From: Snodgrassella sp. CFCC 13594
Lineage (GTDB): Bacteria; Pseudomonadota; Gammaproteobacteria; Burkholderiales; Neisseriaceae
Reading direction: 5' to 3'
NCBI RefSeq assembly: GCF_001590725.1
Contig: NZ_LQXR01000001.1
Coordinates: 1 to 64,000, forward strand
DNA: 64,000 bases
A model generated the notes under the pieces. The model worked only from the letters and a program-made list of their open reading frames with translations, was not told the DNA's origin and did not search any database. Numbering within the stretch: position 1 is the stretch's first letter; each line of letters starts with the position of its first letter. A program made the translations under genes and the position numbers. Below are positions 1 through 64,000 of the stretch, one piece after another.

Positions 1-391
1 GACTGCTACAGCCAGCCAAGAAGTTGCGGCACAAGGCAGCAGTGCCGCCAGCTTAGCGGCCAGTAATGTGAAAGTGGTTCCCATGAGTGAGACCAGCAGT
101 GGATCGGCTGTGGCTAGCGCTCCTGTGACGAGCACTCCAGCCAGTAATGGTGCAGAAAATTTGGTGGTTACCGTGCAAAATCGCACATGGATGAGCGTCA
201 CCGACGCGCAGGGAAAAGTTTTGATCAGTGAAGTGGTACCGGCGGGTGCGGTGAAACAATTCAGTGGCAGCGCTCCCTACAAAGTGGTATTAGGCTATGC
301 ATTGGGTGCACGCATTCAGTTTGCGGGCCAAGATGTGGCCATTCCCCAATCCAAAAAAACAACCGCTTCGCTGACGGTGGGTGGTAATTAA
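1..391 (+). CDS. RodZ-like cytoskeletal protein, C-terminal part (partial)
   Basis: The reading frame is open from the left edge (first full codon at base 2), so the N-terminus lies outside the window. What is visible is a Ser/Ala-rich linker followed by a C-terminal beta domain of about 75 residues ([18 protein letters not shown], then [15 protein letters not shown]) that matches the DUF4115 domain of RodZ-like proteins. In that family an N-terminal helix-turn-helix and one membrane helix precede this periplasmic domain, and the protein links MreB to the wall machinery. Its stop lies directly before ispG, an arrangement common in proteobacteria. The family call rests only on the C-terminal domain and the context. 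Confidence 0.75.
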
Positions 392-392
392 T

Positions 393-1667
393 ATGACACA
401 TGTTGTTGGGCGTCGTCCCACGCATCAGGTACACATTGATCACGTGATTGTAGGTTCTGATGCGCCGGTGGTGGTGCAGTCTATGACCAATACGGACACA
501 GCAGATGCGGTGGCCACGGCTGAGCAAGTTAAGGCATTGGCAGACACCGGCTCTGAGATGGTGCGCATCACCGTTAATAGCCCAGATGCGGCAAGTAAAG
601 TGGCGGAAATCCGCAACCGCTTGGATGATATGGGCTGTCATGCGCCGCTCGTAGGTGATTTCCATTTCAATGGTGAGCGCTTGCTCAAAGATTATCCAGA
701 TTGCGCACGCGCATTGTCCAAATACCGCATCAACCCAGGTAATGTGGGCAAGGGTGTGAAAGGCGATGAGAAATTCGCTTATATGATCCGCACTGCTGCT
801 GAATATGACAAAGCAGTACGCATTGGTGTGAATTGGGGCTCACTCGACCAAGCGCTGGCCAAGCGCATGATGGATGCTAATTTGGCATTGTCTGAACCCA
901 AACCCGCAGATGCGGTGATGAAGGAAGCTTTAATTGTGTCAGCATTGCAATCGGCGCAAAAAGCGGTGGATTTGGGGCTGCCTGAAAATAAAATTATTTT
1001 ATCGTGCAAAGTATCGCATGTGCAGGATTTGATTGAGGTCTACCGCGCATTATCGCAGCGTTGCGCCTATCCTTTGCATTTGGGCTTAACTGAAGCGGGC
1101 ATGGGCAGTAAAGGAATCGTGGCCTCAACGGCGGCATTGGCGGTGTTGTTGCAAGAGGGTATCGGTGACACCATTCGTATTTCGCTGACGCCAGAACCAG
1201 GCAGTGCCCGTACGCAAGAAGTGGTGGTGGCGCAAGAAATATTACAGACCATGGGTTTGCGTTCGTTTACACCGTTAGTTACCGCTTGTCCCGGCTGCGG
1301 GCGCACCACCAGTACTGTGTTTCAGGAATTGGCACGTGATATTCAAGTGTATTTACGCGAAAAAATGTCGATATGGCGACTGCAGTACCCTGGTGTGGAG
1401 CGTTTGAATGTGGCCGTGATGGGGTGTGTGGTCAATGGGCCGGGCGAAAGTAAATTGGCCGATATTGGCATTTCTCTTCCGGGTACAGGGGAAACACCGG
1501 TAGCCCCAGTCTATGTAGATGGAGAGCGTCAAGTGACGCTGAAAGGCGACAACATGGCGGCGGAGTTTTTGCAGATTGTAGAAAGCTATGTGCATGAAAA
1601 TTATGGCCAAGGTGGTAAAAAAAGAGCACCAGCCAAAATTATCCCGATTCAGAATGCCAAGGGGTGA
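393..1667 (+). CDS. ispG: 4-hydroxy-3-methylbut-2-enyl diphosphate synthase (flavodoxin)
   Basis: IspG/GcpE converts MEcPP to HMBPP, the penultimate step of the MEP isoprenoid pathway, using a 4Fe-4S cluster. The 424-residue protein shows the expected cluster cysteines: Cys299 and Cys302 in ACPGCGR and Cys345 in [10 protein letters not shown]. The early stretch [10 protein letters not shown] is also characteristic. I chose the ATG at 393 (MTHVVGRR), since the frame upstream overlaps the preceding gene and adds only four residues. It starts one base after the RodZ-like stop and its own stop overlaps the GTG of the next gene, so rodZ-ispG-GNAT are probably one transcript. Confidence 0.96.
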
Positions 1668-2263
1668 GTGACGCTTTATTGTGGGTGCCTCCAGTGGTTC
1701 TGTCGGCGCATGGTATCTGCTTACATCCATTGCAAGCAGAACATGCCGATGGGTTGGCGGCAGCGGCGCAGGATGGTGCATTGTGGCAGCTTGTGGTGAC
1801 CTCAGTGCCCGAGCCTGGTCAAGAATTGGCTTATATTCAACAAGCCCAAAAGACACCAGATCGCCAAGCATGGGTCGTGATTGAAGAGGCATCAGGGCAA
1901 ATTTTGGGCTCAACGAGTTATCACGATATATTACCTGCGGTAAAACGTTTGGAAATTGGCTACACGTGGTATCGGCAAAGTCACTGGCGCACCGGCTTGA
2001 ATTCCGTTTGTAAATGGATGTTGTTGCGGCATGCCTTTGAAACATTAGGCGCCTTGACTGTGGGCTGGCGTACCGATGGATTGAATGTTCGCTCACAAGC
2101 AGCGATTGTGCGCTTGGGTGCACATTATGATGGCACGATACGTGGGCATGCATTGCGCCGTGATGGCACTGTTCGTGATACGGTGATGTACAGCATGACA
2201 CGCGCAGAGTGGCCGGTTGCTCAAGAACGCTTATTGGCTGGTTTTTTGCCAAACCGGCGATGA
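1664..2263 (+). CDS. GNAT family N-acetyltransferase (RimJ/RimL type)
   Basis: A 199-residue acetyltransferase. The N-terminal [16 protein letters not shown] segment is the usual first strand and helix of the RimJ/RimL subgroup. The segment around [15 protein letters not shown] and the later [17 protein letters not shown] are the typical acetyl-CoA-binding region of this family (residues about 105-160). The GTG start overlaps the ispG stop in a GTGA, indicating translational coupling. The substrate cannot be told from sequence; relatives act on ribosomal protein N-termini, small molecules or antibiotics. Confidence 0.85.
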
Positions 2264-2269
2264 AAATAC

Positions 2270-2281
2270 AGGCTGCCTGAA
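2270..2281 (+). repeat. DNA uptake sequence (AGGCTGCCTGAA)
   Basis: An exact 12-mer uptake sequence in the short gap between the GNAT gene and hisS. This dialect is described for Simonsiella-type Neisseriaceae. It is followed at 2285 by a partial reverse copy, but no clean stem forms. Confidence 0.85.
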
Positions 2282-2329
2282 TAGCGTCAGGCCAGTTGAT
2301 TGAATGACAAAATAAAGAAATACCTAAAA

Positions 2330-3622
2330 ATGGGACAAAAAATCCAAGCCGTAAAAGGCATGAATGATTTACTGCCAGTGGCACAAAAAGATTTCAAGCT
2401 GACTTCTGCCTTCTGGCAAGCATTTGAAAATACCATTGCAGCGTGGACTCGGCGCTTTGGTTACCAGCAAATTCGCACGCCGATTGTGGAACAAACGGGT
2501 TTATTTGTGCGTTCCATTGGTGAAGAAACCGATGTGGTGGGCAAGGAAATGTATACCTTTGCCGATTCTAATGATAAGTTGAATTTGAGTTTGCGCCCCG
2601 AAGGTACAGCGTCGTGCTTGCGTGCGGTGGTGGAGCATAATTTACTCTACAATAATCCGCAGAAGTTGTGGTACAGCGGCCCGATGTTCCGGCGTGAACG
2701 CCCGCAGAAGGGTCGTTACCGCCAGTTTCACCAAGTGGGTGTCGAGGCATTGGGGTTTGATGGCCCTGATATTGATGCCGAAATGATTACCATGTGTGCC
2801 GACCTGTGGAATGAGTTGGGTATACGGCAGCACCTGACACTGGAACTCAATAGCTTGGGCAATATGGCTGAGCGCTCCGCTCATCGAGAGGCGCTGGTGG
2901 CTTATTTGCAGCAGCATGAAGCCCTTTTGGATGAAGACAGTCTACGCCGCTTGCACACCAACCCGTTGCGTGTGCTCGACACCAAAAATCCGACTTTGCA
3001 GGTGATGGCCAATGCGGCGCCGCGCTTGGTGGATTTCTTGGGCGCCGAGTCGCGGGCGCACTACCAATCATTGAAAACCATGTTGGATGGTTTGGGCATT
3101 GCTTATGTGGAAAACCCTCGCTTGGTGCGCGGTTTGGATTATTATAATTTAACCGTGTTTGAATGGACCACTGATAAATTAGGGGCGCAATCGACGGTAT
3201 GTGGCGGGGGCCGTTATAATGGCTTGATTGAGGAATTGGGCGGGAAGCCCACTCCTGCCATCGGTTTTGCCATGGGCGTGGAACGGCTATTGTTGTTGGT
3301 ACAGGAGTATGGTTGCCTGAAAGCAGATGGGGCTCCGGATGTTTATGCCATGCATCAAGGTGAGGGCAGTGTGTTGGCGGTGCTGACCGTGGCAGAACAG
3401 CTGCGCCATGCCGGTATTGATGTGTATATGCACTGCGGCGGCCAGAGTTTGAAGGCACAAATGAAAAAAGCCGATGCCAGTGGCGCCCGCTTTGCACTGA
3501 TTGTGGCACAAGATGAAGTGGCCAATGGCACGGTGACACTGAAAGATATGCAGGGCGAGCACGGACAACAAACCGTTGCCGCCACCGACGTAATCACCTT
3601 ATTGCAGGAATGGAAAAAATAA
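2330..3622 (+). CDS. hisS: Histidine--tRNA ligase
   Basis: Class II aminoacyl-tRNA synthetase that charges tRNA-His. The 430-residue protein begins [16 protein letters not shown], matching Neisseria HisS, so the ATG at 2330 is preferred over the in-frame TTG at 2300. Motif 2 ([17 protein letters not shown]), the histidine-binding LVRGLDYYN and motif 3 ([12 protein letters not shown]) are all present, followed by the anticodon-binding domain. Its stop overlaps the start of yfgM. A variant uptake sequence near 3312 is read as the peptide GCLK. Confidence 0.98.
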
Positions 3623-4248
3623 TGGCTGTGCATTTGCAAGACGAACAAGAAATTGCCAATTTCAAGTATTTTTGGCAGCGTTGGGGTAAATGGGTGTTTG
3701 CCTTATTGTTGGTAGCGGCATTGGCTTATTTGGCTTATGTGTTGTACCAAAGCCATGAACGAGGAAATGGCGAAAAAGCGGCGGGGGTTTTTGAAACGTT
3801 TGCGACGCAATACCAAGCCAATAATGATGCAGGGGCCAAAAAAGCGTTGTTGCAATTGCAGCAGGATTACCCCAAAACCATCCCTGCTGCTCAGGCAACA
3901 TTAATGATGGCAGGCGTGGCTTTTGATCAAGGCAAATACGATGACGCCATCAAGCATTTACAATGGGTGGGCAATAAGCAAAAAAGTGATTTTATACAAG
4001 CGTTGGTGGCGCAGCGTTTGGCGGTAGTGTATTTGCAGCAGCAAAAATACGACCAAGCACTGGCGGCACTGGATGTTAAAGTGGCCGATCCATTTAAACC
4101 AACATTACTGGAAACGCGCGGTGATATTTTGGTGGCGCAGCAAAAAAATAAAGAAGCAGTGGCCGCCTATGATGGCACATTAAAATTATTGCCCAAAGAA
4201 GCACCACAGCGACAAGTGGTGCAGATGAAAGCAGATTCATTGCGCTAA
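3622..4248 (+). CDS. yfgM: YfgM family tetratricopeptide membrane protein (ancillary SecYEG translocon subunit)
   Basis: A 208-residue protein beginning [19 protein letters not shown], followed by one transmembrane helix (WVFALLLVAALAYLAYVLY, residues about 25-43) and a periplasmic TPR-like region (QATLMMAGVAFDQGKYDDAI, VYLQQQKYDQALAAL). YfgM in E. coli binds the SecYEG translocon with PpiD and assists periplasmic folding. The ATG overlaps the hisS stop. In many proteobacteria bamB sits between yfgM and der; here the 116-base gap before der has no room for it. Confidence 0.9.
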   Translation: MAVHLQDEQEIANFKYFWQRWGKWVFALLLVAALAYLAYVLYQSHERGNGEKAAGVFETFATQYQANNDAGAKKALLQLQQDYPKTIPAAQATLMMAGVAFDQGKYDDAIKHLQWVGNKQKSDFIQALVAQRLAVVYLQQQKYDQALAALDVKVADPFKPTLLETRGDILVAQQKNKEAVAAYDGTLKLLPKEAPQRQVVQMKADSLR

Positions 4249-4364
4249 ACATGATTCCCCGGCTTTGTTTGGTCGGTATTTGATTCGGCTTGCGTGTGGT
4301 GTGTGATCACAGGCAAGCCATTGGTGTTTTTATTGGTGGCTTTGCGGCTGCCTGAAAGAAAGTT

Positions 4365-5822
4365 ATGAAACCGACGATTGCTTTGGTGGGCCGCCCCAAT
4401 GTGGGCAAGTCAACCTTGTTTAACCGTTTAACGCGCAGCAAAGATGCTTTGGTGGCGGATGTGCCTGGCCTTACCCGTGATCGTCACTATGGTCACGGCC
4501 GTTTGGGCAGTAAACCTTATTTGGTGGTGGATACCGGCGGTTTTGAACCTGTGGTGGACAGTGGTATTTTGTATGAAATGGCCAAGCACACTTTGCAGGC
4601 AGTGGATGAAGCTGATGCCGTGGTATTTTTGGTGGACGGTCGCAATGGGCTCACGCCACAAGATCAAATCATTGCCAATCGCCTGCGTCAAAGCCCACGC
4701 CCGGTCATTTTGGCAGTCAATAAAGGAGAAGGGGCCAATCGTGCGGTATTGGCGGCTGAATTCTTTGAATTGGGTTTGGGTGAGCCTCAAGTGATTTCGG
4801 GTGCGCATGGTGATGGCGTATATGATCTGATTGAAACCGTATTGGCAGAGTTTCCTGAAGTTGAGGAAGAGGAAGGGCAATCGGCCCGCCACCCTGTATT
4901 CGCCATCATTGGTCGGCCCAATGTGGGTAAATCGACTTTGGTGAATGCCATTCTGGGTGAAGAGCGAGTGATTGCATTTGATATGGCCGGTACCACCCGT
5001 GATTCCATTCATATTGATTTTGAGCGTGGTGGCAAGCCGTTTACCATCATTGATACTGCAGGCGTGCGCCGGCGCGGAAAAGTGGATGAGGCAATTGAAA
5101 AATTCTCCGTGATTAAAGCCATGCAAGCCATTGAGGCGGCGAATGTGGCTGTGTTGGTGCTGGATGCGCAGCAAGACATTGCCGATCAAGATGCCACCAT
5201 TGCCGGCTTTGCTTTGGAGGCAGGGCGTGCTTTGGTGGTGGCGGTGAATAAGTGGGATGGTCTGAGCGATGAGCGCAAAGAGCAGCTCAAACGCGACATC
5301 AATCGCAAATTGTATTTCTTAGAATTTGCCAAATTTCATTTCATCTCAGCCTTGAAAGAGAAAGGCATAGATGGACTGTTTGACTCGATTCAGGCAGCCT
5401 ATGATGCCGCCATGATTAAAATGCCCACGCCGAAAATCACACGGGTATTGCAAAGTGCGGTCGAACGGCAGCAGCCAGCTCGGGCAGGTTTAATCCGTCC
5501 AAAAATGCGCTATGCGCACCAAGGTGGCATGAATCCGCCCGTCATTGTGATTCATGGCAATGCATTGCAGCACATTTCTCCTGCGTATACGCGCTACTTA
5601 ACGCAAACATTTCGCAAAGCATTTCATTTGCAAGGTACGCCTTTGCGCATTCAATACAACGTGGGCAGCAATCCTTATGAAGAAACGGAAGCCAAGCCCA
5701 AACAACCATTGCGGCGGGTGAAGCTGAGCAACCGCATTGCCAAACGTGAAGAGCATAAAGAAGCGAAAAAGCAGGTAAAACGCAAGAATAAAGTGAGCGC
5801 GAAGAAAACAAACGCACGCTAA
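4365..5822 (+). CDS. der: Ribosome biogenesis GTPase Der (EngA)
   Basis: Tandem-GTPase needed for 50S assembly. The 485-residue protein carries two G domains: the first P-loop is GRPNVGKST at residues 8-16 and the second GRPNVGKST begins near residue 183. DTGG and DTAG G3 motifs and VNKWD are visible, followed by a C-terminal KH-like domain ending with [15 protein letters not shown] and a Lys/Arg-rich tail. A degenerate uptake sequence lies at 4345-4356 just before the start, and an exact one inside the gene is read as IQAA. Confidence 0.98.
5389..5400 (-). repeat. DNA uptake sequence inside der
   Basis: An exact uptake 12-mer in reverse orientation inside der, where it is translated as part of [10 protein letters not shown]. 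Confidence 0.8.
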
Positions 5823-5916
5823 TGTGTTAGGATTGTTACTGTTAACATTTTAGACGAATTGTCAATCCTGACACCCTCGCACGAATCATTAAGATAAGAA
5901 AGAACGGAGTATGCAA

Positions 5917-6162
5917 ATGACCGCTAAAGGACAAATGTTACAAGATCCTTTTCTGAACGCACTACGCAAAGAGCATGTACCTGTGTCCATTTATTTAGTC
6001 AACGGCATCAAATTACAAGGTCAAGTAGAGTCTTTTGATCAATATGTGGTGCTGTTACGCAATACCTCTGTAACGCAAATGGTGTACAAACACGCCATTT
6101 CTACCATTGTTCCTGCTCGTGCCGTTAGTCTGCAACACGAACAAAAGGCCGATGCTGAATAA
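5917..6162 (+). CDS. hfq: RNA chaperone Hfq
   Basis: Hexameric Sm-like RNA chaperone that pairs sRNAs with mRNAs. The 81-residue protein is near-identical in pattern to Neisseria Hfq: [32 protein letters not shown] (Sm1) and the [12 protein letters not shown] Sm2 motif. I chose the ATG at 5917 because the GGAG at about 5905-5908 is correctly spaced from it and too close to the ATG at 5911. It is a stand-alone gene here, not beside miaA as in enterobacteria (miaA lies near 37 kb). Confidence 0.97.
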
Positions 6163-6185
6163 AACATTTTCAGCTTTGGTTTTAC

Positions 6186-6211
6186 AGCCCGCTCATTTGG
6201 CGGGCTTTTTT
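6186..6211 (+). terminator. Rho-independent terminator of hfq
   Basis: Seven-base arms AGCCCGC and GCGGGCT around a short loop, followed directly by a T run, 23 bases after the hfq stop. Confidence 0.88.
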
Positions 6212-6282
6212 GTGGCCGCTTTGCCGCTGATGCGTGGCTTGTCATGGTTGGTAGCCATGATTGCGTCAAGATGCACCTGCAA

Positions 6283-6308
6283 AAAATACCCCAATGATGG
6301 GGTATTTT
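6283..6308. terminator. Bidirectional hairpin between hfq and the Tim44-like gene
   Basis: A perfect 10-base inverted repeat (AAAATACCCC and GGGGTATTTT) around a six-base loop. The A/T ends supply a U tract on either strand, so it can end the leftward gene that stops at 6331 and back up the hfq terminator. Confidence 0.75.
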
Positions 6309-6330
6309 CGCGGCAAAACATGACCGTAAA

Positions 6331-7278
6331 TTAATCCTGCTGTATCCCTGCAATTAACCAGTCGCTGTGGCTGCCTGAAAGCTTGCTAAAATGCCACACT
6401 TCACTAAATGGCATGGGTGCACTGCCCAGTTGTTCGCTTACTTGGCCAGAAAAGCGTACGCTCACAATATCTTCACCGCTTTCCTGTGCTTGGCCGACCA
6501 CCGTTGCGGTTAGTTGGCTGAATTCGGCTACATCGTCATTGGTGCGAATGTCTTGTTGGATATCGGCAAACATGGCGGGCGTGAAATAGCGGCGGATTTC
6601 TTCAATATTGCTGGCGCTATTCATTGCTTGTACGTGGTTAAAACGTTGTCGGGCAAAACGCAGAAATGCTTCCGTTGAGCTGCCATCAATCAAGTTGGCA
6701 CTGCCAGAAAGCGGTGCTTGGGTTTGGCCCAATTGCTCACCAAAAACATTGGTGTTGCTGCTCTGGGTATTCAACGCTGGTGCCGATACGGGATTTGCTG
6801 AAGCGGTTTGGGTGAAATCGGTTTTCTTGGTGGTCGTGCCGTTAAAACCAGCAGAAGGTGTTTGCTGTTGTGCCTTTTTGGCGGCAAAACGACGGTAGAA
6901 ATAAAAACCGCCCAATGCCAGTAGAATCAGCCATACCCAATTAATGCCTCCTTTTTTCTCTGCTGCGCCTGCTTGTGACGCTGCCGTAGCCTCATTGTTA
7001 TTGGCCATGGCGTGTCCAGCCATGGCACCGATGGCAGCACCGGCGACACCCGCACCCACCATGCGCCCCACATTGCTGCCGCTTTTTTGCTGGGCTTGCG
7101 GTTGCGCTTGAGGTTGGTTACGGTATTGATTATTGGGTTGCTGATAAGTTTGGCTAGGGATGGCTCGGTTCATGCCGCGGCTTTTACCGCCACCCATGCG
7201 CTTGGCCTCGGCCAACGGTGCCAACATCAAGCTCAACATTACAGCGGTCACGATGGCGCCGCGTTTATTCATCTGCAT
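6331..7278 (-). CDS. Tim44-like domain-containing inner membrane protein
   Basis: About 315 residues. Starting at the ATG at 7278 (MQMNKRGAIVTAVML) gives a signal peptide ending near APLAEA. Then come a Gly/Gln/Asn-rich linker, a glycine-zipper-like segment (GAGVAGAAIGAMAGHAMA), one membrane helix (INWVWLILLALGGFYFYRRF) and a C-terminal Tim44-like domain (about 115 residues ending SKLSGSHSDWLIAGIQQ). Bacterial members of this family have no firm role; the fold is related to the mitochondrial import motor subunit Tim44 and to MRPL45. The in-frame ATG at 7335 would add 19 non-hydrophobic residues and is less likely. Confidence 0.82.
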   Translation of the reverse strand: MQMNKRGAIVTAVMLSLMLAPLAEAKRMGGGKSRGMNRAIPSQTYQQPNNQYRNQPQAQPQAQQKSGSNVGRMVGAGVAGAAIGAMAGHAMANNNEATAASQAGAAEKKGGINWVWLILLALGGFYFYRRFAAKKAQQQTPSAGFNGTTTKKTDFTQTASANPVSAPALNTQSSNTNVFGEQLGQTQAPLSGSANLIDGSSTEAFLRFARQRFNHVQAMNSASNIEEIRRYFTPAMFADIQQDIRTNDDVAEFSQLTATVVGQAQESGEDIVSVRFSGQVSEQLGSAPMPFSEVWHFSKLSGSHSDWLIAGIQQD

Positions 7279-7765
7279 AAAAGGTATTCCAGAGTGGATC
7301 GGATTAGAGTGCATAACATAGCGTAAAAATGTCAAATTTCAAGTGTTTTTGCAGACATTTAACCTAACCATGAGTTTATGAGTGGGCATCGGGCCTTATT
7401 CGCGGTGGCTTGCTTGATGTATCACCCAAGCCAGAAGAACCACATGGCGCCGAGTAAAAATGAATGGCCAGCAGTCTCTTTGGTTTGTTAGGCATTTATG
7501 GCTTGCTACAGATAATCATGGCGATTTTGAGCTGCGAGAATAGTGAGCAGGGTAATGGGGCAGAGCTTGGTCAGGTGTCTGACACCCATCAATACCAAAG
7601 CAAGGATGTATTTGAGTTAGGTGGATTGGCTACGGCTCGAGCAGTGAATCACCGGCTTCTGGCTTCAAAGCCCGGTGTTAGGCTAAACCAGATGGCCATA
7701 AGGCTCTTGATCGGAAATAGAGGGGAGCTCAATGAATTGGACCCGTGCAATACAAAGGCATTAGC
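7279..7765. other. Intergenic region without a convincing gene
   Basis: A 487-base gap. A plus-strand frame of 109 codons (7464-7793) is open but has no family resemblance, no good ribosome site and runs into the end of panE on the opposite strand. A 13-base palindrome, GGTGTC-T-GACACC, lies at 7574-7586. I see no RNA gene. The sequence could be a decayed gene remnant. Confidence 0.5.
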
Positions 7766-8722
7766 CTATTCAGGCAACGATCGGGCTGCCTGAAAGCTTT
7801 GCTCTAGTGCATGAATTTGTGTGGTGAGCACTGCGTTGATGGGAGTAGGTACCCCATATTGCTGGCCCAGGTGGCACACAGTTTCACCAAAAATGGCGAT
7901 TTCTGTTGGGCGTTTGGCCAATACGTCTTGCGCCATGGAGGTGTAGCCATTGTCAGACAACACCATCACTGGTTGCAAAATGGTGTCTACATCTGCTTCA
8001 GTTAAACCAATGTTCAAGTGTTTTGAAATGGCCAGGACTTCTTGAGCGGCATCATGCATTAACCGCTGTGCGGGCAGATTGTGTTTGATTTGCCCATAAG
8101 ACAGCCGCAGGACTGCGCTCACTTGGTTCACTGCCACATTCAGCATGAATTTATGCCATTGCGCACGGCGCATATCGGTTGGGGTTTGATGGGGTATTTG
8201 AGCGGCGCTGAGCCAACTTTGTATACGTGCTACATCCGGACTGATGTGATGATTGTTTGACTCACCAAACACCAAAAAACCAGGTTGGCTGTAATGCACA
8301 GCATGGCCTTCGCGCAGCGCATCCATTTGCACCCCATAAGCCAAAAGCAGGTGTTCAGCACCCAATGCTTCGCCCAGTATGACTTCGCTGGAGATGCCAT
8401 TGAGTAGGGAAAGAATGCGCGTATGTTGGGCCAAGACGCCGCGGCAAAGTTGGGCAGCTGCTAGAAGTTGGCTTGCCTTAACGCATACCAAAATTACATC
8501 GGCTTTGGGGCCCGTAAGGGCTTCTTGTGGGGTGACATAATCGAAATCGTAACGTGCATCGTTGACCCAAAAGCCTTGGGCGCGATAGCGGTGGCAGCGG
8601 GCCTCATCCGCCAAAATATGTACGCTTTCAGGCCGATAATCGTGCAGTTTCGCGGCATACAAGGCGCCTATGGCGCCTAAGCCGATGATGTAGACGTGCT
8701 GAATGGTGTTTAACATGGCCAT
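7766..8722 (-). CDS. panE: 2-dehydropantoate 2-reductase
   Basis: NADPH-dependent ketopantoate reductase of pantothenate/CoA synthesis. The protein (about 318 residues from the ATG at 8722) opens with the Rossmann motif VYIIGLGAIGALYAAKL, has the NGISSE loop and the C-terminal half with RAQWHKFMLNVAVNQVSAVL and the SMAQDVLAKRPTEIA signature (the catalytic lysine is in WHKFMLN). The last codons (FQAARSLPE) are supplied by two inverted uptake-like sequences at 7769-7794. It lies 125 bases downstream of acnD on the same strand. An ATG two codons further in is an equally possible start. Confidence 0.9.
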   Translation of the reverse strand: MAMLNTIQHVYIIGLGAIGALYAAKLHDYRPESVHILADEARCHRYRAQGFWVNDARYDFDYVTPQEALTGPKADVILVCVKASQLLAAAQLCRGVLAQHTRILSLLNGISSEVILGEALGAEHLLLAYGVQMDALREGHAVHYSQPGFLVFGESNNHHISPDVARIQSWLSAAQIPHQTPTDMRRAQWHKFMLNVAVNQVSAVLRLSYGQIKHNLPAQRLMHDAAQEVLAISKHLNIGLTEADVDTILQPVMVLSDNGYTSMAQDVLAKRPTEIAIFGETVCHLGQQYGVPTPINAVLTTQIHALEQSFQAARSLPE

Positions 8723-8847
8723 TATTGCAAAATAAATAAATCGAAAGCTTAGTCCAGTAAGGTAAAAATGGCAAAATTTGCGTTTCAGGCAGCCCCAAGC
8801 CGCCACCTGAAATTGATACCGCCGCTAACTTGGATATTGCGTTTGCA

Positions 8848-11468
8848 TTAAGCTGCATGGCTGGCGAGAAAATCTTGGGCAAAACGCTGTAGTACCCCGC
8901 CTGCTTCATAAATACTCATTTCTTCTGCCGTATCCAAACGACAGATGACGGGCACATGTACGGTCTCCCCATCCGCGCGGTGAATGACCAATGTGATCTC
9001 GGTGCGCGGTATGCGATCACCGATGACATCATATGTTTCGGTGCCGTTTAGTGCCAAGGTCTGGCGGGTGACACCAGGTGTGAATTGCAGCGGCAGTACG
9101 CCCATGCCGATGAGGTTAGTACGATGAATGCGCTCAAAACCCTCGGCCACAATGGCTTCCACTCCTGCTAGGCGTACCCCTTTTGCTGCCCAGTCGCGGC
9201 TGGAGCCTTGGCCATAATCGGCACCCGCGATGATGATTAATGGCTGGCGTCGATTCATGTAGGTTTCGATGGCTTCCCACATGCGCATCACTTGGCCTTC
9301 TGGTTCCACGCGTGCCCATGAGCCTTGTCTGGTAGTGCCATCGTCATTTTTGACCATTTCATTGAATAGTTTGGGATTCGCCAGTGTGGCACGCTGAGCC
9401 GTTAAATGGTCACCGCGATGGGTAGCGTAGGAATTAAAATCTTCTTCAGGCAGCCCCATCTTGGCTAAATATTCACCGGCCGCGCTGCTGGGTAAGATGG
9501 CATTGGATGGAGAGAGGTGGTCAGTGGTGATGTTGTCGGGCAAAATCGCCAAAGGGCGCATGCCGAGAAGATGCCGTTCTCCAGCCAATGCGCCTTCCCA
9601 ATAAGGTGGGCGGCGGATGTAGGTTGATTGGGTGCGCCAAGCATATAAAGGACTGTCGGCCTTTGAAGCTGCACCGTGATCAAACATGGGCACATATACG
9701 CGGCGGAATTGCTCGGGTTGGACATAGTGGGTAACCACATCATCGATTTCAGCGTCGCTGGGCCAGATGTCTTTAAGGCGAATTTCGCGCCCATCCACCA
9801 CGCCCAAAACATCGTTTTCAATATCGAAGCGAATGCTGCCAGCTAAGGCATAGGCCACGACCAATGGTGGCGATGCCAGAAAAGCCTGTTTGGCATAGGG
9901 GTGGATGCGCCCATCAAAATTGCGGTTGCCTGAAAGGACGGCGGTGGTGTAGAGATCGCGGTCGATGATTTGTTGTTGGATGACCGGATCCAATGCGCCA
10001 GACATGCCATTGCAGGTGGTACAGGCAAATCCCACAATGCCAAAGCCCAATTTTTCCATTTCAGGCAACAAGCCAGATTCGCGTAAATAGAGTTCAGCTA
10101 CTTTGGATCCCGGTGCGAAAGAGGATTTAACCCAAGGTTTACGCGTCAATCCCAAGCGGTTGGCGTTGCGCGCCAACAGCGCGGCAGCCACCACATTGCG
10201 TGGATTGCTGGTATTGGTGCACGAGGTAATGGCCGAAATGATGACAGCTCCATCGGGCATCAGCCGTTGGTGGGCTCGGTATAAGGCGCTGCAATACCTT
10301 TTGTGGTCAAATCGGCAGTGGCCACGCGGGCATGAGGATTGGATGGCCCAGCCATGCTGCGGGTAACACTGGATAAATCAAAGTGCAGCAGTCGCGGGTA
10401 TTTTGCCTGTTGGAGCTCATCTGCCCATAAGCCGGCCGCTTTGGCATAAGTGGCCACCAATTTTACTTGTGCGTCATCGCGGCCTGTGAGTGTTAAATAA
10501 TCGATGGTTTGTTGGTCGATGTAAAACAACGCTGCAGTTGCGCCATATTCTGGGGTCATGTTGGCAATGGTGGCGCGGTCGCCGATGGTGAGGCTTGCGG
10601 CACCGTCTCCGAAAAATTCGACATAAGCACCCACAACGCGTTGTTGGCGCAAAAATTCAGTGAGTGCCAGCACCACATCGGTGGCGGTGATGCCGCTTTG
10701 TCGTTTGCCCGTTAGCGCCACGCCAACAATATCAGGTAGCCGCATCATGGAAGCGCGGCCCAGCATGACTGTTTCTGCTTCTAAGCCGCCGACACCCACT
10801 GAAATCACGCCCAAGGCATCGACATGTGGGGTGTGGCTATCGGTACCCACACACGTATCGGGAAAAGCCGTTTGGCTACCATCGGTTTCGGTACGCAACT
10901 GCACCACCGGGGACATTTTTTCCAAATTGATTTGGTGCATGATGCCATTGCCGGCAGGAATCACGTCCACGTTTTCAAATGCCGTTTTGGTCCAGTTAAT
11001 GAAATGGAAACGGTCTTCATTGCGCCGATCTTCAATGGCACGATTTTTGTCAAATGCCGCCGGATCATCGCCACCGCACTCCACGGCCAACGAGTGATCC
11101 ACAATGAGCTGGGTTTGCACCACTGGGTTTACCTTGCTGGGGTCTCCACCTTTGTCGGCGATGGCATCGCGCAGTCCAGCCAAGTCCACCAATGCCGTCT
11201 GCCCCAAAATGTCGTGGCAGACCACGCGCGCCGGATACCAGGGGAAATCGACTTCTTGCTTGCGGTCAATGAGTTGCTTCAGCCAAAGGGTTAAGGTAGC
11301 GGCGTCGATGTGTTTGTCGTCGGCGCGGTTAATCAAATTTTCTGCCAAGATGCGGGAAGTGTAGGGCAGCTGTGCATAGGCATTGGGGCTGATTGCATCA
11401 ACAGCCGCGCGGGCATCGTAATAATAATAAGGGGTATGCGCTAAGGGCTTGCGGTAGGGGCTGGTCAT
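8848..11468 (-). pseudogene. acnD: Fe/S-dependent 2-methylisocitrate dehydratase AcnD (one frameshift)
   Basis: AcnD dehydrates 2-methylcitrate to 2-methyl-trans-aconitate in the methylcitrate cycle. Two abutting frames make up the whole enzyme: 11468-10260 (402 residues, with HSLAVECGGDD and CVGTDSHTPHVDALG) and 10260-8848 (470 residues, starting PDGAVIISAITSCTNTSNP and containing CTTCNG, which carry the cluster cysteines). Together they are about 873 residues, the normal size for AcnD. The break is at 10260, where the stop and a following ATG overlap as TGATG; one added base restores PTNG-x-MPDGAV. A true two-subunit enzyme is conceivable but unlikely; a missing base in the consensus is the simpler reading. 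Confidence 0.88.
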
Positions 11469-11510
11469 GAGGTGTATTCCGTATTCTTCTTATGGGTTTG
11501 GATCAGGGTG

Positions 11511-11540
11511 CGGCTGCCTGAAAATCCTTTCAGGCAGCTT
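11511..11540. terminator. Inverted uptake-sequence pair between prpC and acnD
   Basis: CGGCTGCCTGAA and TTCAGGCAGC face each other across a six-base loop just after the prpC stop. It can fold as a hairpin without a U run, so it may attenuate rather than end transcription before acnD. Confidence 0.55.
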
Positions 11541-11548
11541 GTGTGGCA

Positions 11549-12722
11549 TTAACGCTCATCGATGGGCACAAATTTTTGCTCATCTGGGCCAGTGTAATGT
11601 GCCGATGGGCGGATAATTTTGCCATCTTGGCGTTGTTCCAATACATGGCTGACCAGCCACTGGTACGCGCCATCACAAACAAGGGTGTGAACATATCGGT
11701 GGGTACGCCCATTTTGTGGTAGGACACAGCAGAGAACCAATCTAAATTGGGAAACATTTTTTTCTGTTGCCCCATCACGGTTTCTAGGCGTGCGGCAATG
11801 TCGAATAACGTCATATCGCCACTTTCCATCGACAAGGTACGCGCCACATCCTTAATCACCACATTGCGCGGGTCGGAAACGGTGTAAACCGGATGACCAA
11901 ACCCGATGATGACTTCTTTTTTGGCCAATCGGACCAAGATATCTGCTTCGGCCTCATCGGCGTTGCGATAGCGGCTTTGGATGTCGAAAGCCACTTCGTT
12001 GGCACCGCCATGTTTGGGGCCTTTCAATGCACCAATGGCGCCAGCAATGGCGGAATATAAATCGGAGCCTGTGCCAGTGATGACACGCGAAGTGAAGGTA
12101 GATGCATTAAATTCGTGTTCTGCATAAAGAATTAGCGATGTGTGCATGGCGCGAACTTGCTCGGCATCTGGCGTTTGCCATGTAAAAGGTGTAGGAAATG
12201 GCCGCCGATGCTGTCTTCTTCACTTTCTAGGCTGATGATTTTGCCATTGTGGCTGTAGTGATACCAATACAGAAGCATACTGCCCAAAGAGGCCATCAAT
12301 TTATCGGCTAAATCCCGCGCCTCACTGATGGGCTGGCTTTCGCGCTCGGGCAGGGTGCAGCCCAATGCAGATACCCCTGTGCGCATGACGTCCATGGGGT
12401 GCGCCTGAGCGGGAATATTTTCCAAAATGGCTAAGACATTGGCCGGCAAGTATCGCATGGCTTGTAGTTTGGTTTTGTAGGCGGCCAACTGGTGGCGGTT
12501 GGGTAAATAACCATGCACCAATAGATGGGCCACTTCTTCAAAATCACAATTTTTGGCTAAATCGATGATGTCATAGCCGCGATAGCTTAAATCATTACCG
12601 TGTTTGCCTACGGTGCACAAAGCGGTATTGCCTGCCGCTACGCCAGAGAGCGCCACGGATTTTTTGGGTTTGGGTACCGCAGTGATGCTTTCTACGGCTT
12701 CAGTGATTGGGGCTGAGGTCAT
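11549..12722 (-). pseudogene. prpC: 2-methylcitrate synthase (two frameshifts)
   Basis: PrpC condenses propionyl-CoA with oxaloacetate. The start at 12722 (MTSAPITEAVESI) has a GGAG site. Three frame segments are needed. The first runs to [16 protein letters not shown], the second from [16 protein letters not shown] (near 12147) to ARTSGWSA, and the third gives [20 protein letters not shown] and ends at 11549. The breaks fit one missing A in a short A run near 12178 and one missing C near 11660. Catalytic-region signatures GGANE and GFGHPVY are intact. The repaired protein would be about 391 residues, a normal length, so this is probably an intact gene with consensus errors. Confidence 0.88.
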
Positions 12723-13183
12723 GCTATTTCTCCTGTATTTTGTATTGTTATGGGCATTGCTGTATGGCTGCTGGCTATGGGGCTGCCTGAATGCTTGGTG
12801 TCGCTTCCCGATTGCGATGACGATGCGCTGGAATGCGCCAAAAACCGTTAACGCTTGGCGTGGGTTGGCATTTCCATGACCAAGCAGCTGGCCATAAGCC
12901 ATCCCCTGATTTGCGCATTGTGATGAGTCTTGGTCACGTTATATCGACTGCATGGCCTTATGCAATAAGGTTTTATGGATGCAGTTGCCGTTGGGGATAA
13001 TTCAATTTTTCAACGGCTAGCCCTTAAAGAGCACAACACCCGCTTTGATTTAATCTACCTTGGTACCATGATCACACGCATCCAGTAAACACGCCCGGGT
13101 TTGGCGATGGGCACCAATTGCCCATCTATTCATTTGGATGGCAAAATCGCACAAATCGTTTCAGCGTCTGATTGCGACGAGGG
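12723..13183. other. Gap between prpB and prpC
   Basis: A 461-base spacer inside the methylcitrate block with no gene I can support on either strand. It holds a near-exact uptake sequence (GGGCTGCCTGAA) at 12780-12791. The prpC ribosome site (GGAGAAA) lies at its left edge. The size suggests a separate prpC promoter, but I could not pick one out with confidence. Confidence 0.5.
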
Positions 13184-14074
13184 TCAGCGGCTGGAGTGTG
13201 GCTCTTGAAAAAGCGCATCCAATTTTTGCTCATAATCGTGATAGCCCAAGAAATCATACAGTTCCATGCGCGATTGCATGGTATCCAGAACGTTTTCTTG
13301 TGTGCCATCGTTTTTGATGTGTTGATACACATTCAATGCAGCCTTGCTGGCGGCGCGGAATGTGGACAAGGGATAAAGCACCAAATCCACACCCACCTCA
13401 GCCAGTTGTGATTGTGTGTAGAGTGGTGTGGCACCAAATTCAGTGATGTTGGCCAAAACCGGCACCTTAACCGCGTCAACAAACTGACGGTATTGATCCA
13501 AATCGGTCATGGCTTCTGGGAAAATCATGTCTGCACCAGCTTCAACACAGGCTAATGAGCGGTCAATGGCGGCATGCAAGCCTTCTTTTTGTAGTGCATC
13601 TGTTCTGGCCATGATGACAAATTGATCGTCTGTGCGTGCATCGACTGCCGCGCGGATGCGGTCAACCATTTCAGTTTGAGACACAATTTCTTTATTGGGG
13701 CGATGACCGCAGCGCTTTTGCGCCACTTGATCTTCGATGTGCACTGCAGCTACACCCGCCTTTTCCATGGCTTTAATGGTGCGGGCGATATTGAACGCGC
13801 CACCAAAACCCGTGTCGATATCCACCAATAATGGGGTGTCGACAGCATCTGTAATGCGGCGGGCGTCGATCAATACATCTTCCAAAGTGGTGATGCCTAA
13901 ATCTGGCAAAGCACAAGAGCATGCTGCCACGCCGCCGCCCGACAAGTAAATGGCTTTGAAGCCGCTGGCGGTGGCCAAACGGGCAAAATAGGCATTCACA
14001 CAGCCAACGACAGCAAGTGGGTGTTCCGATTGGACGGCTTGGCGGAAGCGCCAGCCTGCAGAAGGTTGGTTCAT
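13184..14074 (-). CDS. prpB: Methylisocitrate lyase
   Basis: PrpB cleaves 2-methylisocitrate to pyruvate and succinate, the last step of propionate breakdown by the methylcitrate cycle. The 296-residue protein of the PEP mutase/isocitrate lyase superfamily shows the metal-binding DIDTGFGG, the catalytic loop [10 protein letters not shown] and [11 protein letters not shown]. The start [10 protein letters not shown] has a GGAGAAA site seven bases upstream. It is the first gene of the leftward prpB-prpC-acnD block. No PrpR/PrpD-type gene and no prpF is seen nearby. Confidence 0.96.
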
Positions 14075-14493
14075 CTATTTCTCCATTACATATTGTTCTT
14101 ATGGGTATTTCGCGGTGCTTTTCAGGCATCCTGCTTGGCGAAATGTAGAGCAGAGTCTCGAAAACTGTCAATCAAATTTTGCAGTGAAACTATCGCGAAA
14201 ATAAAACAAATTCTGGATGTTGCGGTGCATGATTCTGTGTGGGTCATCAAGCACATAAAAGATGGGCGAATGATTGAAATCAAACAATAACCAGAATGTG
14301 GCTATGGCTTGAGTTTGATTCTCCAGAATGAGAAACAAAAAAAACCATCTATACCAAGGGGAAAGGCATAGATGGTAAACACATTACGGGGAAAACGTCT
14401 TACTCACTACATCACTTGCTTTTGGAGGAAACAAGTGTAGTAAAGACACGGTTTTATCGTGAAGGTTTATTAATAATTATTAAATTACGTAAA
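14075..14493. other. Gap upstream of prpB containing the terminator of the TRIC gene
   Basis: A 419-base spacer. Besides the terminator at 14335-14376 it holds the AT-rich region that should carry the prpB promoter (leftward). A plus-strand frame crossing the prpB start (14021-14290) has no family resemblance. Confidence 0.5.
14335..14376 (-). terminator. Rho-independent terminator downstream of the TRIC channel gene
   Basis: On the minus strand nine-base arms (ACCATCTAT and ATAGATGGT) enclose a 15-base loop and are followed by a run of eight T. It lies about 120 bases past the stop of the gene at 14494. Confidence 0.8.
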
Positions 14494-15111
14494 TCAATAT
14501 TTTTGCTGGAAACCGGGCAGGCCAATGCCATAGCGGTGCACCCACAAGCGGCACAATAAGCCTGCCGCAAATAAAATATTGATGCTGTAGGCATTGACCC
14601 AGTTGAGCAGTGTCAAACCATACAATAAAGCACTCATTAAAATAGCAATACTGCCGTACACATCTCGCCGCAAAATAATCGGCACATCATTGACCAGCAT
14701 GTCACGCACGATGCCGCCACCCACTGCTGTCACAAAGCCTAAAGTAATGACCCCAAATAAATTCAGGTTTAAAGCCAGACCCACTTGTGCGCCCGTAATG
14801 CTGAATGCGGCTAAGCCAATAGCATCGGCTACGATAAACCAAGTGGCTAAAGCGCGGCGATGTTGATGTTGCAAATTAAACAGCCAGGATAGGAAAAGTG
14901 TGACAAAAATCACAATCAGCGCCGTGTTTTCGCGAAATACGCGCGGGATGTGCCCCACCAGTACATCACGAATCATTCCGCCGCCCACGGCAGTAAGCAG
15001 GGCGACGATGACCACGCCGAGTATATCCAAGCGCTTGCGAAAGCCCACCAGATAGCCAGAAATGGCGAAAGCAGCGGTGCCGATGATGCTGATGATGTCA
15101 GTACTGGTCAT
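14494..15111 (-). CDS. Trimeric intracellular cation (TRIC) channel family protein
   Basis: A 205-residue membrane protein of the YadS/YicG (UPF0126) family, the bacterial relatives of TRIC potassium channels. It has two repeats of three helices, each with the diagnostic glycine-rich kink: LLTAVGGGMIRDVLVGHIP in the first half and FVTAVGGGIVRDMLVNDVP in the second. A seventh helix follows. Family members form homotrimeric cation pores; the physiological role in bacteria is unsettled. The start MTSTDIISIIGTAAFAISG is standard for the family. Confidence 0.9.
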   Translation of the reverse strand: MTSTDIISIIGTAAFAISGYLVGFRKRLDILGVVIVALLTAVGGGMIRDVLVGHIPRVFRENTALIVIFVTLFLSWLFNLQHQHRRALATWFIVADAIGLAAFSITGAQVGLALNLNLFGVITLGFVTAVGGGIVRDMLVNDVPIILRRDVYGSIAILMSALLYGLTLLNWVNAYSINILFAAGLLCRLWVHRYGIGLPGFQQKY

Positions 15112-15134
15112 GAAGTGCCATCGAGATTAGGTTG

Positions 15135-15962
15135 TTAATATGGGGGGTAATTGATAATGGAATCAATGGGGTGTGTTAATCGTAGGTTAAATTGGTTGTG
15201 TACGACGTATATATCTAGCGAGAAATCAATCTGTTTCGCCGCAGGATTCATCACTGAGTGCCGTATCGTTTGCGGTTGCATTGGGCTGAAAAATCGCCAT
15301 TCGCCGGGTGCCATGTCTTCAGCTGACCATGATCCAAACTGGGTGCGGTGTAATGCCTCTACGCGGTTTCCTGCGGCCGCCACCATGCGTTTAACTTGGT
15401 GGTATTTGCCTGTGGTGATGGTTAACATCAAAGTATGCGCATCGCTTAATTCGGCCTCGGCTGCCTGAACGGTTTCATGGTCATCATGCAGCAATACACC
15501 GCGCTTTAGGGTATTGCAAAAAGATTCATCCGCTGGATGTTTGAGGCTTACGCGGTAGATTTTGGCCAATTTGTGCTTGGGTGCGGTGGTGCGGTGATTA
15601 AATTGGCCATCATTGGTGATGATGAGCACGCCTGTGGTATCGGCATCTAAACGGCCTACGGCTTGCATGTCAATATGCCGCATGGGCTCTGGAAACAGGC
15701 TGAATACGCTTGGGTATTGTTGGGGTTTGTGCGAGGTTTCGTAATCTGCCGGTTTGTGTAAGCAGATGTAGAAATACGGCATGGGCACAGGGGTGAACGG
15801 TTGGTCGTCAATCATCAGGCTGTGCACGTGCATGCCATCGATGTCTTCTTTGGCTTGTGTTTTCAGGCAGCCATTGATGGTAACGCGCTCATGGTCAATC
15901 AGTGTTTGGCATTGCTTGCGGCTGCCAAAGCCTTGGGCTTGCAGGTATTTGAGTAATTGCAT
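15135..15962 (-). CDS. rsuA: 16S rRNA pseudouridine synthase (RsuA type)
   Basis: Isomerises a uridine of 16S rRNA (U516 in E. coli). The N-terminus is an S4-like RNA-binding domain (LLKYLQAQGFGSRKQCQTLI). The catalytic motif is GRLDADTTGVLIITNDG with the conserved Asp, and the later GKYHQVKRMVAAAGNRVEALHR is diagnostic. The protein is 275 residues. Family members usually end soon after the GEWRF segment near residue 228, so about 45 extra residues are present, possibly because a stop was lost or a base is missing. It encodes two uptake-like sequences, read as NGCLK and VQAAE. Confidence 0.9.
   Translation of the reverse strand: MQLLKYLQAQGFGSRKQCQTLIDHERVTINGCLKTQAKEDIDGMHVHSLMIDDQPFTPVPMPYFYICLHKPADYETSHKPQQYPSVFSLFPEPMRHIDMQAVGRLDADTTGVLIITNDGQFNHRTTAPKHKLAKIYRVSLKHPADESFCNTLKRGVLLHDDHETVQAAEAELSDAHTLMLTITTGKYHQVKRMVAAAGNRVEALHRTQFGSWSAEDMAPGEWRFFSPMQPQTIRHSVMNPAAKQIDFSLDIYVVHNQFNLRLTHPIDSIINYPPY
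15862..15873 (-). repeat. Near-exact DNA uptake sequence inside rsuA
   Basis: Eleven of twelve bases match the local uptake sequence; the stretch is translated as NGCLK in the S4-like domain. Confidence 0.7.
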
Positions 15963-16053
15963 CGTAAAATAAATAGTTTGCTCAGGAATCAGCCGTTGAG
16001 ATCAGGGATAAATAACGGATAGGGTTGCCTGGAGCACGTTAAATAAAAAGATT

Positions 16054-17490
16054 TTACCAAATAAAGAAAATTAGGGTGTGTACCAAAAATAGGGGTGCCA
16101 GCAGGCCAAACGACCACAGCATATAGGCGAAAAAACTGGGCATGGCAACATCTTGCTGTTCTGCGATGGACTTCACCATGAAATTGGGCGCGTTACCAAT
16201 GTAGCTCAGTGCCCCCATAAATACCGAGCCCATGGAAATGGCCAATAAAGTTTGGGGTATTTCTTCCATTAATATATTGGCATCGCCGCCTGCTAAATTG
16301 AAAAACACCAAATAAGTGGGGGCGTTGTCCAAAAAAGCCGATAATAGGCCGCTCATCCAAAAGTACAACGCGTTGATGGGGCTGCCATCTGGGTTGTGTA
16401 CTGATTCAATCAGAGCATGAAAATGACCGTTTTCGCCAGCTTGTAGCATGGCGATTACAGGACTTATGGTGATGAAAATACCCAAAAATAATTTGCCTAC
16501 TTCCTGTATGGGCGCCCAATTGAATGCATTGCTTTGGCGAATGGCCGATGGGGTTATCCATAAAGACAGCAGCGTGAATGCCAACAGCAAAACATCTCGG
16601 GTTAATGCTGGCAGACCGATGTGATTATCCAAAATGTGGAATTGCACTGTACTTTGCCACAACCCTGAAAGCAAGACTGCGCCCACTGCACCCAGCAACA
16701 ACAAAATATTGCGTTTACCTTTAATGCATATGTTCAATTTGGTTGGGTCGGGTGCTGCTGAGCGCGGTTGTTCTTGCGCTGCAAAGTAGCGATCAATGCC
16801 ATAAAACAACACCAGCAGGAAGGTGCTGCTAATCAGCACCGGCAACAGCATGTGTTCGACTGTCCACAAGAAAGAAACGCCTTTTAAAAAGCCCAAGAAT
16901 AATGGCGGATCACCTAGTGGTGTGAGTCCACCTCCGATATTGGCGACCAAAAAAATGAAAAATACCACCACGTGCACACGATGTTGGCGGTGTTGATTGG
17001 CTTTGAGTAAAGGCCGGATAAGCAGCATGGCGGCACCAGTGGTGCCCATCAAAGAAGCCAGTAGCGTACCCATGGCGATGATGGCAGTGTTGGTAGCGGG
17101 CGTGCCTTTGAAGTGGCCCTGGATGTCAATTCCGCCGGAAATGGTGTAAAGCGCCAATAGCAACAAAATAAAGGGTACATATTCAGCCAGTAGTGCATGA
17201 ACCACGGTGTGAATGCTGGCAGACCATCCATAGTGGATTGAAAACGGCAATAAAAACAGCAATGTCCACCCAGCGGTTATTTTGCCAAAATGATGATGCC
17301 AAATTGAGGACATCAATAGAGGGCATAAGGCAATGGACAGCAAAATGAATGCAAAAGGCAATCCCCACCATAGACTCAATTCAGAACCATTCAATGTGGC
17401 GGCCTGAAGTGGTAATGGCGCCACCATACCAATGCTCAGTATGGCCAGATGATGAATTTTTGAAAGGAGCGTAGAAAACGAAATCAACAC
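16054..17490 (-). CDS. Sodium:proton antiporter / ArsB-NhaD superfamily permease
   Basis: A polytopic inner-membrane protein (478 residues from the GTG at 17490). Family marks are GGGLTPLGDPPLFLGFLKG, LLSAFLDNAPTYLVFFNLAGG and GALSYIGNAPNFMVKS, the paired re-entrant motifs of NhaD/CitMHS-type carriers. About 11-12 hydrophobic segments are seen. I prefer the GTG at 17490 because AGGA lies five bases upstream and the result begins with a signal-like segment. A GTG at 17562 (24 residues longer) and an ATG at 17427 are alternatives. Sodium/proton exchange is inferred from family membership only. Confidence 0.82.
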   Translation of the reverse strand: MLISFSTLLSKIHHLAILSIGMVAPLPLQAATLNGSELSLWWGLPFAFILLSIALCPLLMSSIWHHHFGKITAGWTLLFLLPFSIHYGWSASIHTVVHALLAEYVPFILLLLALYTISGGIDIQGHFKGTPATNTAIIAMGTLLASLMGTTGAAMLLIRPLLKANQHRQHRVHVVVFFIFLVANIGGGLTPLGDPPLFLGFLKGVSFLWTVEHMLLPVLISSTFLLVLFYGIDRYFAAQEQPRSAAPDPTKLNICIKGKRNILLLLGAVGAVLLSGLWQSTVQFHILDNHIGLPALTRDVLLLAFTLLSLWITPSAIRQSNAFNWAPIQEVGKLFLGIFITISPVIAMLQAGENGHFHALIESVHNPDGSPINALYFWMSGLLSAFLDNAPTYLVFFNLAGGDANILMEEIPQTLLAISMGSVFMGALSYIGNAPNFMVKSIAEQQDVAMPSFFAYMLWSFGLLAPLFLVHTLIFFIW

Positions 17491-17579
17491 AATAATCCTA
17501 ATATGACAAGCTAAGCGAGACGCAAATAATTGAAGGCCAACAGGTGTTTTCGGTATGGGCACCTTGGTCGGCGTGGTGG

Positions 17580-17942
17580 CTAGACATCAGGGCGGCGCCA
17601 AATCCACACTGAAACCACTATGCATATGGCAGCAATGGCCAAGACCAGCTCGGTGTGTTGAGGTAGGCGCCAATAAACGATAGCAACTGAAATGGCCATC
17701 ATACTACTGGAGAGTATTTTGGCATTGCGGGGAATGGCACGGTGTTCTTCCCATTGTTGCACCATTGGGCCAAAACGGTGATGGTGCAGCAGCCACATAT
17801 GAAAACGCGGTGAGGCTTTGGCCCAGCAAGCGGCGGTGAGCAAAACGAATGGGGTAGTGGGTAATACCGGCAGGAAAATGCCCACAATGCCCAGTATCAA
17901 AAACAACAAGCCCGCCAACCACAGCAGTGGCCGCCACATCAT
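17580..17942 (-). CDS. YbaN family protein (DUF454)
   Basis: A 120-residue membrane protein. It shows the family pattern [31 protein letters not shown] followed by [12 protein letters not shown], and further hydrophobic segments near the C-terminus. No function is established for DUF454. The ATG overlaps the stop of the upstream DUF1415 gene (ATGA), so the two are probably co-translated. Confidence 0.88.
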
Positions 17943-18514
17943 GAGTGTGTATCCGATGATGGTGGATAGGTGATGCCCAACGCTTGCCAGCCTTCTATAC
18001 CCATGGTGTGCAGTAGGGTTTTGTTGCGTTCAAAAATATCGGCGGCATTGGGTATGGCCGCCACGGCTTTGTCTATGCTGGTTTCGCGTATTAAATGTAA
18101 AGTGGGATATGGGCTGCGGTTGGTGTAATTGGTGATGTCGTTGTCTGCTGCATCAGCAAAACAAAAATGTGGGTGAAAAGAGGCTATTTGTACTATGCCT
18201 TCGGCGTGGTTGTCGATGAGCGCTTGATCGGCCAGATCCAGCATGTCATTGAATGTCATAAAATCGCCGAAAAGGCTCGATTCTATCAATAAAGTGGTTT
18301 CCACGGTTTCGGCGGGCATGTCAAGCAAGATTTGTAATTCGAGGTCGAGCCGTTCCAAAAATGCATCGATATGACAAGCGTGGCTAACGACCATGCGCAC
18401 CAAGTCCTTACGATAGGGTGCTTTGGCGAATGGGCACAAATTCAAGCCGATGACTGCTTGTTCCAGCCAATGGCGCGTGTTGTCGAGGATGGTTTGGTCG
18501 GTGTCGGTGATCAT
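17939..18514 (-). CDS. DUF1415 domain-containing protein
   Basis: About 191 residues from the ATG at 18514 ([19 protein letters not shown]), which matches the start of Neisseria homologues; an ATG at 18541 would add nine residues. The family hallmark [18 protein letters not shown] is at residues 20-37 and [31 protein letters not shown] lies in the second half. It is a soluble protein of unknown function. It overlaps the DUF454 gene by four bases. Confidence 0.88.
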
Positions 18515-18578
18515 GGAAATACGTTTGCCGATGGCATTCAAGAAGTTGGCTAATATTACTTGAAAATAAAGCCGCCGT

Positions 18579-18590
18579 TTCAGGCAGCCT
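18579..18590 (-). repeat. DNA uptake sequence
   Basis: An exact reverse-orientation uptake 12-mer between the Lrp-type regulator and the DUF1415 gene. Confidence 0.85.
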
Positions 18591-18615
18591 GGTTAAATCA
18601 TGATATACAACAAGA

Positions 18616-19098
18616 TTATTCGGCTAATAGATGATCCAATGGCAAAGCGGTGGTGTTTTTGATTTCTTTCAGCACAAAGCTGGATTTGGCATCTTGCACC
18701 CCCGGCGTGGCCAATAAGGTATCCAGCACAAAATGTGAAAAAGCATTCATGTCGGTAAAAAACGCATGCAGGATGTAATCAGACTCACCAGTGAGGGCAA
18801 AGCAACTCAGTACCTGAGACCAATGTTGTAAAGCATGGGTAAATTCATCACGTGAACTCGGGCTTTTGTCCACCGAAACACGAATAAAGGCTTGCAACCC
18901 CAACCCCACATTAGCAGGCTCCAACAGTGCGGCATAACGGCGAATGATGCCCGCATCTTCCAATTGTTTGAGACGGCGCAAGCAGGGTGAGGGCGATAGC
19001 GCTACCCGTTCAGACAATTCTACATTGGTCAGGCGACCATTCTCTTGCAGTACTTGCAATATTTTTAAATCGGTTTTGTCCAAAAAATTGATTGTCAT
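18616..19098 (-). CDS. Lrp/AsnC family transcriptional regulator
   Basis: A 160-residue feast/famine regulator. The N-terminal winged helix (LDKTDLKILQVLQENGRLTNVELSERVALSPSPCLRRLKQLEDAGII) is classical, followed by the RAM effector-binding domain (FALTGESDYILHAFFTDMNAFSHFVLDTLLATPGV). It is divergent from the glycine-cleavage operon, with the riboswitch leader on the other side. Regulation of gcv by Lrp is known in E. coli, so control of the neighbouring gcv genes is plausible, but this is inference. Confidence 0.93.
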   Translation of the reverse strand: MTINFLDKTDLKILQVLQENGRLTNVELSERVALSPSPCLRRLKQLEDAGIIRRYAALLEPANVGLGLQAFIRVSVDKSPSSRDEFTHALQHWSQVLSCFALTGESDYILHAFFTDMNAFSHFVLDTLLATPGVQDAKSSFVLKEIKNTTALPLDHLLAE

Positions 19099-19226
19099 GG
19101 TGGTTCCCTATTATTTTTGTTGTGCCGATGTTTCAAGTGTTGAGTTGATGATAGACAGCCTAGAATGGTTGTAATACGCAGCGATATCGATGCAGACGCA
19201 CTTTGTTGCTAAAAACATCGTTTATT

Positions 19227-19240
19227 TTGACATAAATCAA
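19227..19240 (+). promoter_or_regulatory. Candidate FNR/CRP-type operator upstream of the gcv riboswitch
   Basis: TTGACATAAATCAA fits the FNR pattern TTGAT-N4-ATCAA with one mismatch. It lies in the AT-rich region between the Lrp gene and gcvT. No convincing -10 box was found at the distance expected for class II activation, so the role is uncertain. Confidence 0.35.
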
Positions 19241-19364
19241 TTTATTTTGCCAGATGTAAAGTGCTTTTTTGCGGAAGTTGTGGCGTTTATGCTGTTTTGA
19301 ATGACCATATACCTGCACTTCGCGCTTGCTGTTTTTGTCCAATCTCGGCGATAATCCAGCTTCA

Positions 19365-19614
19365 TTTGCAGGAGAGCGTGTGTTCTCGTTAATACACCAC
19401 CGAAGGCGCAGAAACCCTTAAATCGCTCAGGTCAATGGACTGCAAAATCTGCCTTAATTTATGAGGCAGTCATTCATCTGGAGAGTGGTGCAAAAGCACC
19501 CACCGAAGGGGAGAAGGCAAGTACATTTTGCCGAAAATCTCAGGTTTCAGGACAGATAGGGCTTGGGTGTTTTGGTGCAACCAAAGCACAGTGCTATCTT
19601 TGGAGAAACCCCTC
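19365..19614 (+). promoter_or_regulatory. Tandem glycine riboswitch (gcvT motif)
   Basis: Two glycine aptamers precede gcvT. Aptamer 1 spans 19365-19446, closed by TTTGCAG and CTGCAAA, with the GGAGAG, CACCGAAGG and CTCAGG cores. Aptamer 2 spans 19476-19557, closed by ATCTG and CAGAT, again with GGAGAG, CACCGAAGG, CTCAGG. The expression platform follows: AGATAG (19554-19559) shares bases with the aptamer 2 closing stem and can alternatively pair with CTATCT (19594-19599), right before the GGAG ribosome site (19602-19605). A hairpin lies between them. This points to glycine-dependent translational control, by inference. The motif conservation itself is direct. Confidence 0.93.
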
Positions 19615-20712
19615 ATGACTGAACCCAGACATACCCCTTTTCACTCTGCCCATGTGGTTGCCGGCGGCAAAATGGTGGACTTCGCGGGCTGGCATTTGCC
19701 CATTCATTATGGTTCGCAAATTAAAGAACATGAAGCCGTGCGCAATGACGCTGGTATGTTTGATGTCTCTCATATGTTGGTAACCGATATTGAGGGGCAA
19801 TCAGCCAAAGCTTGGTTGCAAAAATTATTGGCCAATGACGTGGCCAAGCTTGGGTTTGTGGGTAAAGCCTTGTATTCGCCGATGCTCAATGAGCAGGGCG
19901 GAGTCATGGATGATTTGATTGTTTACCGTTTGGATGAAGCCGAAACCCGATACCGCATTGTGTCGAATGCCGCAACGCGCGACAAAGACTTGGCTCAATT
20001 TAAAAAAATCGGTGAGCCCTTTGGCGTGCACATCACGCCCCGTTATGATTTGGCCATGATTGCCGTTCAAGGCCCACAAGCCATCACCAAATTATTGCAG
20101 GTGAAACCACAATGGGCAGATGTGGTTAAAAATTTGCAGGTATTTCAAGGCCATGATTTGGGTGATGACTGGTTTGTGGCCAGAACTGGCTATACCGGTG
20201 AAGATGGTGTGGAAGTGATTTTGCCGGCCACGCAAGCTGACGCTTTTTTCAATCAGCTGAAAGAGGCAGGTGTTGTGCCCTGTGGTCTGGGTGCACGGGA
20301 TACCTTGCGCATGGAAGCGGGTATGAATTTATATGGTCACGATATGGACGATGACATTACCCCCCTGGAGGCGGGTATGGCGTGGACAGTGGCGATGAAG
20401 GACGATCGTGATTTTGTGGGTCGTGCTGCATTGGAAAAACAAAAAGCCGAAGGTCTGGCGGTGAAGCAAGTGGGTCTTCTTTTGGAAGATCGCGGCGTAT
20501 TGCGTGAAGGCATGGAGGTAGTGGTGGCCGATGTGGGCACGGGGGTTATTACCAGCGGCACTTTTTCACCTACGCTGAAACAGTCCATTGCCATCGCCCG
20601 TGTGCCCAAAGACATTGGCACGCAAGCACAAGTGGTGATTCGCGGCGTGCTCACGGATGTGCGCGTGTTGAAGCTGCCATTTGTGCGTCAAGGACAAAAA
20701 CAATTTGATTGA
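19615..20712 (+). CDS. gcvT: Glycine cleavage system aminomethyltransferase (T protein)
   Basis: T protein transfers the methylene group from the lipoyl arm of GcvH to tetrahydrofolate, releasing ammonia. The 365-residue protein shows [35 protein letters not shown] at the start, [16 protein letters not shown], and [21 protein letters not shown] chose the ATG at 19615 because the GGAG of the riboswitch platform lies nine bases upstream and the longer frame from 19528 would run through the aptamer. It ends at an inverted uptake-pair terminator before gcvH. Confidence 0.97.
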
Positions 20713-20721
20713 TGTTGTATG

Positions 20722-20751
20722 GGCTGCCTGAAAACATTCAGGCAGCCTTTT
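20722..20751. terminator. Inverted uptake-sequence pair with T run after gcvT
   Basis: GGCTGCCTGAA (20722-20732) and TTCAGGCAGCC (20737-20747) form a perfect 11-base stem with a four-base loop, followed by TTTT. It separates gcvT from gcvH, so gcvH may be read by partial read-through or from its own promoter. Confidence 0.85.
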
Positions 20752-20815
20752 ATGAATACGGCCCTGAGTGGCTCATTTTATGTTTATCCATTAACAATCC
20801 TTTGCGGAGAAAAAC

Positions 20816-21199
20816 ATGAGCAATATTCCTGCTGATTTAAAATACGTTACCAGCCACGAATGGTTGCGCACCGAGACTGATGGCACCGTTACTGTAGGCA
20901 TTACCGATCATGCCCAAGAATTATTGGGTGACATTGTGTTTGTGGAATTGCCAGAAGTGGGCACCCATTTGGCTGCCGATGACCAAGCGGGTGTGGTGGA
21001 ATCAGTGAAAGCGGCCTCAGATGTGTATGCGCCTTTGGCTGGTGAAGTCACTGCCATTAATCAGGCTTTGGTGGATGCCCCAGAAACTGCCAATACCGAC
21101 CCCTATGAGGCTGGCTGGTTTTTCAAAATTAAGCCAGATAATTTGGCCGACTTAGAAAAAATGCTCACTGCCGACGAATATGCCGCAGAAGTAGACTAA
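20816..21199 (+). CDS. gcvH: Glycine cleavage system H protein
   Basis: Lipoyl carrier that shuttles the aminomethyl group between GcvP, GcvT and the L protein. It has 127 residues with the lipoyl-attachment lysine at Lys65 in [16 protein letters not shown], preceded by the typical [26 protein letters not shown] site lies just upstream of the ATG. It follows gcvT across a hairpin of paired uptake sequences. Confidence 0.97.
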
Positions 21200-21399
21200 T
21201 TGCACTGTGCTTCTGAGTGTGATGGTGGTGGCCGGCGTTTGCGCCTAGCTTGTTTTGTGCCGATGAGCAGTTGCCTTGTTGCGGACGCCAGCGATGGGTC
21301 GCGGCATAAGCGTCTATGTGTTGTAGGTGGATGCGGTTGCTAGCTGATGGCAATCATGGCCAACCGAGTGACCAGATAATGAGGTGTTGAGCATTGAGC

Positions 21400-21948
21400 A
21401 TGAGTTATTGCAGCTGGGTAGCCCAATTGGCCGATGACAGCGATAATCCCAATCGTCACTACCATGATCATAGTTATGGATTTCCCATTGCCAACGATAA
21501 TGAGTTGTTTGAACGGCTGGTGTTGGAAATCAATCAGGCGGGATTAAGTTGGACCTTGATGCTGAAAAAACAAGCGGCTTTTCAAGCAGCCTATGCTGAC
21601 TTTGATGTGGCGCGTGTGGCTGCTTTCGGTGATCAAGACATCGCGCGTTTATTGGCAGATGCAGGCATTGTGCGCAACCGTTTAAAAGTGCAAGCCGCTG
21701 TATACAATGCCCAGAAAATTCTGTGTTTACAAGCCGAATATGGCTCGTTTAAACAGTGGTTGGATGCACACCACCCGCTGGAATTAGCTGCTTGGGTGAA
21801 GTTGTTTCGTAGCCAATTCAAATTTGTGGGCGGCGAAATTGTGCATGAATTTTTGATGAGTACAGGCTACTTGCCCGGCGCGCACACACCAGATTGCCCA
21901 GTGTATGCTCGGGTAATCTCTGCTCGGCCACCTTGGTGGTCAAAATGA
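21400..21948 (+). CDS. tag: DNA-3-methyladenine glycosylase I
   Basis: Excises 3-methyladenine from alkylated DNA. About 182 residues. The N-terminal Cys-Ser-Trp of MSYCSW and the C-terminal HTPDCPVY give the zinc-binding Cys and the His/Cys pair typical of Tag, and the HhH region with AGLSWTLMLKKQAAFQAAYADFDVARVA is clear. Start options are TTG at 21394 (better placed behind a GAGG) and ATG at 21400; the ATG gives the family-typical N-terminus. It sits between gcvH and gcvP with no functional link apparent. Confidence 0.9.
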   Translation: MSYCSWVAQLADDSDNPNRHYHDHSYGFPIANDNELFERLVLEINQAGLSWTLMLKKQAAFQAAYADFDVARVAAFGDQDIARLLADAGIVRNRLKVQAAVYNAQKILCLQAEYGSFKQWLDAHHPLELAAWVKLFRSQFKFVGGEIVHEFLMSTGYLPGAHTPDCPVYARVISARPPWWSK

Positions 21949-22132
21949 GCAACACGTTGAACTGGCTTGTCCAGCTGAGTTTTGCACGAGTGGGTCGCCC
22001 CAATGTGCTGAAAGCATAGACAAATCATAAAAGGCCTTAGCACCATCCGCCTGAGGTGTTTTGGCTTTGAATGGCGGCGTTGCTGAAGAAATGTTTCAGG
22101 CAACCCATACACACAATGGAAACAAGCAGTCG

Positions 22133-23353
22133 ATGGAAGCAAATGTGATTAACCATGCAGGCCCAAGGCTTACATTGGGTTTGATTTTCACCATTTTGGT
22201 GACCGGCGCACTGGCATTTTTACAGGTGTATTCTATTCAATCAATTTTGCCGGTATTGATGCAGGAGTTTCATGCCGATGCCCCCGCAGCTGGATCCACC
22301 GTTGGCGCAACAGTATTAGCGGTGGCAATCATGTCACCGTTTATGGGGATGATTTCCGATGCTTTGGGGCGCAAGCGTTTTATTGTGGGCTCAGTATTTT
22401 TCCTGAGTTTGCCCACGATTGCCATGTATTTTGTGCAAGACATCGGCCAAATGTGGTGGTTGCGGTTCTTGCAAGGCTTAGCGGTGCCCGGTATTACCGT
22501 GGTGTTACTGGCGTACATTGGTGAAGAATTCATGGGCACGGTGCGTGTACGGCTGATGACTTTCTATGTGTCAGGCACGGTATTGGGTGGCTTTTTAGGC
22601 CGTTTCCTCATGGGTTATTTGACCGAATTTATTGGTTGGCGCCATGCTTTTTTGCTGATGGGTTTGTTGAGTATTGCCGGTGCCATCTTGGTGTGGCGTC
22701 AATTGCCAGCATCTCGACAATTTGTGCCTGAGCCGCGGGTGTCAACGGCATTGACCACGCTTTGGCATCATGTCAAAAACCGCCATGTCTTAGCGGCCTG
22801 TGCGTTGGGTTTCTGCGTGTTGTTTTCGCTGGTGGGCTGTTTTACCTATATTAATTTGTATTTGGATCAGCCACCTTATCAATTGTCCAGCGCGCAGCTG
22901 GCGGATATTTTTGCCGTGTATTTGATTGGTATGGTGATTACGCCCATTTCCGCGCGCCTGATTGTGGCTTTGGGCGCCAATCGAACGGTGTTGCTGGCGG
23001 TGGCGTTATCGGTGTTTGGCGTGCTGTTAACCTTGTTGCCGCCATTATGGGGCATTGTGCTCGGTTTGGTGTTGATGAGCAGTGGTGTGTTTATTACCCA
23101 ATCGGCCACCATCAATTACATTGCACATCATGTATCCGAAGGCCGCTCTCTGGCGTCCGGTTTGTATTACATGGCTTATTACAGTGGCGGTTTCGTGGGT
23201 GCATGGTTATGTGGTCACGCATTTGAACAAGGCGGTTGGGTGTCGACCACCAGTACTTTGGTGGCGGTGCAAGTCATTGCTATGGTCATCGGTGGCGTAT
23301 TGATGGCGAAAAAACCCAAAGAGCAGTATCCCACTGCCAATCAGCACCATTAA
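22133..23353 (+). CDS. Major facilitator superfamily transporter (YnfM-like)
   Basis: A 406-residue permease with 12 predicted membrane helices. The loop 2-3 signature reads GMISDALGRKRFIVGS (residues about 75-90), and the second half repeats the MFS fold. N- and C-terminal hydrophobic patterns fit the YnfM/arabinose-efflux subgroup. I chose the ATG at 22133 (MEANVINHAG), since the frame upstream lacks a hydrophobic or conserved segment and overlaps an uptake-like sequence. The substrate is unknown. It ends 36 bases before gcvP, suggesting a common transcript. Confidence 0.88.
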   Translation: MEANVINHAGPRLTLGLIFTILVTGALAFLQVYSIQSILPVLMQEFHADAPAAGSTVGATVLAVAIMSPFMGMISDALGRKRFIVGSVFFLSLPTIAMYFVQDIGQMWWLRFLQGLAVPGITVVLLAYIGEEFMGTVRVRLMTFYVSGTVLGGFLGRFLMGYLTEFIGWRHAFLLMGLLSIAGAILVWRQLPASRQFVPEPRVSTALTTLWHHVKNRHVLAACALGFCVLFSLVGCFTYINLYLDQPPYQLSSAQLADIFAVYLIGMVITPISARLIVALGANRTVLLAVALSVFGVLLTLLPPLWGIVLGLVLMSSGVFITQSATINYIAHHVSEGRSLASGLYYMAYYSGGFVGAWLCGHAFEQGGWVSTTSTLVAVQVIAMVIGGVLMAKKPKEQYPTANQHH

Positions 23354-23389
23354 TTCCCATTATAAATGGATGTTTCTGCGAGGAATAAT

Positions 23390-26239
23390 ATGAATTTTAA
23401 CGAGTTGTTTCACCGCGATGAGTTTGTGGGCCGGCACATTGGCATCAATAAAATAGACCAAGTAGCCATGTTGCAAACGCTGAATGCAGAAGACATGGCG
23501 TCTTTTATAGACAGTGTGTTGCCTGAAAGTGTGCGCTTTGGCCGCCGATTGGATTTGCCAGAAGCCACCACAGAAGCTGATGCCTTGGCACACATTCGCG
23601 CCTTGGCCGATGAAAACATCATCAATAAAAGTTATATTGGCCAAGGCTATGCACCGACGCGCTTGCCCAATGTGATCGTGCGCAATGTGTTGGAAAACCC
23701 AGGCTGGTATACCGCTTATACGCCTTATCAGGCTGAAGTGGCGCAAGGTCGCTTGGAAGCTTTGTTGAATTTTCAGCAGATGTGCATTGATTTAACTGGT
23801 TTGGACATGGCTGGAGCCTCTTTATTGGATGAAGCCACTGCCGCCGCTGAGGCCATGGCCATGGCCAAGCGAGTGAGCAAAAACAAAACCGAGCAGTTTT
23901 TTGTGGATGCGCGTGTGTACCCACAAACCTTAGATGTGATGAACACCCGCGCCGAGTATTTCGGTTTTAAATTGGTGGTGGGCGACATCAGCGAAGCAGG
24001 GGAAGGTGACTATTTTGGAGCCTTATTGCAATACGTTGGCAAAGATGGCGATGTTGCCGATTTAACCGCACCCATTGCAGCTTTGAAAGCCAAGGGCGCA
24101 GTGGTGGCGGTGGCTGCCGACATCATGAGTTTGGTCTTGTTGAAAGCCCCTGCCAAATTGGGCGCAGATGTGGCTCTGGGCAGCACCCAGCGCTTTGGCG
24201 TGCCTATGGGCTTTGGCGGCCCGCATGCTGCCTATTTTGCCTTTAAAGATGAATACAAACGCTCTGCACCAGGCCGCATCATTGGCGTATCCAAAGATGC
24301 TTCGGGTAAGCCCGCTTTGCGCATGGCTTTACAAACTCGAGAGCAGCACATTCGCCGCGAAAAAGCCAATTCCAATATTTGTACATCTCAGGTTTTACTG
24401 GCTAATTTGGCAGGCATGTATGCCGTGTATCACGGGCCAGAAGGGGTGGGGCGCATTGCGCAACGCATTCATGCGCTGGCGTGTGCTTTTGCCGATGTGA
24501 TCGAGACCCAAGCCACCCTAAACGTCGTGAACCGACCCTTTTTTGATACGGTATCGGTGGCGTGTGGCGAAGAAGCTGAGGTGATTTACCAGCGTGCGTT
24601 GGAGATGGGTTACAACTTATATCGTGCGGGTGGTGGCATTTTATCGGTGGCCTTTCATGAAGAAAGTGATGCCATTGATTTTGCCGATTTGGCCGTGATT
24701 TTTACGGGTAAACCCGCTTCTTTGCCTGACGTTGCGCACAATCGCATTCCAACCAATTTACAGCGCGATGAAGCCATTTTGCAGCATCCCGTGTTTAACC
24801 GATATCATACCGAACACGAAATGCTGCGTTATTTGAAAAAATTGGAAGAGCGCGACTTGGCCATGAACCGCAGCATGATTTCATTGGGCAGTTGCACCAT
24901 GAAACTCAATGCCACTGCGGAAATGATTCCGATTACGTGGGCCAAATTTGCCCATATCCATCCGTTTGCCCCGCGCGATCAAGTGCAAGGCTATCTGAAA
25001 ATGATACAGGGATTGGAAGAGGCCTTATTGGCGATTACAGGCTTTGATGCCATTTCCATGCAGCCCAATTCCGGCGCGTCGGGTGAATATGCCGGCCTTT
25101 TGGCCATCCGCCGTTTTCAGGCAGCCCACGATGAAGGGGCACGTCATGTGTGCTTGATTCCGCGCTCTGCTCATGGCACCAATCCCGCCAGTGCGCAGAT
25201 GGCGGGTATGAAAGTGGTGGTGGTGGATACCGACGATCGCGGCAATGTCAACATCAATGACTTGCGCGCCAAGGCTGAGCAATATCGCGATGAATTGAGC
25301 GCGTTGATGATTACCTATCCATCAACCCATGGTGTTTTTGAAGAGGGCATTCGCGACATTTGTGACATCATTCACCACAATGGTGGTCAAGTGTACATGG
25401 ATGGCGCCAACATGAATGCTCAAGTGGGCTTGATGCGGCCCGCTGATGTGGGCGCTGATGTGTTGCACATGAATTTACACAAAACCTTTTGTATCCCTCA
25501 TGGTGGTGGTGGCCCCGGTATGGGCCCCATTGGCTTGAAAGCCCATTTGGCGCCGTTTGCCTCCAGCCATACAGTGATGCCCGTTGAGGGTAAAACCATG
25601 GGTGTGGGCGCTGTTTCTGCTGCGCCTTATGGTTCGGCCAGTATATTGCCGATTTCGTGGATGTACATTAGGCTGATGGGGGCAGATGGCTTGCGCCAAG
25701 CCACCGAAGCTGCTTTGCTCAACGCCAATTATGTGGCCCAGGCGCTGAGTGAAGATTATCCCATTCTCTATACCGGTAAAAATAACCGCGTGGCGCATGA
25801 ATGCATCGTGGACTTACGCCCCTTGAAAGCCGAGACCGGGATCACTGAAGTGGATATTGCCAAACGCCTGATGGATTATGGTTTTCATGCACCCACCATG
25901 TCGTTTCCTGTGGCAGGCACGCTGATGATCGAGCCCACAGAATCAGAAAGCAAAGCCGAATTGGATCGCTTTATTGCTGCATTGAAAAGCATCAAACAAG
26001 AGGCTCTGAAAGTGGGTCGCGGTGATTGGCCCCAAGACGATAACCCATTGGTGAATGCGCCCCATACGGCGGCCAACATTGCTGGCGAATGGACGCACCC
26101 ATATGATCGTGAAGAAGCGGTATATCCTTTGGCATATCTGCATGATGCCAAATTCTGGCCCAGTGTTAACCGCATTGATGATGTGTATGGTGATCGCCAC
26201 GTGATTTGCACCTGCCCACCCATAGAAGATTATGAATAA
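23390..26239 (+). CDS. gcvP: Glycine dehydrogenase (decarboxylating), P protein
   Basis: PLP enzyme that decarboxylates glycine and loads the aminomethyl group on GcvH. It is the single-chain form of about 949 residues. The start [18 protein letters not shown] at 23390 has a GAGG site. Family marks are SYIGQGY near residue 80, [27 protein letters not shown], and the PLP lysine in [19 protein letters not shown]. Two genes (tag and the MFS gene) lie between it and gcvTH. An uptake sequence near 25104 is translated as RRFQAAHD. Confidence 0.98.
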
Positions 26240-26270
26240 ATAACCGGTGAATGAAAGGGTGAAACGCCCA

Positions 26271-26303
26271 AGGTTGCCTGAATGGTTTCAGGCAACCTTT
26301 TTT
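26271..26303. terminator. Variant uptake-sequence hairpin terminator after gcvP
   Basis: AGGTTGCCTGAA (26271-26282) and TTCAGGCAACCT (26287-26298) form a perfect 12-base stem with a four-base loop, followed by a T run. Both arms carry the same T-for-C change from the local uptake consensus, so pairing is kept. Confidence 0.9.
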
Positions 26304-26378
26304 GTATTGGGCGATGATGTAGCGCCTTCTGTAATCGATTCCTGCACCTCTCATCATTGAATTTTATCAATCAAATTT

Positions 26379-26408
26379 TTGTTATATATAAGTGGTTTAA
26401 AATATAAG
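26379..26408 (+). promoter_or_regulatory. Candidate sigma-70 promoter
   Basis: TTGTTA at 26379-26384 and TATAAG at 26403-26408, separated by 18 bases, in a very AT-rich stretch. It precedes the short ORF at 26429 and the lipoprotein gene. Confidence 0.5.
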
Positions 26409-26428
26409 AAAAAGCGTAAGGATTCAGC

Positions 26429-26470
26429 GTGAGCGAGTATGAATATATGATGCAACAACTGGTCATCTAA
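26429..26470 (+). CDS. Possible 13-codon leader peptide
   Basis: A GTG-started ORF of 13 sense codons (MSEYEYMMQQLVI) preceded by AAGGA at 26418-26422 with a six-base spacing, and by a plausible promoter at 26379. It lies 62 bases upstream of the lipoprotein gene. The ribosome site is better than that of most genes here. It could be a leader peptide, a small protein, or chance. Confidence 0.35.
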   Translation: MSEYEYMMQQLVI

Positions 26471-26532
26471 CTCTATTTCATTTATTGACGCCAAGCGGCG
26501 TTAACGTGTTAAGCATGTGCTATGCTGATGCT

Positions 26533-27468
26533 ATGAATCTAAACACGAATAAACCCATCCATCCTCAAGCCAATGATGACTGTCTATGGAATCTGGCGCC
26601 TTCATCTGGTTGCCTGAAAATAGGGCGGTATTATGCGCTGGCCGGCATGGCGTTGGCTTTGCTGAGTGCGTGTGCAGCACCCACAGCGCAGCACCGAAAT
26701 GATGGCACTTGGCTAACGAAGTCTGTTGCGGGGCCGGTGCGTGGATCAGTTACGTCGGGTAATAAAGCGCTGGTACCCCCCTTATTTGGCATAGCCACGA
26801 TTTGCCCTGTCGCCCAAGGCAGCGCGGTGGTGTGGGTGCATGTGCATGAAAATGAAACCACGGCTTGGCAGGTTGCGCAGCAGGTGTTGGCGGCACACCC
26901 TACAGGCTGCCTTTATGGATTACAGCATGGCGGTAGCCGGAATGTGGTGGTGAACCGTGGTGGTGAACGTTATCAGTTTGATCCCAACCGCATGTTTACT
27001 GCATCGGGGCGGCAGCACAATATCGTTGTTTTCCATGGCGATGCGATGCAGATACGCAATCAAGTGGCGATGGCCGCCGATGATTTTTTTCAGCGCTATC
27101 TGGCTCAGGCCAAGCTTATCGTAGCGGTTCACAATAACCGTATTGGTGGTCTGAATATACACAATTACGCTGTGGGCGGCTCTTTGGCTGCCAATGTTGC
27201 CGAAGTCAACATTAATCCTATTGCGGATGCTGATGATTTTTTCTATGTCACGTCGGCAAAAACCTATGCATTTTTGGCAGCACGCGGGTTTAACGTGGTG
27301 TTGCAAAATGCCGCCACCGTGGTAGATGATGGTTCGTTATCGGTGCGGGCCGCGCATGAACGCATCGAATACATCAACGCTGAGGCCGGTATGGGGCATT
27401 GGGCGGCGCAAACCGATATGCTGAAAGCAGTGGCGGCTTATATTCAGCAACAATATCATCAGCCTTGA
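26533..27468 (+). CDS. Lipoprotein of unknown function
   Basis: A 311-residue protein with an unusually long N-terminal extension before a lipobox (GMALALLSAC, Cys near residue 50), so the true start may be further in or the protein is lipidated after a long n-region. The body contains RYQFDPNRMFTASG, LIVAVHNNRIGGLNIHNYAVGG and NVVLQNAATVVDDGSLSVRAAHERIEYINAEAGMGH. These are conserved-looking blocks with His/Asp/Glu residues that could bind a metal, as in peptidoglycan amidase or peptidase folds, but I do not recognise the family. A small hairpin (26488-26501) lies just before it. Confidence 0.6.
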   Translation: MNLNTNKPIHPQANDDCLWNLAPSSGCLKIGRYYALAGMALALLSACAAPTAQHRNDGTWLTKSVAGPVRGSVTSGNKALVPPLFGIATICPVAQGSAVVWVHVHENETTAWQVAQQVLAAHPTGCLYGLQHGGSRNVVVNRGGERYQFDPNRMFTASGRQHNIVVFHGDAMQIRNQVAMAADDFFQRYLAQAKLIVAVHNNRIGGLNIHNYAVGGSLAANVAEVNINPIADADDFFYVTSAKTYAFLAARGFNVVLQNAATVVDDGSLSVRAAHERIEYINAEAGMGHWAAQTDMLKAVAAYIQQQYHQP

Positions 27469-27507
27469 TGGTGTAGTGTGGCCAGCTTGACTGAGCACAT
27501 GTAGCAT

Positions 27508-27536
27508 TTGACAAGCGCCGTGCAACTGCCTACTAT
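27508..27536 (+). promoter_or_regulatory. Strong sigma-70 promoter
   Basis: A consensus -35 box TTGACA (27508-27513), a 17-base spacer and TACTAT as -10 (27531-27536). It is the best promoter match I found in the window. Transcription should begin near 27543. Confidence 0.75.
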
Positions 27537-27542
27537 CTGACC

Positions 27543-27675
27543 TGTATCCCGATAGGAGTAATCCTGCCAACCTGCCTGAGCCGGTAAGGTGGTTTGTCGC
27601 TGATGGCGACAGATGCGGCGGTTTTCAGCGCAATCAAGGCTAAGCACCACCTTCGCATTGTGCGGAGGTTTTTTT
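27543..27675 (+). ncRNA. Candidate small RNA or attenuator leader (about 133 nt)
   Basis: This unit lies between a near-consensus promoter and a strong terminator, and no protein frame fits. Visible structure includes AGGA-GTAA-TCCT (27554-27565), a six-base stem TGTCGC/GCGACA (27595-27600 and 27606-27611), and a terminator hairpin at 27649-27669 followed by seven T. The element AAGGTGGT (27586-27593) is perfectly complementary to ACCACCTT (27646-27653), which overlaps the 5' arm of the terminator, so terminator and long-range pairing exclude each other. That is an attenuator or riboswitch-like layout ahead of the gene at 27748. Motifs of 6S RNA, SRP RNA, RNase P and tmRNA were not recognised. 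Confidence 0.55.
27649..27675 (+). terminator. Rho-independent terminator of the candidate small RNA
   Basis: Nine-base arms ACCTTCGCA and TGCGGAGGT with one G-T wobble, a TTG loop, and seven consecutive T (27669-27675). Confidence 0.85.
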
Positions 27676-27747
27676 GTGGGATATCAATGATGATCAACGG
27701 GGGATTTACACCAAATTGCAACCCCATAATTGCTAAAAGGACGCATG

Positions 27748-28071
27748 ATGCAGACCATTTTTTCTATCCAACATCTTGAATTTTCTATACAAACTCAACC
27801 TGGCGCTGAAGCAGTTCGGTTTTGGGTGTGTTTTGCCGATCAATCACCACGCTGTTTGTGTCAATACAGCCCTTCTCAAAAAGCGTGGTACACAGCGTCT
27901 GGCTTCCCGCTCGTGGCAGGGCAAGTGTTGTTGCCGGATGCGGATGCACATGTCTTGAAAACCGCTTTGTTTTTACTGGGGGTACGTGAAGTGGATGATG
28001 CGATAGCGGCCTTGGCGAAACAAGCGGCTTGGGTGAACCAGCAACGGCGAAACACAACAGCGGCCGCCTGA
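27748..28071 (+). CDS. Small protein of unknown function
   Basis: A 107-residue soluble protein (MQTIFSIQHLEFSIQTQ) with AAAGGA six bases upstream of the chosen ATG; an ATG directly before it at 27745 is possible. No signal peptide or membrane segment. The middle part WVCFADQSPRCLCQYSPSQKAWYTASGFPLVAGQVLLP looks like a small beta-rich fold, the C-terminus is helical and Ala-rich. I do not recognise a family. It lies 73 bases after the candidate RNA terminator, so its expression may depend on read-through. Confidence 0.65.
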   Translation: MQTIFSIQHLEFSIQTQPGAEAVRFWVCFADQSPRCLCQYSPSQKAWYTASGFPLVAGQVLLPDADAHVLKTALFLLGVREVDDAIAALAKQAAWVNQQRRNTTAAA

Positions 28072-28128
28072 GGCAGAACCTTCACTAGGTGGCAAGTGTT
28101 GATTGCCCCTATTCCAAGTAGATTGAAC

Positions 28129-28159
28129 AAGGCTGCCTGAAACATTCAGGCAGCCTTTT
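28129..28159. terminator. Inverted uptake-sequence pair, bidirectional terminator
   Basis: AAGGCTGCCTGAA (28129-28141) and TTCAGGCAGCCTT (28145-28157) form a perfect 13-base stem with a three-base loop between two convergent genes; T or A tracts flank both sides. Confidence 0.88.
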
Positions 28160-28186
28160 GCATATTGTTTCCCTTGCGTGTGAAAC

Positions 28187-29355
28187 TTACTTATTGGCTT
28201 TGATGTTTTGCCATAAGCGCACTTCGTATTTTAGAATATCTGGCTTGGTTGGCAGCATGATGTAGCTGTTGGCCAACACGGCATCTGATGGGAAAATACT
28301 TGGGTCTTCACTGTATTCTTTGCTCATCAAAGTTTTGGCTGGCATGCTTGATGGCGCATAAGTGACATAGTCGCCATTTTTAGCCGCTACTTTCGGATCC
28401 AAAATCCAGTTGAGATAGCGGTGGGCATTAAGTACATTGGCTGCGTCTTTGGGAATGGTCAAGGTGTCTACCCACAACCCCACGCCTTCTTTTGGAACCA
28501 TGACGGCAATGTCTGGCTTGCCGGTCGCTTCGGCGCGGCGGCGCTTGGCGATGTTTAAATCGCCGCCAAAGCCACGGCCACGCAAATATCGCCACGGGCT
28601 AAGTCATCAATATAACCGGAAGATGAGTAACGCAATACATAGCCACTATTATTTTTCAGAATGGCGGCGGCGGCATCTACATCGGTTTTTTCCTGACTAT
28701 TGGGATTTTTGCCTGCATAGTGCAAAGCCAAGGGGAACATCTCGGCCGGACTGTCTAAATAGCTGATGCCACAAGATTTTAATTTGCTGGTGTAAGCTGG
28801 ATTGAATACCAAATCCCAAGCATTATCGGGCATAGGGGTGTTGCCCAGTGCTGCCTTAACTTTATCTGTATTGATGGCAAAGGTGTTCATGCCCCAATAA
28901 TTTGGTACGGCATATTGATTACCGGGGTCTACGCCTTGCAGCATGGCTAGAAGCTTGGGATTGATATTGTGCCAATTGGGAATCAGCGATTTGTCTAATT
29001 TTAAATAAGCGCCGGCTTTGATTTGTCTGCCCACAAATGCATTGGAAGGCCCGGCAATGTCATAGCCTGATTTGCCGGTGAGCATCTTGCTTTCCAGTGC
29101 TTCATCACTGTCGTAATAATTGTAGGTAACTTTTATCCCTTGTGTTTTTTCAAATTCAGCAACGGTTTGCGGATCCACATAATCCGACCAATTGTAGATC
29201 TTCAATTCTTTGGTTGGCGGCAGAGTATGGGTATTAGAAGCAGCCGTGTTGGCCGTGGCGCTGGCTTGTGTGGCCTGAGCAGTAGGCTCACCGCCACACG
29301 CTGCTAACAGGCTCAAAGCCAAGCTCGTACCCAAGGACAAAGTCAGTTTGCTCAT
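28187..29355 (-). pseudogene. Spermidine/putrescine ABC transporter substrate-binding lipoprotein (one frameshift)
   Basis: Periplasmic polyamine-binding protein of the PotD/PotF family. The start at 29355 gives a lipoprotein signal (LALSLLAACGG). Family marks are LKIYNWSDYVDPQTVAEFEKTQGIKVTYNYYDSDE and the NYWGMNTFAINTDKV region. The frame ends at 28555, and the adjoining frame from about 28576 continues with GFGGDLNIAKRRR, PKEGVGLWVDTLTIPKDAANVLNAHRYLNWILDPKVAAKN to the stop at 28187. One missing base near 28575 explains the break. The repaired length (about 389 residues) is normal, so an assembly error is likely. No permease or ATPase genes are adjacent. Confidence 0.88.
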
Positions 29356-29442
29356 GTTTTTCCTTTGTTATGCGTATAAACACGATAGTGGCTAATCTAA
29401 CCGATGTAGGCGGTTTTGGATATGTTTAAATAGGTGGCGGTT

Positions 29443-29805
29443 TTAAGGTTGTTTTTTTCGGTCTTTGGCGCATGGTCCTTGCTGGAAGACATCAATCTTT
29501 AAACGATGCGGTTGGACGTGATTAGGATTGGGAAACAGAAAACCCACTTGCTGGCAGCTGTGGCCAGTGAGTTTTCCCCAATTTCCATTGGCTGCGGGTC
29601 CTTCTGCCTGCAAACGCCAATAACCAGTACCCATGTCTGCGTCTTGAGTGATGGTAAAGTGTTGCTCTAGTAATGCTTGTTTGGCCGTATCGTAGTGGGT
29701 ACCCATGCCGATGCCGTTAATGCCAGACATTTTGCTGATGGGTGAAGCACAGCCCGTACATATAAATGCTATGGATAGGACCAATACTCTGGTATGGGTA
29801 TTCAT
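29443..29805 (-). CDS. Small lipoprotein of unknown function
   Basis: A 120-residue protein with a clear lipoprotein signal (MNTHTRVLVLSIAFICTGC, lipobox Cys19). The mature part contains MGTHYDTAKQALLEQHFTITQDADMGTGYWRLQ and two further cysteines (GHSCQQ, QGPCAKD) that could form a disulfide. No family recognised. It stands alone between the polyamine-binding gene and alaS. Confidence 0.7.
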   Translation of the reverse strand: MNTHTRVLVLSIAFICTGCASPISKMSGINGIGMGTHYDTAKQALLEQHFTITQDADMGTGYWRLQAEGPAANGNWGKLTGHSCQQVGFLFPNPNHVQPHRLKIDVFQQGPCAKDRKKQP

Positions 29806-30135
29806 GGAACGTCCTTTCTTGGATTGAAGTATTCAATGTCATCATCGGCTTGTTTTGTATTGGCATACTTTGCCCCCTAGGAGCAGAGAGAGGCGGTTGG
29901 ATCATGATGGTTTGTGGCACTGTGTTGATAATATTACCCTCTTGTTTTCATTGCTGAGCCATGAGTATGCGTGCACGCAAAACTGCGGTAAAATTCGAGT
30001 TATTTTATGAATTGGCATGAGAGTCGGCAACAGGCTTTTTACTGCGCGCTTTTCAGGCAGCCTTCACAGTAAAGTTGAATAAAAGCTGCTTGAATGTCTC
30101 ATTCAAGCCAATGAAACAAACCACAGAAACCACTT
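29806..30135. other. Gap upstream of alaS
   Basis: A 330-base gap. On the plus strand a frame ending at 29957 encodes a strongly hydrophobic 50-60 residue peptide (NVIIGLFCIGILCPL, WIMMVCGTVLIILPSC), but it lacks a good ribosome site. An uptake sequence lies at 30052-30063, and an inverted repeat with a degenerate uptake core lies at about 30082-30110 before alaS. Confidence 0.45.
30052..30063 (-). repeat. DNA uptake sequence
   Basis: Exact reverse-orientation uptake 12-mer upstream of alaS. Confidence 0.85.
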
Positions 30136-32766
30136 ATGAAAACCGCAGAATTACGCTCGAAATTCCTTCATTTCTTCGAAAGCAAGGGGCACCAGATTGT
30201 GTCTTCTTCTTCATTGGTTCCACCGCAGGATGACAAGACTTTGTTGTTTACCAATGCGGGCATGAACCAATTTAAAGATGTGTTTTTGGGTTTCGACAAA
30301 CGCCCATATAGCCGTGCCACCACCGCCCAAAAATGCGTGCGTGCGGGCGGCAAACACAATGATTTGGAAAACGTTGGCTATACCGCGCGTCACCATACTT
30401 TTTTCGAAATGCTGGGTAATTTCAGTTTTGGCGATTATTTCAAGCACGACGCTTTGCATTTTGCTTGGGAATTTCTCACAGGCAAAGAATGGCTTAATTT
30501 GCCCAAAGAAAAATTATTGGCCACCGTGTATGCCGAAGACGATGAAGCCTACAACATTTGGTTGAATGAAATTGGCTTGCCCGCCGATCGCATCATCCGC
30601 ATTGGCGACAATAAAGGTGCGAAATACGCATCCGATAATTTTTGGCAAATGGGGGATACTGGCCCCTGTGGCCCGTGTTCCGAAATTTTTTACGACCATG
30701 GTGAGCAAATCTGGGGTGGTCCTCCGGGCAGTGCCGAAGAAGATGGTGATCGCTTCACTGAAATTTGGAACTGTGTGTTTATGCAGTTTAACCGTGATGA
30801 AGCCGGTGTTATGCACAAACTGCCTAAGCCTTCTGTCGATACTGGCATGGGTTTGGAGCGTATTTCAGCGGTCATGCAGCATGTTCATAGCAATTATGAA
30901 ATTGATTTGTTTGTGAATTTATTGCGTGCCGTGGCCCGCGTCACTGGGGCTACCTATAGCCAAGATGTGCCGAGCTTAAAGGTGATTGCTGACCACATAC
31001 GCTCGTGCTCGTTTCTGGTGGCTGATGGCGTGTTGCCGAGTAATGAGGGTCGTGGTTATGTATTGCGCCGCATTATTCGCCGTGCTGTGCGCCACGGCTA
31101 CAAGCTGGGCCACAAACAACCCTTCTTTCACTTGCTGGTGGCCGATGTGGTTAAGGAGATGGGCAATGCCTATCCTGAATTGAAAGCCAAACAGGCGCAA
31201 ATTACCGAAGTGTTGAAACTGGAAGAAACGCGTTTCGCACAAACGTTGGAAACCGGCTTGGCGCTCTTAGAAGATGCACTCAAAGATGGCGGTAAGACTC
31301 TTTCGGGCGCAGTGATTTTCAAATTGTATGATACCTATGGTTTCCCCTACGACTTAACCGCAGACATTGCCCGTGAGCGCAATATTGAGTTGGATGAAGC
31401 TGGTTTTGAGCGTGAAATGGATGCGCAGCGCGCGCGCGCTCGTGCCGCACAGAACTTCAAAGCCGATGCACATCTGACATACAGCGGCGCGGATACTGAA
31501 TTTAAAGGATATAGCGATCGCCAAACCGAAGCCAAAGTACTGGCGTTGTATCGTGATGGTGAAGCAGTAACGGCATTGGCAGAGGGCGAGACGGGTGCCG
31601 TGGTGATAGATTTCACGCCGTTTTATGCCGAATCGGGTGGTCAAGTGGGGGACGTGGGGTATATCTTTGCCGGCGAAAATCGTTTCGAAGTGCGCGATAC
31701 CCAAAAAATCAAAGCCAAAGTATTTGGCCAGTTTGGAGTCATGGTTTCAGGCAACCTGAAGGTAGGGGATGCGGTCAGCGCCAAAGTAGATGATGCCATA
31801 CGCAATGCCAATATGCGCAACCACAGTGCTACACATTTGATGCACCGTGCTTTGCGCGATGTGTTGGGTAGCCATGTTGAACAAAAAGGCTCTTTGGTAA
31901 CCGCAGAGCGTACGCGTTTTGACTTTGCTCATCCGCAGCCAGTCACCCCAGCGCAAATCACTGAAGTCGAACAGCTTGTGAACGAAGCCATTCTGGCCAA
32001 TGTGCCCGTCAGTGCCGAAGTTAAGGCTTTTGATGAGGCCATTAAAGATGGTGCCATGGCTTTGTTTGGTGAAAAATATGGTGACCATGTTCGCGTGTTG
32101 AAAATGGGTGATTTCTCAACTGAACTGTGTGGTGGCACGCATGTGAATCGCACAGGTGACATCGGTTTGTTTAAAATCGTATCCGAAAGTGGTATTGCGG
32201 CTGGCGTGCGCCGAATAGAGGCAGTGACAGGTCTGAATGCCTTACATTTTGTGCAGCAACAGGAAGCGCTGATTAAAGATGCTGTAGCGGAACTCAAAGC
32301 CCAGTCCGCTGCGGATTTATTGCCAAAAATTCAGGCTACCCAAGCGCATGCCAAACAATTGGAAAAAGCGCTGGAACAGGCCAAAGGTGAACTGGCCAAG
32401 CATGCTGGTGCTGCTTTGTTAAACGATGCCGAATTGGTTGGCACGGCACGATTGGTGGTGCAACAGCTGGACGGTGTTGATGGCAATGCTTTGCGTGACA
32501 TTGTCACCGATTTAACTGGCCAAGGTGATAACTTGGTGGTGCTGTTGGCGACAGTTCAGGAAGGCAAAATTGCTTTGGTGGCGGGGGTGTCTAAGGCTTT
32601 GAGCAAATCCGTAAAGGCGGGCGATTTGGTGAAAACCGTGGCCGAGCAAGTGGGCGGCAAAGGCGGTGGTCGGCCTGATTTGGCTCAGGCTGGTGGCACT
32701 GATGTTGCTCAATTACCGGCCGCGCTCAATGGCGTTGCTGGGTGGCTGGCAAGCCAATTGGCGTAA
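30136..32766 (+). CDS. alaS: Alanine--tRNA ligase
   Basis: Charges tRNA-Ala and edits mischarged Ser/Gly. The 876-residue enzyme shows the class II core ([34 protein letters not shown]), the editing domain zinc motif [16 protein letters not shown] with the later [13 protein letters not shown], and the C-terminal DHHA1 domain ([15 protein letters not shown]). The ATG at 30136 gives the standard [20 protein letters not shown]-terminus. Confidence 0.98.
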
Positions 32767-32876
32767 ATCCAGTTAAAACTGCTAGACGCAGTTTGACGAA
32801 ATAAGCGGTTTGTGTGATGTTGGCGCAAACCGCTTTTTAATGGGCGGCAAAGATCATTATGCTAATGGAGTAAACG

Positions 32877-33497
32877 ATGAAAGCATGGATAAAAATATGG
32901 TGTGTCAGTGTGTGTTTGTTGTGGGTGGGGTGGGCTCAGGCTGCCAGTGCGCCCACACACCCTGCGCAACAGCAATTACAACAGAATGTGGATTCGGTGT
33001 TGTCGGTGGCGCGCAACAAACAACTGTCTGAAACCCAAAAAATTACACAGATTGAGCGTTATGCCGATCGCTATTTGGATTATGAACGGATCGCTGCACT
33101 GGCCGTTGGTTTGCCTTGGCGTCAATTCAGCCCCCAACAAAAGCAGGATTTTATTGCGGCGTTTAAAACCATGATGATTCGCTTGTATGCCCATGCGGCT
33201 TTGGTGGGGGCTGCTGATGCTCGTGTGGTGGTATTGCCTAAATTGGTCAATCAAGGGTCAAATCGAGTAGACACATTTACGACCGTAACCAGTAAAAGCG
33301 GTAAACAGTATGAAGTGGCTTATCAAATGTATTTGGTCGGCGGTGTGTATAAGGTTTATAACTTCCGCGTGGAAGGCACCAGTTTGGTGACGGTGTACCG
33401 CAATCAATTTGCTGATTTAATTAAGCAACATGGCATTGATGGCACCATAAAAATTCTGCGCCAAAAAGGGTTAAACAAAGTAGAAAAATTGTCCTGA
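32877..33497 (+). CDS. MlaC/Ttg2D family phospholipid-binding periplasmic protein
   Basis: A 206-residue exported protein with signal peptide (cleavage after WAQA near residue 22). The body follows the MlaC pattern: RYLDYERIAALAVGLPWRQFSPQQKQDFIAAFKTMMIRLYA and the KVYNFRVEGTSLVTVYRNQFADLIKQHGIDGTIKILRQK C-terminal block. MlaC ferries phospholipids between the outer-membrane MlaA and inner-membrane MlaFEDB. Here it is alone downstream of alaS with no mlaFEDB genes, so it may be an orphan paralogue. A GGAG site precedes the ATG. Confidence 0.88.
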   Translation: MKAWIKIWCVSVCLLWVGWAQAASAPTHPAQQQLQQNVDSVLSVARNKQLSETQKITQIERYADRYLDYERIAALAVGLPWRQFSPQQKQDFIAAFKTMMIRLYAHAALVGAADARVVVLPKLVNQGSNRVDTFTTVTSKSGKQYEVAYQMYLVGGVYKVYNFRVEGTSLVTVYRNQFADLIKQHGIDGTIKILRQKGLNKVEKLS

Positions 33498-33514
33498 GTT
33501 TGGGGTGAAGGCAA

Positions 33515-34336
33515 ATGAAGCAGTATTTTATTGGATTACCCGACGCCGATTATTTACATCAAATACCCATTTCAGCCGAAGCTTTTGCCCACATTCATCA
33601 TGCACGGGCCTATCTTCAGGCAGCCGTGGCATGGGATGCGCAATACCGCATCATGATGATGAATTTTGAAGATTGGGCGAATACGGCGGCCTCATGGACG
33701 GCAGACTGTGCTGTTACTTCTTCGGTACAGCAGACTCGCCAGCAAATGTGTCGATTGCAGCAGAGGGTATTGAATGTGTTATTCGGTACCCGATTGTACA
33801 AAGAACGGTTGACCGCCATTTGGAAGCCGGTGCTGGCTGAATCGATATTCACCCAGTTGGAAAAGCCGTTTAAGCAATATGAAATCGACCACCGTGCTTT
33901 TCGTATGGCCACGGCACTGCAAAATCATGTGCAAAAATACGGGCTGTCGCTGGCAACGCTTGCGCTGAGCACAGCGAAGACAGCACCTGCGCTTCGTGTT
34001 TGGCTAAATAAACAAGCCTTGGCCGATTCAGGTGTATTCAAAGAGGATGTATTGGCGCAGATGTGCCCCCAAGAAGATTTGCTGGCTTTGCTGGCAGAAT
34101 ACCAACAGGTTTTACAGCAAATTCAGCAAGCAGGGGAAAGCATGGCGTGGATGCAGAAAGCTCAGGCTGATGCGCAGCAGTGTTTACGGCGTTATCAGAA
34201 TTTGTTTACTGAGGCCACGCAATGCCATAGCCACCCAATCATTCAGGTATTTAGTCAGGAAGAGGGCAAAATAGCAGCGTGTCAGCCGCTGTTTGTGCCT
34301 GGCTCGGCAGCATTGGTTTCGGAAAACCAGCAATAA
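33515..34336 (+). CDS. Protein of unknown function downstream of the mlaC homologue
   Basis: A 273-residue soluble, Gln/Ala-rich, probably helical protein starting MKQYFIGLPDADYLHQIPIS. Its start lies 17 bases after the mlaC stop, so the two are likely co-transcribed. Coiled-coil-like stretches occur around residues 70-90 (VQQTRQQMCRLQQRVLNVLF) and 190-225 (LLALLAEYQQVLQQIQQAGE). No signal peptide or catalytic motif is visible, and I recognise no family. An uptake-like sequence near its start is translated as YLQAAVAW. Confidence 0.65.
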   Translation: MKQYFIGLPDADYLHQIPISAEAFAHIHHARAYLQAAVAWDAQYRIMMMNFEDWANTAASWTADCAVTSSVQQTRQQMCRLQQRVLNVLFGTRLYKERLTAIWKPVLAESIFTQLEKPFKQYEIDHRAFRMATALQNHVQKYGLSLATLALSTAKTAPALRVWLNKQALADSGVFKEDVLAQMCPQEDLLALLAEYQQVLQQIQQAGESMAWMQKAQADAQQCLRRYQNLFTEATQCHSHPIIQVFSQEEGKIAACQPLFVPGSAALVSENQQ

Positions 34337-34518
34337 TGGCCATTGTTGATTTTGGCAACGTGCTTTGATTGGACTGATTAGCCATCGCTGAGTTGAATAG
34401 GATTGAGTGGATGGTCAATGTTGCGCGAGGTTGGCATGTGCTACCGTTAAATGGCTGATGGAACCATACCAGCAGGGCAACTTGAATTTGTTTGACTCAA
34501 AAGAATGCCGATGCAAAA

Positions 34519-34549
34519 AAGGCTGCCTGAAACGGTTTCAGGCAGCCTT
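34519..34549. terminator. Inverted uptake-sequence pair, bidirectional terminator
   Basis: AAGGCTGCCTGAAA and TTTCAGGCAGCCTT form a long perfect stem with a small loop; on the minus strand it is followed by six T, so it ends glyA. Confidence 0.88.
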
Positions 34550-34591
34550 GATTATGCTTTGATCATCTATTGTTATGGTTTTATTGATCGT

Positions 34592-35842
34592 TTAGGCACC
34601 ATATACGGGTAAACGGGCACATAAGGCTTGGATTTTTTGTGCCACGCCAAACACCACCGCTTCATCGCTGGGCGCATCCAACACGTCCGCAATCAAATTG
34701 CCCAATTCGCGGGTGTCGTCTTCATTGAAGCCGCGAGTGGTGATGGCGGCCGTACCCAAGCGAATGCCGGAAGTCACAAATGGTTTTTCTGGGTCATTGG
34801 GGATGGCGTTTTTATTCACAGTGATGTGGGCTTTACCCAACACGGCTTCAGCATCTTTGCCGGTGATTTTTTTCGGTTGTAGGTCAACCAAGAATACATG
34901 GCTTTCAGTGCGGCCAGAAACGATGCGCAAGCCGCGGCCTTTTAATGTTTCCGCTAAAACCTTGGCATTGGCTTTCACTTGCTTGGCATAGGTCTTGAAT
35001 TCCGGTTGCAAAGCTTCCTTAAATGCAATGGCTTTGGCTGCAATCACGTGCATCAATGGCCCACCTTGCAAGCTTGGGAAAATGGCAGAATTCAAGGCTT
35101 TGGCATGCTCGTCGGTACGACAAATAATGGCGCCACCACGTGGGCCACGCAAGGTCTTGTGGGTGGTGGTGGTGACAAAGTCTGCAAACGGTACTGGGCT
35201 TGGGTATTCGCCACCCGCAATCAAACCTGCATAATGCGCCATGTCCACAAATAAATAAGCGCCTACTTTATCTGCAATTTCACGGAAACGGGCCCAGTCA
35301 ATTTCCAAGGCATAAGCTGATGCGCCGGCCACAATCATTTTAGGTTGGTGTTCTAACGCCAGTTTTTCAACCTGAGCGTAATCCAAAACTTCATTTTCAT
35401 CCAAGCCATAAGTGATGGCATTGTACAATTTGCCAGAAATATTCACGCTGGCACCATGCGTCAAGTGGCCGCCGTGTGCCAAAGACATACCCAAAATGGT
35501 GTCGCCCGGTTTTAATACGCTGGCATACACGGCCTGATTGGCTTGTGAGCCAGAATGCGGTTGTACGTTCACATATTCGGCTTTAAACAATTCTTTCAGT
35601 CGGTCAATCGCCAATTGTTCGGCCACATCCACGTATTCGCAGCCGCCATAATATCGTTTGCCGGGATAACCTTCGGCATATTTGTTGGTTAATTGGCTAC
35701 CTTGGGCTTCCATCACCGCGCAGCTAACGTAGTTTTCCGAAGCAATCAGCTCAACATGGTCTTGTTGGCGGTTGTCTTCGTCGGCAATGGCCGCAGCCAA
35801 TTCTGGGTCAAATTTTTCAATGGTGACACTTCTGGAGAACAT
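34592..35842 (-). CDS. glyA: Serine hydroxymethyltransferase
   Basis: PLP enzyme converting serine and tetrahydrofolate to glycine and 5,10-methylene-THF. 416 residues from the ATG at 35842 ([15 protein letters not shown]); the longer frame from 35899 is not family-like. PLP lysine in [15 protein letters not shown]; also [39 protein letters not shown]. With gcvTHP in the same window, it completes glycine-serine interconversion. Confidence 0.98.
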
Positions 35843-36005
35843 GGGCAGGGTTTCCTTGTGGTGGGGCAGATTGGATGTGCAAGCCGCTGAGGGTTGCACA
35901 CAAAAAACTGGCCGCTATTGTAACCGATAGCGGCCAGTTCGTGGCTGAATTCGCTGCACCATGATGATGAAGCACATTCATAAATCGCGTATTTTGCGCA
36001 GGATG

Positions 36006-36770
36006 CTAACTGGCTTGGTCTTCAGGCAATCCATTGGGGTGGGTGAGAAAACCTTGTTGTTTCAGCAGTGCAATGTTTTTCGGCGCATAGGTTTTGCTAT
36101 AGTAATGGGCAAATTTTTGGCGAAACGGCAGGCGTTCTCGTTTTTCGCCAAACGCCGTCATGGTGCTTTCGTATTCCTGTAAGTCATGGTTGAGCTCCCC
36201 ATCGCTGGGGTAGTGGTTTTCGAATATCACCGCCTTTTCAGGCAGCCTGGGCTTGATGCGCATATCGACATCAGGCACACCAATACACAAGCCAAAGAGC
36301 GGGAAGGTGTATTCAGGCAACCCCAACCATTCAATTAATTGGCCTGCTACCAAGCGCAGACCGCCCACTGGACAGGTGGCATAGCCCAAGCTTTCGGCCG
36401 CAATAATGGCATTTTGGGCCGCCATGGCCGTGTCCACGCTCAGCGTGAGTAATGTATCGGGAGTGCCCACGGCAGCGAAGCTGCCTTGGTAGGCGTCGGA
36501 GCACAATTTCGCGCGATGGGCATCGGCCACGAATACCCAAAATTCGCTGCACTGGCCAATTTGTGGATTGCCTGGTTGTACCGCAACGATTTTTTGGCGC
36601 AGCGCTGTATTGGTGATGCGCACGATGCTGTAATGCTGGCCGTTCATCCATGAAGGGGCGCGGCGTGCAGCATCGGCAATGGCTTGAATGTGATCTGGGG
36701 GTAAAACCACATTGGTTTTGAACTGGCGATATGTGCGGTGGCGAGTGATGGTGTCAACAACAGCGTTCAT
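36006..36770 (-). CDS. Oxygen-insensitive nitroreductase family protein (NfsA-like)
   Basis: FMN-dependent NAD(P)H reductase of about 254 residues. The start at 36770 (MNAVVDTITRHRTYRQF) has a GGAG site; the frame upstream to 36887 lacks similarity. Family marks are the RTYRQF start, AARRAPSWMNGQHYSIVRI, and AAESLGYATCPVGGLR followed by FPLFGLCIGVPD. Members reduce nitroaromatics and quinones. The segment PRLPEKAV is encoded by an exact uptake sequence. Confidence 0.88.
   Translation of the reverse strand: MNAVVDTITRHRTYRQFKTNVVLPPDHIQAIADAARRAPSWMNGQHYSIVRITNTALRQKIVAVQPGNPQIGQCSEFWVFVADAHRAKLCSDAYQGSFAAVGTPDTLLTLSVDTAMAAQNAIIAAESLGYATCPVGGLRLVAGQLIEWLGLPEYTFPLFGLCIGVPDVDMRIKPRLPEKAVIFENHYPSDGELNHDLQEYESTMTAFGEKRERLPFRQKFAHYYSKTYAPKNIALLKQQGFLTHPNGLPEDQAS
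36237..36248 (-). repeat. DNA uptake sequence inside the nitroreductase gene
   Basis: Exact 12-mer, translated as RLPEK on the coding strand. Confidence 0.8.
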
Positions 36771-36786
36771 GGTGTCTCCAGCAGAT

Positions 36787-36798
36787 TTCAGGCAGCCT
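36787..36798 (-). repeat. DNA uptake sequence upstream of the nitroreductase gene
   Basis: Exact 12-mer in the short gap between miaA and the nitroreductase start. Confidence 0.85.
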
Positions 36799-36883
36799 GT
36801 TGTGTTATATATTAAGCACAACAAACGATTGATGATGGGCAAAGATACCCCGATTGCAGCAAAGCGACAAGCTGGCTTGCTAC

Positions 36884-37833
36884 TCAATAATCAAAGAAGC
36901 GTTGGGCCGTATCGGTAGCAGCCTGTAGTAGTTTTGGGGTAGATTGGAAAGGATCCCAGATGGTGTCGGTAGCCAATTTTCTGAGCCATGTTAGCTGGCG
37001 TTTGGCCAATTGGCGCGTGGCCACAATGCCCAGTTCAGTGAGTTGAGTTTGATTTACACTGCCATCCAGGTAAGCCCATGCCTGGCGGTAGCCACGCAGC
37101 GCATAGACGGCATGTTGGGCGTCAATGTTGGGTATTGCTGGCGTAGTGTTTGTACTTCTTCAATAAATCCGTGTGCCAGCATGTGCTCAAATCGCGTGGC
37201 AATATTAGTGTGCAGTTGGCTGCGGTTTTCAGGAATCAAGGCTGCCGAATGGAGGGTTATGGCAGCTTGCGATGCCTGCTGCTCGGCAAAGTGTTGGCTT
37301 AGAGATCGGCCAGTTAATCGCCACACTTCTAAAGCGCGTTCTATACGTTGGCTGTCACCTGGAGCCAAGCGTTCAGCGGTCATTGGATCAACTTGTTGCA
37401 ATTGCTCATACAGATAGGCCAAACCGTATTCTTGCTTTTCTGTCGCTAATTTGGCGCGAATATCAGCGTTGGCTGGCGGCAATGAATTGAGTCCATGGGT
37501 GAGCGCGTGGTAATACATCATGGTACCGCCCACAATCAGTGGCAAATGGCCACGATGATGAATAGCCTGAACCAATTGCACACAATCGGCCACAAAATCA
37601 GCGGCGCTGTAGGCCGCTAATGGAGAAATAATGTTGATCAGATGGTGGGGTACTGCTGCCAATTCGGCTGCGGTGGGTTTGGCTGTGCCAATGTCCATGC
37701 CACGATACACCAATGCTGAATCCAAACTGATGATTTCTACGGGCAGCCGTTGTGCCAATGCCAAAGCCAAGCCGGTTTTCCCTGAAGCAGTGGGGCCCAA
37801 AATGGCTAGGGCTTTGGGTGGGTGTGTATTCAT
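36884..37833 (-). pseudogene. miaA: tRNA dimethylallyltransferase (one frameshift near the C-terminus)
   Basis: MiaA adds the dimethylallyl group to A37 of UNN-decoding tRNAs. The P-loop GPTASGKTGLAL and DSALVYRGMDIGTAKPT are intact. The main frame runs through MPSMRCV and then stops early at 37054; the next frame continues as [24 protein letters not shown] and ends at 36884, giving a normal 316-residue protein. One G missing from GTGGGCTAC near 37105 explains the break, so I think the gene is intact in the cell. The start at 37833 (MNTHPPKALAILGP) follows the Sel1 gene by 32 bases. Confidence 0.9.
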
Positions 37834-37865
37834 ATCCAATGACATTCGAAGGTGAAAATGGGTAT

Positions 37866-38519
37866 TCAGATACGGAATTGCTGCCGCATGATCAGCGTCA
37901 TGCCACCTGGTTGTTTGATGGCAGTGGCAGCGGCACAAATTTGTGTTTGTTTTTGCGTGGCACAGGCCAGATCAAAATAACGTTGTACAGGGATTGCATT
38001 GTCGTTACTGGGGTCTTGCTGGTAGCGTTTGCTGTGGTATTTCACCAGATTCATACAGGCGGTTTGATCGCCCATCTGACAGGCGCTGTCGTATAGCGGC
38101 AAAGCGGCGGCACTGTTGTTGTCTTGTTCATATAAATAACCCGCATCGTTGCAAGCGATGGCGCTGGCTTGATTTTGTTTCAGCAAACAGGCTTTGCGTA
38201 TCCACTGTAATGCCAATTTGGGATCGGTAGGTGCGCCAATGCCATGACGATATTGTTCGCCCATTTGGTAGCAGCCCCATGCATCATTTAAATGGCATGC
38301 ATGTTGCCAATAGCCGAAGGCGCGTTTGGGCTGATTGGGAAAATAATGCAGACCCAGTTGGGTACAGGCTGTTGGTTCGTTGTTGGCGCAGGCTTGTTGC
38401 CACTGTATCACGGTGTCTGAGTTGGGATTGGTCTGTTTGGGTGTTGGTTGCGCGTATGCGGGGCAAGATATCGTCCAGAGTAAACTCAGTGTGGCGGCAC
38501 AAAAATAGAATAATTTCAT
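37866..38519 (-). CDS. Secreted cysteine-rich Sel1-repeat protein (Hcp-like)
   Basis: About 217 residues. The ATG at 38519 (MKLFYFCAATLSLLW) gives a signal peptide cleaved near PAYAQ. The mature protein is a run of Sel1-like helical repeats, several with two cysteines 8-12 residues apart (CANNEPTAC, CHLNDAWGC, CQMGDQTAC). This matches the disulfide-clamped Sel1 repeats of Helicobacter Hcp proteins. It lies just upstream of miaA on the same strand. Function is unknown; a periplasmic or secreted binding role is likely from the fold. Confidence 0.82.
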   Translation of the reverse strand: MKLFYFCAATLSLLWTISCPAYAQPTPKQTNPNSDTVIQWQQACANNEPTACTQLGLHYFPNQPKRAFGYWQHACHLNDAWGCYQMGEQYRHGIGAPTDPKLALQWIRKACLLKQNQASAIACNDAGYLYEQDNNSAAALPLYDSACQMGDQTACMNLVKYHSKRYQQDPSNDNAIPVQRYFDLACATQKQTQICAAATAIKQPGGMTLIMRQQFRI

Positions 38520-38756
38520 CGACAAGATTGGTTTAAAAATAATACGCAAGGCCGTATTGTATCAGTTTGAGTATGATCAACGGATGCTTAGTGGATAAAA
38601 GCACATCAGTCTCAAGTGCAGTGGGCCAAACGGTGCGAATGGTTTTATAATGTCCGCTCATTTGCCCACAGAATCGACTGGCGGTGACGATGCATTGAAT
38701 GTGCACACCGACTGATGGTTCAAACCATGACTATGGGGTCGGAAAATTTTATTGCC

Positions 38757-39646
38757 ATGAACAGTCAATTCAATCATATCGGCGTGGTCACTCGCCCGCA
38801 AACCGCGCATATTCGCGAAACCTTGGATACCTTGATTGATTTTCTGCATGAAGAAGGTTTGCAGATCTATGTTGATGCGGATGCAGCAGCGGAAGAATTG
38901 GTGGGCGATGCGCATTTGGATTGGTGTGAAATCATCAATAAAGATGAGATGGGGCGGCGCTGTGACTTGGTGATTGTGCTGGGTGGAGATGGTACTTTGT
39001 TGTCCGTAGCACGTAAACTGGCACCCTATCGCGTCCCTTTGATCGGCATACATCAAGGTCATCTGGCTTTCTGACGCAAGTGCCACGCGAAAACATGGTC
39101 AAGGATTTGGCGGGTATGCTCACGGGCCGCTACTTGCCTGAAGAACGGATTTTGCTGGAATGCAGCATTGGCCGTGAAGGGCAGGAAGTGAAGCGTTCGC
39201 TGGCCCTCAATGATGTGGTGCTGAGCCGTGGTGGCATGGGGCAGATGATTGAATTTGAAGTATTCATTAATCAAGAATTCGTGTATACCCAGCGATCTGA
39301 TGGCTTAATTGTATCTACCCCCACAGGTTCCACTGCTTATGCTTTAGCCGCAGGCGGGCCGATTTTGCAATCGACTTTGCGGGCCTTGAGCTTGGTACCG
39401 ATTTGCCCGCAATCAATGACCAATCGTCCGATTGCTGTGAGTGACACGAGCGAAATTGAAGTGCTCATCACCAAATGTGGTGATGCGCGGGTGCATTTTG
39501 ATGGCCAGTCTTTTTTTGATATTCAAAACCTTGATCGCATTCAAATTCACCGATACCGCAACACTTTGCGGGTGCTGCACCCGATTGAATACCAATACTA
39601 CAAAACATTGCGTCAAAAATTGCATTGGGGCGAGCAGTTGGTGTAG
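38757..39646 (+). pseudogene. nadK: NAD kinase (one frameshift)
   Basis: Phosphorylates NAD to NADP. From the ATG at 38757 (MNSQFNHIGVVTRPQT) the frame has LVIVLGGDGTLLSVARKLA with the GGDG motif, then stops after HQGHLAF at 39074. The next frame continues directly as LTQVPRENMVKD, with ALNDVVLSRGG, SDGLIVSTPTGSTAYALAAGGP and the C-terminus LRQKLHWGEQLV. One missing G (CTGGGC read as CTGGC) near 39067 explains it; repaired length is 296 residues. Since NadK is usually essential and no second copy is seen here, an assembly error is the best explanation. Confidence 0.92.
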
Positions 39647-39765
39647 CTGATTTGAATATCAAGATGGGCATGCCCATGTCGCTTTGTTGTTGCTTTAATG
39701 ATGAATATGTTGAGCGTTTTATGGCGCGATTACTGCCGTGGCTGTTTTTCAGGGAGCCTTAAACC

Positions 39766-41430
39766 ATGCTGTTGGCCTTGTCCTTGCGTGATTTTGTGAT
39801 TGTGGATGAACTCAATCTGAGTTTTCAAAGTGGTTTCACTGTGCTCACGGGTGAAACGGGTGCGGGTAAATCCATTACTTTGGATGCGTTGGGCTTATTA
39901 CTGGGCGACAAAGCCGATTATGGACAAATTCGTCAAGGCGCCAAAGACGCGCAATTGTCGGCGCTGTTTGATTTGAATGATGCACCAGCGGCGCTGACTC
40001 TGTTGCGCGAGCAAAGCTTGTTGCATGAAGATGAAACTGAGTTGAGCATTCGTCGCGTCATCGATGCCAAGGGGCGCAGCCGCAGCTTCATTAACCATCA
40101 AGTGGCTACGCTGGCGCAGTTGAAGCAAGTGGGTGAGTTGCTGATTGATATCCACGGCCAAAACGCCCATCACGCCCTCAATAGTGAATCGGCCCAGCGC
40201 GATTTGTTGGATGCATTCGCACAAGAACAAGATACCGTGAATCGAGTGCGTGAGGCATATCATGCTTGGCAGCAGGCCCTGCGCGATTGGAATCAAGCGC
40301 AAACCCAGTCAGAAACGTTAGCCATTGAGCGAGAGCGGTTGCAGTGGCAATTCGATGAACTCAGTGGGTTGGCTCTACTGCCCAATGAATGGGCAACCTT
40401 GAGCCAAAGCCATGACACTTTGGCACACGCTGCCGATTTGCTTCAGGCAGCCGAAACCGTAGGGGAAAGCTTGGATGGCGAATCGGGGGTTCAAAGCCGT
40501 GTGTACCATTGTCGCCAAATTCTCCAGCAGTTGATCGGCGTGGCTCCACAATTTCATGAAAGCATTGGGTTGTTGGATGCGGTGGAAGCTGAATTGGCAG
40601 AAGTAAGCGCCAATATGCGCGACACTGCCGCGCGTGTGGAAATGGATGAAACCTTGCTGGCACAACAAGCCGCGCGTTTACAGGAAATCATGAATATGGC
40701 GCGCAAATACCGGGTAGAACCTGCGGATTTGCCCGCCAAGTTAACGGAAATTGAAACAGGCTTGAATGAACTGGCGGCTGCGGCTGATTTGGCGGCGTTA
40801 TGCGAACGGGTAGCCGCGCGTGAAAACCAATATATGACTGTGGCACAACAATTATCAGCCAAGCGTCATCAAGCGGCGCAGCGGCTGGCGGCCGAAACCA
40901 CGGAGCACATGCAGCATTTGGCTATGGCCGGTGCTCGATTCCACATTGCTTTATTAAGTGCCTCGCCATCCGTACATGGTTTGGAGCAAGTGCAATACCA
41001 AGTGGCGGCCAATAAAGGTTCGGTGCTGCGACCTTTGAGTAAAGTAGCTTCAGGTGGTGAATTGGCGCGCATCAGCTTGGCTTTACAAATGGTGACCAGC
41101 CAATACAATGCTGTGCCCACGCTGATTTTTGATGAGGTTGATAGTGGTATTGGTGGCGCTATTGCCGATGTGGTGGGGCATGCGCTGCGTTCATTGGGCC
41201 GCAATCGGCAGGTGTTGGCGGTGACGCATTTGCCGCAAGTAGCGGTCTGTGGTGAACAGCATTGGCAAGTGCGTAAAGGCGATGAACAAGGGCGTACAGT
41301 GAGTCACATTCAAGTATTGCAAGGTGCGGATCGGGTAGCAGAGATTGCGCGTATGCTTGGCGGTGAAACCATTACCGAAACCACACGAGAGCATGCGGCT
41401 GAATTGCTGGCCTTAGCGCAGCAAGCCTAA
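39766..41430 (+). CDS. recN: DNA repair protein RecN
   Basis: SMC-like ATPase acting in double-strand break repair. 554 residues: Walker A GETGAGKSITLDALGLLLG near residue 30, the RSFINHQ region, a central coiled coil, the ABC signature KVASGGELARISLALQ, and Walker B PTLIFDEVDSGIGG. The ATG at 39766 gives MLLALSLRDFVIVDELNL, the family standard. An uptake-like sequence inside is translated as LLQAAET. Confidence 0.97.
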   Translation: MLLALSLRDFVIVDELNLSFQSGFTVLTGETGAGKSITLDALGLLLGDKADYGQIRQGAKDAQLSALFDLNDAPAALTLLREQSLLHEDETELSIRRVIDAKGRSRSFINHQVATLAQLKQVGELLIDIHGQNAHHALNSESAQRDLLDAFAQEQDTVNRVREAYHAWQQALRDWNQAQTQSETLAIERERLQWQFDELSGLALLPNEWATLSQSHDTLAHAADLLQAAETVGESLDGESGVQSRVYHCRQILQQLIGVAPQFHESIGLLDAVEAELAEVSANMRDTAARVEMDETLLAQQAARLQEIMNMARKYRVEPADLPAKLTEIETGLNELAAAADLAALCERVAARENQYMTVAQQLSAKRHQAAQRLAAETTEHMQHLAMAGARFHIALLSASPSVHGLEQVQYQVAANKGSVLRPLSKVASGGELARISLALQMVTSQYNAVPTLIFDEVDSGIGGAIADVVGHALRSLGRNRQVLAVTHLPQVAVCGEQHWQVRKGDEQGRTVSHIQVLQGADRVAEIARMLGGETITETTREHAAELLALAQQA

Positions 41431-41474
41431 TCGACTTCTGGTTTTCATTTTTGATGGCGGGGACATGGTTGATT

Positions 41475-41507
41475 GCAGGCTGCCTGAAGCCATTTCAGGC
41501 AGCCTGC
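41475..41507. repeat. Inverted uptake-sequence pair downstream of recN
   Basis: GCAGGCTGCCTGAA and TTCAGGCAGCCTGC form a perfect 14-base stem with a five-base loop, without a T run; it may still act as a terminator between recN and the EamA gene. Confidence 0.8.
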
Positions 41508-41538
41508 ACAGGTTTTCGAGGTTGACCAAAGGAGCATC

Positions 41539-42410
41539 ATGAGCATCAAAGACAGCTTGATTGCCTTGGCAGTGGTATTGCTGTGGGGCGTGAATTTTTT
41601 CTTTATTCGCCTAGGTCTTACTGAGATGACGCCGATGGTGTTAGGGATGTTGCGATTCATGTTGGTGGTGTTTCCGGCGATCTTGTTGATTCGAAAACCA
41701 GATGTGCCATGGCGCTGGTTGATGTTGTATGGGCTGGTCATCAGTTTTGGGCAATTTAGCCTGATGTTTACCGCCATTGCAGTGGGCATGCCCACGGGTT
41801 TGACGGCACTGGTGTTGCAGGCACAGGCTTTTTTTACGGTATTGATGGCAGCATTGATTTGGCGAGAGCCGGTTAAGCCCAATCATTGGTTGGCGCTGGT
41901 GGTGGCCGCAGTAGGGTTAGCGATGATTGGTATTGGTCAACACAGCGGCAATGTGCCGTTATTCGGTTTGGTGTTGGTGTTGGCAGCGGCTTTGTCTTGG
42001 GCTTGTGGCAATTTGGTGGTGAAGCGCATTGGCCGTGTGAACCCTTTGGCGCTGGTGGTGTGGGGCAATGCCGTTGCATCGTGCCTTTTGCTGTGTGTGC
42101 GCTTTTGCAAAGTGGTGTGCACAATGTGGCGAGCCAACTGACGCACATTGATGTGGCCGGGTGGGTGGCGCTAGTGTATTTGGCTTATATGGCGACTTTG
42201 GGTGGTTATGGCGCGTGGGGAAGCTTGTTGTCGCGATACCCAGCCGGGAAAATTGCCCCGCTCTCGCTGTTGGTACCCGTGGTGGCGTTGTTGGTGGCGC
42301 AGGTATTTTTGCGAGAGTCGCTTAATGCCTGGCAATGGTTGGGTGTGACGGTGGTGATGGCCGCTTTGGTGGTGCAGGTATTTGGCGCTCGATGGTTTAA
42401 GGCTACTTGA
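41539..42410 (+). pseudogene. EamA family permease (one frameshift)
   Basis: Drug/metabolite transporter with two five-helix EamA repeats. The first frame from MSIKDSLIALAVVLLWGVNFFFIRLG runs to 42141, ending in unrelated residues after GNAVASC. The next frame carries PFAVCALLQSGVHNV, YLAYMATLGGYGAWGSLLSRYPAGKIAPLSLLVPVVALL to 42410. A single missing G (TCGGTGCC read as TCGTGCC) near 42089 explains the break. The repaired length is 290 residues, normal for the family. Substrate unknown. Confidence 0.87.
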
Positions 42411-42480
42411 AGCGTGGTTTGGCGTGCGCTTGGTGGGCGTCGTATAATATAAACCGTTTTGACTGTGGTTGGATGATGCC

Positions 42481-42714
42481 ATGACTGCTGTACAACACAC
42501 ACTTGATGTGGTGGGGTTGAAATGCCCGATGCCAATTTTGAAAGCCAAAAAAGCCTTGGCGCAATTGCAAACGGGTGATGTACTCACTGTATTGGCCACT
42601 GATGGTGGCGCGCCCGATGATTTTGCCGCGTTTTGTCGCCAAACTGGTCATGAGCTGCTGTCTTCAACAATCAGTGATGATGCCGTATTTGAGATTGTGG
42701 TCAAACATAAATAG
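42481..42714 (+). CDS. TusA-like sulfurtransferase family protein
   Basis: A 77-residue protein with the SirA/TusA signature LKCPMPILKAKKAL, the active cysteine being Cys15, followed by LQTGDVLTVLATDGGAPDDFAAFCRQTGHELL. Members relay persulfide sulfur, for example to tRNA thiolation. The second cysteine in the FC-R-QTGH segment resembles other family members. It lies 57 bases before pyrC, in the same direction. Confidence 0.9.
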   Translation: MTAVQHTLDVVGLKCPMPILKAKKALAQLQTGDVLTVLATDGGAPDDFAAFCRQTGHELLSSTISDDAVFEIVVKHK

Positions 42715-42771
42715 TTCAGGCAGCCATTTCCCTCAATTGGGCCTTGATCTTCATTCATCAACAGGATTGCC

Positions 42772-43809
42772 ATGCAAACACTCACTCTTATTCGCCCCGA
42801 TGATTTCCATCTGCATGTTCGCGATGGTGCTGCCTTGCGCGCGGTGATACCGATGGCAGCCAAACAAATGGGGCGTGCGCTTATTATGCCCAACCTGAAA
42901 CCACCTGTGGTGAGTGTGGCGGATGCTTTGGCCTATCGAGAGCGTATTATGGCGGCTTTGCCGGCTGACACTCATTTCCAGCCTTTGATGACTTTGTATT
43001 TAACTGACCGCACCACGCCCGCTTTGGTGCGCGAAGCCAAAGCAGCAGGAATAGTGGCATTTAAACTTTATCCGGCAGGCGCCACCACCAATTCAGATTC
43101 GGGAGTCACGGATTTATTTCAGTTGTTGCCGGTGCTTGCATGCATGGCTGAAGAAAATATGCTGCTGTTGGTGCATGGTGAAGTCACCGATCCCGATGTG
43201 GACATTTTCGACCGCGAAGCGGTATTTATTGAACGTGTGTTGCAGCCAGTGTTGGTTCAGGTGCCCAATTTACGGGTGGTGTTTGAACACATCACCACGG
43301 CTGATGCCGCACAATTGGTAATGACAGCCGGGGATAATGTGGCAGCCACCGTGACGCCGCAGCATTTGCTGTTTAATCGCAATGATTTATTGGTAGGTGG
43401 GATCCGACCACACTATTATTGTTTGCCGGTATTGAAGCGCGAACGCCATCGACAAGCTCTGGTAGCAGCAGTCACGGGGGCTCAATCGCATAAATTCTTT
43501 TTGGGTACTGACAGCGCCCCCCATACGCAAGGCGCAAAAGAATGTGCCTGCGGTTGCGCAGGGGTATTCAGTGCCCATGCTGCGATTGAATTGTATGCTG
43601 AAGTATTTGAACGTGCTGGCGCATTGGATAAATTAGAAGCATTTGCTTCGCAAAATGGCGCGCGTTTTTATGGGTTGCCGCAAAACAGCGATACCCTAAC
43701 ATTGGTTAAAAAGCCACAAACCATTCCAGCTTATTTTGATTATGGTGAGGAGCGGTTAATCCCCTTGCGCGCGGGGGAAACGGTGGCGTGGTCAGTAGCA
43801 TATGCATGA
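42772..43809 (+). CDS. pyrC: Dihydroorotase (class II)
   Basis: Zinc amidohydrolase of pyrimidine synthesis, converting carbamoyl aspartate to dihydroorotate. 345 residues. Metal ligands DFHLHVRDG near residue 12, [17 protein letters not shown] with the carbamylated lysine, [16 protein letters not shown], and GTDSAPH are all present. An AGGA site lies upstream of the ATG. Confidence 0.97.
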
Positions 43810-43846
43810 TTGCATGCAGCAAGCAGGTTGTTCGGTTTGTGAATAA

Positions 43847-43858
43847 AGGCTGCCTGAA
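43847..43858 (+). repeat. DNA uptake sequence
   Basis: Exact 12-mer between pyrC and the lytic transglycosylase gene. Confidence 0.85.
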
Positions 43859-43900
43859 TATGGTCGCGTGCGACACAAGCAGCTTGGGACAGAGAAAATA

Positions 43901-44506
43901 ATGAAACGCAGGGTGTTTTTACAGCATATGGGTGTGGCAGCGGGTGTGGGTTTGTTATGGCCACATCAGGCAATGGCTGGTGCACAGCGAGAAGAAACGT
44001 TGTCTGACGATGTGGCATCGGTGATGCGTAATGCCGTAGGCAATGTGAATCCGCCACGGTTGGTGTTTAATTCTCAAGCGGAAGCACAGCGCTGGCTCAA
44101 TGCCATGTCGGCACGCATGACCAACTTCGTGCCCGATGGTTATGGTCGCACCCGGTTGCTCACCAATATTCAATACGAAGCGATGCGTGCTGGTTTGGAC
44201 CCACAGTTGATTTTGGGTTTGATTGAAGTGGAAAGCCGATTCCGCCAATATGCCATTTCCGGTGTAGGCGCGCGTGGCCTGATGCAAGTGATGCCATTTT
44301 GGGTACGCCAAATTGGTCGGCCCAATCACAACCTTTTCGATATCCGCACCAATTTACGCTATGGTTGCACCATTTTGCGCCATTATCGCAATATTGAACG
44401 CGGTAACATGACGCGGGCTTTGGCCCGATACAACGGCAGCTTGGGCCGTTCGGTGTATTCCGATGCGGTGATTGGGGCATGGCAACGGCGTTGGCGTTGG
44501 GCTTAA
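43901..44506 (+). CDS. Exported lytic transglycosylase (SLT domain)
   Basis: About 201 residues. The N-terminus MKRRVFLQHMGVAAGVGLLWPHQAMA resembles a Tat signal (twin Arg followed by VFLQ). The SLT core has the catalytic Glu in LILGLIEVESRFRQYAISGVGARGLMQVMPFW and the later NLRYGCTILRHYRNIERGNMTRALARYNGS. Such enzymes cleave the MurNAc-GlcNAc bond with formation of 1,6-anhydro-MurNAc. The twin-arginine signal is an inference from the sequence pattern. Confidence 0.92.
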   Translation: MKRRVFLQHMGVAAGVGLLWPHQAMAGAQREETLSDDVASVMRNAVGNVNPPRLVFNSQAEAQRWLNAMSARMTNFVPDGYGRTRLLTNIQYEAMRAGLDPQLILGLIEVESRFRQYAISGVGARGLMQVMPFWVRQIGRPNHNLFDIRTNLRYGCTILRHYRNIERGNMTRALARYNGSLGRSVYSDAVIGAWQRRWRWA

Positions 44507-44574
44507 TGGCGCTTGCGGTAAGCGGGTGAACACGTTAAAGTTGACCCATTTTAAAATTTCCTCCACAGACTGCG

Positions 44575-44586
44575 TTCAGGCAGCCT
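44575..44586 (-). repeat. DNA uptake sequence
   Basis: Exact reverse-orientation 12-mer just upstream of ssb. Confidence 0.85.
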
Positions 44587-44607
44587 GCTTCTTTTTGGAA
44601 AGCCATT

Positions 44608-45120
44608 ATGTCTGTAAATAAAGTGATATTGGTCGGCCGTTTGGGCCGGGATCCGGAAACGCGCTATTTGCCCAGCGGTGATGCCGTGTGCAATTTTTCT
44701 ATTGCCACTGATGAACAATGGAAAGACCGCAATGGTGAGCGCCAGTCACGCACCGAATGGCACAACATCACGCTGTTTGGCAAGCTCGGCGAAATAGCAG
44801 GTCAATACCTGAAAAAAGGCAGTCAAGTGTTTGTGGAAGGGCGTATTCAGAGCCGAAAATACACCGGTAAAGATGGTGTTGAACGCACGGCAGTAGACAT
44901 CATTGGCAGTGAAATGAAGATGTTAGGCAGTCGTGGCGATGGTGCGCAAAGCGGTTATGAGCAAGGTGGTGACTATGGTCAAGGCAGCCAAAACAGTGGC
45001 GGTTACCAAGCTCCTTCTGCTCCTGCTGTACAAGCCGCACCACCGGCTGCGCCGCGCCGACAAGCACCTAAGCCCAGTCCAGCACCCATTGATGATATTG
45101 ATGACGACATTCCATTTTGA
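44608..45120 (+). CDS. ssb: Single-stranded DNA-binding protein
   Basis: 170 residues with the OB fold (MSVNKVILVGRLGRDPETRYLPSGDAVCNFSIATDEQW, TEWHNITLFGKLGEIAGQYLKKGSQVFVEGRIQSRKY), a Gly/Gln/Pro-rich linker and the acidic tip DDIDDDIPF that recruits partner proteins. A strong terminator follows directly. Confidence 0.98.
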   Translation: MSVNKVILVGRLGRDPETRYLPSGDAVCNFSIATDEQWKDRNGERQSRTEWHNITLFGKLGEIAGQYLKKGSQVFVEGRIQSRKYTGKDGVERTAVDIIGSEMKMLGSRGDGAQSGYEQGGDYGQGSQNSGGYQAPSAPAVQAAPPAAPRRQAPKPSPAPIDDIDDDIPF

Positions 45121-45147
45121 TATCCAAATTCAGCTATGACATGCCAA

Positions 45148-45175
45148 AAAGAACCCGATTAGGGTTCTTTTTTTT
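45148..45175 (+). terminator. Rho-independent terminator of ssb
   Basis: Perfect nine-base arms AAAGAACCC and GGGTTCTTT around GATTA, continued by a T run. Confidence 0.93.
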
Positions 45176-45380
45176 ATGATGATTTTATGGCTTTTACAGG
45201 CCGGTCATCAATACTTATATTGCATATCGATATTGCAGACTTATCTCGCTTTATCTTCAAATTTTCCTTATCGGATCATCATGATTTCAAAATTATCAAA
45301 GTATTGGAATTGGGCTACATTGAACTCGGGTTTTGGGGGTGGTGAACCATCTATCTAGGCTAAAACAATAGGGAACAACA

Positions 45381-46256
45381 ATGAGCACATCAGGAATGGC
45401 ATTATGGAAGCAAGGCATGGGTTTTGCCTGTGTTTCTGTTTTATTGGCTGCCTGCGGGCAAAATCATTCAGCAACTTCTGCATCGACCCCGGCCAGCGAG
45501 GCCAGTAAAGCTGAAGCCGCTTCAGGCAAGGTGTTGACGGTGGGTTCTGACATGACATTTCCTCCTTATGAATACATGGAAAACAATGAACCCAAAGGCG
45601 TGGATATTGAACTCATGAATGCTATAGCCAAAAATATTGGTTACAGCGTTAAATGGGAAGACACGCGCTGGGCCAATTTGATTCCAGGGTTGGATGGTAA
45701 GAAGTTTGATGTCTTGTTTTCTTCCATGTATATCACCAAAGAGCGTTTGCAAAAAGTGGACATGATTCCCTATTACAAAACCGATGAATCTTTATTGGTT
45801 ACAGCGGATGCCACATTTGCACCCAAAGGTCCCGGTGATTTGTGTGGCCATACCGTGGGAACCATGAAAGGCACAGCCTTCGTAACCCAATTGCAAACGG
45901 TGTCTAAAGAAACATGCGTGGCTGCGGGCAAAGGGGCCATTACCATTCGCGAATATGAAACTTCGCCGCAGGTCACCCAAGCTGTTTTGGCCAAGGCTGT
46001 TGAGGTGCAATACGATGATGCAGCGGTAATGAAAGCTGCGGTTAAAAAATTAGGTGATAAAGTCAAAATCACCTCAACCGAATCATTTTTCCCAGTGGTG
46101 GGCGGCATTGCCATTCGGAAAGGTGACAGCGATATGCGGCAAAAATTGGAGGATGGTTTGAAAAAAGCAGAGGCTTCTGGCGAATACAAAGCTTTATTGG
46201 ACCAATATGGTTTGAGCATCCCCACGCAAGCTGACATTGATGCTGTGATGAAATAA
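45381..46256 (+). CDS. Amino-acid ABC transporter substrate-binding lipoprotein (family 3)
   Basis: A 291-residue lipoprotein (signal ending VLLAACGQN) followed by a Ser/Ala-rich linker and the SBP family 3 fold: LTVGSDMTFPPYEYMENNEPKGVDIELMNAIAKNIGY, then WANLIPGLDGKKFDVLFSSMYITKERLQKVDMIPYY and VGTMKGT. Residues of the DxxxxPPY region point to a basic or polar amino acid ligand; arginine/lysine/histidine binders are the closest type by eye. No permease genes are adjacent. Confidence 0.9.
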   Translation: MSTSGMALWKQGMGFACVSVLLAACGQNHSATSASTPASEASKAEAASGKVLTVGSDMTFPPYEYMENNEPKGVDIELMNAIAKNIGYSVKWEDTRWANLIPGLDGKKFDVLFSSMYITKERLQKVDMIPYYKTDESLLVTADATFAPKGPGDLCGHTVGTMKGTAFVTQLQTVSKETCVAAGKGAITIREYETSPQVTQAVLAKAVEVQYDDAAVMKAAVKKLGDKVKITSTESFFPVVGGIAIRKGDSDMRQKLEDGLKKAEASGEYKALLDQYGLSIPTQADIDAVMK

Positions 46257-46310
46257 AGCATTTCAATACACCCATTAAACATAAGTATAGGCATCATTAA
46301 GGACTCAATT

Positions 46311-47183
46311 ATGCTGTCACAACAACAGATTCAAGATTTTCATGAACAAGGTGTATTGGTGGTGCCCAATGTGGTTTCGGCACAAGAATTGGCTGGGATG
46401 ACTGAAGATTTGGCTGCTTGGGTTGAGGAAAGCCGAGGCCACGCGCAGGCTTGGGGCCAAACCCAAGATGGCCGAGCGCGGTTTGACATCGAATCCGATC
46501 ACAGTGCCACCCATCCTTCTTTGCGCCGCATCAGTTCTCCTACCGAGATTTCTGGCCATTATTTTCAGGTTGCCATGCACTCACGCATGACCGAAATGGC
46601 GGGTGAGTTGATAGGGGGGAAGGGGATGCGCTTTCACCACAGTAAGCTCAATGCCAAGTTGCCGCATACGGCCACGCAAGTGAAGTGGCATCAAGATTTT
46701 CCCTTTACGCCCCATACCAATGATGACCTAGTGACAGCATTACTGATGTTGACGGATGTTTCCACTGAGAATGGGCCGTTGATGGTGATACCCGGCAGTC
46801 ATAGAGGCACACTTTTTTCACACTGGCAGCAAGGCCGATTTACAGGCCAGGTGGAGGAAGAGGTGATTGCACAATATTGTGGTGCACCCATGTCTTGCAC
46901 GGGTCGGGCGGGATCGGTGTGCTTTATGCATACTCGGCTTTTGCATGCCTCTGGCCCCAATACCACCACCTTGCCGCGCAATATGTTCATCACCGTTTAT
47001 AAAGCTGAGGATGCTCAGGCGCTGTGTGAAAACCCGTTGCCCAGCCAGCATGAAAACCAATTGGTCTTTGGGGTGGAAAGTGGTTTGGTGCGGATGACGC
47101 CCAATCGCCTGAAATTACCGCAGAAACCAGCTGGTGCTTCTTTTTTTGTTCAGCAAGCGGGTTTGGATACAGCCATGATGTGA
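46311..47183 (+). CDS. Phytanoyl-CoA dioxygenase (PhyH) family protein
   Basis: A 290-residue Fe(II)/2-oxoglutarate oxygenase. The metal facial triad is visible as VKWHQDFPF (His and Asp) and the distal His in FMHTRLLHASGPN, with the 2-oxoglutarate-binding Arg likely in LPRNMFITVY. ENGPLMVIPGSHRG is typical of PhyH proteins. AAGGA precedes the ATG by a good distance. The substrate is unknown; bacterial PhyH enzymes hydroxylate amino acids, ectoine and other small molecules. It follows the amino-acid binding protein by 54 bases, which hints at an amino-acid-related substrate (inference). Confidence 0.88.
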   Translation: MLSQQQIQDFHEQGVLVVPNVVSAQELAGMTEDLAAWVEESRGHAQAWGQTQDGRARFDIESDHSATHPSLRRISSPTEISGHYFQVAMHSRMTEMAGELIGGKGMRFHHSKLNAKLPHTATQVKWHQDFPFTPHTNDDLVTALLMLTDVSTENGPLMVIPGSHRGTLFSHWQQGRFTGQVEEEVIAQYCGAPMSCTGRAGSVCFMHTRLLHASGPNTTTLPRNMFITVYKAEDAQALCENPLPSQHENQLVFGVESGLVRMTPNRLKLPQKPAGASFFVQQAGLDTAMM

Positions 47184-47199
47184 TGTTGTGGGTGTCGCC

Positions 47200-47231
47200 G
47201 CAGGCTGCCTGAATGTATTCAGGTGGCCTGC
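47200..47231. repeat. Imperfect inverted uptake-sequence pair between convergent genes
   Basis: AGGCTGCCTGAA is followed by TTCAGGTGGCCT with two mismatches; it covers the stop of the TraB/GumN gene and can serve as a terminator for both neighbours. Confidence 0.65.
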
Positions 47232-48202
47232 TGTTTTTGGGTTGGTCGGCATTGTTGTTGCTGAGAAACAAAAGGGCGAACCTCATAGCCTTGCGCACGC
47301 AGTAGGGCAATCAAACCATCGGAGCCATACAGATGCGCCGCACCCACTGCGATGAGAGTGGGTTCACGATTGATTTGTCGCTGGATTTTGATGAGCCATT
47401 GTCGGGTTCGATTGACCAATAAAGCTTGGTGCATCCAATTTTTCATGAATGCTTGATCTGTCTTGGTAAAGAATCGGGCATCAGACCAATTCAATGCGGC
47501 TTGATACAGATACGCACTGTCTTGTTGGTGGTATTTTTGTATTAGTTTGGGTGTTTGTTGTTGAATCTGGGTTCGATGGGTCAGATAAGCATCAATGACA
47601 CGGATAGCACGGTCATGATCCAATTGTTGGAATGGCGCAAGCCATTCATCGTGTTCCAGAGCCAAATTGGGGATATTGCTGGCTTGTGCAGCTTGGGCGA
47701 GCAGGTAATCAATGCCGTTTTTTGCGGAATAGCCTGGATAATGGTAGTCGGTCATCACGATCATGGCGACGGCCCAAGGGGTGATTTTTTGATTGGGATA
47801 CAGCAGATTTGGGCTTTTTTTGTGTAAAAAATAGGCATTGATTTGGTTGAGCCGGTGTATACCCAGACTTTGGCGTACATTTTGTTGCGCGCGTATGGCG
47901 GAGAGAATGCGCCAGCGATGATATAAATGACGCAGATTGGGACGCTCATCAAGCGAAACTTCGGTCATTAATGTCTTGGATTCATGCAACACGTGTCGTT
48001 GTACAGGCGAAAGCGTTTGCCCAATTTTGCCGGTATGGATGGTGCCAATGAGATAGGAGGGTTCATGGCCAGGTTGGTTGATTTGCCAGATAAAGCCTTG
48101 ATCAACATCTGCGGCCATGGCGATTCGGCACAATAAGAGCATCCATGCAAACCACAATATGTTCGTTGGGCGTGCGAGCTGTCGAAGCGTAGGCATGGTC
48201 AT
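47219..48202 (-). CDS. TraB/GumN family protein
   Basis: A 327-residue exported protein; residues 1-31 look like a signal peptide (WFAWMLLLCRIAMAADV). The family's first motif is YLIGTIHTGKIGQTLSP and the last is TLIAVGAAHLYGSDGLIALLRAQGYEV, with conserved GxxH histidines of the proposed metal-dependent hydrolase (Tiki-like) fold. Two start codons (48202 and 48196) are close together. Function in bacteria is unproven. Confidence 0.87.
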   Translation of the reverse strand: MTMPTLRQLARPTNILWFAWMLLLCRIAMAADVDQGFIWQINQPGHEPSYLIGTIHTGKIGQTLSPVQRHVLHESKTLMTEVSLDERPNLRHLYHRWRILSAIRAQQNVRQSLGIHRLNQINAYFLHKKSPNLLYPNQKITPWAVAMIVMTDYHYPGYSAKNGIDYLLAQAAQASNIPNLALEHDEWLAPFQQLDHDRAIRVIDAYLTHRTQIQQQTPKLIQKYHQQDSAYLYQAALNWSDARFFTKTDQAFMKNWMHQALLVNRTRQWLIKIQRQINREPTLIAVGAAHLYGSDGLIALLRAQGYEVRPFVSQQQQCRPTQKQQAT

Positions 48203-48391
48203 GACAAATCAGTGAGGAGTGTGGTTGATATCAATAGGATGATATTAACATGGTTAACGTTAAAGCGATTCCAGCATCAATTCTCGAGTATGGACCTTTA
48301 TAAAAAGTCTTTGCAATTGAGTCATCACAAAGGTTGTTGCCGCTGATGAGTGATTGACATTGATCCTAAAATCGGGTTTTAGCCAAAGATA

Positions 48392-48419
48392 AGGCTGCCT
48401 GAAATCTTTCAGGCAGCCT
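48392..48419. terminator. Inverted uptake-sequence pair after ilvD
   Basis: AGGCTGCCTGAAA and TTTCAGGCAGCCT form a perfect stem with a two-base loop, 30 bases beyond the ilvD stop. Confidence 0.8.
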
Positions 48420-48448
48420 ATTTGGTGTTTCAGGTAGAGAACACCTTT

Positions 48449-50317
48449 TTAATCGTGGCGTTCCACTTGGCTAACGTCTCGAACGGCGCCGGTGTCGGCG
48501 CTGGTGGTCATGGCTGCATAGGCACGCAGCGCAGCCGATACATGGCGGCTGCGGTTAAGTGGTTTCCATGCTTTGGCGCCACGACTTTCCATTTCCTCGC
48601 GGCGGCGTGCCAATTCGGCAACGTCAACATTTAATTCAATGCGCCGTTTGGGAATATCGATGGTAATCGTATCGCCTTCATTGACCAAACCGATGGTGCC
48701 GCCCTCGGCTGCTTCGGGAGAAACGTGACCAATGGACAAGCCGGATGTGCCACCGGAAAAACGGCCATCCGTTAACAAGGCACATGCTTTACCCAAACCT
48801 TTGGATTTCAGGTAGCTGGTGGGGTAAAGCATTTCTTGCATACCCGGGCCCCCTTTGGGGCCTTCATAACGAATCACCACCACATCACCTGCCACAATGC
48901 GATCACCCAAAATGGCTTCTACTGCCGCGTCTTGGCTTTCAAATACACGAGCGCGACCGCTAAATGTCAGAATGCTGTCATCTACACCCGCCGTTTTGAC
49001 GACACAACCGCGCTCAGCGATGTTGCCAAACAGCACGGCCAACCCGCCGTCCTGAGAATATGCGTGGGCTTGATTGCGGATACAACCGGTCTGACGATCC
49101 AGATCCAGACTGTCCCAATAGTTATCTTGTGAAAATGCTTCGGTGGTACGCACGCCGCCTGGTGCCGCGCGATAGCGATGTAGTGCCTCGGTATTGGCGG
49201 GGTCGGTGATGTCCCACTTGGCAATCGCCTCTGCCAAGGTGGTTTCATGCACGGTAGGAATGTCGGTATGCAGTAATCCCGCACGGTTTAACTCACCCAA
49301 AATGCCCATCACGCCGCCCGCGCGGTGGACATCTTCCATGTGGTATTTCTGCGTTGCTGGGGCCACTTTACACAAACAAGGGACATGGCGGCTCAATTGG
49401 TCAATGTCGGCCATTTTGAAATCAACACCAGCTTCTGTGGCGGCGGCCAATAAATGTAAAACCGTATTGGTAGAACCACCCATGGCAATGTCGAGGCTCA
49501 TGGCGTTCATAAAGGCTGGCTTGGTGGCAATATTGCGCGGCAACACGCGCTCGTCGTCTTGTTCGTAATAGCGGTGTGCCAAATCCACAATGCGCCGACC
49601 TGCTTCCAAAAACAACGCTTTACGCTGCGCATGGGTAGCCAAGAGCGAGCCATTACCGGGCAAAGATAGGCCTAAAGCTTCGGTTAGGCAATTCATGGAA
49701 TTGGCGGTAAACATTCCTGAGCAGGAACCGCAAGTGGGACAAGCAGAGCGCTCAACTTGGGCAACCTCTTCATCGCTGACTTTGTCATTGCCTGCTTCAA
49801 TCATGGCATCAATCAAATCGAGCTTACGGATGTGACCGGAGGCGTCTTTCAATCCCATGATTTTTCCGGCTTCCATCGGACCACCAGAAACAAAAATAGT
49901 GGGGATGTTTAAGCGCATAGCGGCCATCAGCATGCCCGGGGTGATTTTGTCGCAATTGGAAATACACACTAAGGCATCAGCGCAATGGGCATTGACCATG
50001 TATTCAACGCTGTCGGCGATTAAATCACGAGAAGGGAGGCTATAAAGCATGCCTTCATGGCCCATGGCAATGCCATCGTCTACGGCAATGGTGTTGAATT
50101 CTTTGGCAATGCCACCTGCTTTTTCGATTTCACGTGCCACCATTTGACCCAAATCATGCAAATGCACATGGCCAGGCACAAATTGAGTGAAAGAATTGGC
50201 AATGGCGATGATTGGTTTGCCAAAATCGCCGTCCTGTACACCGGTGGCGCGCCACAGTGCGCGTGCGCCGGCCATATTGCGGCCATGGGTTGAGGTTTTG
50301 GAGCGGTATTGCGGCAT
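48449..50317 (-). CDS. ilvD: Dihydroxy-acid dehydratase
   Basis: Fe-S enzyme of branched-chain amino acid synthesis. 622 residues. Cluster cysteines are in [13 protein letters not shown] and [17 protein letters not shown]; the [10 protein letters not shown] and [24 protein letters not shown] motifs are also typical. The start [26 protein letters not shown] is standard. Two variant uptake-like sequences lie upstream (around 50360 and 50382). Confidence 0.98.
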
Positions 50318-50471
50318 GGTGTGTTTCCTTTTTTAAACGCTTGCGGTTTTGTGTTCAAGCTGCCTGAATATGCATGTGGGTAGGTTGCCTGAAACCTTGC
50401 TGCTGTATTGAATCATCGTGCAGCCGAGTGACATGAAAGCGGGGTCACCTGTGATGGCTAAATACCCCAAT

Positions 50472-50909
50472 TTAAGCTTGGGCGGCATGTTTGGGGTCGT
50501 TGGGGCGCAATTGGCTGGCCAGTTTATCCAAAATGCCGTTTACAAATTTGTAGCCGTCGGTACCACCATAGGTTTTGGTGATCTCAATCGCTTCGTTGAT
50601 GATCACGGGGTAAGGGGTTTCTGGCATTTGCGCCAATTCAAAATAAGCCATCAGCAGCACGGCGCGCTCCACTGGACTGAGTTCGTCTTCATGACGATCC
50701 AGCAGTGGGCGAATGTGCTGCATGTATTCACGTTGGTTGTTGAATGCGCCGAAAAAAATCTGGGTAAATAAGGCATCATCGGCTTTGGCAAACAAATCAT
50801 TGCTGCGCATATTGGCGGCAATGGCATTGGCCGATTCTTCTTTATTGAGTTGCGCCTGATACAGCGCTTGTACCACAAATTGGCGCGCGCGGCGGCGTGG
50901 GGTAATCAT
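50472..50909 (-). CDS. nusB: Transcription antitermination factor NusB
   Basis: 145-residue all-helical protein that binds BoxA RNA with NusE during rRNA antitermination. Marks: RRRARQFVVQALYQAQLN at the start and LLMAYFELAQMPETPYPVIINEAIEITKTYGGTDGYKFVNGILDKLA. It follows ribH by 25 bases, the classical ribH-nusB pair. Confidence 0.97.
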   Translation of the reverse strand: MITPRRRARQFVVQALYQAQLNKEESANAIAANMRSNDLFAKADDALFTQIFFGAFNNQREYMQHIRPLLDRHEDELSPVERAVLLMAYFELAQMPETPYPVIINEAIEITKTYGGTDGYKFVNGILDKLASQLRPNDPKHAAQA

Positions 50910-50934
50910 GGGTGAATTGTCCTTATACAGCGAT

Positions 50935-51393
50935 TCAGGCGGTTAAGCCGGTATTCAGTAAATGCGCCATTTCCACAGCGACCACAGCAGCTTCAGCGCC
51001 TTTGACGTGCATACGCGCCAGTGCTTGGGCTTCGTCTTCGGTAGTGAGAATGGCGTTGGCAATGGGGATGTTAAAATCCAGCCCGACACGTGATACGCCA
51101 GCGCCAGCTTCATTGGAAACCAATTCAAAATGGTAGGTTTCACCACGGATCACCACGCCCAGCGCCACCAGCGCATCATAACGATTGCTTAAAGCCATGT
51201 TTTGCAGTGCCAATGGAACTTCCAAGGCGCCGGGCACTGTGGCGACGGTGATGTGTTTGTCTTTGACGCCCAATTCCTGCAAGCGTTGGGTGCAGGCATT
51301 CAACAGCTGGCTGCCGATGCCATTGGTAAATCGCGCCTGAACGATGCCGATGCGCAAGCCTTTGCCATTGTGATTGGGTTCTATCAAATTCAT
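50935..51393 (-). CDS. ribH: 6,7-dimethyl-8-ribityllumazine synthase
   Basis: Penultimate enzyme of riboflavin synthesis; 152 residues. [38 protein letters not shown] and [27 protein letters not shown] are all typical, with the catalytic His in ETYHFE. Translation probably couples to nusB downstream. Confidence 0.97.
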
Positions 51394-51444
51394 GTTGTTG
51401 TCCTTGTATGGTGTTGTAGGGGTTATACCCGCTGCACCAGATGC

Positions 51445-51470
51445 TTCAGGCAGCCTTGAGGCTGCCTGAA
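51445..51470. terminator. Inverted uptake-sequence pair upstream of ribH
   Basis: TTCAGGCAGCCT (51445-51456) and AGGCTGCCTGAA (51459-51470) with a two-base loop, in the opposite order from most pairs here. It separates the leftward EamA gene from ribH. Confidence 0.75.
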
Positions 51471-51535
51471 AGCGATGTCTAGCCGAATCTTGCCAAGGTT
51501 TTGATTTTACCTGATTTGGCGCCGTTTTAGAATGC

Positions 51536-52420
51536 TCAAGATGGACGCGTTGATGGTTTCAGTGAGCCCAGATAAATCGCCGCCAAAGTCAAGGCGGTGC
51601 CTGCCCATTGCCAATGGTTGATGGATTTGCCGAGAAAGAAATAATCAATCAGCAAAGCTGCCACCGGCTCACTCAGCAACAACAAGCCGGTGAGGGTGAG
51701 TGATAACAATGGAATGGCGTAGGCAATCAGGCCCCAGGCCAAACATTGCATCACAGCGCCATAAATTAAGATCAAACCCACATCTTGCCACGTGGTGGGG
51801 AAGAAGCGGGCATGGTCTACCAAAATGGATGGTACCAGCAGTGCGGATGCCCCACCCACACTCACCAAAAACATCAACGGAAATAAAGCGATCGGTTCGG
51901 CATCATGTGCTTGACGGATGCTGGCCATGGACGAGGCGAGCATGGCGCCGGAGACCAAGCCAATAAAAATGCCATACCCGCCATTGAGGTTGTGGCGCAA
52001 CTCTGGCTGGCAATCAAGCCACGCCCACGATGGCCAAAACCAAACTCAGAATTTGCAGGCGGTTTTGGCGCTCGCCAAAGAAAAACCAAGCAATGGCGGC
52101 CAGAAAAAAAATTTGCAGGCTATTGAGTAAAGTGGAAATACCTGGCCCACCGCATAAATACTCTCATGCCAAAAAGCCAAATCAAAGCCTAGGAATACGC
52201 CGGAAAGTAAAGCAAAGCGCCGTGCTTTCCGGTTTTGCGGCATGCGTTGGCCATAGCGGCGCATGAGCCACCAAAATACCAAGCCCGCAATCAGTAGACG
52301 CCAGAAAGCAATGGCAAAAGCACCCACGGGTACAAAATTGACGATGAGACTGCCCAAGCCAAAGATCACGCAGCCTAAAACCAAACCGGGCGCGGCCCAT
52401 TTTTGTGTGATAACCGGCAT
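51536..52420 (-). pseudogene. EamA family permease (three apparent frameshifts)
   Basis: Another drug/metabolite transporter. The first segment starts MPVITQKWAAPGLVLGCVIFGLGSLIV (52420) and covers the first helices to HESIYAVG. Following the other frames I read GISTLLNSLQIFFLAAIAWFFFG, RQNRLQILSLVLAIVGV, and then LRHNLNGGYGIFIGLVSGAMLASSM to the stop at 51536. Single missing bases near 52150, 52019 and 52009 would restore a normal 295-residue, ten-helix protein. Three breaks in one gene could mean real decay, but the same kind of one-base loss is seen in other genes of this window. Confidence 0.8.
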
Positions 52421-52505
52421 TGATAACCATCCTGTGTAGACACCAAAACCGGCCGTAAACAGGCGGCCGGAAATGGATAAATTATTATTGGATACTCAGT
52501 ATAAA

Positions 52506-53594
52506 TCAGGCACCCGGTTCTTCAAAGCCAGTGACTTCCAAACCAAATCCGTTCAAGCCATTAAAGGCTGATGGTTTACCCAATACGCGCATTTTTTTGA
52601 CATGTAGACCAGCCAAAATTTGGGCACCAATGCCATACGTTTTGCTGTCCCATTGCCATGCTTGGTGCGCGCCTTTGGGTAGGGTTCGATCCAGCATGGT
52701 GGCGCCGGTTTCGGTGCGGTGCATCAAAATAATTACCCCTGCATCGGCTGCTTGAATGCGTTTTAACGCATCGGGTAATGGCCAGGTGTGGTGTTGGTTG
52801 GGCATCAAAAAATCCATGACGCTGAATGGCTCATGAACGCGCACCAATACTTCTTTATCTGGGCTTAGTTCGCCTTTCACCAAGGCTAAGTGGGTTTCGC
52901 CGGAAAGTTTGTCCACGTAAACATGCTGCCTGAAATCACCCCAAGTTGTGTGTATGGTGGTGTCGCCCATTTCTTCAATTAGGCTCTCATTGCGGCTACG
53001 GTATTCAATCAATGCGGCAATGGTACCGATTTTGATGCCATGTTCTTGCGCAAAGACTTCCAGCTGAGGCAAACGCGCCATCGTCCCATCGTCATTGATG
53101 ATTTCGCATATCACTGCTGCCGGAATCAGCCCCGCCAATTGGGCTAAATCCACACTGGCCTCTGTGTGGCCTGCGCGTACCAGCACACCGCCTTTTTGCG
53201 CACGCAATGGGAAAATGTGGCCCGGTTGTACGATGTCTTCTGCCTTGGCAGTAGGGGATACAGCAGTTTGAATGGTAAGCGCGCGGTCTGCCGCAGAAAT
53301 GCCGGTGGTGATGCCATTGGCCGCTTCAATGGAAACGGTAAAATTGGTGCCGTATTGAGCACCGTTGTGCTGTGTCATTAACGGTAAATTTAGCCGATCA
53401 ACAATGTGTTCGTCCATCGGTAAACACACCAAGCCACGGGCATTCTTAATCATGAAGTTGATGGCGTCGGGGGTAACAAATTGCGCTGCCATAATCACAT
53501 CACCTTCATTTTCTCGGTCTTCGGCATCGGTGAGGATAACCATTTTGCCCGCTTTGATGTCGGCAATGATTTCAGGAATAGTGGCAATACTCAT
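52506..53594 (-). CDS. ribB: 3,4-dihydroxy-2-butanone-4-phosphate synthase with degenerate GTP cyclohydrolase II domain
   Basis: RibB makes the four-carbon precursor of riboflavin from ribulose 5-phosphate. 362 residues from the ATG at 53594 (MSIATIPEIIADIKAGKMVIL). The N-terminal 205 residues are a complete RibB domain (DAEDRENEGDVIMAA, GLVCLPM, RAGHTEASVDLAQLAGL). The C-terminal part resembles RibA (LVRVHEPFSVMDFL, KTYGIGAQILAGL) but lacks the three zinc cysteines of GTP cyclohydrolase II, so it should be inactive in that step. A separate ribA would be needed elsewhere. Confidence 0.93.
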   Translation of the reverse strand: MSIATIPEIIADIKAGKMVILTDAEDRENEGDVIMAAQFVTPDAINFMIKNARGLVCLPMDEHIVDRLNLPLMTQHNGAQYGTNFTVSIEAANGITTGISAADRALTIQTAVSPTAKAEDIVQPGHIFPLRAQKGGVLVRAGHTEASVDLAQLAGLIPAAVICEIINDDGTMARLPQLEVFAQEHGIKIGTIAALIEYRSRNESLIEEMGDTTIHTTWGDFRQHVYVDKLSGETHLALVKGELSPDKEVLVRVHEPFSVMDFLMPNQHHTWPLPDALKRIQAADAGVIILMHRTETGATMLDRTLPKGAHQAWQWDSKTYGIGAQILAGLHVKKMRVLGKPSAFNGLNGFGLEVTGFEEPGA

Positions 53595-53749
53595 AATAAC
53601 GCACCTCATTATTTTTAACGTGGATATTGTACGCGTTTGTCCCTAAAGCAGCTATGCCTGCTCGAAGACATAGGTTTGCTTGAGCACAAGGCCTTGGGTG
53701 TTGATGTGATTTACCAAACCATAGGCTAAATCATTGCCATGATTCAATA

Positions 53750-54376
53750 TTAAAATGGGGTTTTCGATTTAGATTGTGCCAAAACGCGCATGACAGTCTC
53801 TACCACCGCCTGAGTTTGCGGATCCAATTCTAGGTTGATGATGTCGCCTACTTGGCATTGGCCAAAAAGGGTTCGGGCGCGCGTTTCTGGAATCAAATGC
53901 ACATTGAATTCATGATCGGTGACCTCGCCAATGGTGAGGCTGCAGCCATTCAAGCCAGCAAAGCCTTTGGTTAAGATATAAGGGCGTGTATTTTCAGGCA
54001 GCCTGAACCACACGGTGCGATTGTTGGGACTATCTTCTATGCGGGTGATTTCGGTGGTGGTGAAAATATGGCCGCTCATCACGTGACCGCCGATTTCATC
54101 ACCAAAGTGTGCCGCTCGTTCGATGTTGACGGCATCGCCCACCTTCAGTTGTCCCAAATTGGTTGTGTTGAGGGTTTCGGCCATCAAGTCGAAATCCACT
54201 TCATCCTGATGAATCGTGGTTACCGTGAGGCAGCAGCCATTATTGGCAATGGATGCACCCACGGCCAGTGGATGCGCTAAAGCCTCTGCGGGCAGGCGCA
54301 CGCGGTGAGTACGAAAATGGGTTTTGTCGGTGATGGCTGTCAGTGTGCCCAAACCTTGCACGATGCCGGTAAACAT
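53750..54376 (-). CDS. ribE: Riboflavin synthase alpha chain
   Basis: Last step of riboflavin synthesis: dismutation of two lumazine molecules. 208 residues from the ATG at 54376 (MFTGIVQGLGTLTAI). The two duplicated barrel halves are clear: NGCCLTVTTI in the first and GFAGLNGCSLTIGEV in the second. No FMN riboswitch was found upstream. An exact uptake sequence inside is translated as FRLPEN. Confidence 0.96.
   Translation of the reverse strand: MFTGIVQGLGTLTAITDKTHFRTHRVRLPAEALAHPLAVGASIANNGCCLTVTTIHQDEVDFDLMAETLNTTNLGQLKVGDAVNIERAAHFGDEIGGHVMSGHIFTTTEITRIEDSPNNRTVWFRLPENTRPYILTKGFAGLNGCSLTIGEVTDHEFNVHLIPETRARTLFGQCQVGDIINLELDPQTQAVVETVMRVLAQSKSKTPF
53993..54004 (-). repeat. DNA uptake sequence inside ribE
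   Basis: Exact 12-mer, translated on the coding strand as FRLPEN. Confidence 0.8.
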
Positions 54377-54792
54377 AACTGCGTTTCCTGAAAAATGGTG
54401 TTGGGTTGCAAAAAACACGTTGGCACGGTCTCTGTTTTGGCGAATGATTGAGCACCAATGGCGTTGACCATTAAAACCGATTCATCAGTGGGCACTACCG
54501 TCACAGCCGCCGAGCAACGATTTTCTTTTCAGCAGTCATTCTACATCAGACATACCATAACAGGCACTGTGTGCAAGAAATGTGGTGTTTTAAACGGTAA
54601 TTTGAATGAAATAGGGATATAGGTGCCTGTTAATTGGGAAGGGCGGATCACCCTTATCTGGTGTAGATACCGCTCAAGCGTGAATGCTGGCGAATTGCTG
54701 ATCTGCGGTCAGATTACCGGCAGTGCGCACTGCCATGGCGTGCATTCATTTGGGGCAATTTTAGATGTGGTTTTGGCCAGTATCGATGCTGT
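54377..54792. other. Gap between ribE and the thioesterase gene
   Basis: A 416-base spacer without a supportable gene. It contains a perfect 16-base palindrome, GGCAGTGCGCACTGCC, at 54719-54734, and a small hairpin (AAGGG/CCCTT) at 54639-54655. The conserved blocks of an FMN riboswitch are absent on the minus strand. Confidence 0.55.
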
Positions 54793-55281
54793 TTATTTGC
54801 CTTGTCTAACGGATTTTAAACGCAAGGCTTTGCGTTCCTCGGCCTCTTCAAAACGGCGGCGTTGGTCTTCGGTGGCAATACACAAAGGCGGTACCGGCAC
54901 GGGTTTACCGTGGGCACCTACGGCCACCATGCTGAAATAGCAACTGTTGGTATGGCGTACCGTTCTTTTTTGAATGTTTTGGGCTTCGACACGGATGCCC
55001 ACTTCCATAGACGTGCGACCTACGTGGTTGATCATGGCCTTAAAAGTGACCAATTCGCCCACGTGAATGGCTTCTTTAAAAATCACTTGATCCACGGACA
55101 AGGTCACCACGTATTCTCCTGAATAACGACTGGCGCACGCGTAGGCCACTTGATCCAAAAGTCTCAGCAAATCGCCGCCATGTACGTTGCCGTTGAAGTT
55201 GGCAAAATTTGGGGTCATCAGCACCGACATGGATAGTTCATGTTGAGCTGTATCGGTATAGGTATAAGGCGTTGATTCCAT
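54793..55281 (-). CDS. Acyl-CoA thioesterase (hotdog fold, YciA/BACH type)
   Basis: 162 residues. The hotdog core reads MTPNFANFNGNVHGGDLLRLLDQVAYACASRYSGEYVVTLSVDQVIFKEAIHVGELVTF, with the catalytic Asp region of NGNVHGGDLLRLLD, and NSCYFSMVAVG. It hydrolyses acyl-CoA thioesters; chain-length preference cannot be told. It has a charged C-terminal tail (RRRFEEAEERKALRLKS). Confidence 0.92.
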   Translation of the reverse strand: MESTPYTYTDTAQHELSMSVLMTPNFANFNGNVHGGDLLRLLDQVAYACASRYSGEYVVTLSVDQVIFKEAIHVGELVTFKAMINHVGRTSMEVGIRVEAQNIQKRTVRHTNSCYFSMVAVGAHGKPVPVPPLCIATEDQRRRFEEAEERKALRLKSVRQGK

Positions 55282-55314
55282 GATAAAGATAGGGTGTGGG
55301 TTATTAAAAAAATC

Positions 55315-55326
55315 TTCAGGCAGCCT
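55315..55326 (-). repeat. DNA uptake sequence
   Basis: Exact reverse-orientation 12-mer between the thioesterase gene and corA. Confidence 0.85.
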
Positions 55327-55341
55327 AAATACAGCGCTCTA

Positions 55342-56406
55342 TTAAAGCCAGCGTCTTTTGGCAAAAAATAATAACAAACTGGCAATAATCAATGCCATGC
55401 AGCCTAAAACCGCGAAATAGCCATAATGCCAATGCAGCTCGGGCATGAAATCAAAATTCATGCCGTAAATACCGGTAATCACGGTGAGCGGCATAAACAA
55501 AATGGTGATGACGGTGAGTACCCGCATTTGTTTATTCAGACGGTTGGATTGATACGATAAATGGATGTCCATCATACTCATTACCATGTCACGTGAGCCG
55601 TCTAATGATTCCATTAATTGCAAGCTGTGGTCATAGACGTCACGCAAATACACGTGGGTAGCAGCCGTGAAAAATTCAAAATCACCGCGTACCAGTTGAT
55701 GGAGCATTTCTCGCTGTGGTAAAAGGGCGCGGCGCAGGCGCATGGCATCGCGTTTGAGCTGGTGTATGGGTACCAAAATGTTGTCGTTGTCCGCCATAAA
55801 CAATTCTTTGTCTAGGCTTTCCACGCGGTTATTGAATTGCTCTAAAACCACGAAGTAATCATCAACTATGCGGTCAATGAAGGTATAGGCAAAGAAATCA
55901 ATCGGCTTGTGGCGGATGTCGAAACGGTTTTGTTGAATGTAATTACGGATGATGCTGAATAAACCCAGCGGTTCGGCTTGAAAGGTGAGTACGAATTGCG
56001 GCCCGATAATCAGGTATACCTGATTGTATTGTAGCTTGAGTTTTTTATAGCTAAACACACGTGTGGCGACAAACAAATAATGGCCATAATCTTCAATTTT
56101 CGGGCGCTGCTTGTGGCTCAGTATGTCCTCAATCACCAAATCGTGGATACCAAACGGCTTGAGTAATTCGCGAAGCTTGGCATTGTCTTCGATGCCCACA
56201 AAATGCAGCCAAGCCAATTCACCGGGCTGCAAAGTAGGAATGTTGTTTGGGCCGATGTCTGCACCTGAAAAACTGCGCCGATTGGCGCCATCGCCATTAA
56301 AGGTCATGATGTCCAATGACTGTTTGGGCATGTCTTCGGTGCTGCTGCGACCCACCATCGAAGGCAGGTTGTTGACAGCAGTGAGATTGGTGTCGGTGGC
56401 GGTCAT
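55342..56406 (-). CDS. corA: Magnesium/cobalt transporter CorA
   Basis: 354 residues: a large cytoplasmic N-terminal domain with a long helical stalk, then two C-terminal membrane helices (VLTVITILFMPLTVITGIYGMNF and YFAVLGCMALIIASLLLFFA). The GMN selectivity motif is present in YGMNFDFMPEL. The ATG overlaps the stop of ppx (ATGA), so the two genes are co-translated. Confidence 0.95.
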   Translation of the reverse strand: MTATDTNLTAVNNLPSMVGRSSTEDMPKQSLDIMTFNGDGANRRSFSGADIGPNNIPTLQPGELAWLHFVGIEDNAKLRELLKPFGIHDLVIEDILSHKQRPKIEDYGHYLFVATRVFSYKKLKLQYNQVYLIIGPQFVLTFQAEPLGLFSIIRNYIQQNRFDIRHKPIDFFAYTFIDRIVDDYFVVLEQFNNRVESLDKELFMADNDNILVPIHQLKRDAMRLRRALLPQREMLHQLVRGDFEFFTAATHVYLRDVYDHSLQLMESLDGSRDMVMSMMDIHLSYQSNRLNKQMRVLTVITILFMPLTVITGIYGMNFDFMPELHWHYGYFAVLGCMALIIASLLLFFAKRRWL

Positions 56407-57905
56407 GGTTGAGTGGTTTCAATGCGTAATTGTAGGCCAATTTTGTGCCATAGCGCCGATTCCTGCCACAAGGCGCTGGTGGTTAAAGGGTTGTCTACCA
56501 GCCATTGGGCGCTGATGCTCAGCACACATTGTTTTTGCTTCGCATGGTATTGTAAATGGGCGCCAGCAGGCAGGTGTGCAGACTGACGGGCGCGACAAAA
56601 CAAGGCAGCCAAACGCAAGGCCAGCATGGCCAACCACAATGTGGGTTCGCTGATGTATTCTGCCAATTTGCGCATGTCGCCACGGTGGCCCAGAATCAGT
56701 GTGGCCAAAATATGTTGCTCTTTGCGCGAAAAACCAGGCATGTCGGCTTGTTCCAAAATGTAGGCGGCATGCTTGTGGTAGCCGGTGTGGGCAATGGAGA
56801 TGCCAATTTCATGTAGGTCTGCGGCCCAGCGTACATATTGTCGCCACAAGGCGATATCATTGATGGTTTGGTGCTGGGTTAATTCCAATAGCGCTTGGTC
56901 AGCCAAGTCTGCCACGCGTGTGGCTTGGGCAACATCTACTTGGTAGCGCTGTTGAAAATCAGCCACAGTTTGATTGCGCATGTCATCACCCAATTGACGG
57001 CCTATCATGTCGTACAATACGCCATCGCGCAAAGCCGCATCGGTGACCATCATGTCTTTGATACCCAATTCGGCAAAAGCGGCTGTCATGACGGCTAAAC
57101 CGCCAATAAAGACCTCCATGCGGTCGGGCTTCAATCCTGCTAATTTGGCTTTTTTGACACTGCCTGCGGTGATAATGCGGTTGGCAATTTTACTCATTTG
57201 TTGCGCATTGATGCCATCTAGAGGCTCTTCACCCATCTCGATGACATCGCGGATGGAGCGGGCTGAACCAGAAGTGCCCACGGCAAAATTCCAACCGATG
57301 TTTTTTAACTCTTTGCTGATGCGCTGAATTTCTGCTCGCGCCGCATTCACGGCTGCCTGAAAGCTTTTGGCATCGACTTTGCCTTTGGGGAAAAAGCGCA
57401 AGCTATAGGTGACACAACCTAAATTCAAGCTTTCGGTAATGGCGGGTTGCAAATCTCGCCCAATCACAAACTCGGTGGAACCGCCGCCAATGTCGATGAC
57501 CAACATTTTGTCGCCGTTGGGCGGCAGGCTGTGTACCACGCCGGTGTAAATCAAACGGGCTTCTTCGCGACCTGCAATAATTTCAATGGGAAAACCCAGC
57601 GCCGCTTCAGCTTTGGGCATGAATTGAGTGATGTTTTTGGCCACGCGAAAGGTGTTGGTGGCCACGGTGCGCACTTGATTGGGGGAAAAGCCGCGTAAGC
57701 GTTGGCCAAATTGAGCAAGGCAGGCCAAAGCACGCTGCTGCGATGCGTCATCCAAGTTTTTTTGATCATCTAATCCAGCCGCAAAGCGCACCATTTCTTT
57801 GATGGAATCCACCACTTGAAGCTGGCCGTTAAGCTGGCGGCAAATTTGTAAGCGAAAACTGTTGGAGCCTAAATCGACGGTGGCAAGCATATCGGGTGCG
57901 GTCAT
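56403..57905 (-). CDS. ppx: Exopolyphosphatase (Ppx/GppA family)
   Basis: 500 residues. The actin-like ATPase fold is visible: ATVDLGSNSFRLQI at the start, MLVIDIGGGSTEFVIG, and a C-terminal HD-like domain (VRWAADLHEIGISIAHTGYHKHAAYILEQADMPGFSRKEQHILATLILGHRG). Members release phosphate from polyphosphate or hydrolyse pppGpp. The overlap with corA suggests an operon. A uptake sequence is translated as FQAAVNA. Confidence 0.93.
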   Translation of the reverse strand: MTAPDMLATVDLGSNSFRLQICRQLNGQLQVVDSIKEMVRFAAGLDDQKNLDDASQQRALACLAQFGQRLRGFSPNQVRTVATNTFRVAKNITQFMPKAEAALGFPIEIIAGREEARLIYTGVVHSLPPNGDKMLVIDIGGGSTEFVIGRDLQPAITESLNLGCVTYSLRFFPKGKVDAKSFQAAVNAARAEIQRISKELKNIGWNFAVGTSGSARSIRDVIEMGEEPLDGINAQQMSKIANRIITAGSVKKAKLAGLKPDRMEVFIGGLAVMTAAFAELGIKDMMVTDAALRDGVLYDMIGRQLGDDMRNQTVADFQQRYQVDVAQATRVADLADQALLELTQHQTINDIALWRQYVRWAADLHEIGISIAHTGYHKHAAYILEQADMPGFSRKEQHILATLILGHRGDMRKLAEYISEPTLWLAMLALRLAALFCRARQSAHLPAGAHLQYHAKQKQCVLSISAQWLVDNPLTTSALWQESALWHKIGLQLRIETTQP

Positions 57906-58012
57906 GAGTATGAATCAGCAGACTATCATCAAGATGCGGGCATGTTACCGCAGGCTGAGGTTGCTGTCATGCTTCATCCATTTCAGGCAGCCCGAAAGCG
58001 GCCTGAAAACCC

Positions 58013-58501
58013 TCAGCGAGCATAATAGGCGGTTAAACTGGCCTTGCCCAAACAATGAGCGTTGACCATAAATCCAGCCATGCTGGTGGTGGCATTGTCG
58101 GCCAAATCCAGCTTGGGTAGGTCAAGTGCGTAAAGGGTAAATATATAGCGGTGTGCTGGGTCACCTATGGGTGGGTAGCAACCCATGTAACCCAAACTTC
58201 CCCCATCGTTGCGCAATTGCCGCACCCCAGCAGGCATGCCACAGCCATCTGCGGCACCTGCATTGCGCGCAAGGGCAGTCGCGTGCGCTGGAATGTTGAT
58301 GGCCAACCAATGCCACCAACCCGCACCACCTGTGGGGGCATCAGGATCGTGCATGGCGATGGCAAAACTTTGTGTGCCTTGGGGTGGGTGCTGCCACGCC
58401 AATGCAGGAGATTGGTTGTCGTGGTCGGCTTGGTATGAGGCATCCAGCTTGGTGCCTTCTGTGAATTCGGTGCTGGTGAGGGTAAACGTTGAATCGGGCA
58501 T
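58013..58501 (-). CDS. YbhB/YbcL family Raf kinase inhibitor-like protein (PEBP)
   Basis: 162 residues with the phosphatidylethanolamine-binding protein fold: SPALAWQHPPQGTQSFAIAMHDPDAPTGGAGWWHWLAINIPA and YMGCYPPIGDPAHRYIFTLYALD. The DPDAP and GxHRY-like motifs line the anion pocket. Bacterial members have no firm role. It lies between gdh and ppx on the same strand. Confidence 0.93.
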   Translation of the reverse strand: MPDSTFTLTSTEFTEGTKLDASYQADHDNQSPALAWQHPPQGTQSFAIAMHDPDAPTGGAGWWHWLAINIPAHATALARNAGAADGCGMPAGVRQLRNDGGSLGYMGCYPPIGDPAHRYIFTLYALDLPKLDLADNATTSMAGFMVNAHCLGKASLTAYYAR

Positions 58502-58555
58502 GATGACGACTCCTCATAAGACGATGAATAAAACAGCTGGGTATGAATACAGTGC

Positions 58556-58588
58556 GCTTTCAGCGCAGCCTACGGGCTGCCTGAAAGC
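58556..58588. terminator. Imperfect inverted uptake-sequence pair after gdh
   Basis: GCTTTCAGCGCAGCC and GGCTGCCTGAAAGC pair with one bulge around TACG, directly beyond the gdh stop and before ybhB. Confidence 0.65.
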
Positions 58589-58594
58589 AAGGGA

Positions 58595-61500
58595 CTAGGC
58601 CAAAAGACGCAATAGGTTGCGCGATAATGCCGAGAGCATGGCCAAATCAGTTTGCTCAAAATGTTGCATGTCCCGAATTTGTTCGGCAGCATTGGCCAAA
58701 GCTTGTGTCAGCGTCTCGCGTGCTGTTTCGTCTTGGCCGCTGGCCAGCCATTTTTGTGTGGCCAAAAGATGCAATTGTTGCACATCTTCCCGCACGGCCA
58801 AGCAGGCCTGGTTTTGCCACTGATTGGCACGTGGTAAAGCCGCAATGGCTCGATAGAACCAGTCCATTTGCAAGGTATTCGACAAACTGAAATAGGCCGC
58901 TGCCACCGCTTCAATGGCACACTGTTGTGTCGAGCCTAAATCCACAATAGCCAATAAATTTTCGGCAAAAGGCAGCCGCGCCAACAAGGCCACTTCATGC
59001 TCCTCAAATACAGCCAAAGACTGCAAACGTGTTTCTTCATCGGCGATGTTGGCGTGTTCGCTGCTGGGGAGCCATGTGGCCAGCTGGCTCAACAAAGTGG
59101 CGATGGGGGCGCGGTAATGTTGAATAAGCAAACCCATGTCATCGCACGGCCATTGTCGACGCAGCAATTGCCGAGACACTCGGTTGAGTAAACGTGCCAC
59201 ACTGGCCATGAGTTGCATTTGGGTATCCGCGTGAATGCGGTTATCCAGGGCTTCTAGGTGGGCAAACCGTGTTTCACCATCGAATAATTCGCTCGCCACC
59301 CAATAGGCACGAACCACATCTGCTGCGGGTAAATTCATCTCTGTGGTCAAACGCTGCACAAAGCTTAGGCCCATTCGGTTGACCACGCGATTGGCCAATT
59401 GATTGGCAATGATTTCGCGCTTGAGATAATGCGTTTGCATGGTTGCCTGAAAGCGGCTTTGTAAAGCGGGCGGGAAATAATGTGTCAATACCGGCAAGAA
59501 ATGCGCGTCATCGGGTGCATCGCTTTCCAATAGTTGGCTTTGTAGGTGGATTTTACTGTAGGCCAACAATACCGCTACTTCTGGATTGGTGAGGCCTTGC
59601 TGTTTGGCATCGCGCTCTTTGATTTGGGCGTCATTGGGTAGGAATTCCAAACTGCGGCTTAAGCCGCATGCGTTTTTAAATACTGTATCAATGCCACATG
59701 TGCCGATAAAAAAGCATGTGGATTGAGTTGATTCATGGCCAATATTTGCGTTTGCAGGTAATTGTTGCGCAGTACCAATTGCGCCACATCATCGGTCATG
59801 GCGCGCAGCAGTTCGTTGCGTTCTTGTAGATCCATGCGGCCATGTTGAATTTCACTGCCCAGCAAAATTTTGATGTTGACTTCATGGTCGGAGCAATCCA
59901 CCCCTGCCGAATTATCAATGGCATCGGTGGCGCAGCGGCCACCGTGTTGCCAAAATTCAATGCGACCTAATTGGGTAGCACCTAAATTACCACCTTCACC
60001 CAATACTTTGGCGCGCAATTCGTTGCCATCCACTCGGACGTCATCGTTGGCACGATCTTGTGCTTGGCTATGGCTCTCACTGCTGGCCTTAATGTAGGTG
60101 CCGATGCCGCCGTTGTAGAGTAGCTCTACTTCTGCCTTGAGTAGCGCGTGAATCAATGCGGTGGGGGCGATGCTGTCTACATCCAGTTGCAGCCATGCTT
60201 TCACTTCTGCCGATAGCGGAATGGTTTTTAGGCTGCGTTCAAACACGCCGCCACCGGCTGAAATCAAAGTTGTATCGTATTGTTCCCAGCCTGCTACGGC
60301 TGTAAACAATCGTTGGCGTTCAGTGTAGCTGCTGGCCGCATCCGGGCACGGGTCAAGGAAAATATGGCGGTGATTAAAGGCTGCCTGAAGGCGGATGTGT
60401 GGCGAGAGCAACATGCCGTTGCCAAAAACATCGCCAGCCATGTCGCCAATGCCGATAACGGTGAAATCTTCGCTTTGGATGTCTTTGCCCAAATGGCGGA
60501 AATGCCGTTTGATCGATTCCCATGCCCCTCGAGCAGTGATGCCCATGCCTTTGTGGTCATAGCCAGCTGAACCGCCGGAAGCAAAGGCGTCATCAAGCCA
60601 AAAGCCATGCATTTGGGCAATGTCGTTGGCAACATCGGAAAAGCGCGCGGTGCCTTTGTCGGCGGCCACTACCAGATAAGGATCATCCTCATCACGCCGA
60701 TGCACGCGTTGCGGTGGAACGATATGCCCTTGTACCCAATTATCGGTCAAATCCAGAAGTGCACTGATAAACAGGCGATAGCAAGCCACACCCTCGGCAG
60801 CATAAGCTTCCCGTTCGCTGGGCGGCGGCAGTTGTTTGCACACAAATCCACCTTTGGAGCCATGTGGGATAATCACCGCATTTTTAACCATCTGCGCTTT
60901 CACTAAGCCCAGCACCTCGGTGCGAAAATCTTCTTGTCGATCAGACCAGCGCAATCCGCCTCGGGCCACTTTTGCGCCCCGCAAATGGACACCTTCCATG
61001 CGTGGGCTATACACCCAAATTTCAAATAAAGGCCGTGGTTGCGGTAGAAAGGGGATGGTGCCGGAACGAATCTTGAAACTGACGGTAGCAGGATACGCTG
61101 AATGGTTTCCAGACTGCCAAAAATTGGTGCGCTCAATCGCCAAAATCACGGTGAGAAAGGCATTGAGCATGCGATCTTCATCTAAGTTGGGTACGGCTGC
61201 CAGCAACGCTTGTAGGGCTGCCTGAACCGATTTCGCCTGCTGCTCATCTGCATGCTCAGGATGCAAGCGAGCATAAAATAACTCGACCAAACCAGTCACG
61301 ATTTTGGCGTGCCGCATCAGGCACTGAGCAATGTAGTCTTGACCAAACGGCAACCCCGCCTGTTTTAAGTATTTGGCCAGTGCCCGCAGCAACACGCTGT
61401 CGCGCCAGTGAATGCCCGTTGCCGCCACGAGCGCATTGAAGCGATCATTTTCTACGCTACCGGCCCAAACCGCCTGCAACAAAGCCAACCACTCTTGCTG

Positions 61501-63357
61501 GGTAGCCGATTCTTGCAAGTAAGCGCTATTGAGGCCTTCGGCGAGGGCCAAACTAAAGTGGCTGAGCCCTACGGTGTTTTGGCGCCGTTTCAAGCGGAAC
61601 GGTTCTTCCGCATAGACGCTCAAACCCATGTTTTCGATGATGGGCAAGGTACGGGTTAGGCTCGGGCTGCGCTTGGGAAAATACATATTCAGCCACCACG
61701 GCGCATTGTCGTTTTCCGGTTGGCTGCCAAAGCGCAATTCCAATTTTTGGGCATCGCCACCGCTTTGTTCATCTAGGTGCGCAATGGCCTGTATGTCGCT
61801 GACGGCAGTGGTGGGATGAAAATGCTCGCGATAGCCGGCGCTGAATGCTTGATCATAATCGGCCAAGGTCTCGGCGGAAAATCCTGCTGCCAGAGCAGCT
61901 TGCTGCCAATCGCTTTGCCAACCGCGTACCAAGGTATGGATATCTTGTTCTAACTGACGATGATCAAAGTTGGGCAAGGTGGCAGCCTGTGTGCGGAAGA
62001 CAAAATGCACTCGGGCCAGCTGGCTATCTCCCAGCAGTTGGACATTAAAATCGGTTTCACCAGAAACAAATTGATCGGCCAGGAATTGTTGGACGCGCAT
62101 GCGCATGTCCGTATCAAATTGGTCTCTAGGCAGGTATACAATGGCGCTCACATAACGTTTGAAATCGTCTACGCGGGTAAATAAGCGCACCCGCGGCCGC
62201 TCATTGAGCGCCACCATGCCACTGGCAATGTTGGCCAAATCGGCCGCATGGATTTCAAATAGTTCATCGCGTGGATATGTTTGCAGCACAAAATGCAGGG
62301 TTTTGTCTTTATAGCTATCGTGAATAAAATCACATTGATTGACGACGTAATCGGCTTTCTGGCGCAATATGGGAATATCCCATACGCTGGATAAGTAAGC
62401 TTTGGCGGTATACAGGCCGATAAAACGCCATTGGCCGATGACTTGGCCCAATTCATTGCGTTTTTGAATGCCGATTAAATCGTAATAGGCATTGCGGTGC
62501 AAATTGGCGCGGCGCTGGGATTTATTGAGTATCAAGCGATCGCCTTTGAGCCACGCTTTTTTGTCCTCCTCACTTAAGGCTGCAAAACCAGAGGAATAGG
62601 CATGCTGGCTCTGTGAGAGTACCCCCATCCGACTGTCAGCCACCATTTGTAGTTGCTGGTGTTGTTCACCATCGGCCACCAGTGCGTATTCGCAATAACC
62701 CATAAACAAGAAATGATTGTTGGCCAGCCAATCCAAATAGGCCACCACTTCGGCTTGATCAGCACGACCTTCTTCAATTATGGTTTCGCGAATGTGGGTC
62801 AACTGAGCACGCATCGTTTGTTCGTTGTCAACCACAGAGTGCAAGTCTCGCAGCATGCTATGCAGTGCCTCAGCCAACGCTGTTGCTTCATTTTCAGGTA
62901 GCCGCTGAATGGCCACCTGAATCAGAGATTCTTTATTTTGATCGGTATTTTTGCTGCGCATCCATTGTTTGATGTGTCCGCTGCTGTCGCGTTGAGCGGT
63001 GATGACTGGGTGTACCAGCCACTGCAATTGTGCATGGTGTTGATTGAGATTAACGAATAATGAATCAATCAAAAACGGCATGTCTTTGGTGACCATTTCA
63101 AATACGGTGGCATCGGGTGCAAAGGCGGCATCAGAATCATGCTGCTGGTAACGCAGCAAGGCTTCATTGGGCTCTCTGGGTTGTTGTGCGAAGGTGTAGT
63201 GCGAGTAGGCGGCAGCCAGCAGCTGTTGTTGGCTGTGGTTTTGTAAGTCGCCCATGTCGGCGTCTTCATAATAGTATTGTAAAAATAACGCAAAATTATC
63301 TGGGTAGCCTTGTGCGGCATCTTGCAGTGTTTGAATGAGTTGGTCTATGGCACTCAT
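58595..63357 (-). pseudogene. NAD-specific glutamate dehydrogenase, large type (one frameshift)
   Basis: Large NAD-glutamate dehydrogenase (about 1587 residues when repaired) that oxidises glutamate to 2-oxoglutarate, feeding amino acids into the TCA cycle. The main frame 63357-59659 (1232 residues) carries the N-terminal regulatory domains and the catalytic core: RGGLRWSDRQEDFRTEVLGLVKAQMVKNAVIIPHGSKGGFV, SGGSAGYDHKGMGITARGAWESIKRH and GDMAGDVFGNGML. The remaining 351 residues (58595-59650) continue in another frame with SLEFLPNDAQ and NPEVAVLLAYSKI. One missing T near 59655 explains the break. AGGA precedes the ATG. One exact uptake sequence lies inside. Confidence 0.93.
60378..60389 (+). 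repeat. DNA uptake sequence inside gdh
   Basis: Exact 12-mer within the catalytic part of the glutamate dehydrogenase gene. Confidence 0.8.
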
Positions 63358-63841
63358 GGGGTTTCCTGAAGGGATGTCGTTACAAAAAATTGGCTACGTG
63401 AAGTCGGCCGGGTAATCAATTGACAACGCCATACATAATAAAAGAGCGGTAAACAGGGTGCGGGGATATTTTTGGCTTGCCATTGTTGATGCTCACCATA
63501 CGGGTTTTGCTAGGCTTATTCAATCTCAAAAGGTGCTGCATTGCACAAAATAAACAAGGTCATGTTGATTAGGATGATGCAGAATTGGTGTGAAACCTTG
63601 ATGACTATTCAGGAAGCTTAGATGGGGTTTGGGTTGGTTTTGAGAAGTGGCCGCTTAATGTTGTTAATCCTGTTTCTAGGCATTGAACATTGAGCATGGG
63701 CGTGGTTGTAAGTCATGTGTTTTGGGGTGTAGAACGAGCATCACCATAGGTAAGGCGGGTTTGAGTTAAGGGCCCATGAAGCACAAATATAAAATAGGCT
63801 GCCTGAACAATTCAGGCAGCCTATTTTGGCGTGATAGCGTT
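63358..63841. other. Gap upstream of gdh
   Basis: A 484-base region with no supportable gene on either strand. It contains the uptake-pair terminator at 63791-63827 and should contain the leftward gdh promoter, which I could not identify with confidence. Confidence 0.5.
63791..63827. terminator. Inverted uptake-sequence pair with extended stem
   Basis: AAAATAGGCTGCCTGAA and TTCAGGCAGCCTATTTT form a perfect 17-base stem with a CAA loop, ending the leftward aminotransferase gene; T-rich ends work in both directions. Confidence 0.9.
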
Positions 63842-64000
63842 TTATTTCAATACTTCGGCCATGGCATTGGCGACATAATCAATATTTTGATTATTTAAAC
63901 CGGCCACGCACATGCGCCCGTTATTGACCATATACACACCAAATTCAGTTTGCAGGCGTTCCACTTGAGCTGGATTCAATCCAGTAAAGCTAAACATGCC
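63842..64000 (-). CDS. Aromatic/aspartate aminotransferase, C-terminal end (partial)
   Basis: The last 52 residues of a leftward gene that enters from the right edge. The visible part [51 protein letters not shown] matches the C-terminus of class I PLP aminotransferases of the AspC/TyrB type, including the GMFSFTGL segment and the RMCVAGLN arginine region that binds the substrate carboxylate. The start and the PLP lysine are outside the window. Confidence 0.9.

Follow-up and report, generated by a model that had tools for sequence, protein, structure and literature searches.

A putative SAM-responsive leader with SAM-I/IV and SAM-II-type elements in tandem before a small gene of Neisseriaceae

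The leader of the gene at 27748 in the window (the whole 64,000-nt stretch of DNA analysed here) is very probably a two-stage OFF switch responding to S-adenosylmethionine (SAM), in which two unrelated SAM aptamers stand in tandem. The presence of both elements, their order, conservation and covariation, the promoter and the terminator were computed in this study and are located as follows.

27508–27536, + strand: sigma-70-type promoter TTGACA-17-TACTAT, matching 10 of 12 consensus positions
27539–27647, + strand: SAM-I/IV riboswitch aptamer (RF01725)
27542–27548/27612–27618, + strand: aptamer stem P1
27554–27557/27562–27565, + strand: aptamer stem P2
27566–27576/27583–27593, + strand: aptamer stem P3
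27586–27593, + strand: AAGGTGGT, the 3′ strand of P3 and candidate antiterminator (8 bp with 27646–27653, no G-U)
27595–27601/27605–27611, + strand: P4-like hairpin of the aptamer
27649–27675, + strand: intrinsic terminator of the SAM-I/IV unit (9-bp stem 27649–27669, 3-nt loop, seven T at 27669–27675)
27697–27741, + strand: SAM-II-type pseudoknot riboswitch (models R2 and R1, covariation in P1 and P2)
27699–27703 (GGGG within)/27722–27725 (CCCC), + strand: P1 of the SAM-II-type element
27704–27708, + strand: AUUUA of the SAM-II-type element
27716–27721 (UUGCAA) with 27730–27733 (UUGC) and 27735–27736 (AA), + strand: P2 of the SAM-II-type element
27737–27741, + strand: Shine-Dalgarno sequence AAGGA, whose GG would pair with CC at 27711–27712 in the ligand-bound pseudoknot
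27748–28071, + strand: gene of 107 codons encoding a protein family found only in Neisseriaceae; an ATG at 27745 is also possible

By analogy with the known classes, we infer that SAM is the ligand of both elements, that the switch works in the OFF direction and that an antiterminator takes part. In stage 1 (27539–27675), SAM binding would fold the SAM-I/IV aptamer and hold AAGGTGGT in P3, whereupon the intrinsic terminator would form and transcription would stop after ~130 nt. At low SAM the aptamer would be less stable, and AAGGTGGT or another aptamer strand would pair with the 5′ arm of the terminator and let RNA polymerase read on. In stage 2 (27697–27741), the read-through RNA would fold with SAM into an H-type pseudoknot of the SAM-II type, the last 3′ strand of which is the Shine-Dalgarno sequence, and translation initiation would be blocked. 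Since both stages would be OFF in the presence of SAM, the small gene would be made only when SAM is scarce.

The SAM-I/IV aptamer and its terminator

The original prediction recognised no known RNA class in this region and proposed a new regulatory RNA of Neisseriaceae, a proposal that was to fall with a match to a known Rfam family. An Rfam search of the region returned RF01725 over the full model (1–99), at 41.4 bits against a gathering score of 41.1 (E 9.7e-5), which refutes the claim of novelty and supports the other part of the proposal, namely an attenuator or riboswitch controlling the gene at 27748. The margin over the cut-off is 0.3 bits only, and such a marginal score would suit a new, unclassified attenuator with another ligand; however, the match is full length and correct in structure, it is the single copy in the whole source genome (E 2.4e-5), and the orthologous leaders reach 42.8–53.5 bits, so that another ligand class is scarcely credible here. 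Those orthologous leaders are six (L003, L004, L005, L006, L015 and L020). Among 83 Neisseriaceae genomes, 26 contain RF01725 above the cut-off, and the matches fall into two groups, most of them preceding metK (the gene was recognised by eye) and the six sharing the layout of the window.

As a member of SAM-I/IV, the window aptamer has typical and atypical traits. All four stems belong to the minimum-energy fold (RNAfold, −47.9 kcal/mol) and agree with the Rfam structure line. The SAM-contacting bases of the SAM-I core, which we take to be G11, C44, A45, U57, G58, U7-A87 and U88 in SAM-I numbering, are all present by eye on the Rfam alignment. The residue ranges of the SAM-I binding site are given in PMC6890682. 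In both the fold and the Rfam alignment, P2 consists of four uninterrupted base pairs, and a P2 without an internal loop is a trait of SAM-I/IV (PMC2864571). Like the described class (RF01725; Weinberg et al. 2010, PMC2864571), the element combines a full-length match above the gathering score and an unbroken P2 with the conserved CAACC/GGUG of P3, a P4-like hairpin, and a terminator that follows. A candidate pseudoknot between the P3 loop and the 3′ tail would have 4 bp in the window (GCCU/AGGC or AGCC/GGCU); most relatives could form 4–7 bp there, with apparent covariation between differing sequences such as CUUCCCG/CGGGAAG, GUCCA/UGGAC and CUCCG/CGGAG. Unlike the described class, the window has CCGAU instead of AAGAG in J1/2, and a small uncharacterised gene takes the place of metK as the target. 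J1/2 is variable among the relatives as well (AAGAG, ACGAG, CAGAG, ATGAG, TTGAG, TCGAG and others), and its central G is always kept. Within its known riboswitch class the first element is unexceptional, and this class membership points to SAM as its ligand.

The promoter, the folded leader and the strong seven-T terminator of the original prediction were found in place; the anatomy drawn for 27508–27748 stood, but the unit had been closed too early, and the second conserved RNA element at 27697–27741 had been missed. In all six window-like leaders, TTGACA and a −10-like hexamer with roughly the spacing of the window lie upstream of the SAM-I/IV match. A scoring of the exact 17-nt form covered four of the seven loci. 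Because a TTGACA/T....T promoter also precedes the aptamers of the relatives, the promoter of the window is more than a chance occurrence.

The antiterminator proposed for the window is a candidate. The eight complementary bases, AAGGTGGT and its complement ACCACCTT at 27646–27653, are both in place, and their pairing is incompatible with the 5′ arm of the terminator, as had been claimed, and also with P3. Such pairing is possible, but AAGGTGGT is the conserved 3′ strand of P3 rather than a free strand, and the pairing is not conserved. Complementarity of eight bases within the 241-nt region is expected 0.4 times by chance and was reached in 26% of shuffles, and it was accordingly dropped as stand-alone evidence; when only pairs of the aptamer with the terminator count, the share drops to 2.75%, a somewhat less common event. 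The −47.9 kcal/mol fold of the complete leader contains both aptamer and terminator, and the fold with the antiterminator forced is 6.4 kcal/mol weaker, a modelled gap that would be compatible with a default-terminating switch opened by kinetics. In L015, the 5′ strands of P1 and P2 can pair with the terminator, and in L003 a region 3′ of P3 can pair with the terminator loop. As the relatives use these other alternative pairings, mutually exclusive folding looks general, and the AAGGTGGT/ACCACCTT pairing looks local to the window.

The metK leaders (L007–L014, L016–L019, L021–L027, L029, L031 and L045–L052) consist of SAM-I/IV plus a terminator and account for most Neisseriaceae genomes with a match. 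In these leaders the terminator (CTTAATGC, CTTGATGC) complements, by eye, the 5′ strand of P1 (GCATTAAG, GCATCAAG), L016 shows a compensatory change, and judging from these sequences the P1 strand is likely to be the antiterminator. In another genus of the family (g6), a SAM-I-type element of 33–35 bits, below the SAM-I/IV threshold, precedes a MetE-like gene (L030:1501–1617 and L032:1501–1617).

The SAM-II-type element in front of the start codon

The small-gene loci share the motifs AUUUA, CC, UUGC, GCUAAA and GG(A) and a short hairpin directly before the start codon, and this conserved block resembles the core of SAM-II. Its Rfam scores are low. The window element reaches 17.0 bits with RF01726, far below the cut-off of 44, and RF00521 gives 25.3 bits in L006, 24.8 in L002, 20.7 in L015 and 18.8 in L003 at a cut-off of 36; the gathering score is a curated search threshold and not a structural feature. 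When RF00521 was searched over 83 whole genomes, the top match was the element preceding the small gene in G012, a genome of the same genus as the window; no match passed the cut-off, and 62 of the 83 genomes gave some match at E<=1, which makes this search noisy on its own.

Two models were built from the Neisseriaceae copies, both containing P1 only and leaving out the pseudoknot stem P2. Model R2, made from four copies of another genus with the window locus left out, matches the window element at 38.9 bits (E 1.7e-6 in 103 kb) and nothing else in the 64-kb window. Model R1 scores 56.8 bits on the window element and gives a single match in each of 8 of the 83 Neisseriaceae genomes, directly before the small gene, except in G028, where another ORF follows. 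These eight matches are the training sequences of R1, which was trained on Neisseriaceae copies only, and its specificity therefore rests on the absence of any further match in the 83 genomes. Over 399 genomes of the order, R1 matched 12 further genomes, nearly always just before start codons, and one of these matches outside Neisseriaceae, before a metX-like gene, coincides with an Rfam SAM-II match above the cut-off (36.2 bits). Two R1 matches, L111:574–632 (− strand) and L136:1501–1559 (− strand), have AGTTC in place of ATTTA with UUGC and GCUAAA intact; they are possibly coding (GEFIRIAGP) or a variant aptamer.

Both stems of an H-type pseudoknot, the P1 hairpin and the P2 pseudoknot, covary as in the architecture of SAM-II. 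In P1, four of six pairs change on both sides among the eight Neisseriaceae copies (score 0.176 versus 0.055 when shuffled, 0/500). In P2, 25 of 28 copies form the pair that comes next after the invariant GC/GC, versus 13.4 in shuffled alignments (0/5000), and the pairing types include GCCAA/TTGGC, GCCAC/GTGGC, GCCAT/ATGGC, GCGGC/GCCGC and GCAA/TTGC. The CC/GG pair between 27711–27712 and the Shine-Dalgarno GG is invariant in all eight Neisseriaceae copies. The SAM-II binding core comprises U10, U11, the A-U-U before GC, and the U and A of GCUAAA (PMC11508383); AUUUA, AUUGC and GCUAAA are intact in the window, and three relatives have C for the A that precedes UU. The element resembles SAM-II (RF00521 SAM_alpha and RF01726) in its H-type pseudoknot, in the core AUUUA ... 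CC ... UUGC ... GCUAAA ... GG, in a loop length within one base and in the use of the Shine-Dalgarno sequence as the 3′ strand. By contrast, the Neisseriaceae loop between P1 and the pseudoknot strand is very short, and the Rfam scores, where given, are 17–25 bits in Neisseriaceae (gathering scores 44 and 36). SAM-V (RF01826) gave no match in the window, and a relative (L132) reached 31.3 bits with it against a cut-off of 41. The second element is a divergent member of the SAM-II type, the class again suggesting SAM as the ligand.

An N-terminally longer protein could in principle explain the conserved block as a coding motif (GDLxQIAAP..AKQE), since one frame is open through the element in several loci, for example over 185 codons in L092. 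However, the distance from AUUUA to UUGC is 6, 7 or 8 nt and that to GCUAAA takes all values modulo 3 with the flanking motifs intact, so that the motif spacing shifts the frame between loci; in the window, TAA at 27727–27729 ends that frame, and P1 and P2 covary as paired strands. A coding origin is barely conceivable on these grounds. More weight, within what we still regard as an improbable reading, belongs to the view that SAM-I/IV alone is functional and that 27697–27741 is a degenerate remnant or a ligand-free translation-enhancer hairpin. The 17-bit Rfam score of the window, a short P1 of four base pairs with a mismatch beside it in the alignment, and a P2 of 2–4 bp that makes the Neisseriaceae copies the weakest would all fit with decay. 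However, AUUUA, UUGC, GCUAAA and the CC/GG core are intact in all eight copies while P1 covaries, and G012 retains the element although its SAM-I/IV was lost or never present, which would be odd for a remnant. The members of a tandem need not both work, since the SAM-II domain of a tandem SAM-II/SAM-V RNA was found inactive in the full-length molecule (PMC11508383). The preferred reading remains a second SAM-responsive stage acting at translation.

Tandem arrangement among relatives

In the window, 49 nt without an ORF separate the two riboswitch matches, a seven-T terminator lies between them and the Shine-Dalgarno sequence is inside the second; the layout of a bi-mechanism tandem, with the first riboswitch attached to a terminator and the second over the ribosome-binding site, is therefore found here. 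The order of promoter, SAM-I/IV, terminator, SAM-II-type element and gene, again without an intervening ORF, occurs in seven Neisseriaceae loci, and T-run terminators lie between the two elements in 7/7 of them. Alternatively, the promoter-terminator unit might act above all as a free sRNA, as the original prediction had allowed: termination would release a discrete RNA of ~130 nt, and Listeria is known to have a trans-acting RNA derived from a riboswitch (cited in PMC12121620). However, the unit and its order before one and the same gene family are conserved, and a second riboswitch lies over the ribosome-binding site of that gene, which argues for control in cis and makes a free-standing sRNA very unlikely.

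Some related loci depart from the complete layout. G012 has a SAM-II-type element and the small gene without SAM-I/IV, and its upstream gene is related. When 60 relatives were searched at the DNA level with the entire 281-nt unit, the single match was one of 61 bases, namely the SAM-II-type element of G012. In G028, the tandem precedes a different ORF, of which the first 28 residues are only weakly similar. Six leaders of two other families carry a SAM-II-type element 21–67 nt after SAM-I/IV, with weak R1 scores of 14–24 bits; by eye, the genes behind them are metY-like, carbonic-anhydrase-like and AbrB-like, and a strong hairpin ahead of a T-rich stretch between the elements is clear in three of the six and not in the others. 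At several further loci a gene separates the two elements: L108, L109, L111, L114 and L124 contain SAM-I/IV, a DUF3293-like gene (by eye), a SAM-II-type element and a second small gene, and with the riboswitches split in this manner only the later of the operon's genes would come under second-stage control. L130 (1501–1713, − strand) is a tandem of SAM-II and SAM-II-type elements, in which SAM_alpha at 45.4 bits, above the cut-off, is followed after ~80 nt by an R1-type element over the ribosome-binding site.

The Neisseriaceae tandem is a new instance of a rare but known arrangement. A 2022 review counts seven tandems of SAM-II followed by SAM-I/IV and two in the inverted order, which is that of the window, lists SAM-II/SAM-V tandems as well, and describes a bi-mechanism logic of transcription first and translation second (PMC9481103); the main-text passages considered name no organism or gene for the two SAM-I/IV-then-SAM-II examples. 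Such tandems likewise combine two different SAM aptamers, the first with a terminator and the second over the ribosome-binding site, whereas the present set comprises seven Neisseriaceae loci and further families and has a new target gene. Thus, a rare order for which two examples were counted in 2022 recurs in several families of one order, something that the standard models fail to show because the second aptamer has diverged too far for them. A search of the open-access literature found no description of the Neisseriaceae tandem or of its small gene.

SAM riboswitches have been predicted in the same family, before metK in N. meningitidis (PMC7237195) and, below significance, in N. gonorrhoeae (PMC4176332), and the metK leaders of Neisseriaceae are RF01725 matches. 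The metK riboswitch of Neisseria differs from the window in its gene, in having no second element and in its likely antiterminator, the 5′ strand of P1 paired with the terminator. An earlier survey saw no known regulator of metK in beta-proteobacteria and reported SAM_alpha only in Rhizobiales and Rhodobacterales (PMC4239095), and SAM-II has been mentioned in Beta- and Gammaproteobacteria (PMC2704228). The metXZ RNA, a pseudoknot proposed before metX/metZ in beta-proteobacteria, belongs to the same bacterial class; unlike the SAM-II-type element it is described as followed by a terminator, and as it was compared by description only, a relation is a lead and nothing firmer (PMC4239095).

The small gene and its protein

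Relatives of the ~107-aa protein are present in seven of the 83 Neisseriaceae genomes, the source genome of the window included, and none were found elsewhere in 399 genomes drawn from the order. Identity is 33–37% to the closer relatives and 21–25% to the rest, with conserved W, FP and LFLxG. The protein has no match in Pfam, NCBIfam, PDB sequences or plasmids. The structure predicted from two sequences is poor (mean pLDDT 62.5; strands, then two helices), and Foldseek with this poor model gave no match at E<=0.001. In one Neisseria MAG, the small gene lies between cysM and cysJ (genes identified by eye), and elsewhere its neighbours are unrelated. The leader itself provides a functional lead for this unannotated family: a gene silenced by SAM at two levels would likely act in the supply of SAM, methionine or sulfur. 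We suggest, tentatively and with somewhat more doubt than conviction, that in Neisseriaceae and other beta-proteobacteria the SAM-II-type elements are a distinct subclass, for the most part missed by Rfam, which acts at translation as the second stage after a terminator switch of SAM-I/IV (or SAM-II), and that the protein takes an as yet unrecognised part in the homeostasis of SAM, methionine or sulfur.

In L092, the 185-codon open frame through the SAM-II-type element (L092:3749–4306) contains GDLFPIAAPESAKQE, and gene callers could extend the N-terminus accordingly; the true start of the small protein is probably the ATG after the element. Downstream of the gene in the window, an inverted pair of AGGCTGCCTGAA at 28130–28156 is likely to be a terminator. 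The 64 kb contain 25 occurrences of this 12-mer, the AT/AG DUS of Neisseria is absent from the same window, and the combination suggests a DUS dialect like that of Simonsiella.
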